Shown: piece after piece, positions 1 to 64,000 of the stretch | How the letters are laid out: every line of letters starts with the position of its first letter | Numbering within the stretch: the stretch's first letter is position 1 | Assembly: GCA_029263335.1 (NCBI GenBank) | Contig: JAJCXS010000299.1 | Location: 1-64,000 of the forward strand | Reading direction: 5' to 3' | Length of the DNA: 64,000 nucleotides | Source of the DNA: Acidobacteriota bacterium | Lineage (GTDB): Bacteria > Acidobacteriota > UBA890 > WLXD01 | Program-made: the position numbers and the translations under genes | Notes under the pieces: generated by a model | What the model saw: only the letters and a program-made list of their open reading frames with translations | What the model was told of the DNA's origin: nothing | Databases searched by the model: none

Positions 1-363
1 GGCGGCGTGGCCGTGCCCGTTGATCAAACCTGGAATCACCATGTCGCGGGGTCCGGCGGCGATCGTCTCGGCGGCGTTCCAGCCTGCGGCGATCTCCTCT
101 CGCGCCCCGATGGCGACGATGGCGCCGTCGAGGATGGCGAGCCCGCCGTCCTCGATCAGGCGGCGCTCCGGGTCCATGGTTACCACCGTGCCGCCCAGGA
201 TCAACAGGTCGGCGGTGGCCCCGGTCGATGCCGGCGCAGTGTTCTTGCCCGGACTGCAGGCGGTGGCGGCGACAGCCGTAGCGGCCACGAGGATGACGAG
301 GCGCACGACCCGCGTCGGTCGGGTTACGAGTATCTGACCTTCCACGCGGTGCTCGCAGTTCAT
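1..363 (-). CDS. Amidohydrolase-family lipoprotein, N-terminal part (cut by window edge)
   Basis: The 121 residues present start with a signal peptide whose hydrophobic core ends in AATAC-S, a weak lipobox, so the protein is probably a lipid-anchored exported enzyme. A Gly/Thr/Ala-poor linker leads into LLILGGTVVTMD, the beta-sandwich start typical of metal-dependent amidohydrolases. The visible part ends in VIPGLINGHGHA, where the HxH pair is the first metal-ligand motif of that superfamily. The ATG overlaps the cdd stop as ATGA, so it is the last visible gene of the nucleoside salvage operon. A deaminase acting on a base or nucleoside is possible from context, but the substrate pocket is outside the window. 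Confidence 0.75.
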   Translation of the reverse strand, partial: MNCEHRVEGQILVTRPTRVVRLVILVAATAVAATACSPGKNTAPASTGATADLLILGGTVVTMDPERRLIEDGGLAILDGAIVAIGAREEIAAGWNAAETIAAGPRDMVIPGLINGHGHAA

Positions 364-845
364 GGGGCTTCTTCCCTTGATGCCGAATCCAGGTCGACCG
401 GACCGAATGCGGCCGGTAGCAGATCTGCCGCCTGCCACACTTCCACCTTGCCATCGAGAGTGGCGAGCAGAACGGTGATGTCGCCGGCGAGATCCCAGAT
501 TACTTGCCGACACGCCCCGCAAGGAGGTGTCGGGCGCCCCTGGTGTCCCGGCCCGGCCACGGCGATCGCCGTGATCTCGCCCGCGCCGTCGGCTACCGCG
601 GAGAACAGCGCGACGCGTTCGGCACAGATCGTCAACGAGTAGGAGGAGTTCTCCACGTTGCAGCCTCGGTGAAGACGAAGGTCGCTATCGAGCGCGGCGG
701 CCCCCACCGCGAAGCCCGAGAATGGAGCGTGCGCCTGGGTGCGTGCCCGGATCGCAGCCTCGACGAGTTTGCGTTGCCCCGGAGTCAGCTCCGCCGCTTC
801 GATCAGTTCCTTCTGTGGTGATCTCGGCGGCCACTCAGCTCGCAT
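360..845 (-). CDS. cdd: Cytidine deaminase
   Basis: Converts cytidine or deoxycytidine to uridine or deoxyuridine in the cytoplasm. The 161-residue protein has the small homotetrameric CDA layout: FSGFAVGAA near the N-terminus, the CAE zinc/proton-shuttle motif (CAERVA) and the second zinc motif PCGACRQ. A Cys in CAE rather than His fits the tetrameric class. The first about 20 residues are longer than in short CDAs, so a slightly later start is possible. It overlaps the end of the PNP gene by 11 bp and shares an ATGA with the next gene, consistent with coupled translation in a salvage operon. Confidence 0.93.
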   Translation of the reverse strand: MRAEWPPRSPQKELIEAAELTPGQRKLVEAAIRARTQAHAPFSGFAVGAAALDSDLRLHRGCNVENSSYSLTICAERVALFSAVADGAGEITAIAVAGPGHQGRPTPPCGACRQVIWDLAGDITVLLATLDGKVEVWQAADLLPAAFGPVDLDSASREEAP

Positions 846-1692
846 CGTTGAGGTTCTCCTCGGCGATCGTCGCGAGCAGATCCTGCAGCAGCCCGACCAC
901 GCTGTCTCGCACCTGAGCTCCGACCTCCATCACTTCCTCGTGGTTCAGTGGCGCCTCCGACAGTCCGGCGGCCATGTTGGTGATGCACGAGATGCCGGCG
1001 ACGCGCATGCCGGCGTGGCCGGCAGCGATGGCCTCCGGCACGGTGGACATGCCGACGGCGTCGGCGCCGAATCCGGATAGCATGCGAATCTCCGCGGGAG
1101 TTTCGAACGACGGGCCGAGCAGCCCCGCGTAGACGCCTTCGTGGAGAGTTAGCCCGCGCCGCGCCGCCGCGGCCAGCGCGAGTTCTCGATAGCGACGGTC
1201 ATAGGGCTCGGTCATGTCGAAGAAACGTTCGCCGAGGTGCTCCAGATTGGCCCCTGTACACGGATTCGATCCCTGCAGATTGAGGTGATCGTTGATCAGC
1301 ATCAGATCGGCCGGGCGGTACGCTTGATTCACGGCGCCTGCCGCGTTCGTCAATACCAGCGACCTGCAGCCCAGCAGCGAAAGCACGCGGGTCGGAAACA
1401 CGACCTGCCAGGGCGCGTAGCCCTCGTACAGATGGACGCGCCCTTGCATTACTGCCGCCGACACCGTGCCGATGCGGCCAACAACGAGCTGGCCTGCATG
1501 GCCCGCTACCGTCGAGGTGGGCCATCCGGGGATCTCCGAGTACGGGATCGTCGTGGGGTCTTCGAGGCTGTCGGCGACGGCGCCCAGACCGGACCCGAGG
1601 ACAACGCCGATGAGCGGCTTCGTATCCATGCGCCTCGCCACTGCCTCGGCGGCGGCGGCGAGGCGGGCGCCATGATCGTCTGGAGGGATCAT
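835..1692 (-). CDS. Purine nucleoside phosphorylase (trimeric, PNP family 2)
   Basis: Phosphorolyses purine nucleosides to free base plus (deoxy)ribose-1-phosphate. The 285 residues carry the family's landmarks in order: phosphate loop GVVLGSGLG, GHAG, MQGRVHLYEGY, LTNAAGA, GPSFETPAEI and DAVGMSTVPEAI, with a substrate-binding Asn in CITNMAAG. Length matches trimeric PNPs such as PunA or mammalian PNP rather than hexameric DeoD. It sits 20 bp after the nucleoside transporter and overlaps cdd, which supports a role in salvage of imported nucleosides. Confidence 0.93.
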   Translation of the reverse strand: MIPPDDHGARLAAAAEAVARRMDTKPLIGVVLGSGLGAVADSLEDPTTIPYSEIPGWPTSTVAGHAGQLVVGRIGTVSAAVMQGRVHLYEGYAPWQVVFPTRVLSLLGCRSLVLTNAAGAVNQAYRPADLMLINDHLNLQGSNPCTGANLEHLGERFFDMTEPYDRRYRELALAAAARRGLTLHEGVYAGLLGPSFETPAEIRMLSGFGADAVGMSTVPEAIAAGHAGMRVAGISCITNMAAGLSEAPLNHEEVMEVGAQVRDSVVGLLQDLLATIAEENLNDAS

Positions 1693-1712
1693 CGAGTTTT
1701 CTTACTGCCTTC

Positions 1713-3092
1713 TTAGAATCCGGACAGGAGCCCGGCCAGGGTGGCGGTGGAATAGGAGGCCATGGTGCCTGCCAGCATGGCCCAGGGACCAATGCGCGCC
1801 AGGTCCGACTTGCGCGACGGTGCGAGGCCGCCGATGCCACCGATCTGAATCGCGATCGAGGCGAAGTTGGCGAAGCCGCACAGCGCGTACGAGGCGATGA
1901 GTTCGGATTTCGGCGACAGAGCGCCGGCGTCGACCATCTCCACCATACGGATGAAGCCGACGATCTCGGTGAGCACCAGCTTGGTGCCGAACAGCTCCCC
2001 AACGCTGGCGGCCTCAGCCCATGGCACCCCCATGGTCCATGCGAGCGGCGCCAGCATGGCTCCCAGAATGCTCTCGAGCCGCATCGGCAGTTCGCCCGGA
2101 CCTCGAATGGCGAAGATCGCCCAAGCGACGGCCACGGTCAGTAGCACGCCGCCGAGCGCTCGTATCGAGGCGGTTCGCGACGGCCGCCACATGAGGAACC
2201 AGGCGATCAGCAGGCCGACCAGTGCCCCGGTCAGTCGCAGCATGCCGCCACCATCGAGAAACGCGCGCCCGGCGAGGCCGAGTCCGCCGTTGATTAGCGA
2301 GATCAACGCCAGGAACGCTATCAGCATGCCGCCGATGTTCAGCGCCAGGGTGACCCCCTGAGAGGCTCCGCGGGCCGCCGCGTCGAGCACGTTGACATCG
2401 TCGGTCTGCACTTCGATCGAAACCACGCCGGCGGTCTTGGACGTCTCGGTCTCGGGGAAGATCAACTTCGCCATGATCAGTGAGGCCGGCGCGGCCATCA
2501 CGCTTGCGGACAGCAGGTACTCAGCTCGCACGCCAATGCCGATGTAGGCCGCGAGCACGGCACCGGAAACGGTCGCGAAGCCGCCGGTCATGAGCGCCAT
2601 CAGTTCCGAGCGGGTCATCGAGGGCACATACGGCGCGATGATGATCGGCGCCTCGGTCTGTCCCATGAACACGTTGGCGGCGGCGGCCAGCGACTCCGAT
2701 CCGGAGACAGCCATCGCCTTATGCATACCGCGGGCCATCACCAGGACCACTCGCTGCATCAGTCCGATGAAATACAGGACCGAGAAGAACGAAGCGATGA
2801 AGATGACGACGGGTAATACCTGGAACGCGAGGATGAATCCCGATTGCTCGGACGCCGCCAGCGGCCCGAAGACGAAATCCGAACCGGCGTCGGCGAACTC
2901 GAGCAGCGCCGTGACGCCGTCGGCCAGCATCGAGAAGAGCGCTTGCCCGGGTGTCGTTTTGATGACGATGATCGCGAAGGCCAGCTGCAGACCGAAACCC
3001 CAGACCAAGGTTCTGAGGTTCACCCGGGCCCGGTCTCGCGAGAGCAGATAGGCGGTGCCGTAGAGAACGACCAGGCCGAGTAGCCCGATCAT
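1713..3092 (-). CDS. nupC: Concentrative nucleoside transporter, NupC/CNT family
   Basis: Inner-membrane cation-coupled nucleoside importer. The 459-residue protein is hydrophobic throughout with many predicted membrane segments. It contains the CNT core elements FIGLMQRVV, AAANVFMGQTEAPI (the GQTEAP substrate/cation loop) and the second helical-hairpin region SYALCGFANFASIAIQIGG. The length is somewhat above E. coli NupC (about 400), with extra residues mid-protein around 290-330. Its ATG overlaps the deoA stop as ATGA, so uptake and cleavage of nucleosides are translationally linked. Confidence 0.92.
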   Translation of the reverse strand: MIGLLGLVVLYGTAYLLSRDRARVNLRTLVWGFGLQLAFAIIVIKTTPGQALFSMLADGVTALLEFADAGSDFVFGPLAASEQSGFILAFQVLPVVIFIASFFSVLYFIGLMQRVVLVMARGMHKAMAVSGSESLAAAANVFMGQTEAPIIIAPYVPSMTRSELMALMTGGFATVSGAVLAAYIGIGVRAEYLLSASVMAAPASLIMAKLIFPETETSKTAGVVSIEVQTDDVNVLDAAARGASQGVTLALNIGGMLIAFLALISLINGGLGLAGRAFLDGGGMLRLTGALVGLLIAWFLMWRPSRTASIRALGGVLLTVAVAWAIFAIRGPGELPMRLESILGAMLAPLAWTMGVPWAEAASVGELFGTKLVLTEIVGFIRMVEMVDAGALSPKSELIASYALCGFANFASIAIQIGGIGGLAPSRKSDLARIGPWAMLAGTMASYSTATLAGLLSGF

Positions 3093-4381
3093 CGAATGTG
3101 CTCATGAATCAAGGGAGGTGCCTCCAGCGGGTCGTCGGAAATGGTCAGCGCAGCATGCACGAGGTTGAGCGCTCGGTCCACGTCGGCACCGGCCCCGTGA
3201 TGCAGGGACAGCCACTCCTCGCCGGTGCGCACCTCATCGCCGAGGCGCTTATCGACGATCAGGCCTGCCGTGGGGTCGATGACGTCGTCGAGTGTGTCGC
3301 GCCCGGCACGCAGTGCGATCGCCGCCAGCCCCAGCGCACGACAGTCGATCGCCGCGATGTATCCGTCGGTAGCCGCGGTGACGCTGGTCCGACTTGCTGC
3401 CCGTGGCAGGCCGCCGCGGTCAACGCGGCCGGCGTCGCCGCCTTGTGCCTCGACCATGGCCAGGAATCGTTCGCGGGCGGAGCCGTCGTCGAGTAGCTGT
3501 TCGAGGCGCGCGCGTCCTTCGCCGGCGAGGCCCGCCAGGCGCAACATCTCGGCGCCAAGCACCAGCACGAGCTCGCGCAAGTCGTCGGGCCCACCGCCTG
3601 ACAGGCATTGCATCGATTCTTCCACCTCGAGCGTATTGCCGATGGCGCAACCGAGCGGCTGGTTCATGTCGGTGATCAATGCCGAGCACGCCACGTGCGA
3701 CTCGCTTGCTACCGCGCGCAGTCGCGTCGCCAGGGCGCGAGCGGCCTCAAGATCGGCGAAGAACGCGCCGGAGCCCACCTTGACATCGAGCACGAGGGCG
3801 CGCGCACCCTCGGCGATCTTCTTGCTCAGTATGCTGGCGGTAATGAGACCGCTGTCGTCCACCGTGCCGGTGGCATCACGCAGCGCGTACAGCAGGCGGT
3901 CAGCAGGAACGAGAGCCTCGGTCTGTGCGCCCATGGCGAAGCCCAGTTTCTCCACGACGGCGCGGAAACGTGCTGCGGACAGCGTCGTGCGCAGTCCGGG
4001 AATCGACTCGAGTTTGTCCAGCGTCCCGCCGGTGTGTCCCAGTCCGCGTCCCGAGATCATCGGAATCGTGGCTCCGGCAGCCGCGACGAGGGGCGCGAGA
4101 ATCAGACTCACCTTGTCACCGACCCCCCCCGTGCTGTGCTTGTCGACAGCCAGTCCGGTGGGCGGCGTCCAGGTGTAGCTATCGCCCGAGTCCACCATCG
4201 CGCGCGTGAGCAGCGCGGCTTCGGATGCGTCGAGACCTCGCCAGCGGATCGCCATCAGCAGCGCCGCCATCTGGTAGTCGGGAACGTCGCCGCGAATGTA
4301 TGCGCCCACGGCCCACCGGATCTCTTCGGAGGAGAGAGCCCGGCCGATCTTCTTCGCCTCGATGAGGTCCAGGATTCGCAT
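3089..4381 (-). CDS. deoA: Thymidine (pyrimidine-nucleoside) phosphorylase
   Basis: Phosphorolyses thymidine or uridine to base and sugar-1-phosphate. I chose the ATG at 4381 because the protein then begins MRILDLIEAKK, the usual N-terminus, and is 430 residues, the family length. The open frame continues upstream only through Arg/Pro-rich sequence. Visible motifs are KHSTGGVGDK (phosphate loop), SGRGLGHTGGTLDKLESIPG (signature) and LDVKVGSGAF. First gene of the minus-strand salvage operon. An eight-C run on the plus strand at 4123-4130 lies within the phosphate-loop codons and could be a slippage site. Confidence 0.94.
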   Translation of the reverse strand: MRILDLIEAKKIGRALSSEEIRWAVGAYIRGDVPDYQMAALLMAIRWRGLDASEAALLTRAMVDSGDSYTWTPPTGLAVDKHSTGGVGDKVSLILAPLVAAAGATIPMISGRGLGHTGGTLDKLESIPGLRTTLSAARFRAVVEKLGFAMGAQTEALVPADRLLYALRDATGTVDDSGLITASILSKKIAEGARALVLDVKVGSGAFFADLEAARALATRLRAVASESHVACSALITDMNQPLGCAIGNTLEVEESMQCLSGGGPDDLRELVLVLGAEMLRLAGLAGEGRARLEQLLDDGSARERFLAMVEAQGGDAGRVDRGGLPRAASRTSVTAATDGYIAAIDCRALGLAAIALRAGRDTLDDVIDPTAGLIVDKRLGDEVRTGEEWLSLHHGAGADVDRALNLVHAALTISDDPLEAPPLIHEHIR

Positions 4382-4561
4382 CTCGTCAGTAGCCTCGTGC
4401 GGAGGGTGCGGGTTCGCGCGGGGGGCTCGTGCAGTGGCACTCGGACGGCCGGCAAGTCTAGCAGGCCAGGGGTGATACTTGACCTGGGCCGGCGCGCCAA
4501 GTCGGGAGGCGCGGCGGTTATGTGCGGCCCGGCCGGGGAAAAAGGTCGGTACCAACCGCGT

Positions 4562-4591
4562 TTGAGCATGTCCGCGGGGCTGTGCTAGCCT
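4562..4591 (+). promoter_or_regulatory. Candidate promoter for the VWA operon
   Basis: In the 281-bp divergent gap between deoA and the VWA gene, TTGAGC (4562-4567) is followed after 18 bp by TAGCCT (4586-4591), about 70 bp before the GTG at 4663. The match to sigma-70 consensus is moderate. No other structure stands out in 4382-4662. Confidence 0.3.
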
Positions 4592-4662
4592 AGGCGCAGG
4601 CTCCTCCGCAATCCCCACTAGAGCATCGTGGCGGCGTTGTGCCGCTACTCCTCGGGCGCACT

Positions 4663-5847
4663 GTGAAGACTCGATTCCTGCTGGCCCTCGTTGTGGTGTT
4701 TGCTGCGGCGAGCCGACTCGTCGCGGCTCCCCAAGACCTCGAAGTGCGCATTCTCGCGCCCGAGAACGACACCTACGTTACCGGTCAGGTAATGATCAGG
4801 GTCGAAGTTGTGCCGGTGGGCGCGACCGCCATTGATCGGCTGACGTTCAAGGTGGACGGCGCGGTTCTGGGCGTGCTCGAGGCAGCCCCCTGGGAGATGC
4901 CCTGGGATGCGGGCGAGGAATTCGATCAGCACGTCGTTGAGGTCGAGGTCGTGGACGCGGTGGGGCGTCAGGCCAACGACATCATCCTTACGCGCGATCT
5001 CGAAACCGCCGTGTTCCGGGCCGAAGTCAACGCGGTGCTTGTCTATGCCACCGCCGTGGATGGCCGAGGCCGTTACGTGGCGGGGCTGGAGCGCGACGAC
5101 TTCGAGATCTACGAGGACGGCAAGAAGCAGACGATCACCAATTTCTCGTCCGAGCCCCGGCCGATGGTTGTCGGCATGTTGATCGATACGTCGGGCAGCA
5201 TGGAGGGCGCGAAGTTCCAGCGCGCTCGCCAGGGAGCCCTGGCGTTTATCGATCAGATCGGAACCGGTGACGAGGCGTTCGTCATGTCCTTCGATTCGTT
5301 CCCGATGCTGCTACAAGATCTCACCAGCAACCACGCCCTCCTGCGCGAGTCGGTCAGTGAGCTCGTGCTCGGCGGCGCGACGGCGATGAATCTGGCGGTC
5401 GTCGAGGGGGCGGACATCCTTGCCGAGCGGCCCGAGAGACGCGCGCTGATCGTGCTCTCGGACGGCTATGACAGCACCGCTACGGTGACCGTCGATCAGG
5501 CGGTTGACTATGCACGACGGTTGGACACGCGGGTGTATACCATCGGGATCTTCGGCGCCGAGGGAGGCGACCTCCGCGGCCGGCGATCATTCGACAGTTT
5601 CAATCCCGGCGAAGACGCTCTGCGGAGTTTCGCCGACGGTTCGGGCGGCCGTTCCATCATCCTCGATTCCCTTGGAGAGCTTCTTGAGGCCTATGAAGAC
5701 ATCGCCAACGAACTCAAGAGTCAGTACGCGCTTGCGTACCGACCTGCAGAACCGGCCGAGCCGGGTGAGTGGCGCGAGATTGAGATTCGCGCCAAAGGTG
5801 CCAAAGAAGTTCGCACCAAGCCGGGTTACTACGGTGGCCAATATTAG
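4663..5847 (+). CDS. Secreted VWA-domain protein (VWFA-related, acidobacterial type)
   Basis: The GTG at 4663 gives a clean signal peptide (KTRFLLALVVVFAAASRLVAA); an in-frame GTG at 4639 is the alternative. An N-terminal Ig-like segment (about 25-120) precedes AVDGRGRYVAGLERDDFEIY and then a von Willebrand A domain with an intact MIDAS start, DTSGS, at residues 175-179. It ends LKSQYALAYRP, the usual end of this family, about 394 residues in all. The role is unknown; MIDAS domains bind protein ligands through a metal. It starts a four-gene operon with overlapping ends, the next gene beginning 14 bp inside it. Confidence 0.85.
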   Translation: MKTRFLLALVVVFAAASRLVAAPQDLEVRILAPENDTYVTGQVMIRVEVVPVGATAIDRLTFKVDGAVLGVLEAAPWEMPWDAGEEFDQHVVEVEVVDAVGRQANDIILTRDLETAVFRAEVNAVLVYATAVDGRGRYVAGLERDDFEIYEDGKKQTITNFSSEPRPMVVGMLIDTSGSMEGAKFQRARQGALAFIDQIGTGDEAFVMSFDSFPMLLQDLTSNHALLRESVSELVLGGATAMNLAVVEGADILAERPERRALIVLSDGYDSTATVTVDQAVDYARRLDTRVYTIGIFGAEGGDLRGRRSFDSFNPGEDALRSFADGSGGRSIILDSLGELLEAYEDIANELKSQYALAYRPAEPAEPGEWREIEIRAKGAKEVRTKPGYYGGQY

Positions 5848-6391
5848 CCAGCTCACGGGTCGCCCGGCGTCTCTCGGGCGCTTGGCCGTCTTGGTCCTGA
5901 CCGGAGTGCTGGCTTTGGCTCCGATCGCCGAGGCGACCGTGTTGCGCGGATTGACGGTTGCTCAACTGCGATCACGGGCTGAAGTCATCGCCGAAGGCAA
6001 AGTCGTCCAGGTGCGCACGATGCGCGCGAATGGACGCATCGAGACGGTCGCAGTTGTGCGCGTGCGCCAGCTTCACAAGGGTGAGGCCGGCCGTCGCCTA
6101 CAGGTGCGGGCTTTCGGCGGGGAGATCGGTGGCCGCCGCATGATGGTGCAGGGCGCTGCGAGCTTTACCAAGGGCGATCGGGTGCTCCTGTTCCTCTATG
6201 ACGATGGAGATTCGTGGCGGTCGGTCGGCATGTTCCAAGGCGTGTGGCACCTCGACGCGGAGAGCGTTGTGGCGCGATCGAGCGATTCGGGCGGAGCCTC
6301 TCTGCTCCGGCCCGAGACCGGTAGCGCGGCCGTGGATCAGCGAGAGCACTCCGTCGCTAGGCTCCTCGGTGGCCATGGAGGGGACCGATGA
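5834..6391 (+). CDS. Secreted protein of unknown function
   Basis: A 185-residue protein starting at GTG 5834, inside the end of the VWA gene, with a signal peptide ending near APIAEA. The mature part opens with LRGLTVAQLRSRAEVIAEGKV, then a beta-rich middle (VRVRQLHKGEAGRRLQVRAFGG) and KGDRVLLFLYDDGDSWRSVGMFQG, and a Ser/Gly-rich tail. It resembles the small exported proteins that often precede matrixin-like genes, but I do not recognise a named domain. The open frame extends far upstream over the VWA gene in another frame; that part is not credible as coding. Its stop overlaps the next ATG as ATGA. Confidence 0.7.
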   Translation: MANISQLTGRPASLGRLAVLVLTGVLALAPIAEATVLRGLTVAQLRSRAEVIAEGKVVQVRTMRANGRIETVAVVRVRQLHKGEAGRRLQVRAFGGEIGGRRMMVQGAASFTKGDRVLLFLYDDGDSWRSVGMFQGVWHLDAESVVARSSDSGGASLLRPETGSAAVDQREHSVARLLGGHGGDR

Positions 6392-7389
6392 AGACTCTAG
6401 GCCGCGGTATCTCGGTTGGCATGGGGATCTTGCTGATCGTCGTGGCGGCTTCGCCAGCGACCGGGTACGTGCCCAACACGGTCGACTTCGTGAGCGGCCA
6501 GGCGGTAACCACGCACTGGTCGGACGCCGACTTCCCGATCCCCGTGAGGGTCACACCGGGACTGACCACTGACGTCAGCGGCGGCAGTGACCGGAGCGCT
6601 TTCGAAGCGGCGCTGGCGACATGGTCTGGCGTCGCCGGTTCGAGCGCGGGCGTGTTTCTCGAGCGCGAGCAGGCGGTCGAGGCCGGCGTGGTCGATGGCA
6701 TCAACGCCGTCGAATTCTCCAACGACCCATCCCTCGACGGCGCCCAGTTCGTGGCGATCACTTTCGCTCTGACCAATAGCGACGGCCGCATTATCGAATC
6801 GGACATGCTGGTGAACGATCGCGGGGTTGGCTTCACGACGAGCGCCGGCTCCGACGTGGGTCTCGACTTCGAGACCGCGATGCTCAAGGAAATCGGCAAG
6901 TTCCTCGGTCTCGCCAACTCTCCGGTGGGCGGGTTTTCTGCCGATCAGACGATCGATGAGACATCGGCGGTGATGTACGCGTTGGCACGCGGAATTGGCG
7001 AAACGGCGCGTGCTTTGCGCATCGATGACATTGCCGGAATGCGCGCCATGTATCCGGCGCCGGGCGGCTCGTTCGCCTCGATCAGCGGAACGATAACGAG
7101 TGCCGGAAGCCCGGTCTTTGGTGCCCAGGTTGTGGTGCACGACCCGATTGCCGACGTGCTCGTGGGCGCGTTGACTCTGCCGGATGGCACTTACCGTATC
7201 GACGGTCTTCCGGCCGGCCGATACCTGATGGAGGTGCTGCCTTTTACTGCGCCGGTGGTCCCGGCGGCGATCGGTGGTATCTACGCGCGGGACGACGTGA
7301 ATACGAACTTCCAGCGGCAGTTCTTTGAAGTTACGGTACGGCTCGGTGCGGGCGAGAACGCCTCCGGTCTGAACTTGGAGGTGAGCTAA
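6388..7389 (+). CDS. Matrixin-like protein with inactivated zinc site plus carboxypeptidase-regulatory-like domain
   Basis: A 333-residue exported protein with a signal peptide ending about ATGYV. Residues about 25-225 follow the matrixin pattern: VTTHWSDADFPIPVRV, AFEAALATWSGV, ETAMLKEIGKFLGLANSPVGG and the Met-turn SAVMYALA. The catalytic helix should read HExxHxxGxxH. Here positions 167, 171 and 177 are Lys, Lys and Asn while E168 and G174 remain, so all three zinc ligands are gone. Residues about 230-333 (ISGTITSAGSPVFGAQVVVHD, DGTYRIDGLPAGRYLMEV) form a carboxypeptidase-regulatory-like beta domain. It is probably a binding protein rather than a protease. ATGA overlap upstream, TAATG overlap downstream. 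Confidence 0.82.
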   Translation: MKTLGRGISVGMGILLIVVAASPATGYVPNTVDFVSGQAVTTHWSDADFPIPVRVTPGLTTDVSGGSDRSAFEAALATWSGVAGSSAGVFLEREQAVEAGVVDGINAVEFSNDPSLDGAQFVAITFALTNSDGRIIESDMLVNDRGVGFTTSAGSDVGLDFETAMLKEIGKFLGLANSPVGGFSADQTIDETSAVMYALARGIGETARALRIDDIAGMRAMYPAPGGSFASISGTITSAGSPVFGAQVVVHDPIADVLVGALTLPDGTYRIDGLPAGRYLMEVLPFTAPVVPAAIGGIYARDDVNTNFQRQFFEVTVRLGAGENASGLNLEVS

Positions 7390-8114
7390 TGCGTGCAACC
7401 CGAGTGATGATCGCGCTGTTGCTCGCGCTTGCCCTCCCGGGCCTTGCCTGGGCTCAGGAGGCTGATTCGACACCAGCCCAAGCTGAGGAGGCGGGAGGGG
7501 AGACGTCTCGCTACGACAACCCCGATGCCGGCTGGGAGAGTCGACGGTTCCATGTAGGGGGCTTCTACGGCCGCCTCTCCGGAGGAACTGCCCTGGGGAC
7601 GATCGAGAACGTTTTCTTCCGTACCCAGGTCAACATGGATACGGACAACGCCTTCGGGTTTCGTGTCGGCTGGTCGGCCACTGCCCGCTTCGATGTCGAG
7701 CTGGAGTACGGCAGTTCCTCGCCGGGGCTGCTGGCGACGCTGACGGATCTGCGCGGCCAGGGCAAGACCGAGGTGCCGTTCGCGGATCTCGACATGACGT
7801 GGGTGACCGCGTCGGTGAACTACTCGATGATCGAGCGTACCCGCCGGATCGTGCCCTACCTGACGGTCGGCCTCGGCATCGTGTCGGTGAGTTCCGATGC
7901 CGAGGGCATTGTCGATGCGACCCAGCCGGGGCTGGTGTTTGGCGGTGGACTGCGGATAAGGCTCGTCGACCAGATCGCACTGCGGGCCGATGCGCGAGGC
8001 TTGCGCTCGGGCTTCGGTACGAAGCAGGAGGACGACGCCTTGCCGGGAGTGTTCATCGGCGAGTTCAACGCGTCCAACTTCCTCTGGACCCTCGGCCTGG
8101 ACATTCGCTTCTGA
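7389..8114 (+). CDS. Outer-membrane beta-barrel protein
   Basis: A 241-residue protein with a signal peptide ending ALPGLAWAQ, an acidic Glu/Ala-rich linker, then alternating amphipathic strands (RRFHVGGFYGRLSGG, AFGFRVGWSATARFDVELEYG, RIVPYLTVGLGIVSV, LVFGGGLRIRLVDQIALRADARG). It ends LGLDIRF, with the C-terminal aromatic needed for outer-membrane assembly. The pattern fits an eight-strand OmpA/OmpW-like barrel. It is the last of the four-gene operon, its ATG overlapping the previous stop, so it may anchor or export the secreted partners. Confidence 0.85.
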   Translation: MRATRVMIALLLALALPGLAWAQEADSTPAQAEEAGGETSRYDNPDAGWESRRFHVGGFYGRLSGGTALGTIENVFFRTQVNMDTDNAFGFRVGWSATARFDVELEYGSSSPGLLATLTDLRGQGKTEVPFADLDMTWVTASVNYSMIERTRRIVPYLTVGLGIVSVSSDAEGIVDATQPGLVFGGGLRIRLVDQIALRADARGLRSGFGTKQEDDALPGVFIGEFNASNFLWTLGLDIRF

Positions 8115-8132
8115 TCGTCGCGCGTCCGACAG

Positions 8133-8642
8133 CTACTCCTGGATCGGCCCGACTCCGAGCAGGTCCGTGAGTCGCTCCACGATCGTCCGTTCGATCAATC
8201 CTCGGGAGCGCAGGACGCGGTAGTCGCCATCGAACCCCTCGATGCGGGTGGTCAGGTGTACGCGAGTGTTGCCGATTGCCGTTGGTCGAACGCTGGCAGT
8301 GACGATGTAGCGCCCGCGGGAAAAGGAGTTCTGGTTGCCCAGATAGGCGACCTCGTCGAGACGCTCGGCGGGGTCGCCGTTGTGGGTCAGAGGGATGTGG
8401 GCGCTCTCGAACAGGCAGGCGTCACCCTCGACGGTGTCCTTTCCCAGTGCGGTGCCGAGCTGGCGGATGGTGTGACGAACCTGAGCGCAGGTCGTGGCCA
8501 GCTCAGACGGAAAGACGACGACGGGGTTGAGCGGCTGGACCTCAGGCTCGCGCCAGGTCACCTGGCAGGCGAGCTGGGTTGCCAGGAGCGCCACGAGCAG
8601 CGCTGCAGCCGCACGTGAGCCGGGGTAACGGTACGGGTCCAT
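8133..8642 (-). CDS. Lipoprotein, paralogue of the next gene upstream
   Basis: 169 residues. The signal peptide ends in a lipobox-like LATQLAC, and the mature protein starts CQVTWREP. The body has two further cysteines (TTCAQV and DACLFE) and ends with a beta-rich region (NTRVHLTTRIEGFDGDYRVLRSRG to LIERTIVERLTDLLG). The same plan is found in the adjacent 8670-9182 gene, so the pair arose by tandem duplication. The function is not recognised. Probably exposed in the periplasm or attached to a membrane. Confidence 0.78.
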   Translation of the reverse strand: MDPYRYPGSRAAAALLVALLATQLACQVTWREPEVQPLNPVVVFPSELATTCAQVRHTIRQLGTALGKDTVEGDACLFESAHIPLTHNGDPAERLDEVAYLGNQNSFSRGRYIVTASVRPTAIGNTRVHLTTRIEGFDGDYRVLRSRGLIERTIVERLTDLLGVGPIQE

Positions 8643-8669
8643 ACGGGCTCGCGCGGACCTTCAGGGCGA

Positions 8670-9182
8670 CTAGCGCGCCTCTGCGGGGGGCGCACCAACG
8701 CGGGTGCCGATGGCCTCAAAGACATTGCGCTCGATCAGACCGTTTGAGCGCAGCACCTGGTACCCGAACTCTTCGTTCACGTAGCCCTCGATGCGGGTCG
8801 ACACCCGAACGCGGGTGCCACCGTTGCGCACATCGCGAGTCGTGACGGTCATGGTGTATCGGCCGCCAATGAACCCACCCGCACCGACCATGGCCACTCG
8901 CCTCAGGTGGTCCATCGGATCGTCGCCCTCGTCAGAGAAGACCCGAAACTCGGTATCGAGAAGGCAGGCGTTGTCCTCGCGCTGCACATCTTCCAGTTCC
9001 AAGCCCAGGTCCTGCACCACCTGCTCGGCAGCATCACAAGTGGCCCCGAACTCCGCGTCGTAGAACCGATTCGAGTTGAGCGGCTCGAGCACGGGTTCAC
9101 GCCATGTGATCTGACAGGCGCCCATGCTCAGCAGCAGCAGCGGGAGGAGGAGGCCACGCTGCGCGCCGCGACGAATTCGCAT
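8670..9182 (-). CDS. Lipoprotein, paralogue of the following gene
   Basis: 170 residues from the ATG at 9182; the open frame reaches 9215, but the later start gives a compact signal peptide ending LLLLSMGAC, a good lipobox. The mature start is CQITWREP, nearly identical to the neighbour, and GATCDAAEQ, NACLLDTEF, RVRVSTRIEGYVNEE and LRSNGLIERNVFEAIG align along the whole length. Two conserved cysteines in the mature part may form a disulphide. No known domain recognised. Confidence 0.78.
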   Translation of the reverse strand: MRIRRGAQRGLLLPLLLLSMGACQITWREPVLEPLNSNRFYDAEFGATCDAAEQVVQDLGLELEDVQREDNACLLDTEFRVFSDEGDDPMDHLRRVAMVGAGGFIGGRYTMTVTTRDVRNGGTRVRVSTRIEGYVNEEFGYQVLRSNGLIERNVFEAIGTRVGAPPAEAR

Positions 9183-9229
9183 CAGTGATGTTTCCGGTCC
9201 AGGGGTGTGGGACAACGTGAGGTCAGGGA

Positions 9230-9391
9230 TTACTCGAGGTCTTCGTCGGAGCCGCCGCGCATGGCGGCCTTGAAGTTCTGGATACCGCGACCCAGGCCGG
9301 CGCCGACTTGCGGCAACTTCCGGGCTCCGAATAGGAGCATCACGATCACAAGGATCAGTAGCAGTTCAGTCGGTCCGAGGGAGCCGAGCAT
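9230..9391 (-). CDS. tatA: Sec-independent translocase subunit TatA/TatE
   Basis: A 53-residue gene missed by common length cut-offs. It begins [20 protein letters not shown], a single membrane helix preceded by the conserved polar Glu (PTEL). It continues [20 protein letters not shown], the hinge and amphipathic helix that are diagnostic for TatA, and ends in an acidic tail (GSDEDLE). A GGAGG lies 8 nt before the ATG. TatA oligomers form the pore through which folded proteins cross the inner membrane. No tatC is seen in this window. Confidence 0.93.
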
Positions 9392-9540
9392 GGGGTAAAC
9401 CTCCAGAGAGCCTCAATAGAGCGATGATAGGCAATTGGCCGAAGTCAGGTCAACGACGAGACCCTCGCCACTATGGTACGCGAAACGGGTATACGACGGT
9501 GGTCCAGCCGCAGTGCGTCCCGACTGGAGACACCCGGAAA

Positions 9541-11457
9541 TCAGTTGAGGACGCGTCGGTCGCCTGCCCGCCGGGTCACGAGGGCGGCGTCCAGGTGTTC
9601 GAGCAGAGGAATGGAGTGTTTGCGGCTCAGCCCCGTCCAGCCCTTGAAATCGCCGATGGTGAATTCGGCACCAGTACCGACGCGGGTGCCGAGGTCGATG
9701 ATGAGTTTGTCGATGGCGCGTTGGGCGACCACGTATTGGTCCGTAACACGCGTCAGATGACCTTCACGCAGTGCGAGATGAAACAGTTCGCGGGCCAGCT
9801 CCGCATCGTCGCAGGCGCCGAGGATCTGGTCGACGGGGCTCGGGGCCAGACCACCACGAGTGAACGCGTCCATGAGCTGGTCGCGCATCGCCAACACGTC
9901 ACCGGTCACGGCCACCTGGTGATCGGCGAGAGCAAGATGAGCTCCGGCGGTGGTGACCTGGTCACTACCGACCAGGTCGTCGATGACGGCAGTCAGCACG
10001 GCGTCCGGCAATCCTGCGGCGACCGCGTTGCGCAGGTTTTCCCGATCCATTCCCGGTCGTAGTGGATGCTCTTGGTGATAGCCGGCAAGGGTAGTGAGGG
10101 CCGCGTCCTGCACCCGGTCAAGAACGCGCCTCGCGACAAGTTGACGGGGCGTGCCGGCGAGGACAGCGATGTCACCGTGGGTCAGCACCGCAGCCATGCT
10201 GGCGGCGAAAGCCGCCGAACTTTGCCCCGAGCGCCGAGCGAGGGTCGGCTCGTCAAGCCCTCGGTCGCCCGCTGCGAGGATCCAGTGGTGCAGCCGTTCG
10301 CTGCTGTCGACACCATCCAGGCGCCGGACAGACTCGACGGCGACGCCGCCGCGTCGGCGCTTACCCGGGTGCGGATCAAGAACCTCCGCCCCGGCGATGG
10401 TGACCAGCGGAGAGTACCGTCGGAGCACGATGCGGTCGCCAGGGATCGCTGGGTAGCGAGCTTCGAGGCGGAGCTGGCAGTAGGCGGATCCTCCCGGCGG
10501 CACCTCGTCGCCCGCCAGCAGCGCCCCCCGGGCCAGCAGTTCGGCGGCGCCATGGTGAAAGCGCACGCGTTGCAGGTGAGTTACCGCGAAGCCGGGCAGC
10601 GTTTCGAGCCGAACGTCGAGCACGTGGCTTGCTTGCAGCTGTCCGGGGCGCGTCAGCATCATGCCGCGGCTGACCTCGCCGGTTTGCACGCCGTGAAGGT
10701 TAAGCGCCACACGCTGTCCGGCGCGGGCGCAGGAAGCCTCTGCGCCGTGAACCTGAATGCCGCGGACCGTGACCTGCGACTCTCCTGGCAACATATCGAG
10801 CCGGTCGCCGGTCTCGATCTGCCCGGCCAGCAGGGTGCCGGTGACCACGGTGCCGAACCCGTGAATCGTGAAGACACGGTCGATCGGCAACCTCGTCGCA
10901 TCGTCGCTGGCGCGTTCCGGTTGTGCGAGAAGTATCTGCGCGAGCGCTTCGCGCAGTTCCTCCAAGCCGGCGCCGGTGAGCGCGCTGGTGCGGACAATCG
11001 GGGCTTCCTGTAGTGCCGTGCCCTCGAGCAGTTCGCTAACTTCGAGCTCGGCCAGCTCGGCGAGCTCAGAATCGACCAGGTCGCACTTGGTGAGCGCGAC
11101 GACACCGCCGCGAACTCCCAACAACTCGCAGATCGCCAGGTGTTCTCGCGTCTGCGGCATGACCGACTCGTCGGCCGCCACCACCAGGATTACAGCATCG
11201 ATGCCACCGATGCCGGCCAGCATGTTCTTCACAAAGCGTTCGTGACCGGGGACGTCCACAAAGCCGACATGAAGGCCGGCAAACTGACTGTCTGCGAAGC
11301 CCAGGTCAATGGTGATGCCTCGATCCTTCTCTTCCTGAAGGCGGTCGGGATCGGTGCCAGTCAGTGCCTGGACGAGCGCACTCTTGCCGTGGTCGATATG
11401 TCCTGCCGTGCCGACGATTCGGTAACGGGCGCTGGCGTCGCTGGTGGGGTCGGGCAC
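9541..11457 (-). CDS. selB: Selenocysteine-specific elongation factor SelB
   Basis: A translation GTPase that brings Sec-tRNA to UGA codons followed by a SECIS hairpin. G motifs are complete: [27 protein letters not shown] and SALTG. They are followed by elongation-factor beta-barrels ([15 protein letters not shown]) and about 250 C-terminal residues of winged-helix repeats that read SECIS. I chose GTG 11457, which starts just before the G1 loop and gives 638 residues, near E. coli SelB (614). The frame continues upstream only into the neighbouring promoter and gene. No selA, selC or selD is seen in this window. Confidence 0.93.
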
Positions 11458-11470
11458 GAATTTGAGTGGC

Positions 11471-11499
11471 TTGTGGGGGTATCGAGGCAGGTCTAATCT
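11471..11499 (+). promoter_or_regulatory. Promoter of the thiolase gene, predicted leaderless
   Basis: TTGTGG (11471-11476), a 17-bp spacer, then TAATCT (11494-11499). The ATG at 11506 lies only 6 nt after the -10 hexamer, so transcription should start at or next to the A of ATG. No Shine-Dalgarno is present, which agrees with a leaderless mRNA. Confidence 0.55.
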
Positions 11500-11505
11500 G
11501 TGCTC

Positions 11506-12690
11506 ATGCGTGAAGCCGTAATCGTATCTGCAGTCCGCACTCCGAGTGGCAAGCTCATGGGTGCTTTGAGTTCGTTCACCGCGCCTCAGTTGGGCGCTCT
11601 CGTCGTTCGTGAGGCCGTTCAGCGAGCTTCGCTCGCTCCAGAGGAGATCGACGAGGTCATTATGGGCCAGGTGATTCAGGCCGGCACCGGTCAGAATCCC
11701 GCTCGCCAAGCAGCGCTCGGGGCCGGCTTGCCGCCTTCGGTCGCCGCGCTCACCCTCAACAAGGTATGCGGATCGTCACTCAAGGCGGTTGTACTCGCGG
11801 CGCAGGCGATCAAGCTCGGTGACGCAGATCGTGTCGTCGCGGGCGGCCAGGAGAGCATGAGCAACGGCCCCTATTTGCTCCCCAAGGCGCGTGCCGGCTA
11901 TCGGCTGGGCCACGGCAAGATGCTCGACGCCACGGTGCATGACGGACTCTGGGACGCTTACAACGACTACCACATGGGATGTACGGGCGAGGTGGTCGCC
12001 GAGCGTTTTGCTGTCAGCCGCGAGGAACAGGATGCGTGGAGCCTGCGGTCGCATGAGCGAGCTGCCGCCTGTGCTGCCGCCGGTGAGTTCGACGCGGAAC
12101 TGCTGCCGGTATCGGTCCCTCAGCGGCGAGGAGATCCGATTCTGGTGAGTCGCGACGAGTCGATCCGCAGCGACACCACCCTGCAGGCGCTGAGCAAGCT
12201 CCGCCCGGTCTTCGACGCGACCGGATCCGTGACCGCCGGTAACGCTCCGGGCGTTAACGATGGCGCTTCGGCAGTCTGCGTGATGTCCGATGAGGAGGCA
12301 CGGTCACGGGAGATCGAACCTCTGGGCCGCGTCGTCGCCTACGCCACCAGCGGCCTCGAACCCGAGTTGGTGATGATGGCGCCGGTGCAGGCTGTCGAGA
12401 TGGTTCTGCAAAAGACCGGATGGGACCGTGACGAGGTCGACCTGTTCGAGTTGAACGAGGCCTTTGCGGTGCAGTCGGTAGCGGTTGTCCGCGAGCTGCG
12501 CATCGACACCGAGCGTGTCAACGTGCGCGGCGGGGCGGTTGCCCTTGGGCATCCCATCGGCGCCTCGGGAACGCGCATCCTCACAACGCTGCTGCATGCC
12601 CTCCGCGACCGTGGTGCGGCTCGCGGTATTGCGGCCATGTGCCTTGGCGGCGGCAATGCGGTTGCCATGGCGGTGGAGCGTTCTAGCTAG
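11506..12690 (+). CDS. Acetyl-CoA acetyltransferase (thiolase)
   Basis: Condenses or cleaves acyl-CoA and acetyl-CoA. The 394 residues show the nucleophile Cys in NKVCGSSLKAVV, NEAFAVQ, the catalytic His in GGAVALGHPIGASGTR and the second Cys in MCLGGGNAVAMAVE. The start ATG 11506 (MREAVIVSAVRTP) is the standard thiolase N-terminus. A hydroxyacyl-CoA dehydrogenase follows 48 bp downstream, so the pair can interconvert acetyl-CoA and 3-hydroxybutyryl-CoA or complete beta-oxidation. It cannot be told from sequence alone whether the role is biosynthetic or degradative. Confidence 0.94.
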   Translation: MREAVIVSAVRTPSGKLMGALSSFTAPQLGALVVREAVQRASLAPEEIDEVIMGQVIQAGTGQNPARQAALGAGLPPSVAALTLNKVCGSSLKAVVLAAQAIKLGDADRVVAGGQESMSNGPYLLPKARAGYRLGHGKMLDATVHDGLWDAYNDYHMGCTGEVVAERFAVSREEQDAWSLRSHERAAACAAAGEFDAELLPVSVPQRRGDPILVSRDESIRSDTTLQALSKLRPVFDATGSVTAGNAPGVNDGASAVCVMSDEEARSREIEPLGRVVAYATSGLEPELVMMAPVQAVEMVLQKTGWDRDEVDLFELNEAFAVQSVAVVRELRIDTERVNVRGGAVALGHPIGASGTRILTTLLHALRDRGAARGIAAMCLGGGNAVAMAVERSS

Positions 12691-12738
12691 AAGCTCGCGA
12701 TAGCACTGGGACTCTCCTGCAAACCGAGAGGAAGGCGT

Positions 12739-13587
12739 ATGGAGATCAAGAAGATCGGAGTGGTGGGCGCTGGCACGATGGGCGGCGGGATCGCGCAGGT
12801 GTGTGTTGGCGGCGGATTCGAAGTCGTGGTGCGGGAGGTTGCCGACGAGTTTCTCGACAAGGGCATGGCGAGGATTCGCAAGGGTATCGACAAGTGGGTG
12901 GAGAAGGGCATTGTCGAGGCTCCGGCCGCCGAGAAGATGTTGGCGGCACTACGCGGCAGCACCGACCTGGCGGATCTCTACGATTGTGACCTTGTGATCG
13001 AGGCGATCATCGAGGACCTCGACGCCAAGACCCAGGTGTTCCAGCAACTCGACGCCGGATGCGGCGACGATGCGATCCTCGCTTCCAATACATCGTCGAT
13101 CTCGATTACGCGTCTGGCGGCGGCCACCGAGCGGCCGACGCGAGTGGTCGGCATGCACTTCTTCAATCCAGTGCCGTTGATGAAGCTCGTCGAGATCGTT
13201 CGCGGCGAGATGACATCGGACGACGTGCACGACGTGATCGAGGAACTCGCACGAGGCCTGCAGAAGACGCCGGTGACGGTCGCCGATGTGCCAGGTTTTG
13301 TTTCCAATCGGGTGCTCATGCCGATGATCAACGAAGCCGTCTTCTGTCTGCAGGAGGGAGTTGCGACCGCCGAGGACATCGATACCGTCATGAAGCTCGG
13401 GATGGCGCATCCGATGGGGCCGTTGCGCTTGGCCGACCTGATCGGTTTGGATGTATGTCTGGCGATCATGGAGGTTCTACATCGGGGGTACGGTGATTCG
13501 AAATACCGACCGTGTCCGCTCCTGCGGCGCAAGGTGGACGCCGGCCACGTGGGCCGCAAAGCCGGACGAGGCTTCTACACCTACTGA
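12739..13587 (+). CDS. 3-hydroxybutyryl-CoA (3-hydroxyacyl-CoA) dehydrogenase
   Basis: NAD(P)-dependent oxidation of 3-hydroxyacyl-CoA. The 282-residue protein has the Rossmann motif GVVGAGTMGGGIAQ, catalytic-region SNTSSISIT, HFFNPVPLMKLVEIV (His and Glu of the dyad) and the helical dimer domain KTPVTVADVPGFVSNR. It ends with the usual KAGRGFYTY. It is a stand-alone enzyme without a hydratase domain. A GAGAGGAAGG Shine-Dalgarno-like stretch lies just upstream of the ATG. Likely co-transcribed with the thiolase. Confidence 0.95.
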   Translation: MEIKKIGVVGAGTMGGGIAQVCVGGGFEVVVREVADEFLDKGMARIRKGIDKWVEKGIVEAPAAEKMLAALRGSTDLADLYDCDLVIEAIIEDLDAKTQVFQQLDAGCGDDAILASNTSSISITRLAAATERPTRVVGMHFFNPVPLMKLVEIVRGEMTSDDVHDVIEELARGLQKTPVTVADVPGFVSNRVLMPMINEAVFCLQEGVATAEDIDTVMKLGMAHPMGPLRLADLIGLDVCLAIMEVLHRGYGDSKYRPCPLLRRKVDAGHVGRKAGRGFYTY

Positions 13588-14752
13588 GCGGCGAGGCGTC
13601 GCGAGCCGGCTGTCGGGTGCCCTCGGCCTGGCGGCGTTGCTAGTTTGTGCACTGGCGTTTGTCGTCGGCGTGGGCGGCGCAGTGGGCGCGACGGGCGCCC
13701 CCGTCCAGCAGAGTGCCGCGGACGATCGTGCACCGGACCTGCGCGCGGAGCTCGACCGCCTTGCCAGCGAGCGGGCTACGGTGGTGCGCGACTTCGAAGC
13801 CGCCGACGTGGAACTGGCACTGCGCCGACAGCAGTTGTCGGTGCTGCAGCGTCGCGGCGCGACGCTGGTGTCCGAGAATGAAGCTCATGCCGCCGAGATA
13901 GAACAGCTCGATGCGACGTTGGCCAGCGGGCGGGAGCAGTTGTACAGGCGGGTGCAGGCGCTCTATCGGGTTGGTCCGCTCTCGTACAATCGCCTGCTCC
14001 TGACGGCGGACAGCAGCCAGGAAGCGTTGATCGCATACCAGATCGTGACCTACCTGGCGGCGCGCGATCGCGATCTGGTGAGTGCGGTGCGGGTGACGCT
14101 TAGCGATCTGCAGCAAGCGCGGGAGTCGCTGTCCGATGCGGCTCGACGTCTTGCCGCCGTAGAGTCCGATACGCAGGCCGCGACCATTGCTCTCGCGAGC
14201 CAGCAGGAAGAACGACAGAGCCTGCTATCGCGAATCGACCGAGAGGCCGAGGCTCAACGGATCGCGCTGGCGAGCGCGGAACGCGCCGAGCGCGAGCTGG
14301 CCGGGACGATGACCGAGTTGGCCGAGAGCGGCGCCCCGGGTCCCGGGTTCCGGGAGGCGCGCGGATCCCTTCCGTGGCCCGCGCACGGAGAGGTCGTCGG
14401 CGATTTCGGGCGCCGCCGACACCCGATTTACGATACCTACACCGTGTCGCGCGGCATCGAGGTCGGTGCTCCGGCGGACGATCCGGTCACCGCCGTGCAT
14501 GCCGGCAAGGTAGTGTTCGCGGACTGGTACAGCGGTTACGGGCTGCTGGTGATCGTCGACCACGGCAGCAACTACTTCAGCCTCTACGGGCACCTGTCGC
14601 AGGTGACCGTGCACGTGAACAATCGTGTCGACGTCGGGCAGCTGATCGGCAAGGTAGGGGAGACCGGCTCCTTGACGGGCGCCAACCTCTACTTCGAGGT
14701 TCGCGAAGGCGCCGACGCTCTCAACCCGATCGCCTGGCTCGAGTCTCGCTAG
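13493..14752 (+). CDS. envC: EnvC-like murein hydrolase activator (degenerate LytM domain)
   Basis: Exported coiled-coil protein with a C-terminal LytM domain. A hydrophobic signal segment (ALGLAALLVCALAFVVGV) is followed by long coiled coil (about 100-280). The terminal domain reads GYGLLVIVDHG, SLYGHLSQV and LYFEVREGADALNPIAWL, very close to E. coli EnvC. Zinc ligands are missing: the first His/Asp motif reads SRGIEVG and the last HxH reads NLY. That is the EnvC pattern, which activates amidases instead of cutting peptidoglycan itself. The start is uncertain: GTG 13493 overlaps the previous gene by 95 bp; TTG 13637 is the other candidate but removes the basic n-region. Confidence 0.83.
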   Translation: MIRNTDRVRSCGARWTPATWAAKPDEASTPTERRGVASRLSGALGLAALLVCALAFVVGVGGAVGATGAPVQQSAADDRAPDLRAELDRLASERATVVRDFEAADVELALRRQQLSVLQRRGATLVSENEAHAAEIEQLDATLASGREQLYRRVQALYRVGPLSYNRLLLTADSSQEALIAYQIVTYLAARDRDLVSAVRVTLSDLQQARESLSDAARRLAAVESDTQAATIALASQQEERQSLLSRIDREAEAQRIALASAERAERELAGTMTELAESGAPGPGFREARGSLPWPAHGEVVGDFGRRRHPIYDTYTVSRGIEVGAPADDPVTAVHAGKVVFADWYSGYGLLVIVDHGSNYFSLYGHLSQVTVHVNNRVDVGQLIGKVGETGSLTGANLYFEVREGADALNPIAWLESR

Positions 14753-14769
14753 GTCGGCGAGACGCCCTG

Positions 14770-16350
14770 CTACGAGGCAGCCTCGTTGAGGAGCTCTTTG
14801 AGGTTCTTCGACCGCAGAGGATGGCGCAGCTTGCGCAGTGCCTTGCCCTCGATCTGGCGAATGCGCTCTCGGGTGACGCTGAAATACAGGCCGACCTCTT
14901 CGAGCGTGAACTCGCGCTCCTCGCCGATTCCGAAACGCATGCGGAGGACCTTTTCCTCACGCGGCGTCAGGGTGGACAACACCTTGCGTGTTTGGTCCGA
15001 GAGGTTCTTCGAGAGGACGATGTCCAGGGGCGACACGACCTGATCATTCTCGATGAAGTCCGCCAGCGACGAGTCGCCGTCGCCGTCACCGATGGGCGTC
15101 TCGAGCGACAGAGTCTTCTTGGCGGCGCGAAGCACCTCCTTGACCTTGTCGACAGGCATGTCCATCTCGTCGCCAATTTCGCGAGGAGTTGGCTTGCGGC
15201 CGAGCAACTTGAAGAGCCGACGCGATGTCTGTGACACCTTGCGGATCGTCTCGATCATGTGCACCGGGACACGAATCGTCTTGCCCTTGTCGGCAATCGC
15301 GCGTGTGATGGCCTGGCGGATCCACCACGTGGCATAGGTCGAGAACTTGTAGCCCTTCTTGTAGTCGAACTTCTCGACCGCCTTCATCAACCCGATGTTC
15401 CCTTCCTGAATAAGGTCGGAGAACGGCAGGCCGTAGTTGACGTACTTCTTGGCGATGGAAACGACCAGGCGGAGGTTGGCCTGCGTGAGCTCGCTCTTGG
15501 CCCATTCCACCTGCTGATCGGCATCCTCGATGGACCGAAGGTAGCGACGCAGTTCATCACGGCCGAGCAGGTGGGTGTCCTCCAACTCGCGCACGCGTTC
15601 ACTGTCCTTGGCGTGGGCTGCCACGGCAAGCTGCGCCATCAGGCGGCGCATGCGAACGATGCTCTCGTCGAGGAATGCCTCCGAGGGCGTCAATTCCTCG
15701 ACCTTGGCGACGATCTTGGACTGTGTCTGGATCAGGTCCAGTCGAGCCCGAAATTCTGTTTCCTGCCGTAAATTGCGCTTCAGCTTGCCGCGGATCTGGC
15801 GCACGTACTTCAACTGGTTCTTGACCGAACGGACGACGCGTCGAATCTCCTTGACGCCTTCCTTTTCGGCGACTTCGCCGAAACCGGCAGCGAGCATGCT
15901 TACCGGCTCGGTCCCGTCGTAGATGGCAGGTACCAGCTCAAGCAGATAGTCCGTCGAGATCGGACAGTTGAGCACGGCCTTGACGCGATTCTCCAGGCCT
16001 TCCTCGATGGCGCGCGCCAGCCGAATCTCACCCTCGCGGTCGAGCAGGGCTTTCTCGCCCATCTCGCGGAAGTAGATCTTGATGGGGTCGTCCAGGTCAC
16101 CCGCGCCTGGCTCGTACCGCTTCGAGCTGGAGGCCTTCTCGTCTTCTTCGAAGTCCTCGCCGGCTTGCTCGGGATCCTCCGCGACGACATTGATCTCCAT
16201 GCCCTCGAACATCGATGCCAGATGCCGACGGTTGATCTCGGGGTCAGCGCCCTGGGGCAGGAGTTCGTCGATCTCGGCGTGCGTAAGGAAGCCGCGCTTC
16301 TTACCCCGCGCGATCAGAGCCTGGATGTCCTCGACCTTCTCGTTTGCCAT
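14770..16350 (-). CDS. rpoD: Primary RNA polymerase sigma factor RpoD (sigma A)
   Basis: Housekeeping sigma factor, 526 residues. The N-terminus ([22 protein letters not shown]) is a region 1.1. Region 1.2 begins [13 protein letters not shown], then a non-conserved insert. Region 2 is [19 protein letters not shown] and [17 protein letters not shown], region 3 is [13 protein letters not shown]. Region 4.2 is [20 protein letters not shown] followed by [14 protein letters not shown]. All promoter-recognition regions appear intact, so standard TTGACA/TATAAT-like promoters are expected. It ends 17 bp from the convergent envC-like gene. The 176 bp upstream (16351-16526) is a divergent gap with no structure that I recognise. 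Confidence 0.97.
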
Positions 16351-16526
16351 GCGGTTACGACTTACCTAGAATCCGGAGTTCGTGGACAGGGGGGCGACCC
16401 GCACCAGGCCAGCACGCGTTCGCGCTGAAGGCAGAGGCCCCCCACTGGGTGTCTGTCAAGTGTGCCGGACGAGAGGGACGTGTGCAAGTCGGTTCTAGCC
16501 CGCCACAGAGCGCTCGTTCGCGGAAA

Positions 16527-17621
16527 ATGGAGGCGCACCTACGCGCGGCGATCGAGTCTCAGGGGCCGATCACGTTCGCGCGCTTCATGGAGCAGGCGCT
16601 CTACCATCCCGAACTCGGTTACTACGGCGCAGGCCCCCTTCCCTGGGGCATCGATGCCGACTATGTGACCGCGCCGCAGGTCCATCCAGCGTTGGGTCGG
16701 AGCATCGCGACGCTCGCCATGGAGCTCGACGAGGCACTCGCCCGCCCCGACCCATTCGCTCTACTCGAGGTCGGCAGTGGCAACGGACAACTCGCCCGCG
16801 CGGTGTTGGCGACCATCGAGCAGCGATCTCCCGACCTCTGGCAGCGGCTGAGCTTCACCAGCGTCGAGCGCGGCGCAGCCGCTCGCGCGGCGCAGCGAGA
16901 TCTGCTCTCACCCGGTCGTGGCAAGAGCGTGCAGGCCGAACTGCCGTTGTCGTGCGAGCCGTTGCGCGGCCTGGTGTATGCCAACGAGCTGTTCGACGCA
17001 TTTCCGGTGCATCGCGTTCAGCAGACCAGCGGGGGACTGCTCGAGGCGCACGTGGATGTGGGGGACGGTGAACTCGTGGAGCGCTACCTGGGGCCTTCGA
17101 CCCCTGCGCTGGTCCAGTACATCGAGGACAACTCGATCGACCTTGCCGACGGACAGGTGGCCGAGATCTGCCTGAACGTGCAACCGTGGCTGGCGCAGGT
17201 GGATGGGCTGCTTGCGGCCGGCGGTGTTCTTGCCGTGGACTATGGCCACCCGACAGCGGTGCTGTACGGTCCCTCGCGATGGTCGGGCACGCTGGTCGCC
17301 CAGCGGCGTTTTGCACTCTTCGATGACCCGCTGATCCATCCGGGCGATCGCGACCTGACAGCTCATGTCGATTTCGGGAACCTACAGCGCGCGGCTGAGC
17401 GGTTGGGCATGCAGTGGGCAGCGCGATGCAGCCTGCGCGTGTTTCTGATCGGCATGGGTGCGACAGCGAACCAGGAACAGGAGTCGATCGAGGCGCGCTT
17501 GGCGCTGCGCCACCTGCTGGTATCCGAGATCGCCGACGCGCACAAGGTAGCGTTCATGTACAAGGCGCTGGGTGGCGACGTGCCGGTCTTCGGCCGACAA
17601 CGATTGGACGCTCCCGCCTGA
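16527..17621 (+). CDS. MidA/NDUFAF7-type SAM-dependent methyltransferase
   Basis: A 364-residue protein from ATG 16527 (MEAHLRAAI). Motifs: ITFARFMEQALYHPELGYY at the start, the SAM-binding glycine-rich LLEVGSGNGQLARAVL, YANELFDAFPVHRV and LAVDYGHP. These define the family that includes mitochondrial NDUFAF7, which methylates an arginine of a complex I subunit. Bacterial substrates are generally unproven. The frame extends upstream to 16344 through low-likelihood sequence. Possibly co-transcribed with the gamma-glutamyltransferase 84 bp downstream. Confidence 0.88.
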   Translation: MEAHLRAAIESQGPITFARFMEQALYHPELGYYGAGPLPWGIDADYVTAPQVHPALGRSIATLAMELDEALARPDPFALLEVGSGNGQLARAVLATIEQRSPDLWQRLSFTSVERGAAARAAQRDLLSPGRGKSVQAELPLSCEPLRGLVYANELFDAFPVHRVQQTSGGLLEAHVDVGDGELVERYLGPSTPALVQYIEDNSIDLADGQVAEICLNVQPWLAQVDGLLAAGGVLAVDYGHPTAVLYGPSRWSGTLVAQRRFALFDDPLIHPGDRDLTAHVDFGNLQRAAERLGMQWAARCSLRVFLIGMGATANQEQESIEARLALRHLLVSEIADAHKVAFMYKALGGDVPVFGRQRLDAPA

Positions 17622-17705
17622 CCCCCGCACCGGCAGTGGCTTGCCAGCGGCAAACACATGCTACCGTCGCTCATTCGTCGACCGGCCGATACCGAGGAAA
17701 GCTCC

Positions 17706-19454
17706 ATGAACAAAGTACAGTTTGTCGCGCTGCTGCTCGCCGGGGCAGTGTTCGCGGGCCCGTTCGCCAGCGCTTCTCCGAGCCCGTCTGGCGCGGCGAC
17801 GGGCGCCCGGCAGGGCGAAGAGGAAGTGCAGTTCGGTAGGCTGGCGATGGGCACTCATGGTGCGGTCGTCAGCGTCGACGGGCACGCGACACGGGTCGGG
17901 CTGGACATCCTGCGCAATGGCGGCAACGCAATCGATGCCGCGATCGCGGTGGGTTTGGCCCTGGCGGTTACCCACCCTCAGGCCGGCAACCTTGGCGGCG
18001 GCGGGTTCATGGTGATCTACCTGGCCGACGAGGATCGCTACACGACCTTGGATTTCCGCGAGATGGCTCCGGCCGCCGCCCACGCCCGGATGTATCTGGG
18101 CGAAGACGGTCGCCCGGTGCGCGGCTTGAACTACGTTGGCTGGAAGGCCGTGGGGGTGCCCGGGACGGTGGCGGGCTTCGAGGCTGCCCATCGGTGGGGT
18201 CGCCTCGACTGGGGCGAACTCGTGCAGCCGGCCATAGACCTGGCCGCGGGGGGCTTCTGGGTGGATCCGTACCTGGCGGGTTCCTTCGCCCGCGTGGCGC
18301 CGACCTTTCGACGCTACCCGGGCAGTGCGCGAGCGTTCCTGCATGCCGACGGAAGCGCCTACTCGGCGGGCGAGAGGTTGCTGCAGCCGGATCTCGGATG
18401 GTCGCTACAGCAGATTGCCGAGGGCGGCGCGGACGCTTTTTATCGCGGCCCGATCGCCGAAAGGCTGGTCGCTGCGATGGAGGCCAATGGCGGTCTCGTC
18501 ACAGCAGCCGATCTGGCCAGCTACCGACCGGTGGAACGGGAGCCCGTGCGCGGCACGTATCGAGGCTGGGACATCGTATCGATGGGGCCCCCTTCCTCCG
18601 GCGGAACGACGTTGATCGGCATGCTCAACATCCTCGAGAACTTCGAGTTGGCCGGGCTCGATCCGAGCGGCGCGCCGCTGGCGCACACGCTCGTGGAGTC
18701 GATGCGGCAGGCGTATCTGGACCGCGCCACTCACCTCGGTGATGGCGACTTCCATGACGTGCCGCTGGAGTGGCTGAGTTCCAAAGCACGCGCGGCGGAG
18801 CTGGCGGCGACGATACCGGCCGATCGAGCGCGAAGCAGCGCGGATCTGGGAGCCGCCATCCTGACGCGGCTAGAATCACCCGAGACCACGCACTACTCGG
18901 TCGTCGACGCCGAGGGCAATGCCGTGTCGATTACCTACACGATCGAGGCGGGATTTGGTGCCAAGATCGTGGCCCCCGGTACGGGCTTCCTCCTCAACAA
19001 CGAGATGGGGGATTTCAATGCCTGGCCGGGTGTGACGGACACACGCGGTTATGTCGGCACGGAGGCGAATCGGATCGCTCCCGGCAAGCGCCCGCTTTCG
19101 TCGATGACGCCGACGATACTGGCGCGTGACGGCAAGCCGGTGGCGCTGCTCGGCTCGCCCGGCGGCAAGACCATCATCAACACCGTGCTGCGGCTGATCG
19201 TGAACCTGGTCGACTTCGAGATGGATCTGGCGAGCGCGATCGACGAGCCGCGCGTGCACCATCAATGGATGCCCGATCTGTTGCGTCTGGAACCAGGCTT
19301 TCCGGCGGCGAGCGCCAAGACCCTGCAGGGGATGGGACACGAGTTGGGCCCTGGACGAACACAGGGCGACGCCCATTGCATCTGGATCTACCCGGGGGGA
19401 GCGCGTCTCGCGGTGGCCGATCGGCGCCGGTCAGGGGCGGCGGCAGCCTACTAG
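17706..19454 (+). CDS. ggt: Gamma-glutamyltransferase (glutathione hydrolase)
   Basis: Periplasmic or secreted enzyme that removes the gamma-glutamyl group from glutathione and related peptides; made as a proenzyme that cuts itself. The ATG at 17706 has AGGAAAG upstream and gives a signal peptide (MNKVQFVALLLAGAVFAGPF). The 582 residues contain GNAIDAAIAVGLALAV, GNLGGGGFMV, the autocleavage site ETTHYSVVDAEGNAVSITYT with the catalytic Thr at 394, LLNNEMGDF and KRPLSSMTPTI. All key elements are present. An upstream in-frame start at 17658 would lengthen the N-terminus without helping the signal peptide. Confidence 0.94.
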   Translation: MNKVQFVALLLAGAVFAGPFASASPSPSGAATGARQGEEEVQFGRLAMGTHGAVVSVDGHATRVGLDILRNGGNAIDAAIAVGLALAVTHPQAGNLGGGGFMVIYLADEDRYTTLDFREMAPAAAHARMYLGEDGRPVRGLNYVGWKAVGVPGTVAGFEAAHRWGRLDWGELVQPAIDLAAGGFWVDPYLAGSFARVAPTFRRYPGSARAFLHADGSAYSAGERLLQPDLGWSLQQIAEGGADAFYRGPIAERLVAAMEANGGLVTAADLASYRPVEREPVRGTYRGWDIVSMGPPSSGGTTLIGMLNILENFELAGLDPSGAPLAHTLVESMRQAYLDRATHLGDGDFHDVPLEWLSSKARAAELAATIPADRARSSADLGAAILTRLESPETTHYSVVDAEGNAVSITYTIEAGFGAKIVAPGTGFLLNNEMGDFNAWPGVTDTRGYVGTEANRIAPGKRPLSSMTPTILARDGKPVALLGSPGGKTIINTVLRLIVNLVDFEMDLASAIDEPRVHHQWMPDLLRLEPGFPAASAKTLQGMGHELGPGRTQGDAHCIWIYPGGARLAVADRRRSGAAAAY

Positions 19455-19467
19455 CGGTTGCCTGCGC

Positions 19468-20487
19468 CTAGCCGGCTGCGTAGCGGCCCGCGATGATCGG
19501 AATGAGGTACTCGCCGAAGGCGGCGTCGAGGTCGTAGCGAGGAGCCAGACCCCAGTCCTCACGCGCCGCGGTGTCATTCACCCGTTGCGGCCATGAGTCG
19601 ACGATGCGTTGGCGCTTCTCGTCGATGGTGTAGCCGATGTTCGCCTTAGGAAACGCCTGCAACACCAGCGAACGGATTTCGTCGGCGGTCGGATCGAAGG
19701 CAGTGAGGTTGTAGACGGATTGGGTGAGCTGCTCTCGTGGCGCCGCCGAGAGAGCCAGGATCGCGTCCACCGCATCTGGCATCGCCATGAACGGGATCCG
19801 CGTGTCGGGCCGCACAAAGCACTCGTAGGCCTGTCCCTGGGCGGCGGCGTGAATCATGTCGGGGGCGTAGTCGCTGGTACCTCCCGAAGGAACGGTGTGG
19901 GCGCTGATCAGCCCGGGGAAACGCAACGACCGGAAGTCGACGTGCCCGGCCTGGGGCTGGGCGTCGAGCTGTTTGTAGTGGTGGGCGTAGTAGCGGCCGA
20001 GATGTTCGCAGTACAACTTGTTGCACCCGTACATGGTGGTCGGCAGCGTGTGCTCGATTTCGGTCCAGCCGGTTGGCGGCGCCTCGATGCCGGCGGGAAT
20101 GCCATAGGCCGCGATGGAACTCGGGTAGAAGAAGGTCACGGGCGCGCCATGGCTGCGCGTCTGGGCGGCGGCGAACTCGAGCAGGTTGAGGGTGCCGCGG
20201 ACGTTGACCTCGTGGGCGGCCACCGGCGTGAATTCGCTGCGGGTGGAGAGCAGCGCCGCGAGGTGGAAAATACGGTCGACCGCATACTCGGCCTGGATCG
20301 ATTCGAGCAGAGCATGGTCAAGAATCGAGCCGGCGAACGCTCTCGTCACCTTGGCGTCGAACTCGGGCTCGAGCGGTCTGAGGTCGACGGTGATGATGGC
20401 CTGACCACCGTCGGCCACGAGGTGGTCGATCAGTGCGTGGCCGATCTCGCCAGCGGCACCGGTAATGAGAACAACGGGCTTGCGCAT
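19468..20487 (-). CDS. L-threonine 3-dehydrogenase, short-chain (epimerase-like) type
   Basis: Oxidises L-threonine to 2-amino-3-ketobutyrate with NAD. The ATG at 20487 starts MRKPVVLITGAAGEIGHAL, giving 339 residues. Beyond the generic epimerase features (GAAGEIG, Tyr-x3-Lys as YGCNK), two stretches are characteristic of the SDR-type threonine dehydrogenases: RFPGLISAHTVPSGGTSDYA and ECFVRPDTRIPFMAMPD. It is not the zinc-dependent MDR-type Tdh. No kbl ligase gene is adjacent. It ends 13 bp from the convergent ggt gene. Confidence 0.87.
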   Translation of the reverse strand: MRKPVVLITGAAGEIGHALIDHLVADGGQAIITVDLRPLEPEFDAKVTRAFAGSILDHALLESIQAEYAVDRIFHLAALLSTRSEFTPVAAHEVNVRGTLNLLEFAAAQTRSHGAPVTFFYPSSIAAYGIPAGIEAPPTGWTEIEHTLPTTMYGCNKLYCEHLGRYYAHHYKQLDAQPQAGHVDFRSLRFPGLISAHTVPSGGTSDYAPDMIHAAAQGQAYECFVRPDTRIPFMAMPDAVDAILALSAAPREQLTQSVYNLTAFDPTADEIRSLVLQAFPKANIGYTIDEKRQRIVDSWPQRVNDTAAREDWGLAPRYDLDAAFGEYLIPIIAGRYAAG

Positions 20488-20555
20488 GGAGCGACAATGC
20501 GAGTCCGGGTGGGCGCTGTCAAGGCGATCTGGTTGCTGACGATTCCGGGAAATTT

Positions 20556-20621
20556 GACGGGCCGGTCGGCGCAGCCCTCGACCGACGGCGGGAGGCAGCC
20601 CCCGGCCCCGACCGGCCCGTC
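20556..20621. repeat. Perfect 14-bp inverted repeat upstream of the threonine dehydrogenase gene
   Basis: GACGGGCCGGTCGG at 20556-20569 is matched exactly by its reverse complement at 20608-20621, with a 38-nt loop that is itself GC-rich. It lies 69 nt before the minus-strand ATG at 20487. Only a short T run flanks it (ATTT on plus, AAATTT on minus), so it is not a classic terminator. It could be a leader structure or a second barrier to read-through from nrdJ. Confidence 0.6.
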
Positions 20622-20662
20622 GATTTCCACCGCAGACCGCCACGCGGTCCGCCAAGAAAACG

Positions 20663-20718
20663 GCAACGCGGTGAGCAAGGCCGCCGCCCACCCCAGTGCG
20701 GCCCGCTCACCGCGTTGC
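20663..20718 (-). terminator. Rho-independent terminator of nrdJ
   Basis: 38 nt after the nrdJ stop on the minus strand, a perfect 14-bp stem (GCAACGCGGTGAGC with GCTCACCGCGTTGC) encloses a second stem (GGCCGC/GCGGCC) and a 13-nt loop. Reading on the minus strand, the stem is followed by CGTTTTCTT. This is a strong intrinsic terminator. Confidence 0.75.
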
Positions 20719-20755
20719 ACTACGTCTCTACCAGGTTCTTGTTAGGCGATTCCGG

Positions 20756-23578
20756 TCAGGAGCATCCCGACGTAGAACCGCAATTCATGCACTTGTGACA
20801 ATTGCCGTTGACGACCATCAGCGACCCGCAATCCGGGCAGGTTGGAGCGTCGGTCGGCGAAACAAACGCCACCGCGGCAGACTGGGCGCTGCCGCTGGCT
20901 GGCGCCGGAGCTTCGCCGTCATGCGCAGCTGTTGTGTCGTTTCCTGCTGTCTCCAACGGGGCGGCTATCAGGCCGATCTCGATCTTCTCCTCGTCGCTGA
21001 GGAACCGGTTGGCCATCCAGCGGAAGATGTAGTCCGTGATCGACTTGGCGAACGGAATCTCGGCATTGCCGGTGTAGCCGGAAGGTTCGAACCGCGCGTT
21101 CGAGCACTTCTGCACCAGGAACTTGAGCGGTACGCCATACTGCAGCGCGAACGACGTCATGCTGGCGAAAGAATCCATCAGGCCGGAGATCGTCGATCCC
21201 TCCTTGGCCATGGTGATGAAGACCTCACCGGGCATGCCGTCTTCGTAGAGACCGACGGTGATGTAGCCCTTGTGGCCCGCGATGCCGAACTTGTGGGTGA
21301 TCGAGTGGCGTTCGTCGGCAAGCCTGCGACGAACGGGACCCGCGACGACGACCTGCGGCTGTTTGTCGCCCTTCGTCTCCGCGCTTGTCGCCAACGGCTG
21401 TGCCATCTTGCTGCCGTCGCGATAGATCGCGACCGCCTTGATGCCGAGACGCCACGCCTCCATGTAGGCATCGCCGATCTCGTCCACGGTCGACTCCGAG
21501 GGCATGTTCACCGTCTTGGAGATCGCCCCGGAAATAAACGGCTGCGTTGCTGCCAGCATTCGGATGTGACCCATGTGGTGGATCGAACGCTCGCCCGCCG
21601 GTGCCCTGAAGGCGCAGTCGAAGATGGGCAGGTGCTGTTCCTTCAGCTGCTCGGCGCCTTCGATCGTGCCGTTCTCATCGATGTGCGCGACGATGCTCTC
21701 GACCTGATCGGAGGTGTAGCCGAGGCGGTTGAGCGCGGTCGGCACCGATTCGTTGACGATCTTCATGGTGCCGCCGCCGACGAGGCGCTTGTGCTTCACC
21801 AGTGCCAGGTCGGGCTCCACGCCGGTGGTGTCACAGTCCATCATGAAGCTGATCGTTCCGGTGGGCGCCAGTACCGTTGCCTGGGCATTGCGGTAGCCGT
21901 GCTCGTCGCCGAGTTCTAGCGCGCGGTCCCAGACCTCGCGTGCGCCGCGCGCCAGCGATGCTGGCAGCTGCGACTCGTCGAGGTCGTATGCCGCCTCCCG
22001 GTGCATCTGCATCACGCCGAGCATGGCTTCCTCGTTTTCCGCATACCCGGCGAAGGGACCTTTGACGGCGGCAATGCGGGCCGACTGGGCATAGGCCTCG
22101 CCCGTCATCACAGCAGTGATGCCCGCCGACTGCGATCGTCCGGCGTCGGAGTCGTAGGGCAGCCCCTGGTGCATCAACAGTGCGCCGAGGTTGGCGTAGC
22201 CGAGGCCGAGCGGGCGGTAGTCGTGGGAGTTTTTGGTCACCGCCTCGGTCGGGTAGTCGGCGTATCCGACGACGATTTCCATCGCGGTGAACGTGGTCGC
22301 CACGGCCCGCCGGTAGCTCTGGACGTCGAACGTGCCGTCGTCCTGGAGGAACTTGAGCAGGTTGAGGGAAGCCAGGTTGCACGCCGTTTCATCGAGGAAC
22401 ATGTACTCGGAGCACGGGTTCGAACCGTAGATGCGATCGGTCGCTTTGCAGGTGTGCCAGCGATTGATCGTGTCGTCGAACTGCATGCCCGGGTCGCCGC
22501 AATGCCAGGTCTCGTAGGCGATCTTGGCCATCAAGTCGCGAGCGGGTATCGTCGCCACGGGCTCGTGGGCAACGCGGCCGAGTGTCTGCCAATCCTCGCC
22601 GCGCTCGGCGGCCTGCATGAACGCGTCCGTAGCGCGCACCGAGTGGTTGGCGTTCTGGAAGAACACGGAGCCGTACGCCTCACCGTCGAGCGCCGGGTCG
22701 TAGCCGGCGTCGATCAGTGCCCACGCCTTACGTTCCTCGGAACCCTTGCACTCGATGAACTCGACGATGTCAGGGTGATCGACATCCAGGATGATCATCT
22801 TGGCGGCGCGGCGCGTCTTGCCGCCACTCTTGATGACGCCAGCGAATGCGTCGAAGCCCTTCATGAACGAAACCGGGCCCGAGGCTATTCCCCCGCCCGA
22901 GAGTTGTTCGGCGGAACCGCGCAGGCGCGAGAGGTTGACGCCTGCACCGGAGCCCCACTTGAAGATGAGGCCCTCGGTCTTGGCGAGGTCGAGAATCGAC
23001 TCCATGGTGTCGTCGACGTGGTTGATGTAGCAGGCCGACGCCTGCTGACGCTCGCCCTCAACACCGAGGTTGAACCAGACGGGAGAGTTGAACGCCACGT
23101 ACTGGTGCAACAGCAGGTGCGTGAGCTCTTCCGAGAACACCTCGGCGGACTCGTCGCTATCGAAGTAGGCACCGTCGATGCCCCACTGTGTGATGCGGCC
23201 GACGACACGTCCGATGAGCTGCTTCAGGCTGTTCTCGCGCTCTGACGTGCCAGCCTGCCCGTGGAAATACTTGGAGGCGACGATGTTGGTCGCCCGCTGG
23301 CTCCAGAGGACGGGGAACTGCACCCCTTTTTGTTCAAAGACGATCTCGCCGGTATGACGCTCGATGAGTGCGTCACGCTGTTCCCACTCCACCGCATCAT
23401 AGGGATGCACGCTGTCCGTCGAGAAATAGCGTGAAAAGCACAGTCCTGCTGGGTTCGCTTCTGCTTCGCCCGAAGCTGTTGCGTTCTGCTGCGCATTTGT
23501 AGGCGCCGAAGCGTTCTTGCTGCGGTCGGCTGCTTTTGAGGTGCTCGAACCGGGAGGCTGGTTCTTCTCTGGCGGCAT
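20756..23578 (-). CDS. nrdJ: Adenosylcobalamin-dependent (class II) ribonucleotide reductase
   Basis: Reduces ribonucleotides to deoxyribonucleotides with a B12-derived radical, independent of oxygen. The 940 residues include SACYINHVDDTMES, FKWGSGAGVNLSRLRG, the glycyl-barrel motif GSNPCSEYMFLDETACNLAS, the finger-loop Cys, and ADYPTEAVTKNSHDYRPLGLG. The C-terminal zinc-ribbon-like tail CPDCGSLMVVNGNCHKC is typical of the long NrdJ form that passes electrons through cysteines. The first about 40 residues are Ala/Ser/Asn-rich and variable. Its promoter region carries NrdR-like and DnaA-like sites, listed separately. Confidence 0.96.
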   Translation of the reverse strand: MPPEKNQPPGSSTSKAADRSKNASAPTNAQQNATASGEAEANPAGLCFSRYFSTDSVHPYDAVEWEQRDALIERHTGEIVFEQKGVQFPVLWSQRATNIVASKYFHGQAGTSERENSLKQLIGRVVGRITQWGIDGAYFDSDESAEVFSEELTHLLLHQYVAFNSPVWFNLGVEGERQQASACYINHVDDTMESILDLAKTEGLIFKWGSGAGVNLSRLRGSAEQLSGGGIASGPVSFMKGFDAFAGVIKSGGKTRRAAKMIILDVDHPDIVEFIECKGSEERKAWALIDAGYDPALDGEAYGSVFFQNANHSVRATDAFMQAAERGEDWQTLGRVAHEPVATIPARDLMAKIAYETWHCGDPGMQFDDTINRWHTCKATDRIYGSNPCSEYMFLDETACNLASLNLLKFLQDDGTFDVQSYRRAVATTFTAMEIVVGYADYPTEAVTKNSHDYRPLGLGYANLGALLMHQGLPYDSDAGRSQSAGITAVMTGEAYAQSARIAAVKGPFAGYAENEEAMLGVMQMHREAAYDLDESQLPASLARGAREVWDRALELGDEHGYRNAQATVLAPTGTISFMMDCDTTGVEPDLALVKHKRLVGGGTMKIVNESVPTALNRLGYTSDQVESIVAHIDENGTIEGAEQLKEQHLPIFDCAFRAPAGERSIHHMGHIRMLAATQPFISGAISKTVNMPSESTVDEIGDAYMEAWRLGIKAVAIYRDGSKMAQPLATSAETKGDKQPQVVVAGPVRRRLADERHSITHKFGIAGHKGYITVGLYEDGMPGEVFITMAKEGSTISGLMDSFASMTSFALQYGVPLKFLVQKCSNARFEPSGYTGNAEIPFAKSITDYIFRWMANRFLSDEEKIEIGLIAAPLETAGNDTTAAHDGEAPAPASGSAQSAAVAFVSPTDAPTCPDCGSLMVVNGNCHKCMNCGSTSGCS

Positions 23579-23658
23579 GGAGCGTTCTCCGAGGTTGGCG
23601 GCGCATCGCGGCGGGTCCCACAGCGCAGCCGGGAGGATGGCGGCGTAAAGGCCCCCTA

Positions 23659-23687
23659 CTTGTACTGGCTGACTTGGGCATAGTCAA
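23659..23687 (-). promoter_or_regulatory. nrdJ promoter
   Basis: On the minus strand TTGACT (23682-23687), a 17-bp spacer and TACAAG (23659-23664) form a sigma-70-type promoter about 80 nt before the nrdJ ATG. The NrdR-like boxes lie immediately upstream of its -35. Confidence 0.6.
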
Positions 23688-23695
23688 GACGGACA

Positions 23696-23743
23696 CCACA
23701 AGATGTGGGGTGCCCCTCTTAACAGCCCTACGAGATAGTGTGG
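23696..23743 (-). promoter_or_regulatory. Tandem NrdR-like boxes upstream of nrdJ
   Basis: Read on the minus strand, ACCCCACATCTTGTGG (23696-23711) matches the NrdR consensus ACACWAKATMTWGTGT at 12 of 16 positions, and CCACACTATCTCGTAG (23728-23743) at 11 of 16. The linker is 16 bp, giving a 32-bp repeat, which is the spacing known for paired NrdR boxes. NrdR is the ATP/dATP-sensing repressor of ribonucleotide reductase genes. Assignment is by motif and spacing only. Confidence 0.55.
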
Positions 23744-23747
23744 AAAA
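23739..23747 (-). promoter_or_regulatory. DnaA-like box (one mismatch) overlapping an NrdR-like box
   Basis: TTTTCCACA on the minus strand differs from TTATCCACA at one position. It overlaps the distal NrdR-like box. Confidence 0.35.
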
Positions 23748-23990
23748 GGTGTTGAAAACGCCTGGGGGGCCTAAACCTCTTGGGGACAGGGCGTTCACTC
23801 GTAGGAGTGTTCACCGCAAGGGGACTTCTGTTCGCCTTACAGCGAAAACGGGGCGTAGCAGCGTGTGCATAAGTTCCCGCGTTTTTTTTCGCGTGGCGCC
23901 GCCGAGGTCGCCCGGCGCAGTCGGGCGGTGGGCTATTTGCGGCCATTGCGGGCTTGTTTGTGGCGCTCGCACACTGTGTTATGTTGGCCG
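23744..23990. other. Unassigned intergenic stretch between nrdJ control region and ferredoxin promoter
   Basis: About 250 bp with no convincing reading frame. It holds a perfect DnaA box, a run of eight T (23882-23889) flanked by CGCG on both sides, a 5-bp hairpin CACTC-GTAG-GAGTG (23796-23809) and an AACGCC/GGCGTT inverted repeat about 30 bp apart (23757-23794). On the plus strand the T8 run could end a small RNA, but the preceding stem is weak. I see no B12 riboswitch core in it on the nrdJ strand. Confidence 0.4.
23864..23872 (-). promoter_or_regulatory. Perfect-consensus DnaA box
   Basis: TTATGCACA on the minus strand matches TTATNCACA at every position, about 180 bp upstream of the nrdJ promoter. 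A nine-mer of this degeneracy can occur by chance, but its place upstream of a ribonucleotide reductase gene is notable because E. coli nrdAB is controlled by DnaA. Confidence 0.45.
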
Positions 23991-24061
23991 CTCCGATGCA
24001 CGGAGCATCTGTCCGAGACCCATCAACAGAGACCGAAAGCCGTAGGTAGGAGAGAGCCAGG

Positions 24062-24361
24062 ATGACCTACATCATCGCCGAGCCATGCGTCAACGTGCGC
24101 GACCGCGCATGTGTCGAAGTCTGTCCCGTTGACTGCATCTATGAAGTGGATGATGACACGGGCGTCAGCGCGCACGGCGTCAAGGCTCCCGAAGGCAAGG
24201 AGCAGATCCTCTACATCCATCCGGATGAGTGCATCGACTGCGGTGCCTGCGAGCCGGTATGTCCGGTGGACGCGATCTTCATGGACGAAGAGGTGCCGGA
24301 CAAGTGGCAGGAGTACACGCCGCTGAACTACGTGCTTTCCGACGTCGAGTACGACGGCTAG
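24062..24361 (+). CDS. fdxA: Seven-iron (3Fe-4S/4Fe-4S) ferredoxin
   Basis: Small soluble electron carrier, 99 residues. The first cluster motif is [17 protein letters not shown], whose C-x7-C-x3-CP spacing matches the 3Fe-4S site of FdxA. The second is [12 protein letters not shown], a standard 4Fe-4S motif. It starts MTYIIAEPC like other FdxA proteins and has the usual acidic C-terminus. GTAGGAGAG is placed 7 nt before the ATG. It is monocistronic, with a strong terminator 33 bp downstream. Confidence 0.95.
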
Positions 24362-24393
24362 GCAAGATCGGCAGAGGCCGATAGAAGAATTCG

Positions 24394-24427
24394 ACGGGCC
24401 GGCCTTCGGGTCGGCCCGTTTTCTTTC
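24394..24427 (+). terminator. Rho-independent terminator of the ferredoxin gene
   Basis: ACGGGCCGGCC, a TTCG tetraloop, GGTCGGCCCGT, then TTTTCTTT. The stem is 11 bp with one G-T pair, beginning 33 bp after the stop. A textbook intrinsic terminator. Confidence 0.92.
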
Positions 24428-24461
24428 CTGCGGAGCAGAGGGCTCGGCGAGACGTTTCTTG

Positions 24462-24827
24462 CTACGGCCCGCTTCCGGCGTTTCCAATCTCGAGTTCGTT
24501 GACGACCCCGCCGACGCCATCGACGCCCTTGGCGATCAGCTCGGCGAGCTGCCGCTGCTCGGTCGAAGCCACGGTCCCAGACAGCGTGACGGTGTCTTCC
24601 TGGGCTTCCACCGAGATGCCGCCAAACAGGTCGAAGTCCTTCTGCAGCGCGAGGGCCGTGCGAACGCGAGCCTCGAGCTGGAGGTGCCGCGCGCCACGGC
24701 CGGCGTCTTCGATGGCCTCGCCAGCGTTGTCACCGAACATCTCCAGGTCGAACGGCCCGTCGGATAGCATCATGATCCCGACGCCGAGTACTAACCCGAT
24801 CACGAAAACGAAGAGACTGCGGCGCAT
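24462..24827 (-). CDS. Membrane-anchored BON-domain protein
   Basis: 121 residues from ATG 24827, which has AGGGGGG upstream; a longer frame to 24917 is less convincing. An N-terminal membrane helix (RRSLFVFVIGLVLGVGIMML) is followed by an acidic stretch and one BON domain: LEARVRTALALQKDFDLFGG, ISVEAQEDTVTLSGTVAS, EQRQLAELIAKGVDGVGGVV. BON domains associate with membranes or envelope polymers and are found in OsmY-like and pore-associated proteins. The precise role is unknown. It is divergent from the large TPR/FG-GAP gene. Confidence 0.8.
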   Translation of the reverse strand: MRRSLFVFVIGLVLGVGIMMLSDGPFDLEMFGDNAGEAIEDAGRGARHLQLEARVRTALALQKDFDLFGGISVEAQEDTVTLSGTVASTEQRQLAELIAKGVDGVGGVVNELEIGNAGSGP

Positions 24828-24965
24828 CCCGACCCCCCTGTTGGTGCAAGCTCCAATCATACCGTGCTGACCCCGGGGCAGGGGGGCGCGTAGACTTTGT
24901 GAGGCGCGGCTCCGCACCGGGTGTGCGCGCCTTGACCCGTGCCAGGCCGAAGGGGAGGAAACGTC

Positions 24966-27900
24966 GTGATTGGAGTGGCCGAGAAGACCTCTGGTGAAGC
25001 TGTGTGGTCGGTTGTTCTTGGCGTCGCGGCCGCGGCCGCCGCGCTCGGCTGGTTGCTAGCTGCCCAGCAAGACGTCGACCAGCAGCGGCTGCGCAACGAG
25101 GCGCAGGCCCTGTTCGAGGAGAAGCAGACATCGGAGGCCGCGGGGGTCTTCGCGCGGGTTACCGAATTCGACGACGTCGTCGCGGAGGACTGGCTGAACC
25201 TGGCCCTGGCTCGCTACGAGCTGGGCGGCGACGCATCCGCTGACGGTGAGATCATCGTTGCGTTAGATCGCGCCTCGGAGCTCGATCCGGGCAATGCCGG
25301 GGCGCCGTATCTGCGCGGTCTTGTGCACAGCCGCCGAGGTCGCGATGCGGAAGCCGCGGAGCAGTTCGCGGCGGCAGCTGGCCTGGATCCGAACGATGCC
25401 GGCACCCTGTACAACTGGGCCGCCTCGCTGCACAACCTCGGGAATATCGACGAGGCGCTGGTTCTGTACGAGCGGGTCTCGGCGATGGGTTTTGACGTGG
25501 CCCAGCAGTTCTTCGTGTCGAGCTTGTATCGAGCCGGCCGGGCGCTCGCGGTTCGGGATGGGATCGAAGTTGCGAGGCCCTACATCGAGCGATACGCGGA
25601 GTTCCAGGGTCGTCTGTCGCAGGCCCAACGAGCCGCCACCGCGCTGGAGGCGGGTCGGTACAAACGCGTAGTGGTTGCGCGCGCGAACCTGGCGCCGGCG
25701 ATTCCCACCAGCGCGGAAGGCATCGCCTTCGTGGTGGGCGACGAGATCGCATTGCCCGTGGGGCTGTCGCCACGACACCTGCTGGTCGCCGACCTGGGCC
25801 AGGGGAGTGAGATTCTGCATTCCACGTCGGCGTCGCGCGGGGCTGCGATTGGGCCCGGTGCGGTCGACGGCGTGCTGGCGCTCGAGACGGTCGATGGTCC
25901 GATAGCGGTAGGCGACCATGACCGTGATGGCCAGCCCGATGTGCTCGTTCTGGGCGCCGCACAGACCGTTCTGCTACGCGGCACGGGCGGCGCGCCGGGC
26001 GAAGCGCGTTTCGAACCCGTGAGCTTCGAGGGGATTCCGGTGCTCGCCGGCGCCACGCACGCGCTCTGGGTAGATGCCGACCACGACGGCGACCTCGATA
26101 TCCTCGCGGCGACAGCCGAGCCGGGGGCGGGCGTCCGCTGGATCGCCAATCACGGCGGCGGCACTTTCGTCGAGATGGATACGGCGGGACTCGGTGGCCC
26201 GGCGGCGAGCCAGATTGCCTGGGCCGACTTCGATGATGACAACGACATCGATTTCTGGGTCTTGCGCGAAGACGGCCTGGGGGCGCTGTACAGCAATGCT
26301 CGCGGTGGTCGCTTCGAGGAGATCGGCGCGGCGGTAGGGGCTACCGGACCGGGCGGTGTGACTGCGGTCGTGGCAGAAGACATGGACAACGACGGTTGGT
26401 TCGACGTCGTGGTGGGAGGCGCTCAGGGCCTGGTGGTGCTGGCGAACAATGGCGACGGATCGTTTCGTACGGTGTCGATCGACGCTACGCCCGTGCAGCA
26501 GTTGCTGGCGGCGGATCTGAACAACGACGGCTGGCTCGACCTGGTAACGGAGAATGGGCGATCGCTGGTGAACTCGGGCGATCTTTCATTCGCGGCGATG
26601 ACTCCGCCCGAGTCGGCAGCCGGGATGTTGGTGGCGGTCGCCGACCGCACTGGCGACGGCGCTGTCGACATGCTGCTGCGAGCGGGCGACGGGCTGCGCT
26701 GGTTTGCCCAGGAGGCGCCGGTGGGCAACTGGGCGCGGGTAGCACTCGACGGCGTCAAGGCCAATCTGCGTGGCATCGGGGCGGTCGTGGAGGCCAAGTC
26801 CGGCGGCCTGTACCAGCGGCGTCTGCAGCGCGATCGCTGGCTACACCTGGGCCTGGGCGAGCGCGAGTCGATCGATGTTGTTCGCGTCACCTGGCCCAAC
26901 GGGATCATTCAGAACGAAACTGCGGTTGCCGCCAACGCCGACCTGGGTCCCGTCGGGGAGGTCGAGCGCTTGGAGGGCTCATGCCCGCTGCTGTACACCT
27001 GGGACGGCACGCAGTGGAGGTTCATCAACGAGGTGCTCGGAGTGGCACCGCTCGGTATGCCGCTCGCCACCGACGTGATTCACGCCGCTGATTTCGACGA
27101 GTACGTTCCGATCCCGGCCGAGGCCCTGCAATCGCGCGACGGCATGTTCGAGGTTCGGTTGACCGAGGAGCTGCGTGAAACCGGATACCTCGACGCCATA
27201 CGACTGCTGGCGGTCGATCGTCCCGCCGGCGTACGCACCGTTCCCGACGAACGCTTCGTGGCCCCGCCTCATCCGGAGTTCGGAATCTATGCCGTGACCA
27301 CGCCGCGCGCGCTGACCGCTCGCGACCAAACGGGTCGCGACTGGAGCGCCGAGTTGGCGCAGGTCGACGGGGAGTGGGCACGACCGTTCAACCGCGATCT
27401 GTACGAAGGGCTGGCGACGGCCCACAGTCTCGAGTTGACGCTCGCCGATGCGGTGGGGGGCGCGGCTGGATCCGAGCCGCGGCTGTTCCTCACCGGCTGG
27501 GTTTACTGGGCTACGGGATCGATCAATCTGCAGGTCGACCAGGATCCACGGGTGACCTTCGCCCCTGTGGCGCTGGAGGTCCCGGATGGCGCAGGCGGCT
27601 GGCGCACGGCGATTCCCGATATCGGCCTACCGAATGCCAAGAACTCGACGATGGTGGTCGAACTGGACGGGCACCTGATTGCGTCTGACCCGCGTGTGCG
27701 GCTCACCACGACCATGCGCCTGTACTGGGATGCGGCGTTCTACACGGTAGGAGACGGCGCCGCCCTGTATCGCCCCTCCGGCCAATGGCAGTCGGCCTGG
27801 CGTGTACCGGAAGCGGGGCCCCTCGCGATGGGCGGTGGTGATCACGAGGTGCCCGTGCGCGTGCATGTGTTGGCACCCGAAACCGCCGACATCCGCTGGC

Positions 27901-28343
27901 GCGGCTTTTCGGCTTTGCAGCGCACCACCGATGGCTTCGAGACGTTCGAATACGCGAACGCCACGAGCGACTCGAACTGGAATCAACACCGTGGCAGTTA
28001 CACACGCTATGGGGCGGTCGATGAATTGCTGGCCATGGCCGATGACCAGCTGGTTATCGTGGGCACCGGAGACGAGGTCGCGGTGCGTTTCATCGACAGC
28101 CTCCCGGAGCTACCGGCCGGCTGGCAGCGCGAGTGGTTGTTGTACCTGAACGGCTGGGTCAAGGACGGCGATCCCAACACGCTGGGCGGCGACCGCGTCG
28201 AGCCCCTGCCGTACCACGCGATGGATGAGTATCTGGACGGTGCTAGCAGATCGGCAGCTGCACTGGAGGGGGCCGCCTGGCAGGCCATCTACAACACGCG
28301 GGCGGCGCGGGAGGTTAACGCACCGTTACGACCTCGGCGCTAG
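24966..28343 (+). CDS. Large TPR / FG-GAP (VCBS) / ASPIC-UnbV-like exported protein
   Basis: 1125 residues from GTG 24966 (GGGAGGAAA upstream). An N-terminal membrane anchor (VWSVVLGVAAAAAALGWLLA) is followed by TPR repeats (about 50-210: AEDWLNLALARYELGG, AGTLYNWAASLHNLGNIDEA). A beta-propeller region (about 290-560) carries calcium-binding loops DHDRDGQPD, DADHDGDLD, DMDNDGWFD and DLNNDGWLD. An ASPIC/UnbV-like segment follows (GVKANLRGIGAVVEAKSGG, VVRVTWPNGIIQNE). The last about 450 residues start CPLLYTWDGTQWRFINEVLG and are beta-rich without a domain that I can name. Such proteins are frequent in Acidobacteriota and are probably surface or periplasmic; no enzymatic role can be assigned. 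Confidence 0.82.
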   Translation: MIGVAEKTSGEAVWSVVLGVAAAAAALGWLLAAQQDVDQQRLRNEAQALFEEKQTSEAAGVFARVTEFDDVVAEDWLNLALARYELGGDASADGEIIVALDRASELDPGNAGAPYLRGLVHSRRGRDAEAAEQFAAAAGLDPNDAGTLYNWAASLHNLGNIDEALVLYERVSAMGFDVAQQFFVSSLYRAGRALAVRDGIEVARPYIERYAEFQGRLSQAQRAATALEAGRYKRVVVARANLAPAIPTSAEGIAFVVGDEIALPVGLSPRHLLVADLGQGSEILHSTSASRGAAIGPGAVDGVLALETVDGPIAVGDHDRDGQPDVLVLGAAQTVLLRGTGGAPGEARFEPVSFEGIPVLAGATHALWVDADHDGDLDILAATAEPGAGVRWIANHGGGTFVEMDTAGLGGPAASQIAWADFDDDNDIDFWVLREDGLGALYSNARGGRFEEIGAAVGATGPGGVTAVVAEDMDNDGWFDVVVGGAQGLVVLANNGDGSFRTVSIDATPVQQLLAADLNNDGWLDLVTENGRSLVNSGDLSFAAMTPPESAAGMLVAVADRTGDGAVDMLLRAGDGLRWFAQEAPVGNWARVALDGVKANLRGIGAVVEAKSGGLYQRRLQRDRWLHLGLGERESIDVVRVTWPNGIIQNETAVAANADLGPVGEVERLEGSCPLLYTWDGTQWRFINEVLGVAPLGMPLATDVIHAADFDEYVPIPAEALQSRDGMFEVRLTEELRETGYLDAIRLLAVDRPAGVRTVPDERFVAPPHPEFGIYAVTTPRALTARDQTGRDWSAELAQVDGEWARPFNRDLYEGLATAHSLELTLADAVGGAAGSEPRLFLTGWVYWATGSINLQVDQDPRVTFAPVALEVPDGAGGWRTAIPDIGLPNAKNSTMVVELDGHLIASDPRVRLTTTMRLYWDAAFYTVGDGAALYRPSGQWQSAWRVPEAGPLAMGGGDHEVPVRVHVLAPETADIRWRGFSALQRTTDGFETFEYANATSDSNWNQHRGSYTRYGAVDELLAMADDQLVIVGTGDEVAVRFIDSLPELPAGWQREWLLYLNGWVKDGDPNTLGGDRVEPLPYHAMDEYLDGASRSAAALEGAAWQAIYNTRAAREVNAPLRPRR

Positions 28344-28367
28344 CGGGGGGCTACCGCGGGCGGCGGG

Positions 28368-28886
28368 TCAGGCAGGAGTGCGGACGTAGTCCTCGAACGT
28401 GAAGGCGTGCTCGTTGTGATCGTCCGCTTGGTGTCGGGCGCTGTGCTCGAGCTGCCACTCGCGCAGCTCGATCTCCGGAAAGTACACGTCGCCCTCTACC
28501 TCTGCGTGAACCCTCGTAACGTACAAACGATCGGCTACGGCGAGCGCGTCGGCGAATAATCGTCGGCCGCCGAGGATGAACGCGATCTCGGCGCCGGCCA
28601 CGGCCGTCAGCGCATCCTCAAGGCTGCGATGAACGTCGACTCCCGCGGCTGAGAATCCGGGCGTGCGGCTGAGCACCAGGTTGTGTCGTTCCGGCAACGG
28701 CCGCCCCATGGATTCGTAGGTCAGGCGCCCCATGATCACCGGATGTCCGAGCGTTAGCGTCTTGAACCGCCTCAGGTCGTCGCGAAGACGCCAGGGCAGA
28801 TCGTTGTTGCGACCGATCACCCCGTTGTCGGCGATGGCAGCGATGATCGCGATCGTGCCGGGCCGTGTCGCCATCGCGTCCGTCAT
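28368..28886 (-). CDS. folA: Dihydrofolate reductase
   Basis: Reduces dihydrofolate to tetrahydrofolate with NADPH. The ATG at 28886 overlaps the thyA stop as ATGA and gives 172 residues. Motifs: [20 protein letters not shown] with the acidic substrate residue in [39 protein letters not shown] and [19 protein letters not shown]. Placed directly after thyA, whose reaction produces dihydrofolate, so the pair regenerates the cofactor for dTMP synthesis. Confidence 0.96.
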
Positions 28887-29677
28887 ACCGCGATGGCCGC
28901 CTTGATATGAGGGTGCGGGTCGTAGCCCGACAGGACGAAATCGCCGAAGCGGAAACCGTCGATCTCGCGCACGTCTGGATTGACTGTCATGACGGGCCGG
29001 TCGCGCGGCGTGCGTGCCAGCTGCTCGGCGGCCTGGTCGAGGTGATTGCTGTACAGGTGGGCGTCGCCCAGCGTGTGGACGAATTCTCCCGCAGCGTATC
29101 CAGTTACTTGGGCGACCATCATGGTCAGCAGGGCGTAGGAAGCGATGTTGAACGGCACGCCGAGAAAGATGTCGGCGCTGCGTTGGTAGAGCTGGCACGA
29201 GACGCGTCCGTCACGAACGTAGAACTGAAACAGCGTATGGCAGGGCGGTAGCGCCATGCTCTCGATGGCCGCCACGTTCCACGCCGAAACCACAAGACGG
29301 CGTGACCCGGGGTTCGTTCGTATCTCGTTGATGAGCCACGCGATCTGGTCGACGTGGGCGCCGCTCGGCGCCGGCCAGCTGCGCCACTGGTAGCCGTAAA
29401 TGGGCCCGAGCTCGCCTTCTTCATCGGCCCACGCATCCCAGATGCTCACGCCGTGCTGACGCAGGTAGGCGATGTTGGTGGAGCCCTGCAGAAACCACAG
29501 GAGCTCGTGAATGATCGACTTCAGATGCAGTTTCTTGGTGGTGACCAAGGGGAATCCCTCGGCTAGGTCGAAGCGCATTTGATGCCCGAACACACTGCGA
29601 GTGCCGGTGCCCGTGCGGTCGTCGTTGTGGGTGCCGGTGTCGAGCACCCGCTGCATCAGATCCAGGTACGGTCGCAT
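28883..29677 (-). CDS. thyA: Thymidylate synthase (ThyA)
   Basis: Methylates dUMP to dTMP using methylene-tetrahydrofolate. Start ATG 29677 ([15 protein letters not shown]) with GGAGGGG upstream gives 264 residues, the E. coli length. Motifs: [19 protein letters not shown], the active-site [12 protein letters not shown], and [20 protein letters not shown]. It heads the thyA-folA pair. The 129-bp gap to lipA is a divergent promoter region. The open frame upstream to 29725 is not needed. Confidence 0.97.
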
Positions 29678-29794
29678 CGTGTTGCCCCTCCAGTTGGCGC
29701 GGCCATTGTCGCATGCGAAGTCCATCAGGCCGCAGCCCCTCGCGCCAGCCCTTCTGGCCGCCTGGCCCGACCGTCGGATCCCGGAGCGATATGG

Positions 29795-29800
29795 GATAAT
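29795..29800 (+). promoter_or_regulatory. -10 element of a predicted leaderless lipA promoter
   Basis: GATAAT matches TATAAT at five of six positions and ends 6 nt before the lipA ATG, as in the thiolase promoter. No good -35 is seen at 16-18 bp, and no Shine-Dalgarno is present. Confidence 0.45.
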
Positions 29801-29806
29801 CGCCGG

Positions 29807-30796
29807 ATGGTCGACCTACCTGTTCTGCCCAATACTGCGTCTGCGTGCGCCGTCGACGCGGTCCCGGCGGGCCGCCGTAAGCCGGACTGGCTGCGCGTGC
29901 GCGCCCCGGGCGGGGACAGCTACACGCTGATCAAGAAGACGCTGCGCGAGCGCGGCTTGTTCACAGTCTGCGAAGAGGCTCACTGTCCCAACGTTGGAGA
30001 GTGCTGGGGCGGTGGTACCGCGACGTTCATGCTGCTCGGAGAGATGTGCACCCGCGGTTGCAGGTTCTGTGCGGTAACGACCGGCAACCCTGGCGGCTGG
30101 GTCGACCGTGATGAGCCGCGCAAACTGGCCGAGTCGGTGGCGCTCATGGGCTTGAAATACATCGTTCTTACGATGGTCGACCGTGACGACCTGCCCGACG
30201 GCGGCGCGGATCATGTCGCCGAGTGCATCCGCCATTTGAAGCGCTGCGAGCCGGACCTCATCGTCGAGTCGCTGGTGGGGGATTTTTCTGGCGACCACGA
30301 CGCGATCGATACCGTTGTTGCGTCGCAGGTCGATGTCTTCGGTCACAACATCGAGACCGTAGCCCGACTCCAGCGCACGGTGCGCGACGCGCGCTGCGGC
30401 TACGAGCAGTCGCTGGCGACCCTGCGCCGTGCCAAAGAGCACGCCCTGGCGCCCTACACGAAGTCCTCGATCATGGTGGGCTTGGGCGAGACCGACGCCG
30501 AGGTTCTCGAGACGATGCGCGACCTGCGCGCCGCGCACGTCGATTTCCTCACCGTGGGACAGTATCTGCAGCCGACGCACAGGCACCTCGAGGTGGCCGA
30601 GTGGGTCCATCCGGAGCGCTTCGAACAGCTGCGTGTCGAGGGCGAGGCCATGGGCTTCGGCTATGTCGCCGCCGGCCCACTCGTCCGTAGTTCGTATCGG
30701 GCAGGCGAATTTTTCATTGCGTCGCTGGTGCGCCAGCGACGCGAAGGCGCGGCATCGCGGATGCCGGGAGAGGCCGTATGGGGCGCCAGCTGCTGA
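29807..30796 (+). CDS. lipA: Lipoyl synthase
   Basis: Radical-SAM enzyme that inserts two sulphurs into protein-bound octanoyl groups. Start ATG 29807 gives 329 residues. Both clusters are visible: the auxiliary C-x4-C-x5-C motif [12 protein letters not shown] and the radical-SAM CTRGCRFC. Also [31 protein letters not shown] and the C-terminal [10 protein letters not shown] with the conserved RSSY. It directly precedes, and overlaps by 19 bp, the 2-oxoacid dehydrogenase genes whose E2 subunit needs the lipoyl group. Confidence 0.96.
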
Positions 30797-31794
30797 GCCT
30801 GTTGAGCGCTGATCCGGAGTCGACCGAGGCGAGTCAGCTTCTCGTCGATGACGGGCAGCTGCGCGCGTTGTACGAGACGCTCACGCTGACTCGGATTCTC
30901 GAGGACACGGCCGCGCGACTGCATGGGGAGGGTCGCGTCGGGTTCTTCGTGCCGTCGTTGCCGGCGGCCGCATCGTCGGCGGCAGCCGCGATCGCCCTGC
31001 AGGATGGCGATTGGCTGTTTCCGTCGTTCCGCGATACCGCCGCCTATCTGGCACGCGGCGGGCGCATCGACGACTATCTGGCCCAGCTATTGGGCGCCGC
31101 CAGCGACCCATTGATGGGGCGTCAGCTGCCCGGCCATGGATCGCTCCCGGCGGGCAGATTCGTCGCTCCTTCCGGTGCGGCCGGTACGCAGATCCAGCAA
31201 GCTGCGGGAGTCGCGCTCGGCATGAAGTTGCGCGGACAGGAGCAGGTGGCGTTGGCGATCTTCGGTCCAGCCGCGGTAGCGCAGGGCGCCTTCCACACCG
31301 GCATCAACGCCGCTGTTCGTCATCAGGCGCCAGCGATCTTCTTGTGCCGTACGCTGGGAAGCGAACAGCCACCGGTAGCGGGGCGCGGCGAGGGATACGG
31401 GCTGGGCACCGAGCTGGTTGACGGGCGGGATTGTCTGGCTGTGGCGAACGCTGTGGCCCGGGCACGGCAGCAGGCCATCGCTGGCGGCGGTCCGATTTTG
31501 ATCGAGGCAGTTGTCGACGGCGACGAGCTGGAGCAGGACGCTGCCGGCAGGCTGCGCGGGTTCGTCGAGCACAGGGGTCTGTGGGATGCCGAACGCGAGG
31601 AAGCGTTCGTGCAACGTTGTAAGGACCGTGTGCTGGACGCCCTCGAGGTCGTGGAGAGCGCCGGGCCCGGCTCCGCCGAGGGCCTGTTGGACCATGTTTG
31701 GGCCGCGAGACCCTGGATGCTGCAGGAACAGGCGCGCCATCTCGGGCAACGAGAAGCGCAAGCACCGCGTTCGACGGAGGGCGGCGATGTCTGA
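30778..31794 (+). CDS. 2-oxoacid dehydrogenase E1 alpha-like subunit lacking the ThDP site (probable pseudoenzyme)
   Basis: 338 residues; ATG 30778 has GGGAGAGG upstream. Overall it follows branched-chain E1 alpha: LFPSFRDTAAYLARGGRIDD, MGRQLPGH, GAAGTQIQQAAGVALGMKLRG, GLGTELVDGRDCLAVANAV, GLWDAEREEAF. The cofactor motif that normally reads FG-(D/E)-GA-x-S-EGD then CRNN reads FGPAAVAQGAF (G163, P164) and CRTLG (C190). About ten residues are missing after it, and the segment that normally carries the catalytic GHHS/GHS loop is replaced by a short Asp/Glu-rich link (VVDGDELEQDAAGRLRGF). ThDP binding and catalysis should therefore be lost, yet the frame is intact and overlaps E1 beta by 8 bp. 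Confidence 0.85.
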   Translation: MGRQLLSLLSADPESTEASQLLVDDGQLRALYETLTLTRILEDTAARLHGEGRVGFFVPSLPAAASSAAAAIALQDGDWLFPSFRDTAAYLARGGRIDDYLAQLLGAASDPLMGRQLPGHGSLPAGRFVAPSGAAGTQIQQAAGVALGMKLRGQEQVALAIFGPAAVAQGAFHTGINAAVRHQAPAIFLCRTLGSEQPPVAGRGEGYGLGTELVDGRDCLAVANAVARARQQAIAGGGPILIEAVVDGDELEQDAAGRLRGFVEHRGLWDAEREEAFVQRCKDRVLDALEVVESAGPGSAEGLLDHVWAARPWMLQEQARHLGQREAQAPRSTEGGDV

Positions 31795-32755
31795 GCTCAC
31801 GATGGCCGCGGCGGTCAGTCAGACGCTTCGAGACGAGATGCTGCGCGATGACCGGATCGTCGTTCTCGGAGAGGACATCGGCGAGCTGGGAGGACTGTTC
31901 GGGGCCACGGCCGGGCTGCTGGCAGAGTTCGGAGAGCAGCGTGTCATCGACGGGCCGGCGGCTGAGGGCGGGTTGATTGGTACCGCGGTCGGTTTGGCGC
32001 TCTACGGCTTACGTCCGGTGGCCGAGGTGCAGTTCGCCGATCTCGTCTGGTCTGGTTTCGAACAATTGGTCTCCGAGATGGCCCAGCTGCGCTATCGGTC
32101 AGCCGGCCAGTACTCGTGCCCGGTGGTGCTGCGTGTGCCCTACGGTGGCGGTATCGGTGGCGGGATGTACCAGTCGCAGAGCCCCGAGGCCCACTTCTGC
32201 CACGTACCCGGAATTACGGTCGTCGCGCCGGCCGACGCCGCCGACGCTGCCGGCCTCTTGAGGAGCGCCGTGCGCGCCGAGGACCCGGTCGTCTTCTTGG
32301 AGCCGAAGGGTCTCTATGCGGCGGGACGCGCGCAGGTGAGCGAAGACCACGTCCGGTTGGGTTCGGCCCGGCTGCGGCGCGACGGCACCGACGTTACCGT
32401 CGTGGCCTATGGCAGCACCGTGCCGCTGGCGATGGAGGCCGCCGAGGCCGCCGCGAGCCGAGGCATTCAGGCGGACGTGGTGGATCTCCGCACCCTGGTG
32501 CCACTCGACATTGCTGCCCTGTTGCGCTCGGTTGCCAAGACCGGCCGCGCCGTCCTCGTGAGCGAGGCGCCACGCGGCGGTGGCTATCCCGCGGAACTTG
32601 CCGCGACGCTGGCAGAGCGCGCCCTTCTGCATCTCGAGGCGCCGGTGGAGCGCGTCACCGGCCTCGACACCCCCGTCCCATACGCACACGAAGACAAGTA
32701 CCTGCCCGACGCCGACCGGATCACGGCGGCGATCGAGCGGGTAGCCAACTTCTGA
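31787..32755 (+). CDS. 2-oxoacid dehydrogenase E1 beta-like subunit with altered active-site His
   Basis: 322 residues from ATG 31787 (GGAGG 8 nt upstream). It is well conserved along its length: LGEDIGELGGLFGATAGL, RVIDGPAAEGGLIGTAVGLA, LRVPYGGGIGGG, SQSPEAHFCHVPGI, VFLEPKGLYAAGR, VVDLRTLVPLDIAAL and VSEAPRGGGYPAEL. The motif that is YHSQSPEA in branched-chain E1 beta (and QHSQ in pyruvate E1 beta) reads YQSQSPEA, so the active-site His is Gln at residue 129. With the neighbouring E1 alpha also lacking its cofactor site, the heterotetramer is predicted to be inactive or repurposed. Confidence 0.87.
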   Translation: MSELTMAAAVSQTLRDEMLRDDRIVVLGEDIGELGGLFGATAGLLAEFGEQRVIDGPAAEGGLIGTAVGLALYGLRPVAEVQFADLVWSGFEQLVSEMAQLRYRSAGQYSCPVVLRVPYGGGIGGGMYQSQSPEAHFCHVPGITVVAPADAADAAGLLRSAVRAEDPVVFLEPKGLYAAGRAQVSEDHVRLGSARLRRDGTDVTVVAYGSTVPLAMEAAEAAASRGIQADVVDLRTLVPLDIAALLRSVAKTGRAVLVSEAPRGGGYPAELAATLAERALLHLEAPVERVTGLDTPVPYAHEDKYLPDADRITAAIERVANF

Positions 32756-32761
32756 GGATTC

Positions 32762-34180
32762 ATGGCTGTGGACTTCAAACTACCCGAGATCGGCGAAGGT
32801 ACGGCCGAAGGCGAGATCATCAAGTGGCTGGTGGCCGTCGGTGATGAGGTCGAGGAAGACACGCCGCTCGTCGAGGTGATGACCGACAAGGCGACCGTGG
32901 AGATTCCTTCCCCCGGTCCGGGCACCGTCGCCGAGTTGCGGGCCGCCGAAGGCGATGTGGTTGACGTTGGCGCGGTGATCATGGTCTTCGGTGAAGGCGG
33001 CACCGCGGCGGGTGCCGCGGCTCCGGCCGCCGAGGAAACCGGCGCGCCCGCGGCACAGGTTCCGAGTGCGGACTCGGTCGCAGTTGCCAGCGCCACCACG
33101 GCCTCGCGTGATTCTGTGGATGCGGCCCGAGCCGTTGCCCGCGCGGAACTCGAAGATGCGGAGCGGCCTGTGTGGGAAGCTCCTGCCCCCGGCCCCGGAA
33201 GGGTGATGTCCACGCCTGCGACGCGCCGCATGGCGCGTGAGATGGGCCTCGATCTCACTGGCGTGACCGGGAGTGGCCGCGGTGGCAGGGTCATGAAGGA
33301 GGACCTGCCCGGGCTCGAATTGGAAGCCAACGCGGCTCCGGCTCCGGCTCCGGCTCCGGAAGCGGCTCCGGCTCCGACTGCGGCTGCGGAAGCGACTCCG
33401 GCTCCTGCGCCGGCCGGCAAGCCGAAGGCGACGGCGGCACCGATCGCCGTGCGCCCGGGGGCAGCAATGGCCGGACAGCTCGAGGAGCGGGTTCCGTTCC
33501 GCGGGCTGCGGCGGCGCATCGCGGCGCGGTTGGTCGAAGCCAAGAAGGTCATACCGCACTTCACCTACGTGGAGGAGTGCGATGCCACCGAGATCGTCGC
33601 GCTACGAGGCCAGGCAAAGGAAGTCGGTGCCGCTCATGGCATCAAAGTGACGTACCTGCCGTTCTTCCTGAAAGCGATGGTCGAGGCGGCGAAGCTGCAC
33701 CCCATTCTCAACTCCTCGCTCGACGAGGAGAACGGCGAGATCGTCTACAAGCACTACTACAACTTCGGTATCGCCACCGACACCGAGCGTGGCCTCGTCG
33801 TGCCCGTGGTGAAGAACGTCGATGAGCTAAACATCTATGAGCTGGCGCGAGAGATTGATCGACTCGCGACCGACGCCCGCGACGGTCGCAGCTCGATGGA
33901 GGACCTCAGCGGCGGCACCATGACCATCACCAGCACCGGCAATATCGGCGGTGTGTTGGCAACGCCGATCATCAATCATCCCGAGGTGGCGATCGTAGGC
34001 GTCACGGCGATTCGTCCGCGCGCCGTGGTTCGCGACGGTGAGATCGTCATCCGACAGATGGTGAATGTCGCAATTTCGCTCGATCACCGCATCGTGGACG
34101 GTGCGCCTGGCGCAATATTCATGCGCGATATGGTGGCGTTGTTAGAGGATCCGAAGCTGCAGATTCTCGGCCAACCGTAG
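32762..34180 (+). CDS. 2-oxoacid dehydrogenase E2, lipoyl-dependent acyltransferase
   Basis: 472 residues. The lipoyl domain (1-80) has the modified-lysine motif EVMTDKATVEIPSP. A linker leads to the E3-binding domain (about 145-185: STPATRRMAREMGLDL, GRGGRVMKEDL). Next comes an Ala/Pro hexanucleotide-encoded linker, then the catalytic domain (about 240-472: VPFRGLRRRIAARLVEAKK, FGIATDTERGLVVPVVKN) ending with the catalytic DHRIVDG. All functional elements look intact, closest to branched-chain or pyruvate E2 from heterotetrameric-E1 complexes. GAGGA precedes the ATG. Confidence 0.94.
   Translation: MAVDFKLPEIGEGTAEGEIIKWLVAVGDEVEEDTPLVEVMTDKATVEIPSPGPGTVAELRAAEGDVVDVGAVIMVFGEGGTAAGAAAPAAEETGAPAAQVPSADSVAVASATTASRDSVDAARAVARAELEDAERPVWEAPAPGPGRVMSTPATRRMAREMGLDLTGVTGSGRGGRVMKEDLPGLELEANAAPAPAPAPEAAPAPTAAAEATPAPAPAGKPKATAAPIAVRPGAAMAGQLEERVPFRGLRRRIAARLVEAKKVIPHFTYVEECDATEIVALRGQAKEVGAAHGIKVTYLPFFLKAMVEAAKLHPILNSSLDEENGEIVYKHYYNFGIATDTERGLVVPVVKNVDELNIYELAREIDRLATDARDGRSSMEDLSGGTMTITSTGNIGGVLATPIINHPEVAIVGVTAIRPRAVVRDGEIVIRQMVNVAISLDHRIVDGAPGAIFMRDMVALLEDPKLQILGQP
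33334..33418 (+). repeat. In-frame GCTCCG hexanucleotide repeats in the E2 linker
   Basis: Four exact and several diverged copies of GGCTCC/GCTCCG encode an Ala-Pro flexible linker. Because the unit is six bases, copy-number change would alter linker length without a frameshift. Confidence 0.7.
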
Positions 34181-34208
34181 CCGCTAGGCTGACGATCAAG
34201 GAGACCTC

Positions 34209-35606
34209 ATGAGTTCGGAACAGGCGCTCGACGTCATCGTTATTGGATCCGGGCCTGGCGGCTACATCGCCGCGATTCGCGCCGCTCAGCTCGGCCTCAA
34301 CACCGCCATCATCGAGCGCGAGTTCATCGGTGGCACGTGTCTCAACGTGGGCTGCATCCCGTCCAAAGCGTTGCTCGACGCCACCCATCTGCTCGCGGAG
34401 ATACGACACGCCGCGGCCTTCGGCATCAAGGTGGACGACGTGGAGGTCGACTTCGCCGCCATGCAGAAGCACAAGGCCAAGACGGTGCGGATGTTGACGG
34501 GAGGAGTGCGCAGCCTGCTCAAGAAACACGGAGTGAAGGTGCATGAGGGCGAGGCGCGCTTTCTCGGCCCCGGCAAGGTTGAAGTGACGGCCGCAGACGG
34601 AACGCTGGAGACGCTGGAGGCCGCCAACGTCATTATCGCCGCCGGGTCGGTGGAAGCGGAGTTGCCGCCGGTGCCATTCGATGGGGACCGTGTCGTATCG
34701 TCGCGCGGGGCGCTGGATTTCGACGACGTGCCGAAGCGGTTGGTTGTCGTGGGCGGCGGCTATATCGGCCTCGAGCTTGGCAGCGTCTACAACCGTCTCG
34801 GCAGCGACGTCGTGGTGCTCGAGATGATGGATCGCATTCTCCCGGAGATGGACACGGAGCTTGCCACCACGGCACAGAAGATCCTGATCGGACAGGGCCT
34901 GGGAATTCATCTGGGGGCGCGCGTCACGGGCGTCGACGTCTCGGACAGTGGGGCTACAGTGCGCTACGCGGTGGGCGACGAGCAGACTGAGGTCGAGACC
35001 GACCGCGTGCTCGTTTCGATCGGGCGCAAGCCTGCGACCGGCGCCTTGAATCTTGAAGCGCTGGGGCTGGAGACCGACGATCGAGGCTTCATCACTGTGG
35101 ATCACGGCATGCGCACGGGTATCCCCGGAACCTACGCAATCGGCGATGTCGTATCGACGCCGATGCTGGCGCACGTCGCCATGGACGAAGGTGTTGTTGC
35201 CGCTGAGTGCATTGCCGGACAGGCCGCCGCCATGGAGTATCACGCCATTCCGGCGGTCGTCTTTACCCACCCGGAGCTTGCTTCGGTAGGGCTCAAGGAG
35301 GACGAGGCCGAGTTGCGCGGTTCGATCAAGGTGGGGCGCTTCCCCTTCCGCGGCAACGGACGCGCGCGCGCCCGAAACGACGTCGAGGGATGGGTGAAGA
35401 TCATTGCCGACGCGCAGACCGACGAGATCTTGGGCGTTCACTGCGTCGGACCCGATGCGGGTCATCTGATCCATGAGGCGGTCGTAGCGATGGGTTACAG
35501 CGGCTACGCCGAGGACCTCGGTCTTACCGTACACGCGCACCCGACACTCTCCGAGGCCTTCAAAGAGGCCGCGCTGGCAGTCGACGATCGCGCGCTACAT
35601 ATCTGA
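34209..35606 (+). CDS. lpdA: Dihydrolipoyl dehydrogenase (E3)
   Basis: FAD enzyme that reoxidises dihydrolipoyl groups with NAD. The 465 residues have the FAD motif IGSGPGGYIAAIRAAQLG, the redox disulphide GGTCLNVGCIPSKALL, the NAD motif VVVGGGYIGLELGSV, TYAIGDVV and the C-terminal HAHPTLSEAFKEA with the catalytic His-Glu pair. Intact in every key position. AAGGAG precedes the ATG. It completes the lipA-E1-E1-E2-E3 set and may also serve other lipoyl systems of the cell. Confidence 0.96.
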   Translation: MSSEQALDVIVIGSGPGGYIAAIRAAQLGLNTAIIEREFIGGTCLNVGCIPSKALLDATHLLAEIRHAAAFGIKVDDVEVDFAAMQKHKAKTVRMLTGGVRSLLKKHGVKVHEGEARFLGPGKVEVTAADGTLETLEAANVIIAAGSVEAELPPVPFDGDRVVSSRGALDFDDVPKRLVVVGGGYIGLELGSVYNRLGSDVVVLEMMDRILPEMDTELATTAQKILIGQGLGIHLGARVTGVDVSDSGATVRYAVGDEQTEVETDRVLVSIGRKPATGALNLEALGLETDDRGFITVDHGMRTGIPGTYAIGDVVSTPMLAHVAMDEGVVAAECIAGQAAAMEYHAIPAVVFTHPELASVGLKEDEAELRGSIKVGRFPFRGNGRARARNDVEGWVKIIADAQTDEILGVHCVGPDAGHLIHEAVVAMGYSGYAEDLGLTVHAHPTLSEAFKEAALAVDDRALHI

Positions 35607-35618
35607 CCAGCCCCGACA

Positions 35619-37811
35619 TTGACCGACTCGGGCAAGGATCTTTTCGACGGCACACTGCGGGGCACCGTCGCCCGGGTCGTGTTCGAGAATCGTGATAGTG
35701 GCTGGGCGGTGATTCACTTCGAGTCCGACACGCGCCCGGGAGTCGACACCGTCATCGGTCCCTTGGCGCCCGTGTTTGTCGGGGAGTTCCTGGAGCTCGA
35801 GGGAGACTGGGAGACCGACAGCCGCTGGGGGCGGCAATTTCGTGTACGCAGCGCCGTGCCGGCCGAGCCCACTTCGATCGAAGGCACGCGGCGCTATCTG
35901 GCGTCCGGGGTGGTGTCGGGCATTGGCCCCGAATTGGCTCGGCGGCTGGTGGCGCGCTTCGGCACGGACACCTTGCGCACGCTGGACGACGAGCCCGAAC
36001 TGCTGCTCCAGGTTCGTGGCATCGGCGCCAAGCGTCTAGCCCAGATCAAGGAAGGCTGGCAGGCGAAGTCCGCCGAACGGCAGGGTCGCATCTTCCTACA
36101 GGGGCATGGTCTCGGCGCGGTTCTGGCACAGCGCGTTCTGCGCAGGTGGGGCGACGAGACGATCACTCGCGTGAAGCGAGATCCCTACTCGCTGGTCCGC
36201 GAGGTCGCCGGGGTCGGCTTTCGCACCGCCGACGACCTGGCGCAGCGGATCGGCATCGAGGCCGATGCGCCGCAGCGGCTCGCTGCCGGTGTGTTGCACT
36301 CCCTGCAGGTGGCGGCCGGCGCGGGGCATTGCTTTCTTCCGGCGGCCGAACTGGGCGCCACGGTCACTAAGCTGCTGCGTATCGAAGACCCGGATGCTCT
36401 CGAGGAGGTCGTGGAGGATCTCGTATCGCGTCGCCGCCTGGTGGTGGAAGCACCCGCCGAGGGTAGGGAAGCGTGGCGAGTGTGGGATCGGCAACTGCAT
36501 GCGGCAGAATGTCGTGTGAGCCGCCGGCTGGGGGAACTGGCCACTACACCGACGCCCACAGCACCCGAGCGGGTGCGACGCGCCCTGGAGGTTGTGGCCG
36601 AGCGGCTACACATCACCTTGGCTCCGGAACAGAGCCGCGCCGTCGAAAGCGCGTTCGCCCGGTCATTGCTGGTCGTCACCGGCGGCCCGGGAACCGGCAA
36701 GACCACCCTCATCCGCGCCGTGGTCGCGTGTGCCGAGCGTCTCGATCTGACGGTGGCGCTCGCTGCTCCGACCGGACGCGCGGCGAAACGCATGGAGCAG
36801 GCGACCGACCACGAGGCGCGTACGCTCCACCGTTGGCTCGAGTACCGCTTCGAAACGGGGTTTGGCCGCGACGAGGACAACCCCCTGGAGGCAGATCTGG
36901 TGGTCGTCGACGAGATGTCGATGGTGGACCTGAACCTCATGGACGCCCTGGTGGCCGCACTGAAGCGCGGCGCGCGGCTCCTCCTGGTCGGCGATGCGGA
37001 CCAGCTGCCGCCGGTCGGGCCGGGAGCGGTGCTCCGCGACCTGGTTCGCGCTGAGGCCGTTCACGCGGTCCGACTGCAGGTCATCTTTCGCCAGGCTCAG
37101 GCGAGTCAGATTGTTCGCAACGCCCATCGGATCAACTCGGGCGAGATGCCGACCTCTACTCCGGAAGGTGACGAGGCCAGCGATTTTTATCTCATCGAGC
37201 CCGAAGACGCCGAGCATGCCGTCGATCTGGTGACACGACTGGTCAAGCGACGATTGCCGGAACGATTCGGCCTCGATCCCCGCTTCGACGTGCAGGTGCT
37301 GGCGCCGATGCATCGCGGCCGCGGTGGGGTCTCAGCGCTCAATGCGACGCTGCAAGATGCGCTCAACCCGGGCACCGCGACAGCGCGGCCGGAGGCGCTG
37401 GAGCTGCGCGCCGGCGATCGTGTCATGCAGCTGCGCAATGACTATGACAAGGAGGTGTTCAATGGCGACATCGGACATGTCTTCGCCCTGGACGAGGAGT
37501 CGGTCAGCGTCGACTTCGAGGGGCGCCTGGTGGGGTACCGACGAGAAGATAGCGGAGATCTGGCCCTTGCCTACGCCAGCACGGTCCACAAGAGCCAGGG
37601 CAGCGAGTACCCCGGCGTCGTTGTCGTGCTGCTACCGGAACATCACATCATGCTGCAGCGCAATCTGCTCTACACCGCGCTTACCCGCGCCAGCAAGGTG
37701 GCGGTTCTGGTGGCGTCTCACAAGGCACTAGGGCGAGCGGTTCGTAACGCTTCGCCTGCCGCACGCAATACCTCTTTGGCTGAGCGACTGAGCGAGGAGA
37801 TCGAAGGATGA
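35619..37811 (+). CDS. recD2: RecD2-type DNA helicase
   Basis: 730 residues starting at a TTG (35619), 12 bp after E3. An N-terminal OB-like part (GTVARVVFENRDSGWAVIHF) is followed by helix-hairpin-helix repeats (GVVSGIGPELARRLVARFG, VRGIGAKRLAQIKEGW). Helicase core: Walker A TGGPGTGKTTLIRA, APTGRAAKRM, Walker B VVVDEMSMVD, GDADQLPPVGPG and motif VI LLYTALTRASK. This is the long N-terminus characteristic of RecD2, a 5'-3' helicase that works without RecBC. Shares ATGA with the next gene. Confidence 0.92.
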   Translation: MTDSGKDLFDGTLRGTVARVVFENRDSGWAVIHFESDTRPGVDTVIGPLAPVFVGEFLELEGDWETDSRWGRQFRVRSAVPAEPTSIEGTRRYLASGVVSGIGPELARRLVARFGTDTLRTLDDEPELLLQVRGIGAKRLAQIKEGWQAKSAERQGRIFLQGHGLGAVLAQRVLRRWGDETITRVKRDPYSLVREVAGVGFRTADDLAQRIGIEADAPQRLAAGVLHSLQVAAGAGHCFLPAAELGATVTKLLRIEDPDALEEVVEDLVSRRRLVVEAPAEGREAWRVWDRQLHAAECRVSRRLGELATTPTPTAPERVRRALEVVAERLHITLAPEQSRAVESAFARSLLVVTGGPGTGKTTLIRAVVACAERLDLTVALAAPTGRAAKRMEQATDHEARTLHRWLEYRFETGFGRDEDNPLEADLVVVDEMSMVDLNLMDALVAALKRGARLLLVGDADQLPPVGPGAVLRDLVRAEAVHAVRLQVIFRQAQASQIVRNAHRINSGEMPTSTPEGDEASDFYLIEPEDAEHAVDLVTRLVKRRLPERFGLDPRFDVQVLAPMHRGRGGVSALNATLQDALNPGTATARPEALELRAGDRVMQLRNDYDKEVFNGDIGHVFALDEESVSVDFEGRLVGYRREDSGDLALAYASTVHKSQGSEYPGVVVVLLPEHHIMLQRNLLYTALTRASKVAVLVASHKALGRAVRNASPAARNTSLAERLSEEIEG

Positions 37812-38467
37812 ACGCGCAGGACCCGATCGACGGATTGTTCGTGCACTGTGAGGTCGTTGAGCCATTTGCCGAGAACGCCCGGCTCGTTGGCTGCACGCAG
37901 TCTGGCGTTGCGGTCCTCGTGGATCCGGGAGGTCATGTAGAGCAGCTCATGGAGGTGGCTTCGGCGCGGGGGTTGGAGATCGAGGCCATTTGGCTCACTC
38001 ATGCTCATCTGGACCATGTGACCGGCGTCGCCGACGCCATTGCCAGACTTGGCCAGGTGCCCATTCTGCTGCTTCGCGAGGACCTGCCTCTGTACCTGGC
38101 TGTGGCGCAGCAGGGACAGATGTTCGGTCTCGATGTCGAGCAGCCGCCGGAACCTACTCGTTGGCTCGAGGTTGGCGAGACCCTGGAACTCGGAAAGCTG
38201 CGAGCGCAGGTACTGCACCTGCCCGGGCACAGCCCGGGGCACGTCGGCTTCTGGTTCGCGGCGCAGCAGACCATCCTCTCGGGCGATGTGCTCTTCGCGG
38301 GATCCATCGGGCGGACGGATCTGCCGGGAGGGGACTACGAGACCCTCATGCGCTCGATCCGCGAGGGCATGCTGCCGCTTGGCGACGAGGTCACCGTGTT
38401 GTGCGGGCACGGCCCGGACACGACCATCGCGCGTGAGCGCGACAGCAACCCGTTTCTGGCCAGCTGA
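37808..38467 (+). CDS. Metallo-beta-lactamase-fold hydrolase, GloB/YcbL-like
   Basis: 219 residues. Metal site motifs are THAHLDHVTG (HxHxDH), the His in LPGHSPGHVGFWF, the Asp in LSGDVLFAGSIGRTDLPGG and the His in LCGHGPDT. This spacing is that of small glyoxalase-II-like thioester hydrolases such as YcbL. The substrate is unproven. It is the last gene of the lipA-to-MBL run, overlapping recD2 by ATGA. Confidence 0.85.
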   Translation: MNAQDPIDGLFVHCEVVEPFAENARLVGCTQSGVAVLVDPGGHVEQLMEVASARGLEIEAIWLTHAHLDHVTGVADAIARLGQVPILLLREDLPLYLAVAQQGQMFGLDVEQPPEPTRWLEVGETLELGKLRAQVLHLPGHSPGHVGFWFAAQQTILSGDVLFAGSIGRTDLPGGDYETLMRSIREGMLPLGDEVTVLCGHGPDTTIARERDSNPFLAS

Positions 38468-38474
38468 GGTTGTC

Positions 38475-38497
38475 GGCCGGGGACGCGTCCCGCGGCC
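38475..38497. terminator. Candidate bidirectional hairpin between convergent genes
   Basis: The 12-bp palindrome GGGACGCGTCCC (38480-38491) is extended by GGCCG/CGGCC. It sits in the 37-bp gap between the MBL gene (plus) and the Grx-TrxR gene (minus). There is no T tract, so terminator function is only likely by position. Confidence 0.35.
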
Positions 38498-38504
38498 GGC
38501 CTCG

Positions 38505-39824
38505 TTACGCCCCCATCAAGCGGTTGGTCAGCCAGCGCTCGGTATCGAGTGCGGCGCGGCAACCGTATCCAGCGGCGGTGATGGCCTGTCGATAATGGTG
38601 GTCATGGATATCGCCGGCCACGAAGACGCCTTCGATCGCCGTATGGGGCAGGGGGCGGTCCCCTTCCTTCACATACCCGAGGTCGTCGAGGTCGATCGCC
38701 AGTCCGCGCAGAATCGCGGTATTGGGATCATGTCCGATGGCGATGAAGCAGCCGTCGACGGTAAGGTCTTGTTCCTCGCCGCTGTGCACATCCACGGTTC
38801 GCACGGCCTGCAGTCCGGTCTTGGAGGAGCCGACGAACTCCTTGACCCGGGTGTTCCACACCACTTCGATGCGGTCGTTGGCCAGGGCGCGTTCCGCCAT
38901 GACCGGGCTGGCACGAAACTCGTCGCGGCGGTGCAGGATGGTCACCTTGCTGGCGAACTTGGTAAGGAACAGGGCTTCCTCCAACGCCGAGTCGCCGCCA
39001 CCAACCACCGCGATGGGGCGGTCGCGAAAGAACGCGGCGTCGCAGGTGGCGCAGGTCGACACGCCGTAGCCGCGTAGATCGAGTTCCCCGGGCACGCCGA
39101 TCTCCTTGGAAGAGGCGCCGGTGGCCACGATGAGAGCGTCACAGGTGTAGCGAGCGCCACCCTCCAAGACCACGCCAAAGGGCTGCTCGGCCACCTCCAG
39201 CGTCTCCGCGTGACCGATCATGATCTCGGCACCGAAGCGCTCTGCCTGCGCCTTCATGTTCTCAATCAGATCAGGGCCCTGGACTCCCTCGGGGAAGCCG
39301 GGAAAATTCTCGACCTCGGTGGTTGTGTACAGCTGGCCACCGAATTCCCGGCCCGAGATAACCAGCGGCTTGAGGTTGGCGCGGGCTGTGTAGATCGCGG
39401 CCGTCAGCCCGGCGCAACCCGAGCCGAGGATGATCACGGGGCGATGGTTGTCAGACACGGCGTCCTCCTGGTCAGGCTGAAAGTTCGTAGAATTGTCATC
39501 CGCGGGCGGATCGGCGGCCGCCGGCGCGGCCTCACGCAGCAGTGGTTCCAGTTCGCCGCGAGTCTCGAGGTCCGAGAGCTGGTCATAGCCGCCCACATGC
39601 ACGTCGCCGATGAAGATCTGTGGTGCCGTCCGTCTTCCACCGCTACGCTCGATCATCTGCTGTATCAGTTCGCGGTCGCCGGAGACGTTGATCTCGACGA
39701 AGTCCGCGTCCTTGCTCTGTAGCAGGCGCTTGGCCCAGACACAGTAGCCGCAGAAGGTCTTGGTGTAGATGACGATGTCAGACACGAGATTCCTGGAAGC
39801 AGTGGTCGCGATGGCGCCGCTCAC
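38505..39824 (-). CDS. Glutaredoxin-thioredoxin reductase fusion protein
   Basis: One 439-residue frame. Residues about 15-100 form a glutaredoxin: DIVIYTKTFCGYC with CxxC at 25 and 28, the cis-Pro motif TAPQIFIGD, and GGYDQL. An Ala/Pro/Asp linker (about 100-122) leads to a complete thioredoxin reductase: IILGSGCAGLTAAIYTARANL (FAD), the redox CATC in VSTCATCDAAFF, VVGGGDSALEEALFL (NADPH) and GVFVAGDIHDHHYRQAITAAGYG. A GTG at 39458, in frame and preceded 5 nt upstream by AGGAGG, would give a free 317-residue reductase of normal TrxB length. A GTG at 39785 is an alternative start for the whole fusion. Likely a thiol-disulphide system carrying its own electron acceptor. Confidence 0.9.
   Translation of the reverse strand: MSGAIATTASRNLVSDIVIYTKTFCGYCVWAKRLLQSKDADFVEINVSGDRELIQQMIERSGGRRTAPQIFIGDVHVGGYDQLSDLETRGELEPLLREAAPAAADPPADDNSTNFQPDQEDAVSDNHRPVIILGSGCAGLTAAIYTARANLKPLVISGREFGGQLYTTTEVENFPGFPEGVQGPDLIENMKAQAERFGAEIMIGHAETLEVAEQPFGVVLEGGARYTCDALIVATGASSKEIGVPGELDLRGYGVSTCATCDAAFFRDRPIAVVGGGDSALEEALFLTKFASKVTILHRRDEFRASPVMAERALANDRIEVVWNTRVKEFVGSSKTGLQAVRTVDVHSGEEQDLTVDGCFIAIGHDPNTAILRGLAIDLDDLGYVKEGDRPLPHTAIEGVFVAGDIHDHHYRQAITAAGYGCRAALDTERWLTNRLMGA
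39456..39469 (-). promoter_or_regulatory. Internal ribosome binding site before the thioredoxin reductase half
   Basis: On the minus strand AGGAGG (39464-39469) is followed after 5 nt by GTG (39458-39456) and Ser-Asp-Asn. The spacing and sequence are ideal, better than at most true starts in this window. Confidence 0.6.
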
Positions 39825-39968
39825 GAGACAACGGACTGTAATCGTAACGTCTGTGGGGCCTTCTCATGTGTCCGTTTCACGCCGAGCAGTCCGGCCGGGT
39901 AAGGTAGATGACCGTGCGCTCGATCGCGGTACTGTCAGCCGCGAAGATCAGCCCCAGGAGCAGAACCG

Positions 39969-40727
39969 TTGCATCAGCCAGCGTCGGCAACTGACCGCGA
40001 GAAAGGGGTAGCACTGGTCACGGGTGGCGCGGTCCGCGTTGGGCGGGCGATCAGCGAAGCGCTGGCGGCAATGGGATACCACGTGGCCGTGAATTATCTC
40101 GAATCGGAGGGCGCAGCGGCCGAAGTCGTCGGCAACATCCGGGCTGCCGGCGGACAGGCAAGCGCGGTCGGGGCCGATGTCACCGATGCCGATGCCTGTC
40201 GGGAGCTGGTCGACCGTATCGGTCAGATCGGGCCCGTGAGTGTGTTGGTGAACAACGCCGCGGTTTTCGAGAGGCGGCCGTTCCTGGAGCTGGACGACGA
40301 CATCTGGCAGCGGCACCTGCGTCTCAACCTGGAAGCTCCGTATCGCCTGAGCCTGCTCGTCGGGCGCAGCATGTGGGAGGCGGGCCGCGGTCGGATCATC
40401 AACATCTGCGGCACCGTCGGCATCGAGCCACGAGGCGAATACGGTCCCTACTGCGTGGCGAAACGCGGTCTTGACGAGCTAACGCGATGCTGCGCGGAAG
40501 CCCTCGCGCCGCGAGTGCAGGTCAACGGCATCGCTCCGGGTGCCATTCTGTTTCCCCATGGCACTGGTGCGGACGAGCAGCGCCGGATCCTGGGTCGGGT
40601 TCCCGCAGGCAGAACCGGATCGCCGCAGGATATCGCTGCCGTGGTCTGCTTCCTGGCCACGGCGCCCGAGTACGTCACCGGCACCGTGCTGCCTGTGGAT
40701 GGTGGCGTGTCGGTCCATGACAGCTAA
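39969..40727 (+). CDS. Short-chain dehydrogenase, pteridine-reductase-like
   Basis: 252 residues from a TTG start. VALVTGGAVRVGRAISEALA resembles the TGxxRR-type cofactor loop of pteridine/dihydromonapterin reductases (FolM, PTR1). Further motifs: LVNNAAVF, INICGTVGIEP where a Cys replaces the usual catalytic Ser, YCVAKRG (Tyr-x3-Lys) and VNGIAPGAILFP. The family assignment is firm, the pteridine substrate is a guess. It begins a three-gene run with an epimerase-like gene and a CDF transporter. The 144 bp upstream (39825-39968) show no clear structure. Confidence 0.78.
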   Translation: MHQPASATDREKGVALVTGGAVRVGRAISEALAAMGYHVAVNYLESEGAAAEVVGNIRAAGGQASAVGADVTDADACRELVDRIGQIGPVSVLVNNAAVFERRPFLELDDDIWQRHLRLNLEAPYRLSLLVGRSMWEAGRGRIINICGTVGIEPRGEYGPYCVAKRGLDELTRCCAEALAPRVQVNGIAPGAILFPHGTGADEQRRILGRVPAGRTGSPQDIAAVVCFLATAPEYVTGTVLPVDGGVSVHDS

Positions 40728-40740
40728 GGCGGGCCGCTCG

Positions 40741-41634
40741 ATGCGCGTCGTGATCATCGGCTCCGGCGAGCTGCCTGCGGCACTGGCCAGGCGCGTGCAC
40801 GAGCGCGGCGATGAGGTCGCCGGCCTGGGTCCGTCGAGAACCGACGGGTGGCCTGCGGGGGTGCCCTACACGGTGTTCGATAGCGTTGCCCTGCTGTCGG
40901 ACGCTCTCGTTGCCGATCACCCCGCGGTAGTCGTCGTCTTCGGTCCGGATCGCCTCGAGCGACCCGCGATTCCGCCTGTCGAGATCGTTCGTGCGGTGGC
41001 AGCGCTCGACAGTGCTCGGCTGATCTACTGGGGCTCGGCGTTCGTATACGGCAGACCCCAGGCTGTTCAGGGCTGCGCGTTGCTCGAACTCGCGCCGCTC
41101 GCGGCAGGCGGACGATCGGCGTCCGCGGCGGAGGCGGACGAGGCCGTGCAGTCGATGGTTGCGGAAGGGCAGGGGGGCGTCCACCTGTTCCGGGCGGCCG
41201 AAGTGGTGGGTGGGCAAGGGAGTCCGCCGCTCGACGGCCTGGGGGCCCTCACCATCGTTCCGACACCGTCGAATCACCGGCACCTGCAGCTGCTCGATCA
41301 GCGCGATGCGGTGGAGGTGCTTGACCGTGCCTTGAAGGGAGGGAATCCGGGTATCTACAACGTCAGCGCTGACGGCATCGTGAAGGTGGACGACGCTTGC
41401 CGGGCAATGGGCCGCAGCACGATCAGGCTGCCGCGTGTGCTCTTGACTCTGGCGGCCTACGGTGCGCGCGGCACGGGCCGAGTGCGCTCGGCCCGTGAGC
41501 TGCTGCGACTGACGCGCGGCTCGCCGGTTCTGGACAACTCCCGGCTCAAGACTCACTTCGGCTTTCGCCCACGGTTCACCACTCGCGGCGCTTTGGCGGC
41601 GGCTCGCGACAACCTCGACGGCCGCGACTCATGA
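40741..41634 (+). CDS. NAD-dependent epimerase/dehydratase-like protein
   Basis: 297 residues. It starts MRVVIIGSGELPAALARRVH, a nucleotide-binding fold in which the glycine loop is GSGELP. YWGSAFVYGRP resembles the Ser/Tyr region of extended SDRs, and GGNPGIYNVSADG matches the C-terminal end of the family, but the Tyr-x3-Lys catalytic pair is not evident. An in-frame ATG at 40717 overlapping the previous gene is an alternative start. Its stop overlaps the next ATG as ATGA. The substrate is unknown. Confidence 0.68.
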   Translation: MRVVIIGSGELPAALARRVHERGDEVAGLGPSRTDGWPAGVPYTVFDSVALLSDALVADHPAVVVVFGPDRLERPAIPPVEIVRAVAALDSARLIYWGSAFVYGRPQAVQGCALLELAPLAAGGRSASAAEADEAVQSMVAEGQGGVHLFRAAEVVGGQGSPPLDGLGALTIVPTPSNHRHLQLLDQRDAVEVLDRALKGGNPGIYNVSADGIVKVDDACRAMGRSTIRLPRVLLTLAAYGARGTGRVRSARELLRLTRGSPVLDNSRLKTHFGFRPRFTTRGALAAARDNLDGRDS

Positions 41635-42638
41635 CCGGGCCGGACCCGGGCAGGGAGGCTACGAGGCAGCGTTTCCGCGCCCCCGAACACGAACGGGCGC
41701 AGCGCCTGATGGCTGGTCATCGAGCGCATGAACTCGCAGTCAAGACAACGATCTTCCGCCGTGCTGTCCTGGCGGCAGTCGGTCTCTTCTTTCTCAAGGT
41801 CGCTGCCGGAATCGCCACCAACAGTCTTGCCATTCTGGCCTCCAGCCTCGATTCGCTGCTCGACGCGGCGTTCTCGGGTTTGAACTGGTACTCGGCGGTC
41901 AAGGCGGAGAAGCCTGCCGATCCCGAACATCCATTCGGCCACGGCAAGATCGAGAGCCTCGTAGGCGGACTGCAGGCGCTGCTCCTGGCTGTCGTCGCCG
42001 CCGTGATCGCCTACTCGGCGATCGAGCGTGTGCGGATGCCGCAGCCAGTTGAGGGCACAACGCTCGGCGTCGTTGCGATGCTCATCTCCGCGGCCGTGGC
42101 GCTGACGCTATCGAGGTCTATCCGCAGGCTGGCGGCCGGCTCGGAGTCTCCGATTCTGGCCACCGAGCAGCTGCACTACTCGATGGATTTCACCACCCAC
42201 GCCGGGGTCATCCTGGCGCTCGTGCTGCAGCGGTTCACCGGCATCGTCTACTTCGATCCGTTCGTCTCGATGCTGATCGCGCTGTTCGTGCTGTGGCAAG
42301 TGCGCGCGGTGGTGAGCGGCTCGGTGCAGGACCTGGTGGATCGAGAGTTGCCGCATGGCGTGCAGGATCAGATCGTGGCGGTACTCGACGCGCATGCCGG
42401 TCAGGTTCTCGCCTACCACGGACTGCGGACACGTCGGGCAGGAAGTCAGAAGATCGTTAGCCTGCACGTCGTGCTGTGCAAGACGATTACCTTCGAGACC
42501 TCACACCACATCGTCGATCACATCGAAGAGGAGCTGGCGGTGGCGATTCCGCGCTCCGATGTCACGATTCATGCGGATCCGTGTGGTGACTACTGTCCGG
42601 GGGAGTCGAAGTGTCCGTGGGCTCGGGTGCTGCGCTAG
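41631..42638 (+). CDS. Cation diffusion facilitator (CDF) metal exporter
   Basis: 335 residues, inner-membrane proton-coupled exporter of divalent metals. FLKVAAGIATNSLAILASSL followed by DSLLDAAFSG contains the metal-site aspartates of helix 2. HPFGHGKIESLVGG follows helix 2, and HYSMDFTTHAGV has the His/Asp site of helix 5, a FieF/YiiP-like arrangement. A soluble C-terminal domain ends in a Cys-rich tail (DPCGDYCPGESKCPW) that may bind metal. Its last 77 bp overlap the end of the convergent CPBP gene. Confidence 0.9.
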   Translation: MTGPDPGREATRQRFRAPEHERAQRLMAGHRAHELAVKTTIFRRAVLAAVGLFFLKVAAGIATNSLAILASSLDSLLDAAFSGLNWYSAVKAEKPADPEHPFGHGKIESLVGGLQALLLAVVAAVIAYSAIERVRMPQPVEGTTLGVVAMLISAAVALTLSRSIRRLAAGSESPILATEQLHYSMDFTTHAGVILALVLQRFTGIVYFDPFVSMLIALFVLWQVRAVVSGSVQDLVDRELPHGVQDQIVAVLDAHAGQVLAYHGLRTRRAGSQKIVSLHVVLCKTITFETSHHIVDHIEEELAVAIPRSDVTIHADPCGDYCPGESKCPWARVLR

Positions 42639-43527
42639 CAGCCGAGCCGACGTCGCTGGTCTGCCGCGGCCGCGCGTAGCGAATGTAGGCGACCAGCATG
42701 ACAAAGAAGACGGTGCCGGAGATACCGGCGGTCAGCAGCGCCTGCGCCATGGTAGGGCTGGGCGCGCTCGCGTCGGCGTAGGGCACCAGCGCAAACGCCA
42801 GCAGGTTGTTGGCGCCGTGCGCAACCATGGCCGGGAAGATCGACCCGGAGCGCCAGACCAGGATGCCGAAGTAGATGCCCAGGAGTGTGCGGGGCAGCAG
42901 GCCGATGAAATCGAGATGGAAGACCGCGAACAGCAGGGCGGAGATGACGATCGCGGACCACATGCGACCTCCTCGCGCCAGCAGTTGCATGAGCACGCCG
43001 CGGAACAGGATTTCCTCGCACACGGCGGCCAGCACTACCGCGCCGAGCATCAGGATCAGCAGGTCGGCGGTGGTATTGGCCCGCAACAGTGTTCCGAGGG
43101 CGTCCTCCAGCATCTCGCGCCAGGCGTCTCCGCCCGGCATCGAATCGAGAACGATCTCTTGAACCGAGCCGCCGAACAGCTGCAGCGGAAACGCAGCCGC
43201 ACCGGCGACAACGTAGTGGCTCCAGTGTGCCGAGCGGAGCAGGAACGCATCTCGAAACGGAAGGCCCAGTAGCATCGCGAAGAGCACGGGGGCGAGCAGA
43301 ATGGCCCCGATCTCGTCGACGATGATGAGCAGCTTGAAGTCCAGGCCCAGCAGCGTCCCGCCCATCGCCGCGAACAGATGCAGGGCGAGGGCGAAGAGAA
43401 ACAGCGCAAGCGCCGTCCAGCGAGCGGACAAGGGCGGAGGCCAGGGCAAGGGTACAGTTCCGGCGTTGTGGGAGGCGGGGACGCGCCGCGTCGGGTAACT
43501 TCGCCTGCGGCGGCGCGATTCTAGCAT
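42562..43527 (-). CDS. CPBP-family (CAAX protease-like) intramembrane metalloprotease
   Basis: 321 residues from ATG 43527. Several membrane segments, with the family's three motifs in order: CEEILFRGVLMQLL (Glu-Glu-x3-Arg), FAVFHLDFIGLLP and MVAHGANNLLA. The family includes Rce1-like proteases and bacteriocin-immunity proteins; the substrate is unknown. The C-terminus after the last helix is a Ser/Thr/Pro/His-rich tail, and that tail is the part lying antisense to the CDF gene. The open frame continues to 43668 but crosses the thioesterase start. ATGs of the two divergent genes are only 37 bp apart. Confidence 0.84.
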   Translation of the reverse strand: MLESRRRRRSYPTRRVPASHNAGTVPLPWPPPLSARWTALALFLFALALHLFAAMGGTLLGLDFKLLIIVDEIGAILLAPVLFAMLLGLPFRDAFLLRSAHWSHYVVAGAAAFPLQLFGGSVQEIVLDSMPGGDAWREMLEDALGTLLRANTTADLLILMLGAVVLAAVCEEILFRGVLMQLLARGGRMWSAIVISALLFAVFHLDFIGLLPRTLLGIYFGILVWRSGSIFPAMVAHGANNLLAFALVPYADASAPSPTMAQALLTAGISGTVFFVMLVAYIRYARPRQTSDVGSAASAAPEPTDTSTPPDSSHHTDPHES

Positions 43528-43564
43528 GACCAATCGAGTAGCAGGATGGCAGGAGATCGACGCA

Positions 43565-43984
43565 ATGAGTGACGAGGTGAAGCGCAATCCGACCCCCTTC
43601 GACGAGTTGCTGGGGTTGGAAGTTCTGGAGGCCGCGGATGGCAAGGCGGAGGTCCGCCTGGCTCTCACGCCGGCACACCTGAACCGCCGCGGTGTAGCTC
43701 ATGGCGGGGTTGTTTCCGCACTGCTCGATGTCAGTCTGGGGGGCGCCGTCGTTTCGACAACCACGGCGGAAGAGTGGTGTGGGACTCTCGAGCTTTCGGT
43801 GCAGTTCCGCGATCCGGCGCGCCGCGGGCCGCTGACCGGCCGCGGCCGCGTTGAGCGACGGGGTCAGCGCGTCGCGTTCGCGGCCGGCGAGGTCGTCGAC
43901 GCCCGCGGCCGCGTGGTGGCAGCAGCCCACGGCGTGTGGACCATCTGGCCGTCGAACCCTGATCAGCGGAAGAAAACCCGGTAG
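43565..43984 (+). CDS. PaaI-type hotdog-fold acyl-CoA thioesterase
   Basis: 139 residues from ATG 43565 (AGGAGAT upstream); a start at 43526 is possible but lacks a site. The hotdog core shows FDELLGLEVLEAADGKAEVRL, LNRRGVAHGGVVSALLDVSLGGA with the catalytic HGG-x9-D arrangement, and VQFRDPARRGPLTGRGRVERRGQRVAFAAGEV. Hydrolyses small or aromatic acyl-CoA esters in the family; the substrate here is unknown. Confidence 0.87.
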   Translation: MSDEVKRNPTPFDELLGLEVLEAADGKAEVRLALTPAHLNRRGVAHGGVVSALLDVSLGGAVVSTTTAEEWCGTLELSVQFRDPARRGPLTGRGRVERRGQRVAFAAGEVVDARGRVVAAAHGVWTIWPSNPDQRKKTR

Positions 43985-44047
43985 CCGAGGCTCGACCCCG
44001 GGGCCGTTCGCGGCCGACGAGCCCGAACGCGGGATCGTGGCCGAGCG

Positions 44048-45298
44048 CTAGTAGATGAGGTGCCGAGCGCGCGCTGCGGCGAAGACGATGAGGTCGCCCT
44101 GCCAGCTGGCGACAATGGCCGCTGCGGACTCGCCTTCATCCAGCTGCTTGTCGATCGCCTCGTCACCCCAAAGGGGTACCAGCCGCTCACGTTGCCATTG
44201 ATCGCCGTACAGTCGCTGCAATGACGCGGCGATTGTGGCCAACGTCAGACCGGCGTTGAACACGTCGCGGTCGGTCACCTCCAGATACACGCCGCCACAA
44301 TCGAGATCAGCGTGCGTGCTCGCCGATGGAGTCAGCCGGCGAGGCACCGCTCGGAGGCCGGGCAGACGAGCTTCGTTGAGCGCAGCGGCGAGGTGGCGGC
44401 TGTCGATCCACGGCGCACCGAACCACTCGAACGGCTCGTCGGTGCCGCGCCCCACGGAAATGTCGGTCCACTCCAGCGGGCCGAGCGCCGGGTACAGGAG
44501 TGCCTGTTCGGGGTTGCGTATGTTGGGCGACGGGTTGATCCACTCCAGACCCGTCTGGTCGAACCACATTTCGCGATGCCATCCCTGAAGCGGGATCACC
44601 GTCAGGTCGGCTCCGATTCCGAGCTCGTGGTTGAAGTAGCGCGCGAGTTCGCCGATGGTCATGCCATGACGGACCGGGACGGGTGCGTAGCCGACGAAGG
44701 ACCGCTGTCGTTCGTCGAGAACCGGACCCGAAACCGCCATGCCGCCAATCGGGTTGGGCCGGTCCAACACCACGATCGGCAGACCGGCCGCGGCAGCCTC
44801 CTCCATGCAATAGGCGAGCGTGCTCGCGTAGGTGTATATCCGCGTGCCGATGTCCTGAATGTCGAAGACGAGCGCGTCGAGGCCGCTCAGCATCTCGGCT
44901 GTTGGTCGCCGGGTCTCGCCGTACAGGCTGTGCAACGGAAGTCCGGTGGCGGTGTGCACACCCGCGTCAACGCTCCCTTCTCGGTCGGCAAAGAAGGAGT
45001 GTTCGGGCGAGAAGAGCGCGCTCAAGTCGACTTCCGGAGCGGCCGCGAGTACCGCCACGGTGCTGCGTCCGTCGGCGGTGTTGCCGGTGATGTTGGTGAC
45101 CAGCCCCACACGCCGACCCGCCAACGGCTCGTAGCCGCGCTGCTGCCACACGTCGATGCCGGGCAGCACCCGTGGCGCTTGGCTACCGGACACCGCGCTC
45201 GACGAGGCAGCGATGGTCACGGCGACAGCCACCGCGCATGCGCGGGCACGGTGCGTTCTTGTGACGTTGTTCGGCGGACTGTCGGACCGTAAACTCAT
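44048..45298 (-). CDS. namZ: Exo-beta-N-acetylmuramidase NamZ (DUF1343 family), exported
   Basis: 416 residues from ATG 45298, with a signal peptide ending near AVSGSQA. Motifs: GIDVWQQRGYEPLAGRRVGLVTNITG, LFSPEHSFFADREGSVDAG, LVFDIQDIGTRIYTYASTLAYC, VVLDRPNPIGG, NPSPNIRNPEQALLYPALGPLE and VGRGTDEPFEWFGAPWID. NamZ releases MurNAc from the non-reducing end of peptidoglycan fragments, working with NagZ. Here the NagZ-type enzyme is the divergent neighbour whose ATG is only 31 bp away. Confidence 0.9.
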   Translation of the reverse strand: MSLRSDSPPNNVTRTHRARACAVAVAVTIAASSSAVSGSQAPRVLPGIDVWQQRGYEPLAGRRVGLVTNITGNTADGRSTVAVLAAAPEVDLSALFSPEHSFFADREGSVDAGVHTATGLPLHSLYGETRRPTAEMLSGLDALVFDIQDIGTRIYTYASTLAYCMEEAAAAGLPIVVLDRPNPIGGMAVSGPVLDERQRSFVGYAPVPVRHGMTIGELARYFNHELGIGADLTVIPLQGWHREMWFDQTGLEWINPSPNIRNPEQALLYPALGPLEWTDISVGRGTDEPFEWFGAPWIDSRHLAAALNEARLPGLRAVPRRLTPSASTHADLDCGGVYLEVTDRDVFNAGLTLATIAASLQRLYGDQWQRERLVPLWGDEAIDKQLDEGESAAAIVASWQGDLIVFAAARARHLIY

Positions 45299-45329
45299 GG
45301 CACCGCTGACCGCCTCCCGGCAGGAGAAC

Positions 45330-48326
45330 ATGACTAGGCTCTACCCGGCGCATCTTAGCTCACTCGTGCGCGCGCTTGCTGGTGCCCTCGGGGTGGGGGC
45401 GATCGTTCTCGCACTGTCGGCTGGTGTCGCCGTGCAGGAACCGCAGGCAACCTCTGTGCCGGCGTCCCGGGCCGAGCCGGCCTGGCAACTCGATCCGCGC
45501 GCCCCCCTGTCGATGGAACAGGAGGGCTGGGTGGAACGGACGCTGGCCGCGATGAGCGTCGAGGAGAAGGTCGGCCAGATCCTCATGCTACGGGCCTTTG
45601 GCGAGTACTACGCTGCCGATAGCGACACTCGACAGGAACTCGAGGGGTTGGTGCGAGATCTTTCTCCTGGCGGCGTGGTTCTGTTCCGCTCGGAGGTCTA
45701 CGCGGGTGCAGCCTTGCTCGATGACCTGCAGACGGTGGCTGCCGAGGCTGGCGACGTGCCCCTCATCATGGCGGCCGACTTCGAGTGGGGCGCCGATTTT
45801 CGTATCAACGGCGCGGTGCCCTTCCCGACCGCGATGGCCATCGGCGCGACGTTCAACGAGGAGGCCGCCGAGTGGATGGGGCGTGCCAGCGCTCGTGACG
45901 CACGGGCGATGGGACTCCACTGGATCTTCGCCCCGGTGGCCGACGTCAACGTTGACCCGAGCAATCCGGTGATCAACGTGCGGGCCTTCGGTGAAGATCC
46001 GCAGCACGTTGGCAACATGGTGGAGGCATTCATCGCCGGCGCCCAATCGGGCGGTGTCCTCGCCACGGCCAAGCACTTTCCGGGCCATGGTGACACCTCG
46101 GTCGATTCTCACGTCGGTCTGCCAGTCCTTGCTCACGACAATGCGCGTCTGCAGGCGGTTGAACTGGCGCCGTTCCGCAGGGCGATTGGGGCGGGCGTCG
46201 CCAGCGTAATGACGGCTCACATGGCGGTGCCGGCGTTCACGGCGGACCACGAGCTGCCCGCGACGCTGTCGCACGCTGTTCTCACGGACCTGTTGCGCAA
46301 CGACATGTCGTTTGCCGGCCTCGTGGTGACCGACGCGATGGAGATGGGTGGCATCACGCGTCGCTGGTGGAGCGGTGCAGCCGCCGTTGCCGCCGTTGCG
46401 GCGGGCTCCGATATGGTTCTGCTACCGCCCCAACCACGCGCAGTGCACGCCGCCCTGGTGAGCGCGGTACGGCGGGGCGAGCTGCCAGCCGCACGGCTCG
46501 ACGAGGCGGTTCGCAGGGTGCTGCAGGCGAAGGCGCGCCTGCGCCTGCACGCGGCCACGGGCGAAGTGGACGTACTGGGTCGCCTGCCGGACCATTTTGG
46601 GCCGTCGGGAGAGGCAGTCAGCGCCCAACAGGTTGCGGACGACGCGGTGACGCTGCTGCGCGACCGCGACAGGATCTTGCCGCTCGATGCTCGCCGATGG
46701 CAGAAGGTGGTCGTCGTCGGCGTTTCCGATAGCGATCAACCGGCGCCGACGGAGGAGTTTGTTACGGCGCTGGGCGAGTCGCTCGCGAGCGTGGAGTCCT
46801 TCTCGATCGACGGACGGACGCGGGGCGACGATGCCGCCGATATCGTCGCCGCCGCTGCCAAGGCCGGCGTCGTGGTGATGGCAGTGCGGGTCCGTGTGCG
46901 CACCAGTTCGGGGCGTATCAGCCTGCCCGACCGGCAGGCTCGCTATGCCGCGATGCTCGCTCGTCTGGAGGTGCCGACGGTTGTGGTCGCGCTGGGTAGC
47001 CCCTACACGGTGGCAGCCTTCGCCGACGCCTCCACGGTGTTGGCGACGTACGGCTGGAGCGCGCCACTGCAGCGTGCGGCCGCGCGCGCAATGATGGGGG
47101 AGATTGCCGTGCAAGGGCGCCTGCCGGTGTCCGTCCCGGGCGAATATGGCAGGGGCGATGGCCTCATCCGGGCACCCCTGGACGCGACTCTGCGGACGCG
47201 CGACGGCCGCGCCGCGGGCGACGAGGTCGCCGCGCCGGACCTGACCGAGGCGCGCGCAATCCTGTCCAGATGGGTCGATCAGGGCGCTTTTCCGGGCGCG
47301 GTATTCGCCGTCGGTCATCGTAGCGAGCTCGTTGGCCTCGGCGCGGTCGGACGCATGAGCGCGGAGCCAGACGCCGCGCCGATGCCCGTCGACGCTCTGT
47401 TCGATCTCGCGTCGCTCACCAAGGTAGTGGCCACCACTCCGGTGGCGATGCACGCGGTGGAGCGTGGCTACCTCCGGCTCGACTATCCGGTGAGCGAGAT
47501 CGTGCCGGAATTTGCCGGCGCCGGTCGCGACCCGGTGACGATCCGCCACCTGTTGACGCACACGTCGGGGCTGCCGGCGTACGTGGAGTTTTACCGAGAG
47601 TTCGATGCCGATCGAATTACGCCCGCGGCTCGTGCTCGGATTCTCGAGCGCATCTTCGCGGCGTCGCTGGAAGCGGCCCCCGGGCAGCGCTACGCGTACT
47701 CTGATCTGGGGATCATCCTGCTGGGGGAGGTGCTCACGCGGGCCCTCGGAGAGCCGTACTGGGAGTACGCGGCGCGTGAGATCTTCGCCCCCTTGGGGAT
47801 GACCGACACACAGTGGAACCCGCCTCCTGAACTGTTGCCTCGGATTCCACCGACCGAGGTGGATCCATGGCGCGGCCGCCTCGTTCGCGGCGAGGTGCAC
47901 GACGAGAACGCGCATGCGATGGGAGGGTTGTCGTCGCACGCGGGACTGTTCTCGACGGCCCGCGACCTGGCGATCTACGCGCAGACGCTCCTGAACCTCG
48001 GCACCTATGACCATCAGCGCGTCCTGTCTCGCGCCAGGATATCGCGGTGGCGCGCGCGACAAGAGATCGTCGCTGGCAGCAGCCGTGGTCTTGGATGGGA
48101 CACCGCGGCGGAGTCGGGGCGCTGGAGTATGTTCCCGCCCGAGGCGTTTGGCCACACCGGATTTACCGGTACCTCGCTGTGGCTCGACCCGAGCCGCGAG
48201 TTGTTTGTCGTGTTGCTCACCAACCGCGTCTATCCGACGCGAGAGAACAGCAAACATGTGCAGGCGCGCATCGACTTTCACACCGAGGTGGTTCGCGCCG
48301 TCGACCGCGCCGGCGCCGCGCGGTGA
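45330..48326 (+). CDS. NagZ-type GH3 beta-N-acetylglucosaminidase fused to a serine beta-lactamase-fold domain
   Basis: 998 residues from ATG 45330 (AGGAGA upstream); the frame continues upstream over namZ but is not credible. A signal peptide (LVRALAGALGVGAIVLALSAG) directs export. The GH3 domain (about 60-420) has KHFPGHGDTSVDSH at about 248-261, the NagZ His/Asp motif, and VVTDAMEMGG with nucleophile Asp 335. A GH3 C-terminal-like domain (about 440-600) follows. Residues about 630-998 are a class C beta-lactamase/esterase fold: SLTK with Ser 695, YSD at 790 and HTG at 942. Probably removes GlcNAc and trims peptide or ester groups from peptidoglycan fragments outside the cytoplasm. Confidence 0.9.
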   Translation: MTRLYPAHLSSLVRALAGALGVGAIVLALSAGVAVQEPQATSVPASRAEPAWQLDPRAPLSMEQEGWVERTLAAMSVEEKVGQILMLRAFGEYYAADSDTRQELEGLVRDLSPGGVVLFRSEVYAGAALLDDLQTVAAEAGDVPLIMAADFEWGADFRINGAVPFPTAMAIGATFNEEAAEWMGRASARDARAMGLHWIFAPVADVNVDPSNPVINVRAFGEDPQHVGNMVEAFIAGAQSGGVLATAKHFPGHGDTSVDSHVGLPVLAHDNARLQAVELAPFRRAIGAGVASVMTAHMAVPAFTADHELPATLSHAVLTDLLRNDMSFAGLVVTDAMEMGGITRRWWSGAAAVAAVAAGSDMVLLPPQPRAVHAALVSAVRRGELPAARLDEAVRRVLQAKARLRLHAATGEVDVLGRLPDHFGPSGEAVSAQQVADDAVTLLRDRDRILPLDARRWQKVVVVGVSDSDQPAPTEEFVTALGESLASVESFSIDGRTRGDDAADIVAAAAKAGVVVMAVRVRVRTSSGRISLPDRQARYAAMLARLEVPTVVVALGSPYTVAAFADASTVLATYGWSAPLQRAAARAMMGEIAVQGRLPVSVPGEYGRGDGLIRAPLDATLRTRDGRAAGDEVAAPDLTEARAILSRWVDQGAFPGAVFAVGHRSELVGLGAVGRMSAEPDAAPMPVDALFDLASLTKVVATTPVAMHAVERGYLRLDYPVSEIVPEFAGAGRDPVTIRHLLTHTSGLPAYVEFYREFDADRITPAARARILERIFAASLEAAPGQRYAYSDLGIILLGEVLTRALGEPYWEYAAREIFAPLGMTDTQWNPPPELLPRIPPTEVDPWRGRLVRGEVHDENAHAMGGLSSHAGLFSTARDLAIYAQTLLNLGTYDHQRVLSRARISRWRARQEIVAGSSRGLGWDTAAESGRWSMFPPEAFGHTGFTGTSLWLDPSRELFVVLLTNRVYPTRENSKHVQARIDFHTEVVRAVDRAGAAR

Positions 48327-48372
48327 CCGGGGTCCGTAGCCAGCGTCCGCCGGGTTGCCGGTGAGCGGCACG

Positions 48373-49791
48373 ATGGTGAACTGGGTCGTGATCGGGGTCT
48401 ACTTCGGCCTCACGCTGTGGCTTGGCGAAAGGGTGGGTAGGCGCGGCGGCGATCTCGACGAGTACTTTCTGGCCGGGCGGGGCATGCCCTGGTGGGCGGC
48501 CGCCCTCTCTATCGTCGGCACCGAGACGTCGACGCTCACTTTTGTCGGTGTGCCGGCGATCGCCTACGCGGGCGACCTGACGTTTCTGCAGGTGGCCGTG
48601 GGCTACGTTGTGGGACGCTTCCTGGTGGCTTGGTGGCTGGTCCCCGCCTACTTCGCAGGCGGCGTCCGAACCGCCTATCAGATCCTGGCAGAGCGCTTTG
48701 GCCCTGCGACGCGGCGCGTCGCCTCGGCGGTGTTCTTGATCTCGCGGGCGCTGGCAGACGGCGTGCGCCTGTTCGCCACCGCACTGGTGCTGCAGGCGAT
48801 GCTGCCGGTGTCGCTGTTGAGCGCCGTGATCGGCGTGCTGGCGGTGACGTTGGTATACACCGTGCGCGGCGGCCTGCGGGCCGTAATCTGGAACGACGCG
48901 CTGCAGCTCGCGGTATACGTTGGCGGCGCCGCCCTGGCGTTGCTGGTGCTGGTGATGCGACTGCCGGAGGGGCTGACCGCGACCTTGGCCTCCATGGGCA
49001 GCGTCGACAAGCTGCGAGCTCTCAACTTCGGCTGGGACTGGGCCAATCCGTACATGTTCTGGAGCGGTCTTGTCGGCGGCGCTGTGCTGACCATGGCCAC
49101 GCACGGTACCGATCAGATGTTCGTACAGCGATTGCTCGCGTGCAGCGATAAAGGCAGCGCTCGGCGCGCTGTCATCGCCAGTGGCGTCCTGGTATTCCTG
49201 CAGATGGCGCTGTTCCTGCTGATCGGTACGTACCTGTTTGCCTTCTACCAGCTGACCCCGCCGGCAGTACCGTTCACCAGTAACGATCAGGTGTTCGCGC
49301 GATTCATCGTGCAGGAACTTCCGATTGGCCTGGCCGGGTTGGTGATCGCGGCGGTCTTCGCTGCGGCCATGTCGACGCTGTCTTCGTCGATGAGCTCCAT
49401 CGCTTCGGCGGTGACGCTCGACTTTCTTGGCGGCGAGGATCGCGACCCACGCCGCGCGCTGCACGTGTCGAGGCTAGCCACTGCTGCCGCGGCCGTTAGC
49501 CTGGCCGGTGTTGCCTGGCTGGCACAGGAGTGGGGTTCGGTCCTCGAGGCGGGCCTCACCATTACCTCGGTCACGTTCGGTGGTGTTCTCGGTGTCTTCC
49601 TGCTGGCGGCGATGGGAACACGAGTCTCCAGTGCGGCGATCACTCTGGCGATGCTCTCCGGTCAGGCCGTTGCGCTGCTGCTGCAGCAGACCAGCGGTCT
49701 CGCGTGGACGTGGCTGACGCCGGCGGGTGCGGGCGTCACCCTGGCCGTTGGCCTGGCGGCAAACCTGGTCGCGAGTCGCCGAGGTGACTGA
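48373..49791 (+). CDS. Sodium:solute symporter (SSS family)
   Basis: 472 residues, about thirteen membrane helices. Diagnostic segments: DLDEYFLAGRGMPWWAAALS near the N-terminus, GTETSTLTFVGVPAIAY, GGLRAVIWNDALQLAVYVGG and AAAMSTLSSSMSSIASAVTLDF. GTG 48361 and TTG 48355 are alternative starts. It follows the NagZ fusion by 46 bp and precedes a sugar kinase, so an amino-sugar released from peptidoglycan (MurNAc, anhydroMurNAc or GlcNAc) is the best-guess substrate. This is inference; SSS proteins carry many solutes. Confidence 0.88.
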   Translation: MVNWVVIGVYFGLTLWLGERVGRRGGDLDEYFLAGRGMPWWAAALSIVGTETSTLTFVGVPAIAYAGDLTFLQVAVGYVVGRFLVAWWLVPAYFAGGVRTAYQILAERFGPATRRVASAVFLISRALADGVRLFATALVLQAMLPVSLLSAVIGVLAVTLVYTVRGGLRAVIWNDALQLAVYVGGAALALLVLVMRLPEGLTATLASMGSVDKLRALNFGWDWANPYMFWSGLVGGAVLTMATHGTDQMFVQRLLACSDKGSARRAVIASGVLVFLQMALFLLIGTYLFAFYQLTPPAVPFTSNDQVFARFIVQELPIGLAGLVIAAVFAAAMSTLSSSMSSIASAVTLDFLGGEDRDPRRALHVSRLATAAAAVSLAGVAWLAQEWGSVLEAGLTITSVTFGGVLGVFLLAAMGTRVSSAAITLAMLSGQAVALLLQQTSGLAWTWLTPAGAGVTLAVGLAANLVASRRGD

Positions 49792-50704
49792 TGTGCCGTG
49801 CGTTGCGGCCGTCGGAGTTGTTGTGCAGGACTGCATCGAGCGTGCCGACGGCAGTACCGCCATGGGGCTGGGCGGACTGGCGTACTCGGTCAGCGCTCTG
49901 GCCGCTCTCGGCGGCGAGAGTGTGGAGATTCTGCCGGTCTGCCGTGTCGCCGACGACACGCGCGAAGCGGTGGATCTGGAATGGAACCGTTATCCGAATG
50001 TGTCCAAGGAGGCACTGCTGGCCTGGCCTGGGCCCGGGAGCTGCGTCGACCTGATCTACCGCAGTGGAGGGAACGTCGGCGGCGATCGCGACGAACGTCT
50101 GCGCTGGCCGACTCCACCCCTGGAACCCGCTGAGATCGAGCCATTGCACGGGTGCGACGCGGTGCTGGTCAATTGCATTACAGGTGCGGTCCTGACCCCG
50201 GAGGCGCTCGCTGTGGTTGCTGCTCTGCCCGTGCCGATCCACCTCGACGTCCACAGTCTGGTGTTGGGCATCGATCCGGCCGGACGGCGATATCCGCGCC
50301 GCCCACCCGATTGGCGCGCCTGGCTGGAGTCGGCTGATTCGCTTCAGTGCAACGAGCAGGAGGCCGCTATCCTGGCCGGCGAAAGTGGCTGGAATCGCAC
50401 CACCGAGGGCTTCGTCCGGAGACTGGTCGATGCTCGCGTCGGCCCGCGGGTCGTGGTGATTACTCGGGCGGCCCGAGGAGCCTCGCTCTATTGCGCCGAC
50501 CGGCCACGGCTCGATCTAAAGGCCCCGAGAGTGGACGTCGTCGACCCGACCGGCGCCGGAGATACTTTCGGCGCGGCTTTTGTCGTCGAACGGCTGCGCG
50601 GTTCAGCCGCTGACCTCGCCTTGAGCCGTGCGATCGAGATGGCCACCGCGTCTTGCCAACTGCAGGGGACAAGGGCGCTCAGCAGCCTAGTCACAGGCTG
50701 CTAG
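49784..50704 (+). CDS. PfkB-family carbohydrate kinase
   Basis: 306 residues starting at GTG 49784, 8 bp inside the symporter gene. GLGGLAYSVSALAALGG is the first PfkB signature region, and DPTGAGDTFGAAFVVERL is the second with the catalytic Asp. SLQCNEQEAAILAG is the usual middle motif. The N-terminal sugar-binding part is diverged, so substrate cannot be read. From context it probably phosphorylates the imported peptidoglycan-derived sugar. The TAG stop lies in a CTAG palindrome that is also the stop of the convergent gene. Confidence 0.85.
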   Translation: MTDVPCVAAVGVVVQDCIERADGSTAMGLGGLAYSVSALAALGGESVEILPVCRVADDTREAVDLEWNRYPNVSKEALLAWPGPGSCVDLIYRSGGNVGGDRDERLRWPTPPLEPAEIEPLHGCDAVLVNCITGAVLTPEALAVVAALPVPIHLDVHSLVLGIDPAGRRYPRRPPDWRAWLESADSLQCNEQEAAILAGESGWNRTTEGFVRRLVDARVGPRVVVITRAARGASLYCADRPRLDLKAPRVDVVDPTGAGDTFGAAFVVERLRGSAADLALSRAIEMATASCQLQGTRALSSLVTGC

Positions 50705-53700
50705 CGCCTGAATTCAATGGTGATGTCGGCGCGCTGGTACTCGCTGCTCGATCCCGGGATCACGATCTCGATCAACGCGCGGCCCGGCCCGGGATTCACC
50801 ACGCTGGATCCGCGCGGGCCGGCCACGTTGCGGATCGGCCACGGCGTGGCGATCGAGAACCGGTAGGGTCGGCCGGGCAGACCCTCGACGCGTACGTTGA
50901 GTGAACCCGCGGTGAAGCGAGACTCGACGACGCGGAGTGACTCACTGGCGGCGCCCGCAGCGGGTGTCGGGAGTGGCTGCATGACTTCGGGAAAGGGGCT
51001 GTGGCGGAAGGCAACAACACCCTGTGCTTCGGTGAGTGTGGCCAGCACCCGCGCCTGCTTCTCGGTCGGCAGGTTGACGATCGACTCGCCGTCGGGAATC
51101 GCCACGCCGGTGGTGTCGTCGTGATCGAGGTTCACCAGCGCGGCGCGCGGGAACGGTAGCGCCAGGTCGAACTGGATCGGATCGTTGCCGGCGGCCCGTT
51201 CGATGATGAAGGCGCTCGTCTCGTCTTCACGTCGGATCGTGATGTTGAACGCGTTCTCGCCAACGCGTACCCGCTGGGCGGTGAGCTCGCGCCACGCTCC
51301 GGGCAGCTGTGGATGAACGCGGAGGACCCCATTTACCGCATCGGGCCGGATGCCCAGCATGCCCTGGATGACAGGCAAGATGGTCAGCGCATGCGACCAG
51401 GCTTGATGCCCGGTTACGCCGGCGGGCTCCATGACGTCGCCGTTGAGAACCTCGGTGATGTAACCGAGGGACCCCTGGCGCACGAGACGCAGGTTGCTGT
51501 AGGCGTGCAGAAAACCGGTCAGTGGGCGTCGCGCCCCGTAAGCCGCCAGGGATGTCCAGCCGGTAAAGAGGGGCCACACCGAGCCGTCGTGGTAGCCGGT
51601 CGGGTTGTAGTCGGGGTTCGATCGCGGCGCCATCCGAGCGCCCCAGTCCGAGGTGATCGCGGCGCTGCCGAACCTCTCGATCATCGGCCGCGTCTTGTCG
51701 CGATCCGTCACTCCGAGAAGCGCAGGTACCGCAGAGAGGATGGTGTGATGACTCATATAGCTGCCGTCGCTGCGCTTGCCGTAGTGGTAACGCCGCTCCA
51801 GCGGGTCCCAGTAGCCATCGTTGACGGCGCTGCGGGCTGTCTGCGCGCGCTCTGCCGCGGTCTGCTGCAGGTCGTCGTCGACTACCCACTCGGCCATCCT
51901 GGCCACCGCCTCCAGCGTTGCCGTCCACACGCCGGCCAGGTAGAGCGTCGTGTGGGCGCCGTAGAACTTGCCTCCCTCGATCCAACCGTGGCCGACGTTG
52001 GTGTTCTCGATCAGGCCATCGCCATCGGTGTCGGTGCTGTCGAGGTAGTCCATGGCCCGTCGCACGGATGGCCATAGTTCACGCAACAGTTCGCGGTTGC
52101 CGGTGGTCCGTACGTGATGCTCGAGTCCGAGCAGGAACAAGGGGGTGGAGTCGGCGGCGTCATAGTGGGCAACCCAGCCCGGGGACAGCTCGTGCAGGAT
52201 CTTGCCATCGACGTCTTGGTAGCGGGCAAGGAAGCGCAGAGCTTCTTCGGCGAGGTCACCACCGCCGTACGCGTCGGCGGCGAGCGCCGACCAGACTCCG
52301 TCGCGACCGAAGTACCAGCCATAGCCGGGGCGGCGCAGAAAGTCGTTCTCGGCGGCGCCCGGATCGTCCTCGGCCCGTTTGGCGGCAGCGAAACCGGCGC
52401 CCAGGCCGGTGCCCATGCCGGGTGTAGTCATACGGAAAGCCTCCAAGCCGACCTTGGCCCAGCGGAACGCCTCGTCGAGCGTAGGATCGGGCGAAGCAAT
52501 GGCCACGGTCTCGGCGAGGAACTCGCGCCAGTAGTTGGCGTTGGCCGTCCAGATGGTCGCGGGGTCGGCCAGGGCGGCACGGAAATCGTCGTGCGCGCTG
52601 GCCTGATCGTCCGCTCTGGCCGCGAGCACGAAGGTCAGCGGCACGGCCTCGCCGCCAGCCACGTCGGTATCGAGCCAGACTGCGCGCCCGGGCGTGCTTT
52701 CGGCGGCCTCGGCGGTGGGCGCCGTGTCGTCAGCCTCTGTCCCTGCGCTCTCTACTAGCGGCAAGGCTCGCCCACCGAGACTGCCCGCGACGATCGTCTG
52801 GCTGAATCCGGCATAGGCATTCATGACGGCAGCTTCGTCGCGCCACACGACAGCGTGGTCGCTGCTGCTGAAGCCCAGTAGCAGGTCACCCAGATGCTCC
52901 GCCTCGCGCGGCCACATCGTCCCGTGTTCGACCTCCCACGCAGCACGAATACGGAGGGGGGCACCGGAATCCACCGCCAGTACCGCCACCAGACCGGCCC
53001 TTTCGCGCGGTACTGCTATGTGCAGATCGATTACCACGTCATCGAGCGTGTAGCGGAAGCTGTTGCCCTCGGGCCTGGCGGTGAAGCGTATGTTCCGGGT
53101 CTCGTCCAACCAGGTGACCGTGTCATCATCGCTGACGATGCCGAAGCGCAGGTCGCGCAAGAGCCGCAGCGGGTAGCCCCATAGTTCTTCGACCCGTCCG
53201 GTGTCGCGTCCGGTCAACAGGTTGCGCGGGCTGTAGAGATCGAACGATTCGTCCACCGACGACTCGCGTTCCAGCGCCAGCCCCGAGCGCGCGGCGAGCA
53301 CGTTCTCCAGCGGCGCCGGATCCAAAACCACGGAGCTGGTGGAACTCGTTGCCGGCGTGAAGAAACGCGTCCCGGATTGCCGAGGCTGCCAGTGGGTGGT
53401 GGCTCCGAGGACACCGGGGAGCCGGCTGGCGACGGGCTCGGCCGTCGGCGCGGTGGGCTCGGCGGCGCTCGGCGGTTGCGGCACCACGGGGTCCGCATCC
53501 GTCATCGTGGTTTCTGCGGGTAGGGCGGGCGCGCCCGTCGAGGCGATCCGGGCACCGGCAGGCGCCGGCGGTATCCTGCCATCGAGATAGTTCAGCGCGT
53601 CGGCGACGAACAGTTCCAGGTGGTCGCGGTTCACGTTCTTCTCGTCGGCGAAGTAGAGGCCCTCGCCAATCGCCAGGACTTGCCCGGCGCGAGTTGCGCC

Positions 53701-54411
53701 GGGTAGGTACTCGACCACTGCGCGGCGCTCCGGATTCAGTCCGATGTAGCGACGGCCGATAGCGATCACCGCGCCGTCGCGAGGCCAGGAGTCGCCGTCC
53801 CACACGGCCGAGGCGTAGTCGCGCTCGGGCTGCATCCACGCAGTCAGGACACCGCCCCAGAAACGCCGCAGCAGAGGGTGTCCTCGGTAGCTCTGGAAAC
53901 CCGCCAGGATACGATCGTCATCGGGGCCCCAGCGAGCGTAGTCCGTTCCGGGCCGGAATCCGACGGCGTTGGGCGCGTGGGTTTCTATCTCGAGCGGAAC
54001 AAGCCACGGGGTAGCCAGCAGTGACACCAGCAGCGCGCCGCCAGCGTCTACGTGTGCCTGGACCGCTTCGATGGTCGCCGTGCGCAGCGCGGCAGAGGGC
54101 AGCGCCACGCTGTCGGCGTAGTGCCACCACAGCACGCTGGGAGCGGGCGGCCGGTTACCGGGCAGATCCACGAGCTGTGTGTACGTGGTCGCAAATCCGG
54201 GCTGGTCACGGAGCCAGGCCAACGCAGCAGCCGCCTCCGGGCCAAGCCCGGATTCGGCGGCATGCCCCAGGAACACCACGTCGACCGGGACGGTGGGATC
54301 GATCGTGACCGCACCATCAGGGTTCTGCGCGCAGGCGGCGCTGAGCAGCGCGGCGGCGCCCAAGAGTATCGCTTTGCCGTAGCGTGACTGCGAAATGGCG
54401 ATGGGAGCCAC
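50701..54411 (-). CDS. Large lipoprotein: ThuA/GATase-like N-terminal domain plus glycogen-debranching-type (alpha/alpha)6 glycosidase domain
   Basis: 1236 residues with lipobox ALLSAAC. Residues about 35-290 look like a class I glutamine-amidotransferase-like (ThuA-type) fold (DVVFLGHAAESG, VLWWHYADSVALP, GGALLVSLLATPW). A low-complexity linker (about 290-340) leads to a beta-sandwich. The catalytic domain (about 640-1060) has GYGWYFGRDGVWSALAADAY, DSTPLFLLGLEHHV, DGDGLIENTNVGHGWIEGGK and NPTGYHDGSVWPLF. These match the C-terminal domain of amylo-alpha-1,6-glucosidases and related six-hairpin enzymes. It starts 6 bp after the tolC stop, so it is in the MacAB-TolC-like operon. Polysaccharide hydrolysis at a membrane is likely; linkage specificity is unknown. 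Confidence 0.78.
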   Translation of the reverse strand: MAPIAISQSRYGKAILLGAAALLSAACAQNPDGAVTIDPTVPVDVVFLGHAAESGLGPEAAAALAWLRDQPGFATTYTQLVDLPGNRPPAPSVLWWHYADSVALPSAALRTATIEAVQAHVDAGGALLVSLLATPWLVPLEIETHAPNAVGFRPGTDYARWGPDDDRILAGFQSYRGHPLLRRFWGGVLTAWMQPERDYASAVWDGDSWPRDGAVIAIGRRYIGLNPERRAVVEYLPGATRAGQVLAIGEGLYFADEKNVNRDHLELFVADALNYLDGRIPPAPAGARIASTGAPALPAETTMTDADPVVPQPPSAAEPTAPTAEPVASRLPGVLGATTHWQPRQSGTRFFTPATSSTSSVVLDPAPLENVLAARSGLALERESSVDESFDLYSPRNLLTGRDTGRVEELWGYPLRLLRDLRFGIVSDDDTVTWLDETRNIRFTARPEGNSFRYTLDDVVIDLHIAVPRERAGLVAVLAVDSGAPLRIRAAWEVEHGTMWPREAEHLGDLLLGFSSSDHAVVWRDEAAVMNAYAGFSQTIVAGSLGGRALPLVESAGTEADDTAPTAEAAESTPGRAVWLDTDVAGGEAVPLTFVLAARADDQASAHDDFRAALADPATIWTANANYWREFLAETVAIASPDPTLDEAFRWAKVGLEAFRMTTPGMGTGLGAGFAAAKRAEDDPGAAENDFLRRPGYGWYFGRDGVWSALAADAYGGGDLAEEALRFLARYQDVDGKILHELSPGWVAHYDAADSTPLFLLGLEHHVRTTGNRELLRELWPSVRRAMDYLDSTDTDGDGLIENTNVGHGWIEGGKFYGAHTTLYLAGVWTATLEAVARMAEWVVDDDLQQTAAERAQTARSAVNDGYWDPLERRYHYGKRSDGSYMSHHTILSAVPALLGVTDRDKTRPMIERFGSAAITSDWGARMAPRSNPDYNPTGYHDGSVWPLFTGWTSLAAYGARRPLTGFLHAYSNLRLVRQGSLGYITEVLNGDVMEPAGVTGHQAWSHALTILPVIQGMLGIRPDAVNGVLRVHPQLPGAWRELTAQRVRVGENAFNITIRREDETSAFIIERAAGNDPIQFDLALPFPRAALVNLDHDDTTGVAIPDGESIVNLPTEKQARVLATLTEAQGVVAFRHSPFPEVMQPLPTPAAGAASESLRVVESRFTAGSLNVRVEGLPGRPYRFSIATPWPIRNVAGPRGSSVVNPGPGRALIEIVIPGSSSEYQRADITIEFRR

Positions 54412-54417
54412 CGCTTG

Positions 54418-56019
54418 CTAGCGAACGTTGCCGGGAACTCCAGCGATTCCGAAGGTCACCCCGAGGGACTCCAGTAGCGTGCCCTTGAGCTGCTCGAGGT
54501 CGGCGAGTGAGTTCACGTAGTTGAGGATCGCTTCCAGTTCGCTGGTCTGGGCGTTGACGAGATCGCGCTGGAAGCGCAGCACCTCGAAGTTCGTGGTGGT
54601 GCCGACGGCGAACTTGCGCTCCTCGGCGTCGAGCTGTCTTTGCGCCAGCTCGCGCGCTGTCCGCGCCTGCTCCACCTGTCGGGCGCCGCTGGTAACCTGC
54701 CGCGCTGCCTTGGTGACATCGACACGCAGTTCCTGCTCGCGGTCGGCAATGGTCGTGACGATCTGACGCTCGCTGATCGTCGCCTGGGCGTGCCGTGCCT
54801 TGGCCGCCCAATTGTTGATCGGGAACTGCAGCTGCAAGCCAACCCTCCAGTCGCGAAAGTCGCCGGAGAACATCGTGCTCAGCGCGTCGCTGAAGCCGCC
54901 CTCTTGAATCTCGGACACGTCTGATCCGAAACCGGTTCCACGAATGAGGAAATCACCGCCAGTACCGGAGAGCTGCACACTTCCGGTGAAGTTCAGCTGC
55001 GGCTTGAGCGCGTCGCGTGCCACCTTGAGATTGAGGGCCTGAGAGTTGAGGCGTAACGCTTCCTGCCTCAGCCTCGGATCGTTGCCGAGCGCAGTGAGGA
55101 TGGCGTCATCGACGTCGATAGCTGGGGTGTCGAGCGGCGGCTCAGTGGTGGGGACGATATTGACGTCCCAGCCGGTGACGGTGGCGGCATCGATATTGAT
55201 GAGGCGCTTGAGATCGTCCTCGGCATCGTCGAGCGTCTGCTGAGCGCGGGTAACCGCCAGTTCTTCGGTTGCTACCTGCTGCTCCGCCTGGATCGTCTCG
55301 ATGGGAGCGAGAGTGCCGATCTCTACCTGGATGCGGTTGCGCTCCAGCTGTTCCTGGGCCAGTTCGAGTGCGAGGATTCTTGTCTGCAGGCTGTTCTCGG
55401 CGATCACTAGCGCCCAGTAGGCCCTGTATACCGTGCGCACCGTAGTCCAGACCTGCTGACGGAATTGCTCCTGGCTGATCTTGTAGTCGTTTTGCGAGAC
55501 AACGATCTGCGCAGTCTGAATCTCGCGACCGAAACCCTGCAGCAGGGGCTGCGTCACGCTCAGGTTCATGACCGACCTGAAATTCGGGTTGAAACTGCTG
55601 AACGAGTTGGTGCTGAAGCTACGACTGCCGGTCCAGTTGATGGACCAGTCGGTGCCGTACTCGAGCTTGTCGCGGAACGTGAAACCCGCACTCAGGGTCT
55701 CGTTCGAGATCACGTCACCACCGGCGAGCGTGGTTGTTCCCTGCTGAGTATTGCGCCCGAACTGGCTCGGCAGGTCGAAGATGATCGTCGGGTCGAACTG
55801 CCCACGATTGGAGTTGATGCCCTCGTACGACGACTCGGGGGCAAGCTTGTTGAGCCGCACCTGCAGGTTGTAGCGCAACGCCATTTCGACGGCGTCGAAG
55901 AGTGCCAGCTCGAACGCTGGCCGGCCGTTGGGGGGAACGTCGTTCGCCGCCTCCTGGGCGGCCAGGGGGGATACCAAGGCAAGAGAGGCGATGCACCCCG
56001 CCACCAACAGATTCCGCAT
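54418..56019 (-). CDS. TolC-family outer-membrane efflux protein
   Basis: 533 residues from ATG 56019, signal peptide ending SPLAAQEA. Two repeats of long alpha-helical hairpins, with the outer-membrane strands near GFTFRDKLEYGTDWSINWTG and FRDWRVGLQLQFPINNW. Helical parts such as QEQFRQQVWTTVRTVYRAYWAL and AKARHAQATISERQIVTTIA, and FAVGTTTNFEVLRFQRDL near the end, are typical. It forms the outer-membrane duct for the adjacent MacA/ABC permeases. The 141-bp gap (56020-56160) after the permease gene shows no clear terminator. Confidence 0.9.
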   Translation of the reverse strand: MRNLLVAGCIASLALVSPLAAQEAANDVPPNGRPAFELALFDAVEMALRYNLQVRLNKLAPESSYEGINSNRGQFDPTIIFDLPSQFGRNTQQGTTTLAGGDVISNETLSAGFTFRDKLEYGTDWSINWTGSRSFSTNSFSSFNPNFRSVMNLSVTQPLLQGFGREIQTAQIVVSQNDYKISQEQFRQQVWTTVRTVYRAYWALVIAENSLQTRILALELAQEQLERNRIQVEIGTLAPIETIQAEQQVATEELAVTRAQQTLDDAEDDLKRLINIDAATVTGWDVNIVPTTEPPLDTPAIDVDDAILTALGNDPRLRQEALRLNSQALNLKVARDALKPQLNFTGSVQLSGTGGDFLIRGTGFGSDVSEIQEGGFSDALSTMFSGDFRDWRVGLQLQFPINNWAAKARHAQATISERQIVTTIADREQELRVDVTKAARQVTSGARQVEQARTARELAQRQLDAEERKFAVGTTTNFEVLRFQRDLVNAQTSELEAILNYVNSLADLEQLKGTLLESLGVTFGIAGVPGNVR

Positions 56020-56160
56020 GCAGTTCCTCACTACCGATCGAGTTCCCCCGCCCAAGGGCACTCGAGTCGTGGTCGGTTTACTAGGCAGGCACACGAGTCG
56101 CCTCCCGCTTATGGAGAAGACGGTCGCCCACCGCCAGAGTTTCGCATGAAAAGCTAGCGC

Positions 56161-57414
56161 TCATTCGTATCGCAGAGCCTCGACCGGGTCGAGGCGGGCA
56201 GCGCGGTTGGCAGGATAGATTCCTGACACGATGCCGATCAAGGAAGAGGTGCCCACGGCGATCGCAAAAGACCACCAGGGGAGAGAGATCGGGAAGCCGG
56301 TGGCCTTGTGCGCGATCCAGCCCACCGAGGCGCCAACGCCGGCGCCCAGCAGACCACCCACCGCCGCCAACACCACCGCCTCGGCCAGAAACTGCAGGAG
56401 CACGTCGCTTCTGCGCGCGCCGAGCGCCTTGCGCACGCCGATTTCGCGCGTACGCTCGGTAACCGAGACGAGCATGATCGCCATGACGCCGATGCCGCCC
56501 ACCATGAGCGCGACCGAGGAAAGCGCCACGAGGGTGAGAAAGAAGTACTGCGTAAGGTTGTTCCACAGTTCCAAAAGGGTCTCCTGAGAACTGATTTCGA
56601 AGTCGGTGTCCTGATCGGCGCGCAGACCATGGCGGGCGCGCATGATGCCCTCGACCTCCCGCTGCATGTCTTCGATCGGCACGTTCGGCTTGGCGCGCAT
56701 GATGATCATCGCACCGTCGGGACGGGCGCCGAAGAGCTTGCGGTAGTTGCTCGCCGGCACGATGGCGAAGTTGTTTGCCTGGTCGCCCACCATGCTGGAG
56801 GCGGCTCTGTCCTTGATCGTGCCGATCACGCGGTACTCCCGGCCGTTGATTCGTATTCGTCGATTGATTGGATCCTGTCGTGGGAACAGCGCGTCGCGCG
56901 GCCCACTACCTATAACTACGACGTCGGAACGATTACGAATGTCGACAGGAGAAACGAATCGGCCGAGATCCAGTTCCATGTCACCAGCCTGCAGGAACTT
57001 CGGCGCAACGCCCATGATCTGTGTCTGATTGGTGCGGTTGCCGCGGAACAACAGCGTTCCCACGGTCGGAATGCCGGCGCCGTACATCACCGAGACGCCG
57101 TCGACGGTGTCGCCGAGCCGCTCGATGGCCTCGGCGTCGCGTTCGCCGATATCCGGGCGCGCCAGCAGCTCGCGCAGGTCCTCGCCATTGAGGAGCCCTT
57201 GGCCACTCCACTTGATCAGGTAGAGAGTGTCCGACCCCATGCTCTCGATCTGTCCGGTGATCGACTTGTCGAAGCCGCGAATCAGGCTGGTCATGCCGAC
57301 CACCATCATGATGCCGATGACGATGCCCAATACGGTGAGCAGCGAGCGCATCTTGTGAGTGCGCAGCGAGTCCCACGCCATCATCAGGACCTCCGACAAC
57401 ACGATGCTACGCAT
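56161..57414 (-). CDS. MacB/FtsX-type ABC transporter permease
   Basis: 417 residues. Begins VLSEVLMMAWDSLRTHKMRS, then a first membrane helix, a large periplasmic MacB-like core domain (about 45-280) and three helices at the C-terminus (FFLTLVALSSVALMVGGIGVMAIM, VSVTERTREIGVRKALGARR). This is the mechanotransmission class of ABC transporters. A paralogous permease is immediately upstream with a 5-bp gap, so the transporter is probably a heterodimer. Confidence 0.93.
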   Translation of the reverse strand: MRSIVLSEVLMMAWDSLRTHKMRSLLTVLGIVIGIMMVVGMTSLIRGFDKSITGQIESMGSDTLYLIKWSGQGLLNGEDLRELLARPDIGERDAEAIERLGDTVDGVSVMYGAGIPTVGTLLFRGNRTNQTQIMGVAPKFLQAGDMELDLGRFVSPVDIRNRSDVVVIGSGPRDALFPRQDPINRRIRINGREYRVIGTIKDRAASSMVGDQANNFAIVPASNYRKLFGARPDGAMIIMRAKPNVPIEDMQREVEGIMRARHGLRADQDTDFEISSQETLLELWNNLTQYFFLTLVALSSVALMVGGIGVMAIMLVSVTERTREIGVRKALGARRSDVLLQFLAEAVVLAAVGGLLGAGVGASVGWIAHKATGFPISLPWWSFAIAVGTSSLIGIVSGIYPANRAARLDPVEALRYE

Positions 57415-57419
57415 GGGCT

Positions 57420-58666
<1,247 letters not shown>

Positions 58667-58667
<1 letters not shown>

Positions 58668-59431
58668 CAGCCCGGCACGGCCTCGGTTTCGAGCCGCTTC
58701 GGGGTCTGGAGCTCGTCCTTGACGATCAGGCCGTCGAGGAAGGTCACCACGCGGTGGGCATACAGCGAGATGTCGGGCTCGTGGGTAACCAGGATGACCG
58801 TTTGCCCTTCGTCGTGCAGGCGGATGAAGAGCTCCATCACCTCGTACGAGGTTTTGGAGTCGAGGTTACCCGTGGGCTCATCGGCGAGAAGGATCGCCGG
58901 GTCGTTGACCAGCGCGCGCGCGATTGCCACGCGCTGCCGTTGCCCACCTGAGAGTTCGTTGGGCCGGTGGTCGGCGCGGTCGTCCAGGCCGACGATATCG
59001 AGGGCATGGAGCGCCTTCTTCTTGCGCTCACGCGACGACATGCCGGCATAAATGAGCGGCAGCTCGACGTTGTGCAACGAGGTCGCGCGCGGCAGCAGGT
59101 TGAAGGTCTGAAAGACGAAGCCGATCTCACGGTTGCGCACTGTCGCCAGCTCGTTGTCGTCGAGATTGCTGACCTCGGTGCCACGCAGTCGATAAGTCCC
59201 CTCGGTCGGTGTGTCCAGGCAACCGAGCAGGTTCATCAGCGTCGACTTGCCGGAGCCCGACGGCCCCATGATCGCGATGAACTCGTTCTGTTCGATATCA
59301 AGGTTGACGCCCGCCAGCGCCTCGACCTTGACGCGACCCATGTCGTAGATCTTCTTGAGGTCGCGGATCTTGATTACGGGCTCTTTGGTATCGGCGCGGG
59401 GCTCCGACGGGCGATCGTTCATGTTGCTCAC
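58667..59431 (-). CDS. ABC transporter ATP-binding protein, MacB/LolD type
   Basis: 254 residues. Walker [11 protein letters not shown]-loop [15 protein letters not shown], signature [15 protein letters not shown], Walker [13 protein letters not shown] and switch His in [10 protein letters not shown]. The short, stand-alone form with [16 protein letters not shown] is typical of MacB/LolD/FtsE-type ATPases. The GTG at 59431 overlaps the MacA stop as GTGA; ATG 59422 is an alternative. It powers the two permeases downstream. Confidence 0.95.
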
Positions 59432-60711
59432 GTTGCTTCACTCGTACCGGCGCGGCCCTCTCGGCCGGCCTTCTCGATTCGGTCGCCCGAAGTAAGGGAG
59501 CGGATGACGTCGAACGGTCCGGTAACGATTTCGTCGCCTTCGTCGATGCCTGACAGTACCTCAAAGTGTCGCTCGCCCGCGATGCCGATCTCGATCGGGA
59601 CGAAGAGGGCGGCGCCGTCGCGCAGGACGAAGGCTCCCTCCACCTCCTCGAGATCTTCGGCCTCGTCGGCACTCGCGTCGTCCACGTCGGCAAGCAGATC
59701 GGCCAGTGGATCACGCTGAACCACGTTGCCCTCCGCGTCGAGCTCCACTTCCCTGAGGATCAGGGCCTGAATGGGTACCGCGATGGCGTCGCGGCGCGTC
59801 GCGGTGAGTACGTCGGCGGTGCAGGAAAGGCCCGGACGGGCTCCGGGCACACTCTCGATGACTCGCACCACGACCTTGAAGTTGACCGCCTGAGTGGTGC
59901 TCTGCACCGCGTTAATCGGGCTTCGGCCGACCTCGATGACCTCCGCCGCAAAGACGGCGTCAGGAAAAGCATCGATGCGAACCTCCGCGGGCTGACCAAC
60001 CCTCACGTCGACGATGTCGGTCTCGTCGATCTCGATCTCGGCCTCGACGAATGACAGGTCGGCGATGGTCAGTAGCACGGTACCGGGATTGTTCATCGTC
60101 CCGGTGATGGCCGTCTCGCCTTCCTCGATGTTCAGTTTGGTGATCACGCCATCGAGCGGCGAGTTGAACAACACCTGCGAGAGGTCGTACTCGGACTGTT
60201 TCAGCTGCGCCCGCAGCCGGTCGAGATCGGCCTGTCGCAGTTGCACCGTGCGCTCTTCGCGGCGGACGGTTTGCAGGGCATCCAGGTAGGCCTCTTCGGC
60301 CAGCAGATCCTGTTCGTATAGCCCTTGGCGTCGATCGAGGACATCGCGGGCGTACTGGAGATTCTGCTCCGCCAGCGTGACACTGGTTTTCGCCGACCCA
60401 ATCGATGCCTCCACCTGCTCGACAGCACTCACGTACCGTACCGGGTCGATGCGTAGAAGAAACTGTCCGGCGTGCACCTCCTGGCCTTCCTGCACCGCCA
60501 GCTCCTCGATGCGGCCCATGACGTTGGAGGAGATGTCGATTTCCTTGAACGGCCGGATTTGACCCGATCCCGTTACCTTGGAGGTCAGTTCGCGTCGGCT
60601 GACTTCCTCGGTCTGCACGCTCAGCGCCGTGGTGGTGCGATTCATGTTCGCATACACCCCGGCGCCGACGACGGAGAGGAGTACTACTGCGATTGCGGCT
60701 TTTTTCAGCAT
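59428..60711 (-). CDS. MacA-like periplasmic adaptor (HlyD/RND membrane-fusion family)
   Basis: 427 residues from ATG 60711, starting [20 protein letters not shown], a membrane anchor. Then [24 protein letters not shown] (lipoyl-half motif) begins the first half of the lipoyl domain, a coiled-coil hairpin follows (about 105-200), then [19 protein letters not shown] closing the lipoyl domain, and beta-barrel domains. A Glu/Asp-rich insert near 340-365 is unusual. It bridges the inner-membrane ABC permeases to TolC and is the first gene of a six-gene operon. A start further upstream (60843) is not supported. Confidence 0.92.
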
Positions 60712-60980
60712 CGGGCTTTCGTCGTCAGGGGAGGATGCGCGACGGTAGCGGCGATCGATACCGTTTCGGGGCGGTTGTTCGAGGTCGATACTGCTTCGAG
60801 CGTAGTTACCGTTCGGAGATGCAGCAAGAGCCTTTTTTGTCAATTTTTGTCGACGGTATCTCGTGCCGCTGGGCGGTCGAGAGCCGTCGCCGAGCGGCGG
60901 CGGAACCTGGCCTGCAGGGGAGGCCAGGAGCGGCTCCGCCGGCTTCGGGAGGGCTCCGAACCCATGCTACACTCGTGCCT
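60712..60980. other. Divergent intergenic region between macA-like and HtrA-like genes
   Basis: Contains a perfect TTGACA on the minus strand (60838-60843) within two near-repeats GACAAAAA. The position 17 bp downstream (ATCTCC) is a poor -10, so a macA promoter here is uncertain. On the plus side TACACT (60968-60973) is described separately. No reading frame is convincing across it. Confidence 0.4.
60968..60973 (+). promoter_or_regulatory. -10 element of a predicted leaderless HtrA-like gene promoter
   Basis: An extended -10, TGCTACACT, ends 7 nt before GTG 60981. TTCGGG 18 bp upstream is a weak -35. No Shine-Dalgarno is present. Confidence 0.45.
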
Positions 60981-61811
60981 GTGAGCGCCAACGACTTCGA
61001 TAATCTCCTGCGCCGCAGCGTCCTGGTGGTCCTCGCCGTACTCGCTTTTGCGCTCGTGGGCAGCCATATGGTGGCGCCAGACGGCGCGCTCTGGCCCGAG
61101 GTTGACCTCGGCGGGCCCACGCCCGAGTTGCGCGTTGATTTGACGGCCACGCCGTGGACCGAAGTTGCTCGTGTGCTCAGCCCCGCCGTTGTCGTGGTCG
61201 AGGTGTATGAAGAAGGCCGCGGCGGTACTGGCAGGCCGCGGTCGAGCGGTTCGGGCGTGGTCGTGCGCTCCGACGGCTACGTGGTGACCAACGCGCATGT
61301 CGTGGACGACGCCGGAGACATCGAGGTCGCACTGCAGAGCGGTGAATCGCTGCCCGCGACGCTGGTGGGGCGCGACCGGAGCGTGGACATCGCCGTGCTG
61401 CGCGTGGAACCACCGACGGAGCTGGTGGCTGCCGCGCTGGGTGATTCCGACGGGCTCGAGGTGGGCCAGTGGGTGGTGGCATTCGGCGCGCCATTTCAGC
61501 TGAAGAACACCGTTTCGACGGGCATCGTGAGCGCCCTGGGTCGGCGCGTGCGGTCGCTGTCGCTGACCAGCTCCTTTATCCAGACGGACGCCGCGATCAA
61601 CCCGGGAAACTCGGGCGGGCCTCTGGTGAACCTGCACGGTGAGGTGATCGGTATCAATACGGCGATCGCGGTTTCGGAAGAAGCCCAGCGAACCGGGCGC
61701 GGCGCCTATGCTGGTGTCGGCTTCGCGATTCCGATCAACACGGTACGTCGCGTGGCGTCACGCCTCATCGGGCGCGCCGGTCTCCTACCGGCAGCCGAAC
61801 CGACGGTCTGA
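60981..61811 (+). CDS. Membrane-anchored trypsin-like serine protease, HtrA/DegP-like without PDZ
   Basis: 276 residues from GTG 60981 (GTG 60975 is an alternative). An N-terminal helix (SVLVVLAVLAFALVGSHMV) anchors or exports it. The protease domain has GSGVVVRSDGYVVTNAHVVD (His), RSVDIAVLRVEPP (Asp) and QTDAAINPGNSGGPLVNLHG (Ser), so the triad is complete. It ends after AGVGFAIPINTVRRVASRLI, where DegP proteins would begin a PDZ domain; none follows. Likely a periplasmic quality-control or signalling protease. Confidence 0.9.
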   Translation: MSANDFDNLLRRSVLVVLAVLAFALVGSHMVAPDGALWPEVDLGGPTPELRVDLTATPWTEVARVLSPAVVVVEVYEEGRGGTGRPRSSGSGVVVRSDGYVVTNAHVVDDAGDIEVALQSGESLPATLVGRDRSVDIAVLRVEPPTELVAAALGDSDGLEVGQWVVAFGAPFQLKNTVSTGIVSALGRRVRSLSLTSSFIQTDAAINPGNSGGPLVNLHGEVIGINTAIAVSEEAQRTGRGAYAGVGFAIPINTVRRVASRLIGRAGLLPAAEPTV

Positions 61812-61823
61812 GGGCGGCTCTCG

Positions 61824-62972
61824 GTGGCGCGTCACGAACGCTTCCGCCTGCTGCTGATCGGCTCCACCGTGGTCGCTGCGGCCGTCACCGTGATTCTCGG
61901 CGTGCCTCGCGCGCGCGGTTTCCTGACGCCCGAAATCGAACGTGTCTGGGTCGTATCGGTGGCCCTGGGAGACGCGGTGGCGAGCACACGACCGAGGGAG
62001 GTGCTGGAGGGCACTCCGGTCACGCTGCTGGCGATCGTGGAGGCGCGTCCCGCGTTTGCCAGCGAAACGAGGCTCTACGGCACCCTCGACGAGGTCGACC
62101 TCGTCGATGATCGGGGAGCGCAAGGAGTCGAGCGCTGGAGCGACTGGTGGTATCCGCTCGAGTTCCTGTGGCTCAAGGTGGAACCCCTGCACGGGTTTGC
62201 CAATCCGGAGTTTGCCGACGACTTCGCTGCCTCCGAGATTCTCTATGCGGACAGCTACCAGGTCGCCTGGGGTTTCGCGCCGACGCACGCGGCCGACGTT
62301 TCGCCGGTCGGCGACATTTTTCCTGATTTGTCCACGGGAACCATGCGCTATGCGGCCCGCGCCGTGGTGCGCGACTGGCAGGAGGGGATACTGCAGCAGG
62401 TGTCCTCGCCAGCGGCGGCGCAGATTCACGCAGAGCGACAGTCGGATCGACCGCACCGGATCACCGTACGGGCGGCAGACGATCCCATCGGTCGGCTGCA
62501 GGGTTACGCCGGGCTTGTCTACGTACCGTTCACCAACCCCGACGCGACATCGCACCCGGTGAACGAGTATCTGGGCGGCACGGTCTTGGCGTACTGGTTG
62601 AGTGCGCAGCGTGACGCAGGCACCTACGATGGGCAGCTGATTACCTGGGAGAGGCTCGACCAGATTGCCGATGTTGTTGTCGATGACATGTTCCTGGCCA
62701 ACGACGGCGCCTACTACTGGACGCAGGATCCGCTGCGTCCCGTCGACTGGGAGACGGTGCGCGTTGGCGATATCGTCACCATCGAAGATCACGTCGGCAT
62801 TCTCTTCCAGGATCGAGGCCCTGGTGGCGGTGGGGACGGCGTGGTCAACCGCTGGGACGAGGCGTGGGAAGCTTACTTTGAGCCCCTGCGGACAACACAA
62901 CTCGGTGAGGCCTTCGTGTCCGACATACGCGTGTGGCGACTGCGGCCCTCGCCGGCCGCCGCCGATCGATGA
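61824..62972 (+). CDS. Exported protein of unknown function
   Basis: 382 residues from GTG 61824 with a signal or anchor helix ([19 protein letters not shown]). The sequence opens with an Ig-like stretch ([36 protein letters not shown]). It later has [40 protein letters not shown] and [21 protein letters not shown]. The last resembles the GD-x-HVGI box of NlpC/CHAP-type peptidases, but I see no matching catalytic Cys before it. I do not recognise a family. It lies 12 bp after the protease and overlaps urocanase, so it may be co-transcribed with both. Confidence 0.65.
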
Positions 62973-64000
62973 TGACCTCTGACGACGAGGGCGGAGCCCC
63001 CGGAAGTGAAGCGATGAGCGAAGAAGGGACGGCAACTCGGACCCACGCGGCGCAACCGGCGGGTGAGCGACCCATGTACGACGATCTTCGTCCGGCCGCG
63101 CCGATTCGCGCGCCACGCGGCGTCGAGCGTACCTGCTCCACGTGGGACATCGAAGGTGCCATGCGGATGCTGATGAACAACCTCGATCCCCAGGTGGCGG
63201 TCGATTGGGAACAACTCATCGTCTATGGCGGCTCGGGCCGGGCGGCGCGTAACTGGAAGGCGTACCAGCAGATTGTCGAGGCGCTGCAGCGCCTGGCCCC
63301 GGACGAGACTCTCTGCGTCCAGTCGGGTAAGCCGGTCTACGTTGCGCGAACCCATCCGGATTCGCCCCGGGTGATCATTGCCAATTCCAATCTGGTGCCC
63401 GACTGGGCCACCGAGGACGTGTTCGAGGAGCTCGATCTCGCCGGTCTGACGATGTACGGCCAGATGACGGCCGGCTCGTGGATCTACATCGGTACCCAGG
63501 GAATCCTGCAGGGCACCTACGAGACCTTCGCGGCGTGCGCCCGCCAGGAGTTCGGGGCCGACAGCCTGAGCGGTAAGTTCGTGTTGACCGCCGGGTTGGG
63601 TGGCATGAGCGGCGCCCAGCCGATGGCGGCGACTATGAACGAAGCCGCCGTGCTGATCGTCGAGGTCCGGCCCGAGCGGATCGCCCGCAAGGTCGAGGAG
63701 GGTTACTGCCATCGGCAGGCGGACAGTCTCGACGAGGCTCTCGGCTGGATACGCGAGGCGACCGCACAGGGCACCGGCCTGTCCGTCGGCCTGGCCGGCA
63801 ATGCTGCCGAGGTCTACCCTGAGCTGGCGCGCCGCGGCGAGATTCCCGATATCGTGACCGACCAGACGCCAGCGCACAACCAACTCGACTACGTACCGAT
63901 CGGCGATCTCGATGAACTCGACAGTTTGCGGCGCGACGATCCGGCGGAGTACCGGCGCCGATCGCTGGCGTCGATGGTGGCCCACACACAGGGCATTCTG
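62969..64000 (+). CDS. hutU: Urocanate hydratase, N-terminal part (cut by window edge)
   Basis: Second enzyme of histidine breakdown, converting urocanate to imidazolone propionate with a tightly bound NAD. The visible 344 residues include [71 protein letters not shown] and [13 protein letters not shown], all hallmark urocanase sequence. The start is uncertain: ATG 62969/62972 overlaps the previous stop, whereas ATG 63014 has a GGAAG-like site. The Ala/Glu-rich first about 35 residues are not part of the conserved enzyme. The C-terminal part is beyond the window. Confidence 0.93.

Follow-up and report, generated by a model that had tools for sequence, protein, structure and literature searches.

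A matrixin-like protein lacking its zinc ligands and a co-encoded protein of predicted TIMP/NTR-like fold in an operon of Acidobacteriota

The operon and its genomic surroundings

The locus lies in a 64,000-nucleotide stretch of DNA (the window) from an Acidobacteriota bacterium, and comprises four genes encoding a VWA protein, an exported protein with a predicted TIMP/NTR-like OB fold, a matrixin-like protein and an outer-membrane β-barrel protein (Table 1). Overlaps between the genes (ATGA at 6388–6391 and TAATG at 7387–7391) bear out the coupled operon of these four genes that a preliminary description of the window had proposed. A scan of the operon for promoters found nothing.

Divergent from the operon, the minus-strand genes at 360–4618 have the look of a nucleoside salvage cluster, with cytidine deaminase-, purine nucleoside phosphorylase-, NupC- and thymidine phosphorylase-like products. 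Convergent with it are two tandem, paralogous small lipoprotein-like genes (8133–8642 and 8670–9215, minus strand), which are approximately 37% identical, partly syntenic across the order and without a Pfam family. A gene for a SelB-like elongation factor (9541–11709, minus strand), syntenic across the order, also adjoins the operon; a search for tRNA genes in the window gave none.

Table 1 Coordinates of the operon features and of related fusion genes (window positions unless a locus is named)
Feature	Position	Strand	Remarks
VWA protein	4639..5847	+	TIGR03436 acidobacterial VWA family, with Big_7 Ig domain; DTSGS, GAT and LSDG MIDAS-like motifs
Exported protein, predicted TIMP/NTR-like OB fold	5834..6391	+	Start uncertain, GTG 5834 or later
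Zinc-less protein of predicted matrixin fold (pseudoprotease candidate)	6388..7389	+	333 aa with signal peptide
Former zinc-binding helix KEIGKFLGLAN, replacing HExxHxxGxxH	6886..6918	+	K167 (AAG, 6886–6888), E168 (6889–6891), K171 (AAG, 6898–6900), G174 (6907–6909), N177 (AAC, 6916–6918)
Met-turn methionine M196	6973..6975	+	Invariant in zinc-less and zinc-intact relatives
C-terminal CarboxypepD_reg/CnaB-like Ig domain of the matrixin	7078..7236	+	Pfam PF13620, E 2.6e-8; Foldseek CnaB matches
Outer-membrane β-barrel protein (OMP_b-brl)	7389..8114	+	Orthologues in order
TIMP/NTR-like–metzincin fusion, same genus	L123 1384-2691	+	Zinc-intact
TIMP/NTR-like–metzincin fusions, same genus	L124 682-1995, L125 751-2121, L126 1-2136	-	Zinc-intact

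Relatives were sought in 60 and later in 297 genomes of the same phylum; the order is represented by nine genomes, mostly incomplete. The gene order VWA, TIMP-like, matrixin, barrel is kept in the genus, the family and the sister family: the full operon is present in three genomes (G001, G002 and G008) and, as far as the contig extends, in a fourth (G003), and in G006 the VWA and TIMP-like genes are followed by the contig end. The operon, whose conservation had been left to be checked in relatives, is thus kept across the order, and where contigs are long enough it is flanked there by the convergent lipoprotein genes and SelB. Orthologues of the VWA gene occupy the same place in G001, G002, G008 and G006, and also in G004 and G005, where the VWA gene adjoins the barrel gene and both the TIMP-like gene and this matrixin are missing. 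Wider searches of the latter two genomes revealed no other copy of either gene, which indicates that the two are gained or lost as a unit. Outside the order, two genomes of one other family (G046 and G252) encode the exported protein, a zinc-intact matrixin and then a distant barrel; a VWA gene of this type was not found in the stretches read, and its occurrence together with the TIMP-like/matrixin pair was seen in this order only.

Loss of the zinc ligands in the matrixin-like protein

The product of 6388–7389, the translation of which includes MLKEIGKFLGLANS, carries its matrixin-like domain between a signal peptide and a CarboxypepD_reg/CnaB-like domain at the C terminus. The HExxHxxGxxH zinc site is absent, with K167, K171 and N177 at the positions of the three histidines, while the catalytic glutamate E168, G174 and the Met-turn, now assigned to M196, are present; the replacements and the retained matrixin frame were read in the same way in the preliminary description. 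As it had also noted, two of the three replacements require two base substitutions each (both histidine to lysine), the change from histidine to asparagine requiring one. The Pfam model Peptidase_M10 matches residues 67–222 with a score of 15.5 bits, below the cut-off of 24, which zinc-intact homologues exceed (48 bits for L028 and 51 bits for L029). The AlphaFold2 model (mean pLDDT of 73) has the predicted fold of a matrix metalloproteinase (MMP) catalytic domain, with Foldseek matches to the catalytic domains of MMP-13 and MMP-3 (TM-score normalised by target of 0.56–0.69, up to 0.69 with MMP-13) as well as to CnaB-like domains; a sequence search of the PDB yielded nothing useful. The protein therefore resembles the matrixins (PF00413), of which karilysin is a bacterial example, in its predicted fold, E168, the glycine, the Met-turn, the EAD and DG hallmarks and the signal peptide, but differs from them in the loss of all three zinc histidines and in its score below the Pfam cut-off.

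The loss extends to the orthologues. The helix reads KEFGKFLGLAN and REFGKFLGLAS in two relatives of the same genus (G001 and G002), RELGRMLGLTS in one of the same family (G003) and RELGHLLGLDS in one of the sister family (G008), so that, with the window protein counted, all three histidines are missing from the orthologues of four genomes and two from that of a fifth. None of the close homologues in the same operon has an intact HExxHxxGxxH, a check that the preliminary description had proposed; the nearest, G008, retains the second histidine only. Across the five orthologues, position 167 is K or R, position 171 is K, R or H, and position 177 is N or S; the basic residue at position 167 (5/5) is encoded by four different codons (AAG, AGG, CGA and CGT). 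Residues W79, D103, G104, D139, E168, G170, G174, M196 and Y222 are invariant in the zinc-less and zinc-intact groups alike. In a maximum-likelihood tree of 29 sequences, the five proteins with altered motifs group in a single clade (support 100/99) and the remaining 24 of 24 are zinc-intact. The homologues outside the order whose motif was read are also zinc-intact, with at most two unsettled exceptions: the apparent further variant QEIGHFSGLGH of G236 lies in a gene broken into two frames and was left out of the count, and in G095 the pattern used gave no motif match. A scan of genome contigs for relatives returned one close relative only.

The reading frames are open in all five genomes, and pairwise dN/dS values of the matrixin (0.12–0.33, approximate because dS is near or above 1) are similar to those of the barrel and TIMP-like genes. 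Since independently assembled relatives, including a genome of nine contigs, carry the same substitutions, these represent neither chance nor a sequencing slip, and the orthologues together with dN/dS rule out sequencing error and recent decay. The settled divergence suggested earlier is accordingly upheld by the related genomes, the tree and dN/dS. Judged by its zinc-intact relatives, the clade-wide loss and continued purifying selection, the window protein can be classified as a putative pseudoenzyme derived from matrixins. In the simplest history, the loss of the first and third histidines would predate the divergence of the two families, and the second histidine would have been lost in the window's family; the clade is small, and its five sequences count as one evolutionary event.

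The TIMP/NTR-like protein and its pairing with matrixins

The sequence pattern of the exported protein had suggested a possible TIMP/NTR fold before its structure was predicted. The predicted mature protein begins with TVLRG at about 5936, and its AlphaFold2 model, based on 32 homologues, has a pLDDT of 88.5. The best Foldseek matches in the PDB belong mostly to the TIMP/NTR superfamily (agrin NtA, complement C3 NTR, TIMP-2 and TIMP-1, and also PCOLCE NTR and meteorin NTR), and the title of the agrin NtA entry itself states a relation to N-TIMP-1. The predicted structure thus has an NTR-type OB fold, at modest scores (best E-value of 9.5e-4, TM-score of about 0.4–0.5), and its first 55 mature residues are spaced similarly to those of TIMPs. 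Profile–profile comparison (hhalign) with three TIMP N-domains gave a probability of 0.6% and falls short of significance, 2 of 200 column shuffles scoring at least as high, and a longer, unrelated matrixin profile outscored the TIMPs; the alignment nevertheless placed residue 12 on residue 12, the expected register. Of the sequences of TIMP-1, TIMP-2 and TIMP-3 used for these profiles, the first two are identical to PDB entries. A PDB sequence search with the profile of the family gave no match, and Pfam and NCBIfam matches are weak (NtA, E-value of 0.006, in 1 of 32 members). The exported protein is therefore best described as TIMP-like in predicted fold, homology to TIMP not being proved by sequence profiles.

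The family, which includes loci such as L034, L028, L029 and L035, has no Pfam model. Some members show a weak match to the Leptospira LIC_20196 exoprotein family (E-value of 4e-4 at best), and the family may therefore extend beyond the Acidobacteriota.

According to their usual description, TIMPs are regulators of matrix metalloproteinases in animals; their N-terminal segment enters and plugs the active-site cleft. The mature exported protein differs from them in containing no cysteines, so neither the zinc chelation by Cys1 nor the disulfides of TIMPs can apply. At the predicted mature N-terminus, 22 of 26 homologues from outside the order have a proline at position 4 or 5, against none of the six inside it; this difference, which counts as a single evolutionary event, is a hint at binding between the two proteins and no more than suggestive.

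The TIMP/NTR-like family is present in 124 of 297 acidobacterial genomes. Among its 80 best matches in the phylum, 56 have a matrixin match directly downstream on the same strand, and five of these pairs possibly form one open frame. Four additional members of the family, all from the window's genus, are joined at the N-terminal side to zinc-intact metzincin domains, with the motifs HEAGHTLGIGH, HEIGHGHGQGH, HEFGHAVGIGH and HELLHAMGLGH; the fusion with HEIGHGHGQGH is encoded by the window's own genome (G000, contig C5), and G001 and G002 also have fusions. That the two parts occur fused argues for their physical association. The ancestral module is probably a TIMP-like/matrixin pair.

In Listeria, the metzincin Mtz, with an HExxHxxGxxH/D site, cuts the TIMP-like lipoprotein Tim (PMC8235301). 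The adjacency of metzincin and TIMP-like genes is common to both systems, but in the window operon the order is reversed, with the TIMP-like gene first, the protease is zinc-less, and VWA and barrel genes are included. In the literature searched, the sole bacterial metzincin/TIMP-like pair is that of Listeria and its relatives among the Firmicutes; a pair spread through a whole bacterial phylum, fused forms included, would offer a natural setting for studying how such pairs originate.

A possible binding role and its alternatives

The protein encoded at 6388–7389 very probably neither binds a catalytic zinc nor cuts, and cleavage of the TIMP-like protein, as for Tim, is unlikely because the zinc site is absent. 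It probably works as a binding partner instead. The retained fold, the selection, the gene coupling and the finding that this gene and the TIMP-like gene are present or missing together argue for a binding role, with the TIMP-like protein as the first partner. This agrees with the earlier suggestion of binding in place of cutting and adds a candidate partner, the upstream protein; binding itself is put forward here as a model. In that model, an ancestral two-gene module, in which an exported TIMP/NTR-like OB-fold protein was translated together with a secreted matrixin, would have joined the VWA and barrel genes in a four-gene operon in this order. Within the operon the matrixin would have lost its zinc ligands and kept its fold, becoming a rigid scaffold without catalytic function, on which the former active-site cleft serves as a docking surface, with the TIMP-like protein as its first, constitutive ligand. 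The C-terminal Ig domain, the VWA protein and the barrel would place the complex at the cell envelope, a location suggested by signal peptides, protein families and synteny, and the basic residue at position 167 (in one family also at 171) may replace the positive charge of zinc beside E168. To this reading as a whole, in which one partner of a TIMP-like/matrixin pair has turned from protease to pseudoprotease in an envelope complex, we assign a probability of roughly 0.6. A broader version is more tentative, with somewhat less than an even chance: the pair would be regulatory throughout the Acidobacteriota and would here have survived the loss of zinc, its inhibitor–enzyme interface becoming a structural joint of the envelope complex with the VWA protein and the barrel.

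The TIMP/NTR-like domain might alternatively assist matrixins in folding or export, as a prodomain supplied in trans, and still chaperone the zinc-less protein, the function of which would lie elsewhere, in adhesion or carbohydrate binding through the Ig domain. The N-terminal position of the fused domain is that of a prodomain and the TIMP-like protein is translated before the matrixin with overlapping codons; however, the fused architecture alone would be the same for a prodomain or an inhibitor, and the fold resembles the TIMP group, the animal members of which bind the active-site cleft of mature proteases, which leaves this explanation unlikely, if worth keeping in mind. Less probable still is that the zinc-less protein serves as decoy for, or regulator of, an active NTR–metzincin paralogue in the same cell, for example by soaking up its inhibitor domain or substrate. 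Inactive zincins have been proposed as decoys (PMC3650047) and zinc-intact fusions do occur in G000, G001 and G002, yet these paralogues are only distantly related, map to other loci and already have a TIMP-like domain fused to them, and no second copy was seen in the incomplete genomes G003 and G008.

Persisting activity through other chemistry or another metal would account for the invariance of E168 despite the loss of the ligands. A glutamate beside lysine or arginine is equally explained by a salt bridge, lysine or arginine at both helix positions is unlikely to coordinate a metal in the geometry of metzincins, and no other set of ligands was noticed in their place; we regard such activity as very improbable. 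The stepwise loss of histidines, two of three in G008 and all three in the window's family, is what a merely decaying gene could also display, an explanation that is hardly credible, being already contradicted by the open frames, the low dN/dS, and the conservation of fold residues and operon coupling.

No zinc-less clade of matrixins was found in the literature searched. A parallel is provided by the inactive zincins of the CLCA family and the mammalian ADAM pseudoproteases; in inactive zincins, lysine and arginine have been reported to be in excess at the HExxH histidine positions (PMC3650047). There too the histidines are replaced non-randomly, often by arginine or lysine, and the protein is retained, but those zincin families are other than matrixins. 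Surveys that require an intact HExxHxxGxxH drop such proteins before analysis (for example, PMC12587646). The zinc-less clade described here represents a natural experiment that separates binding from catalysis.
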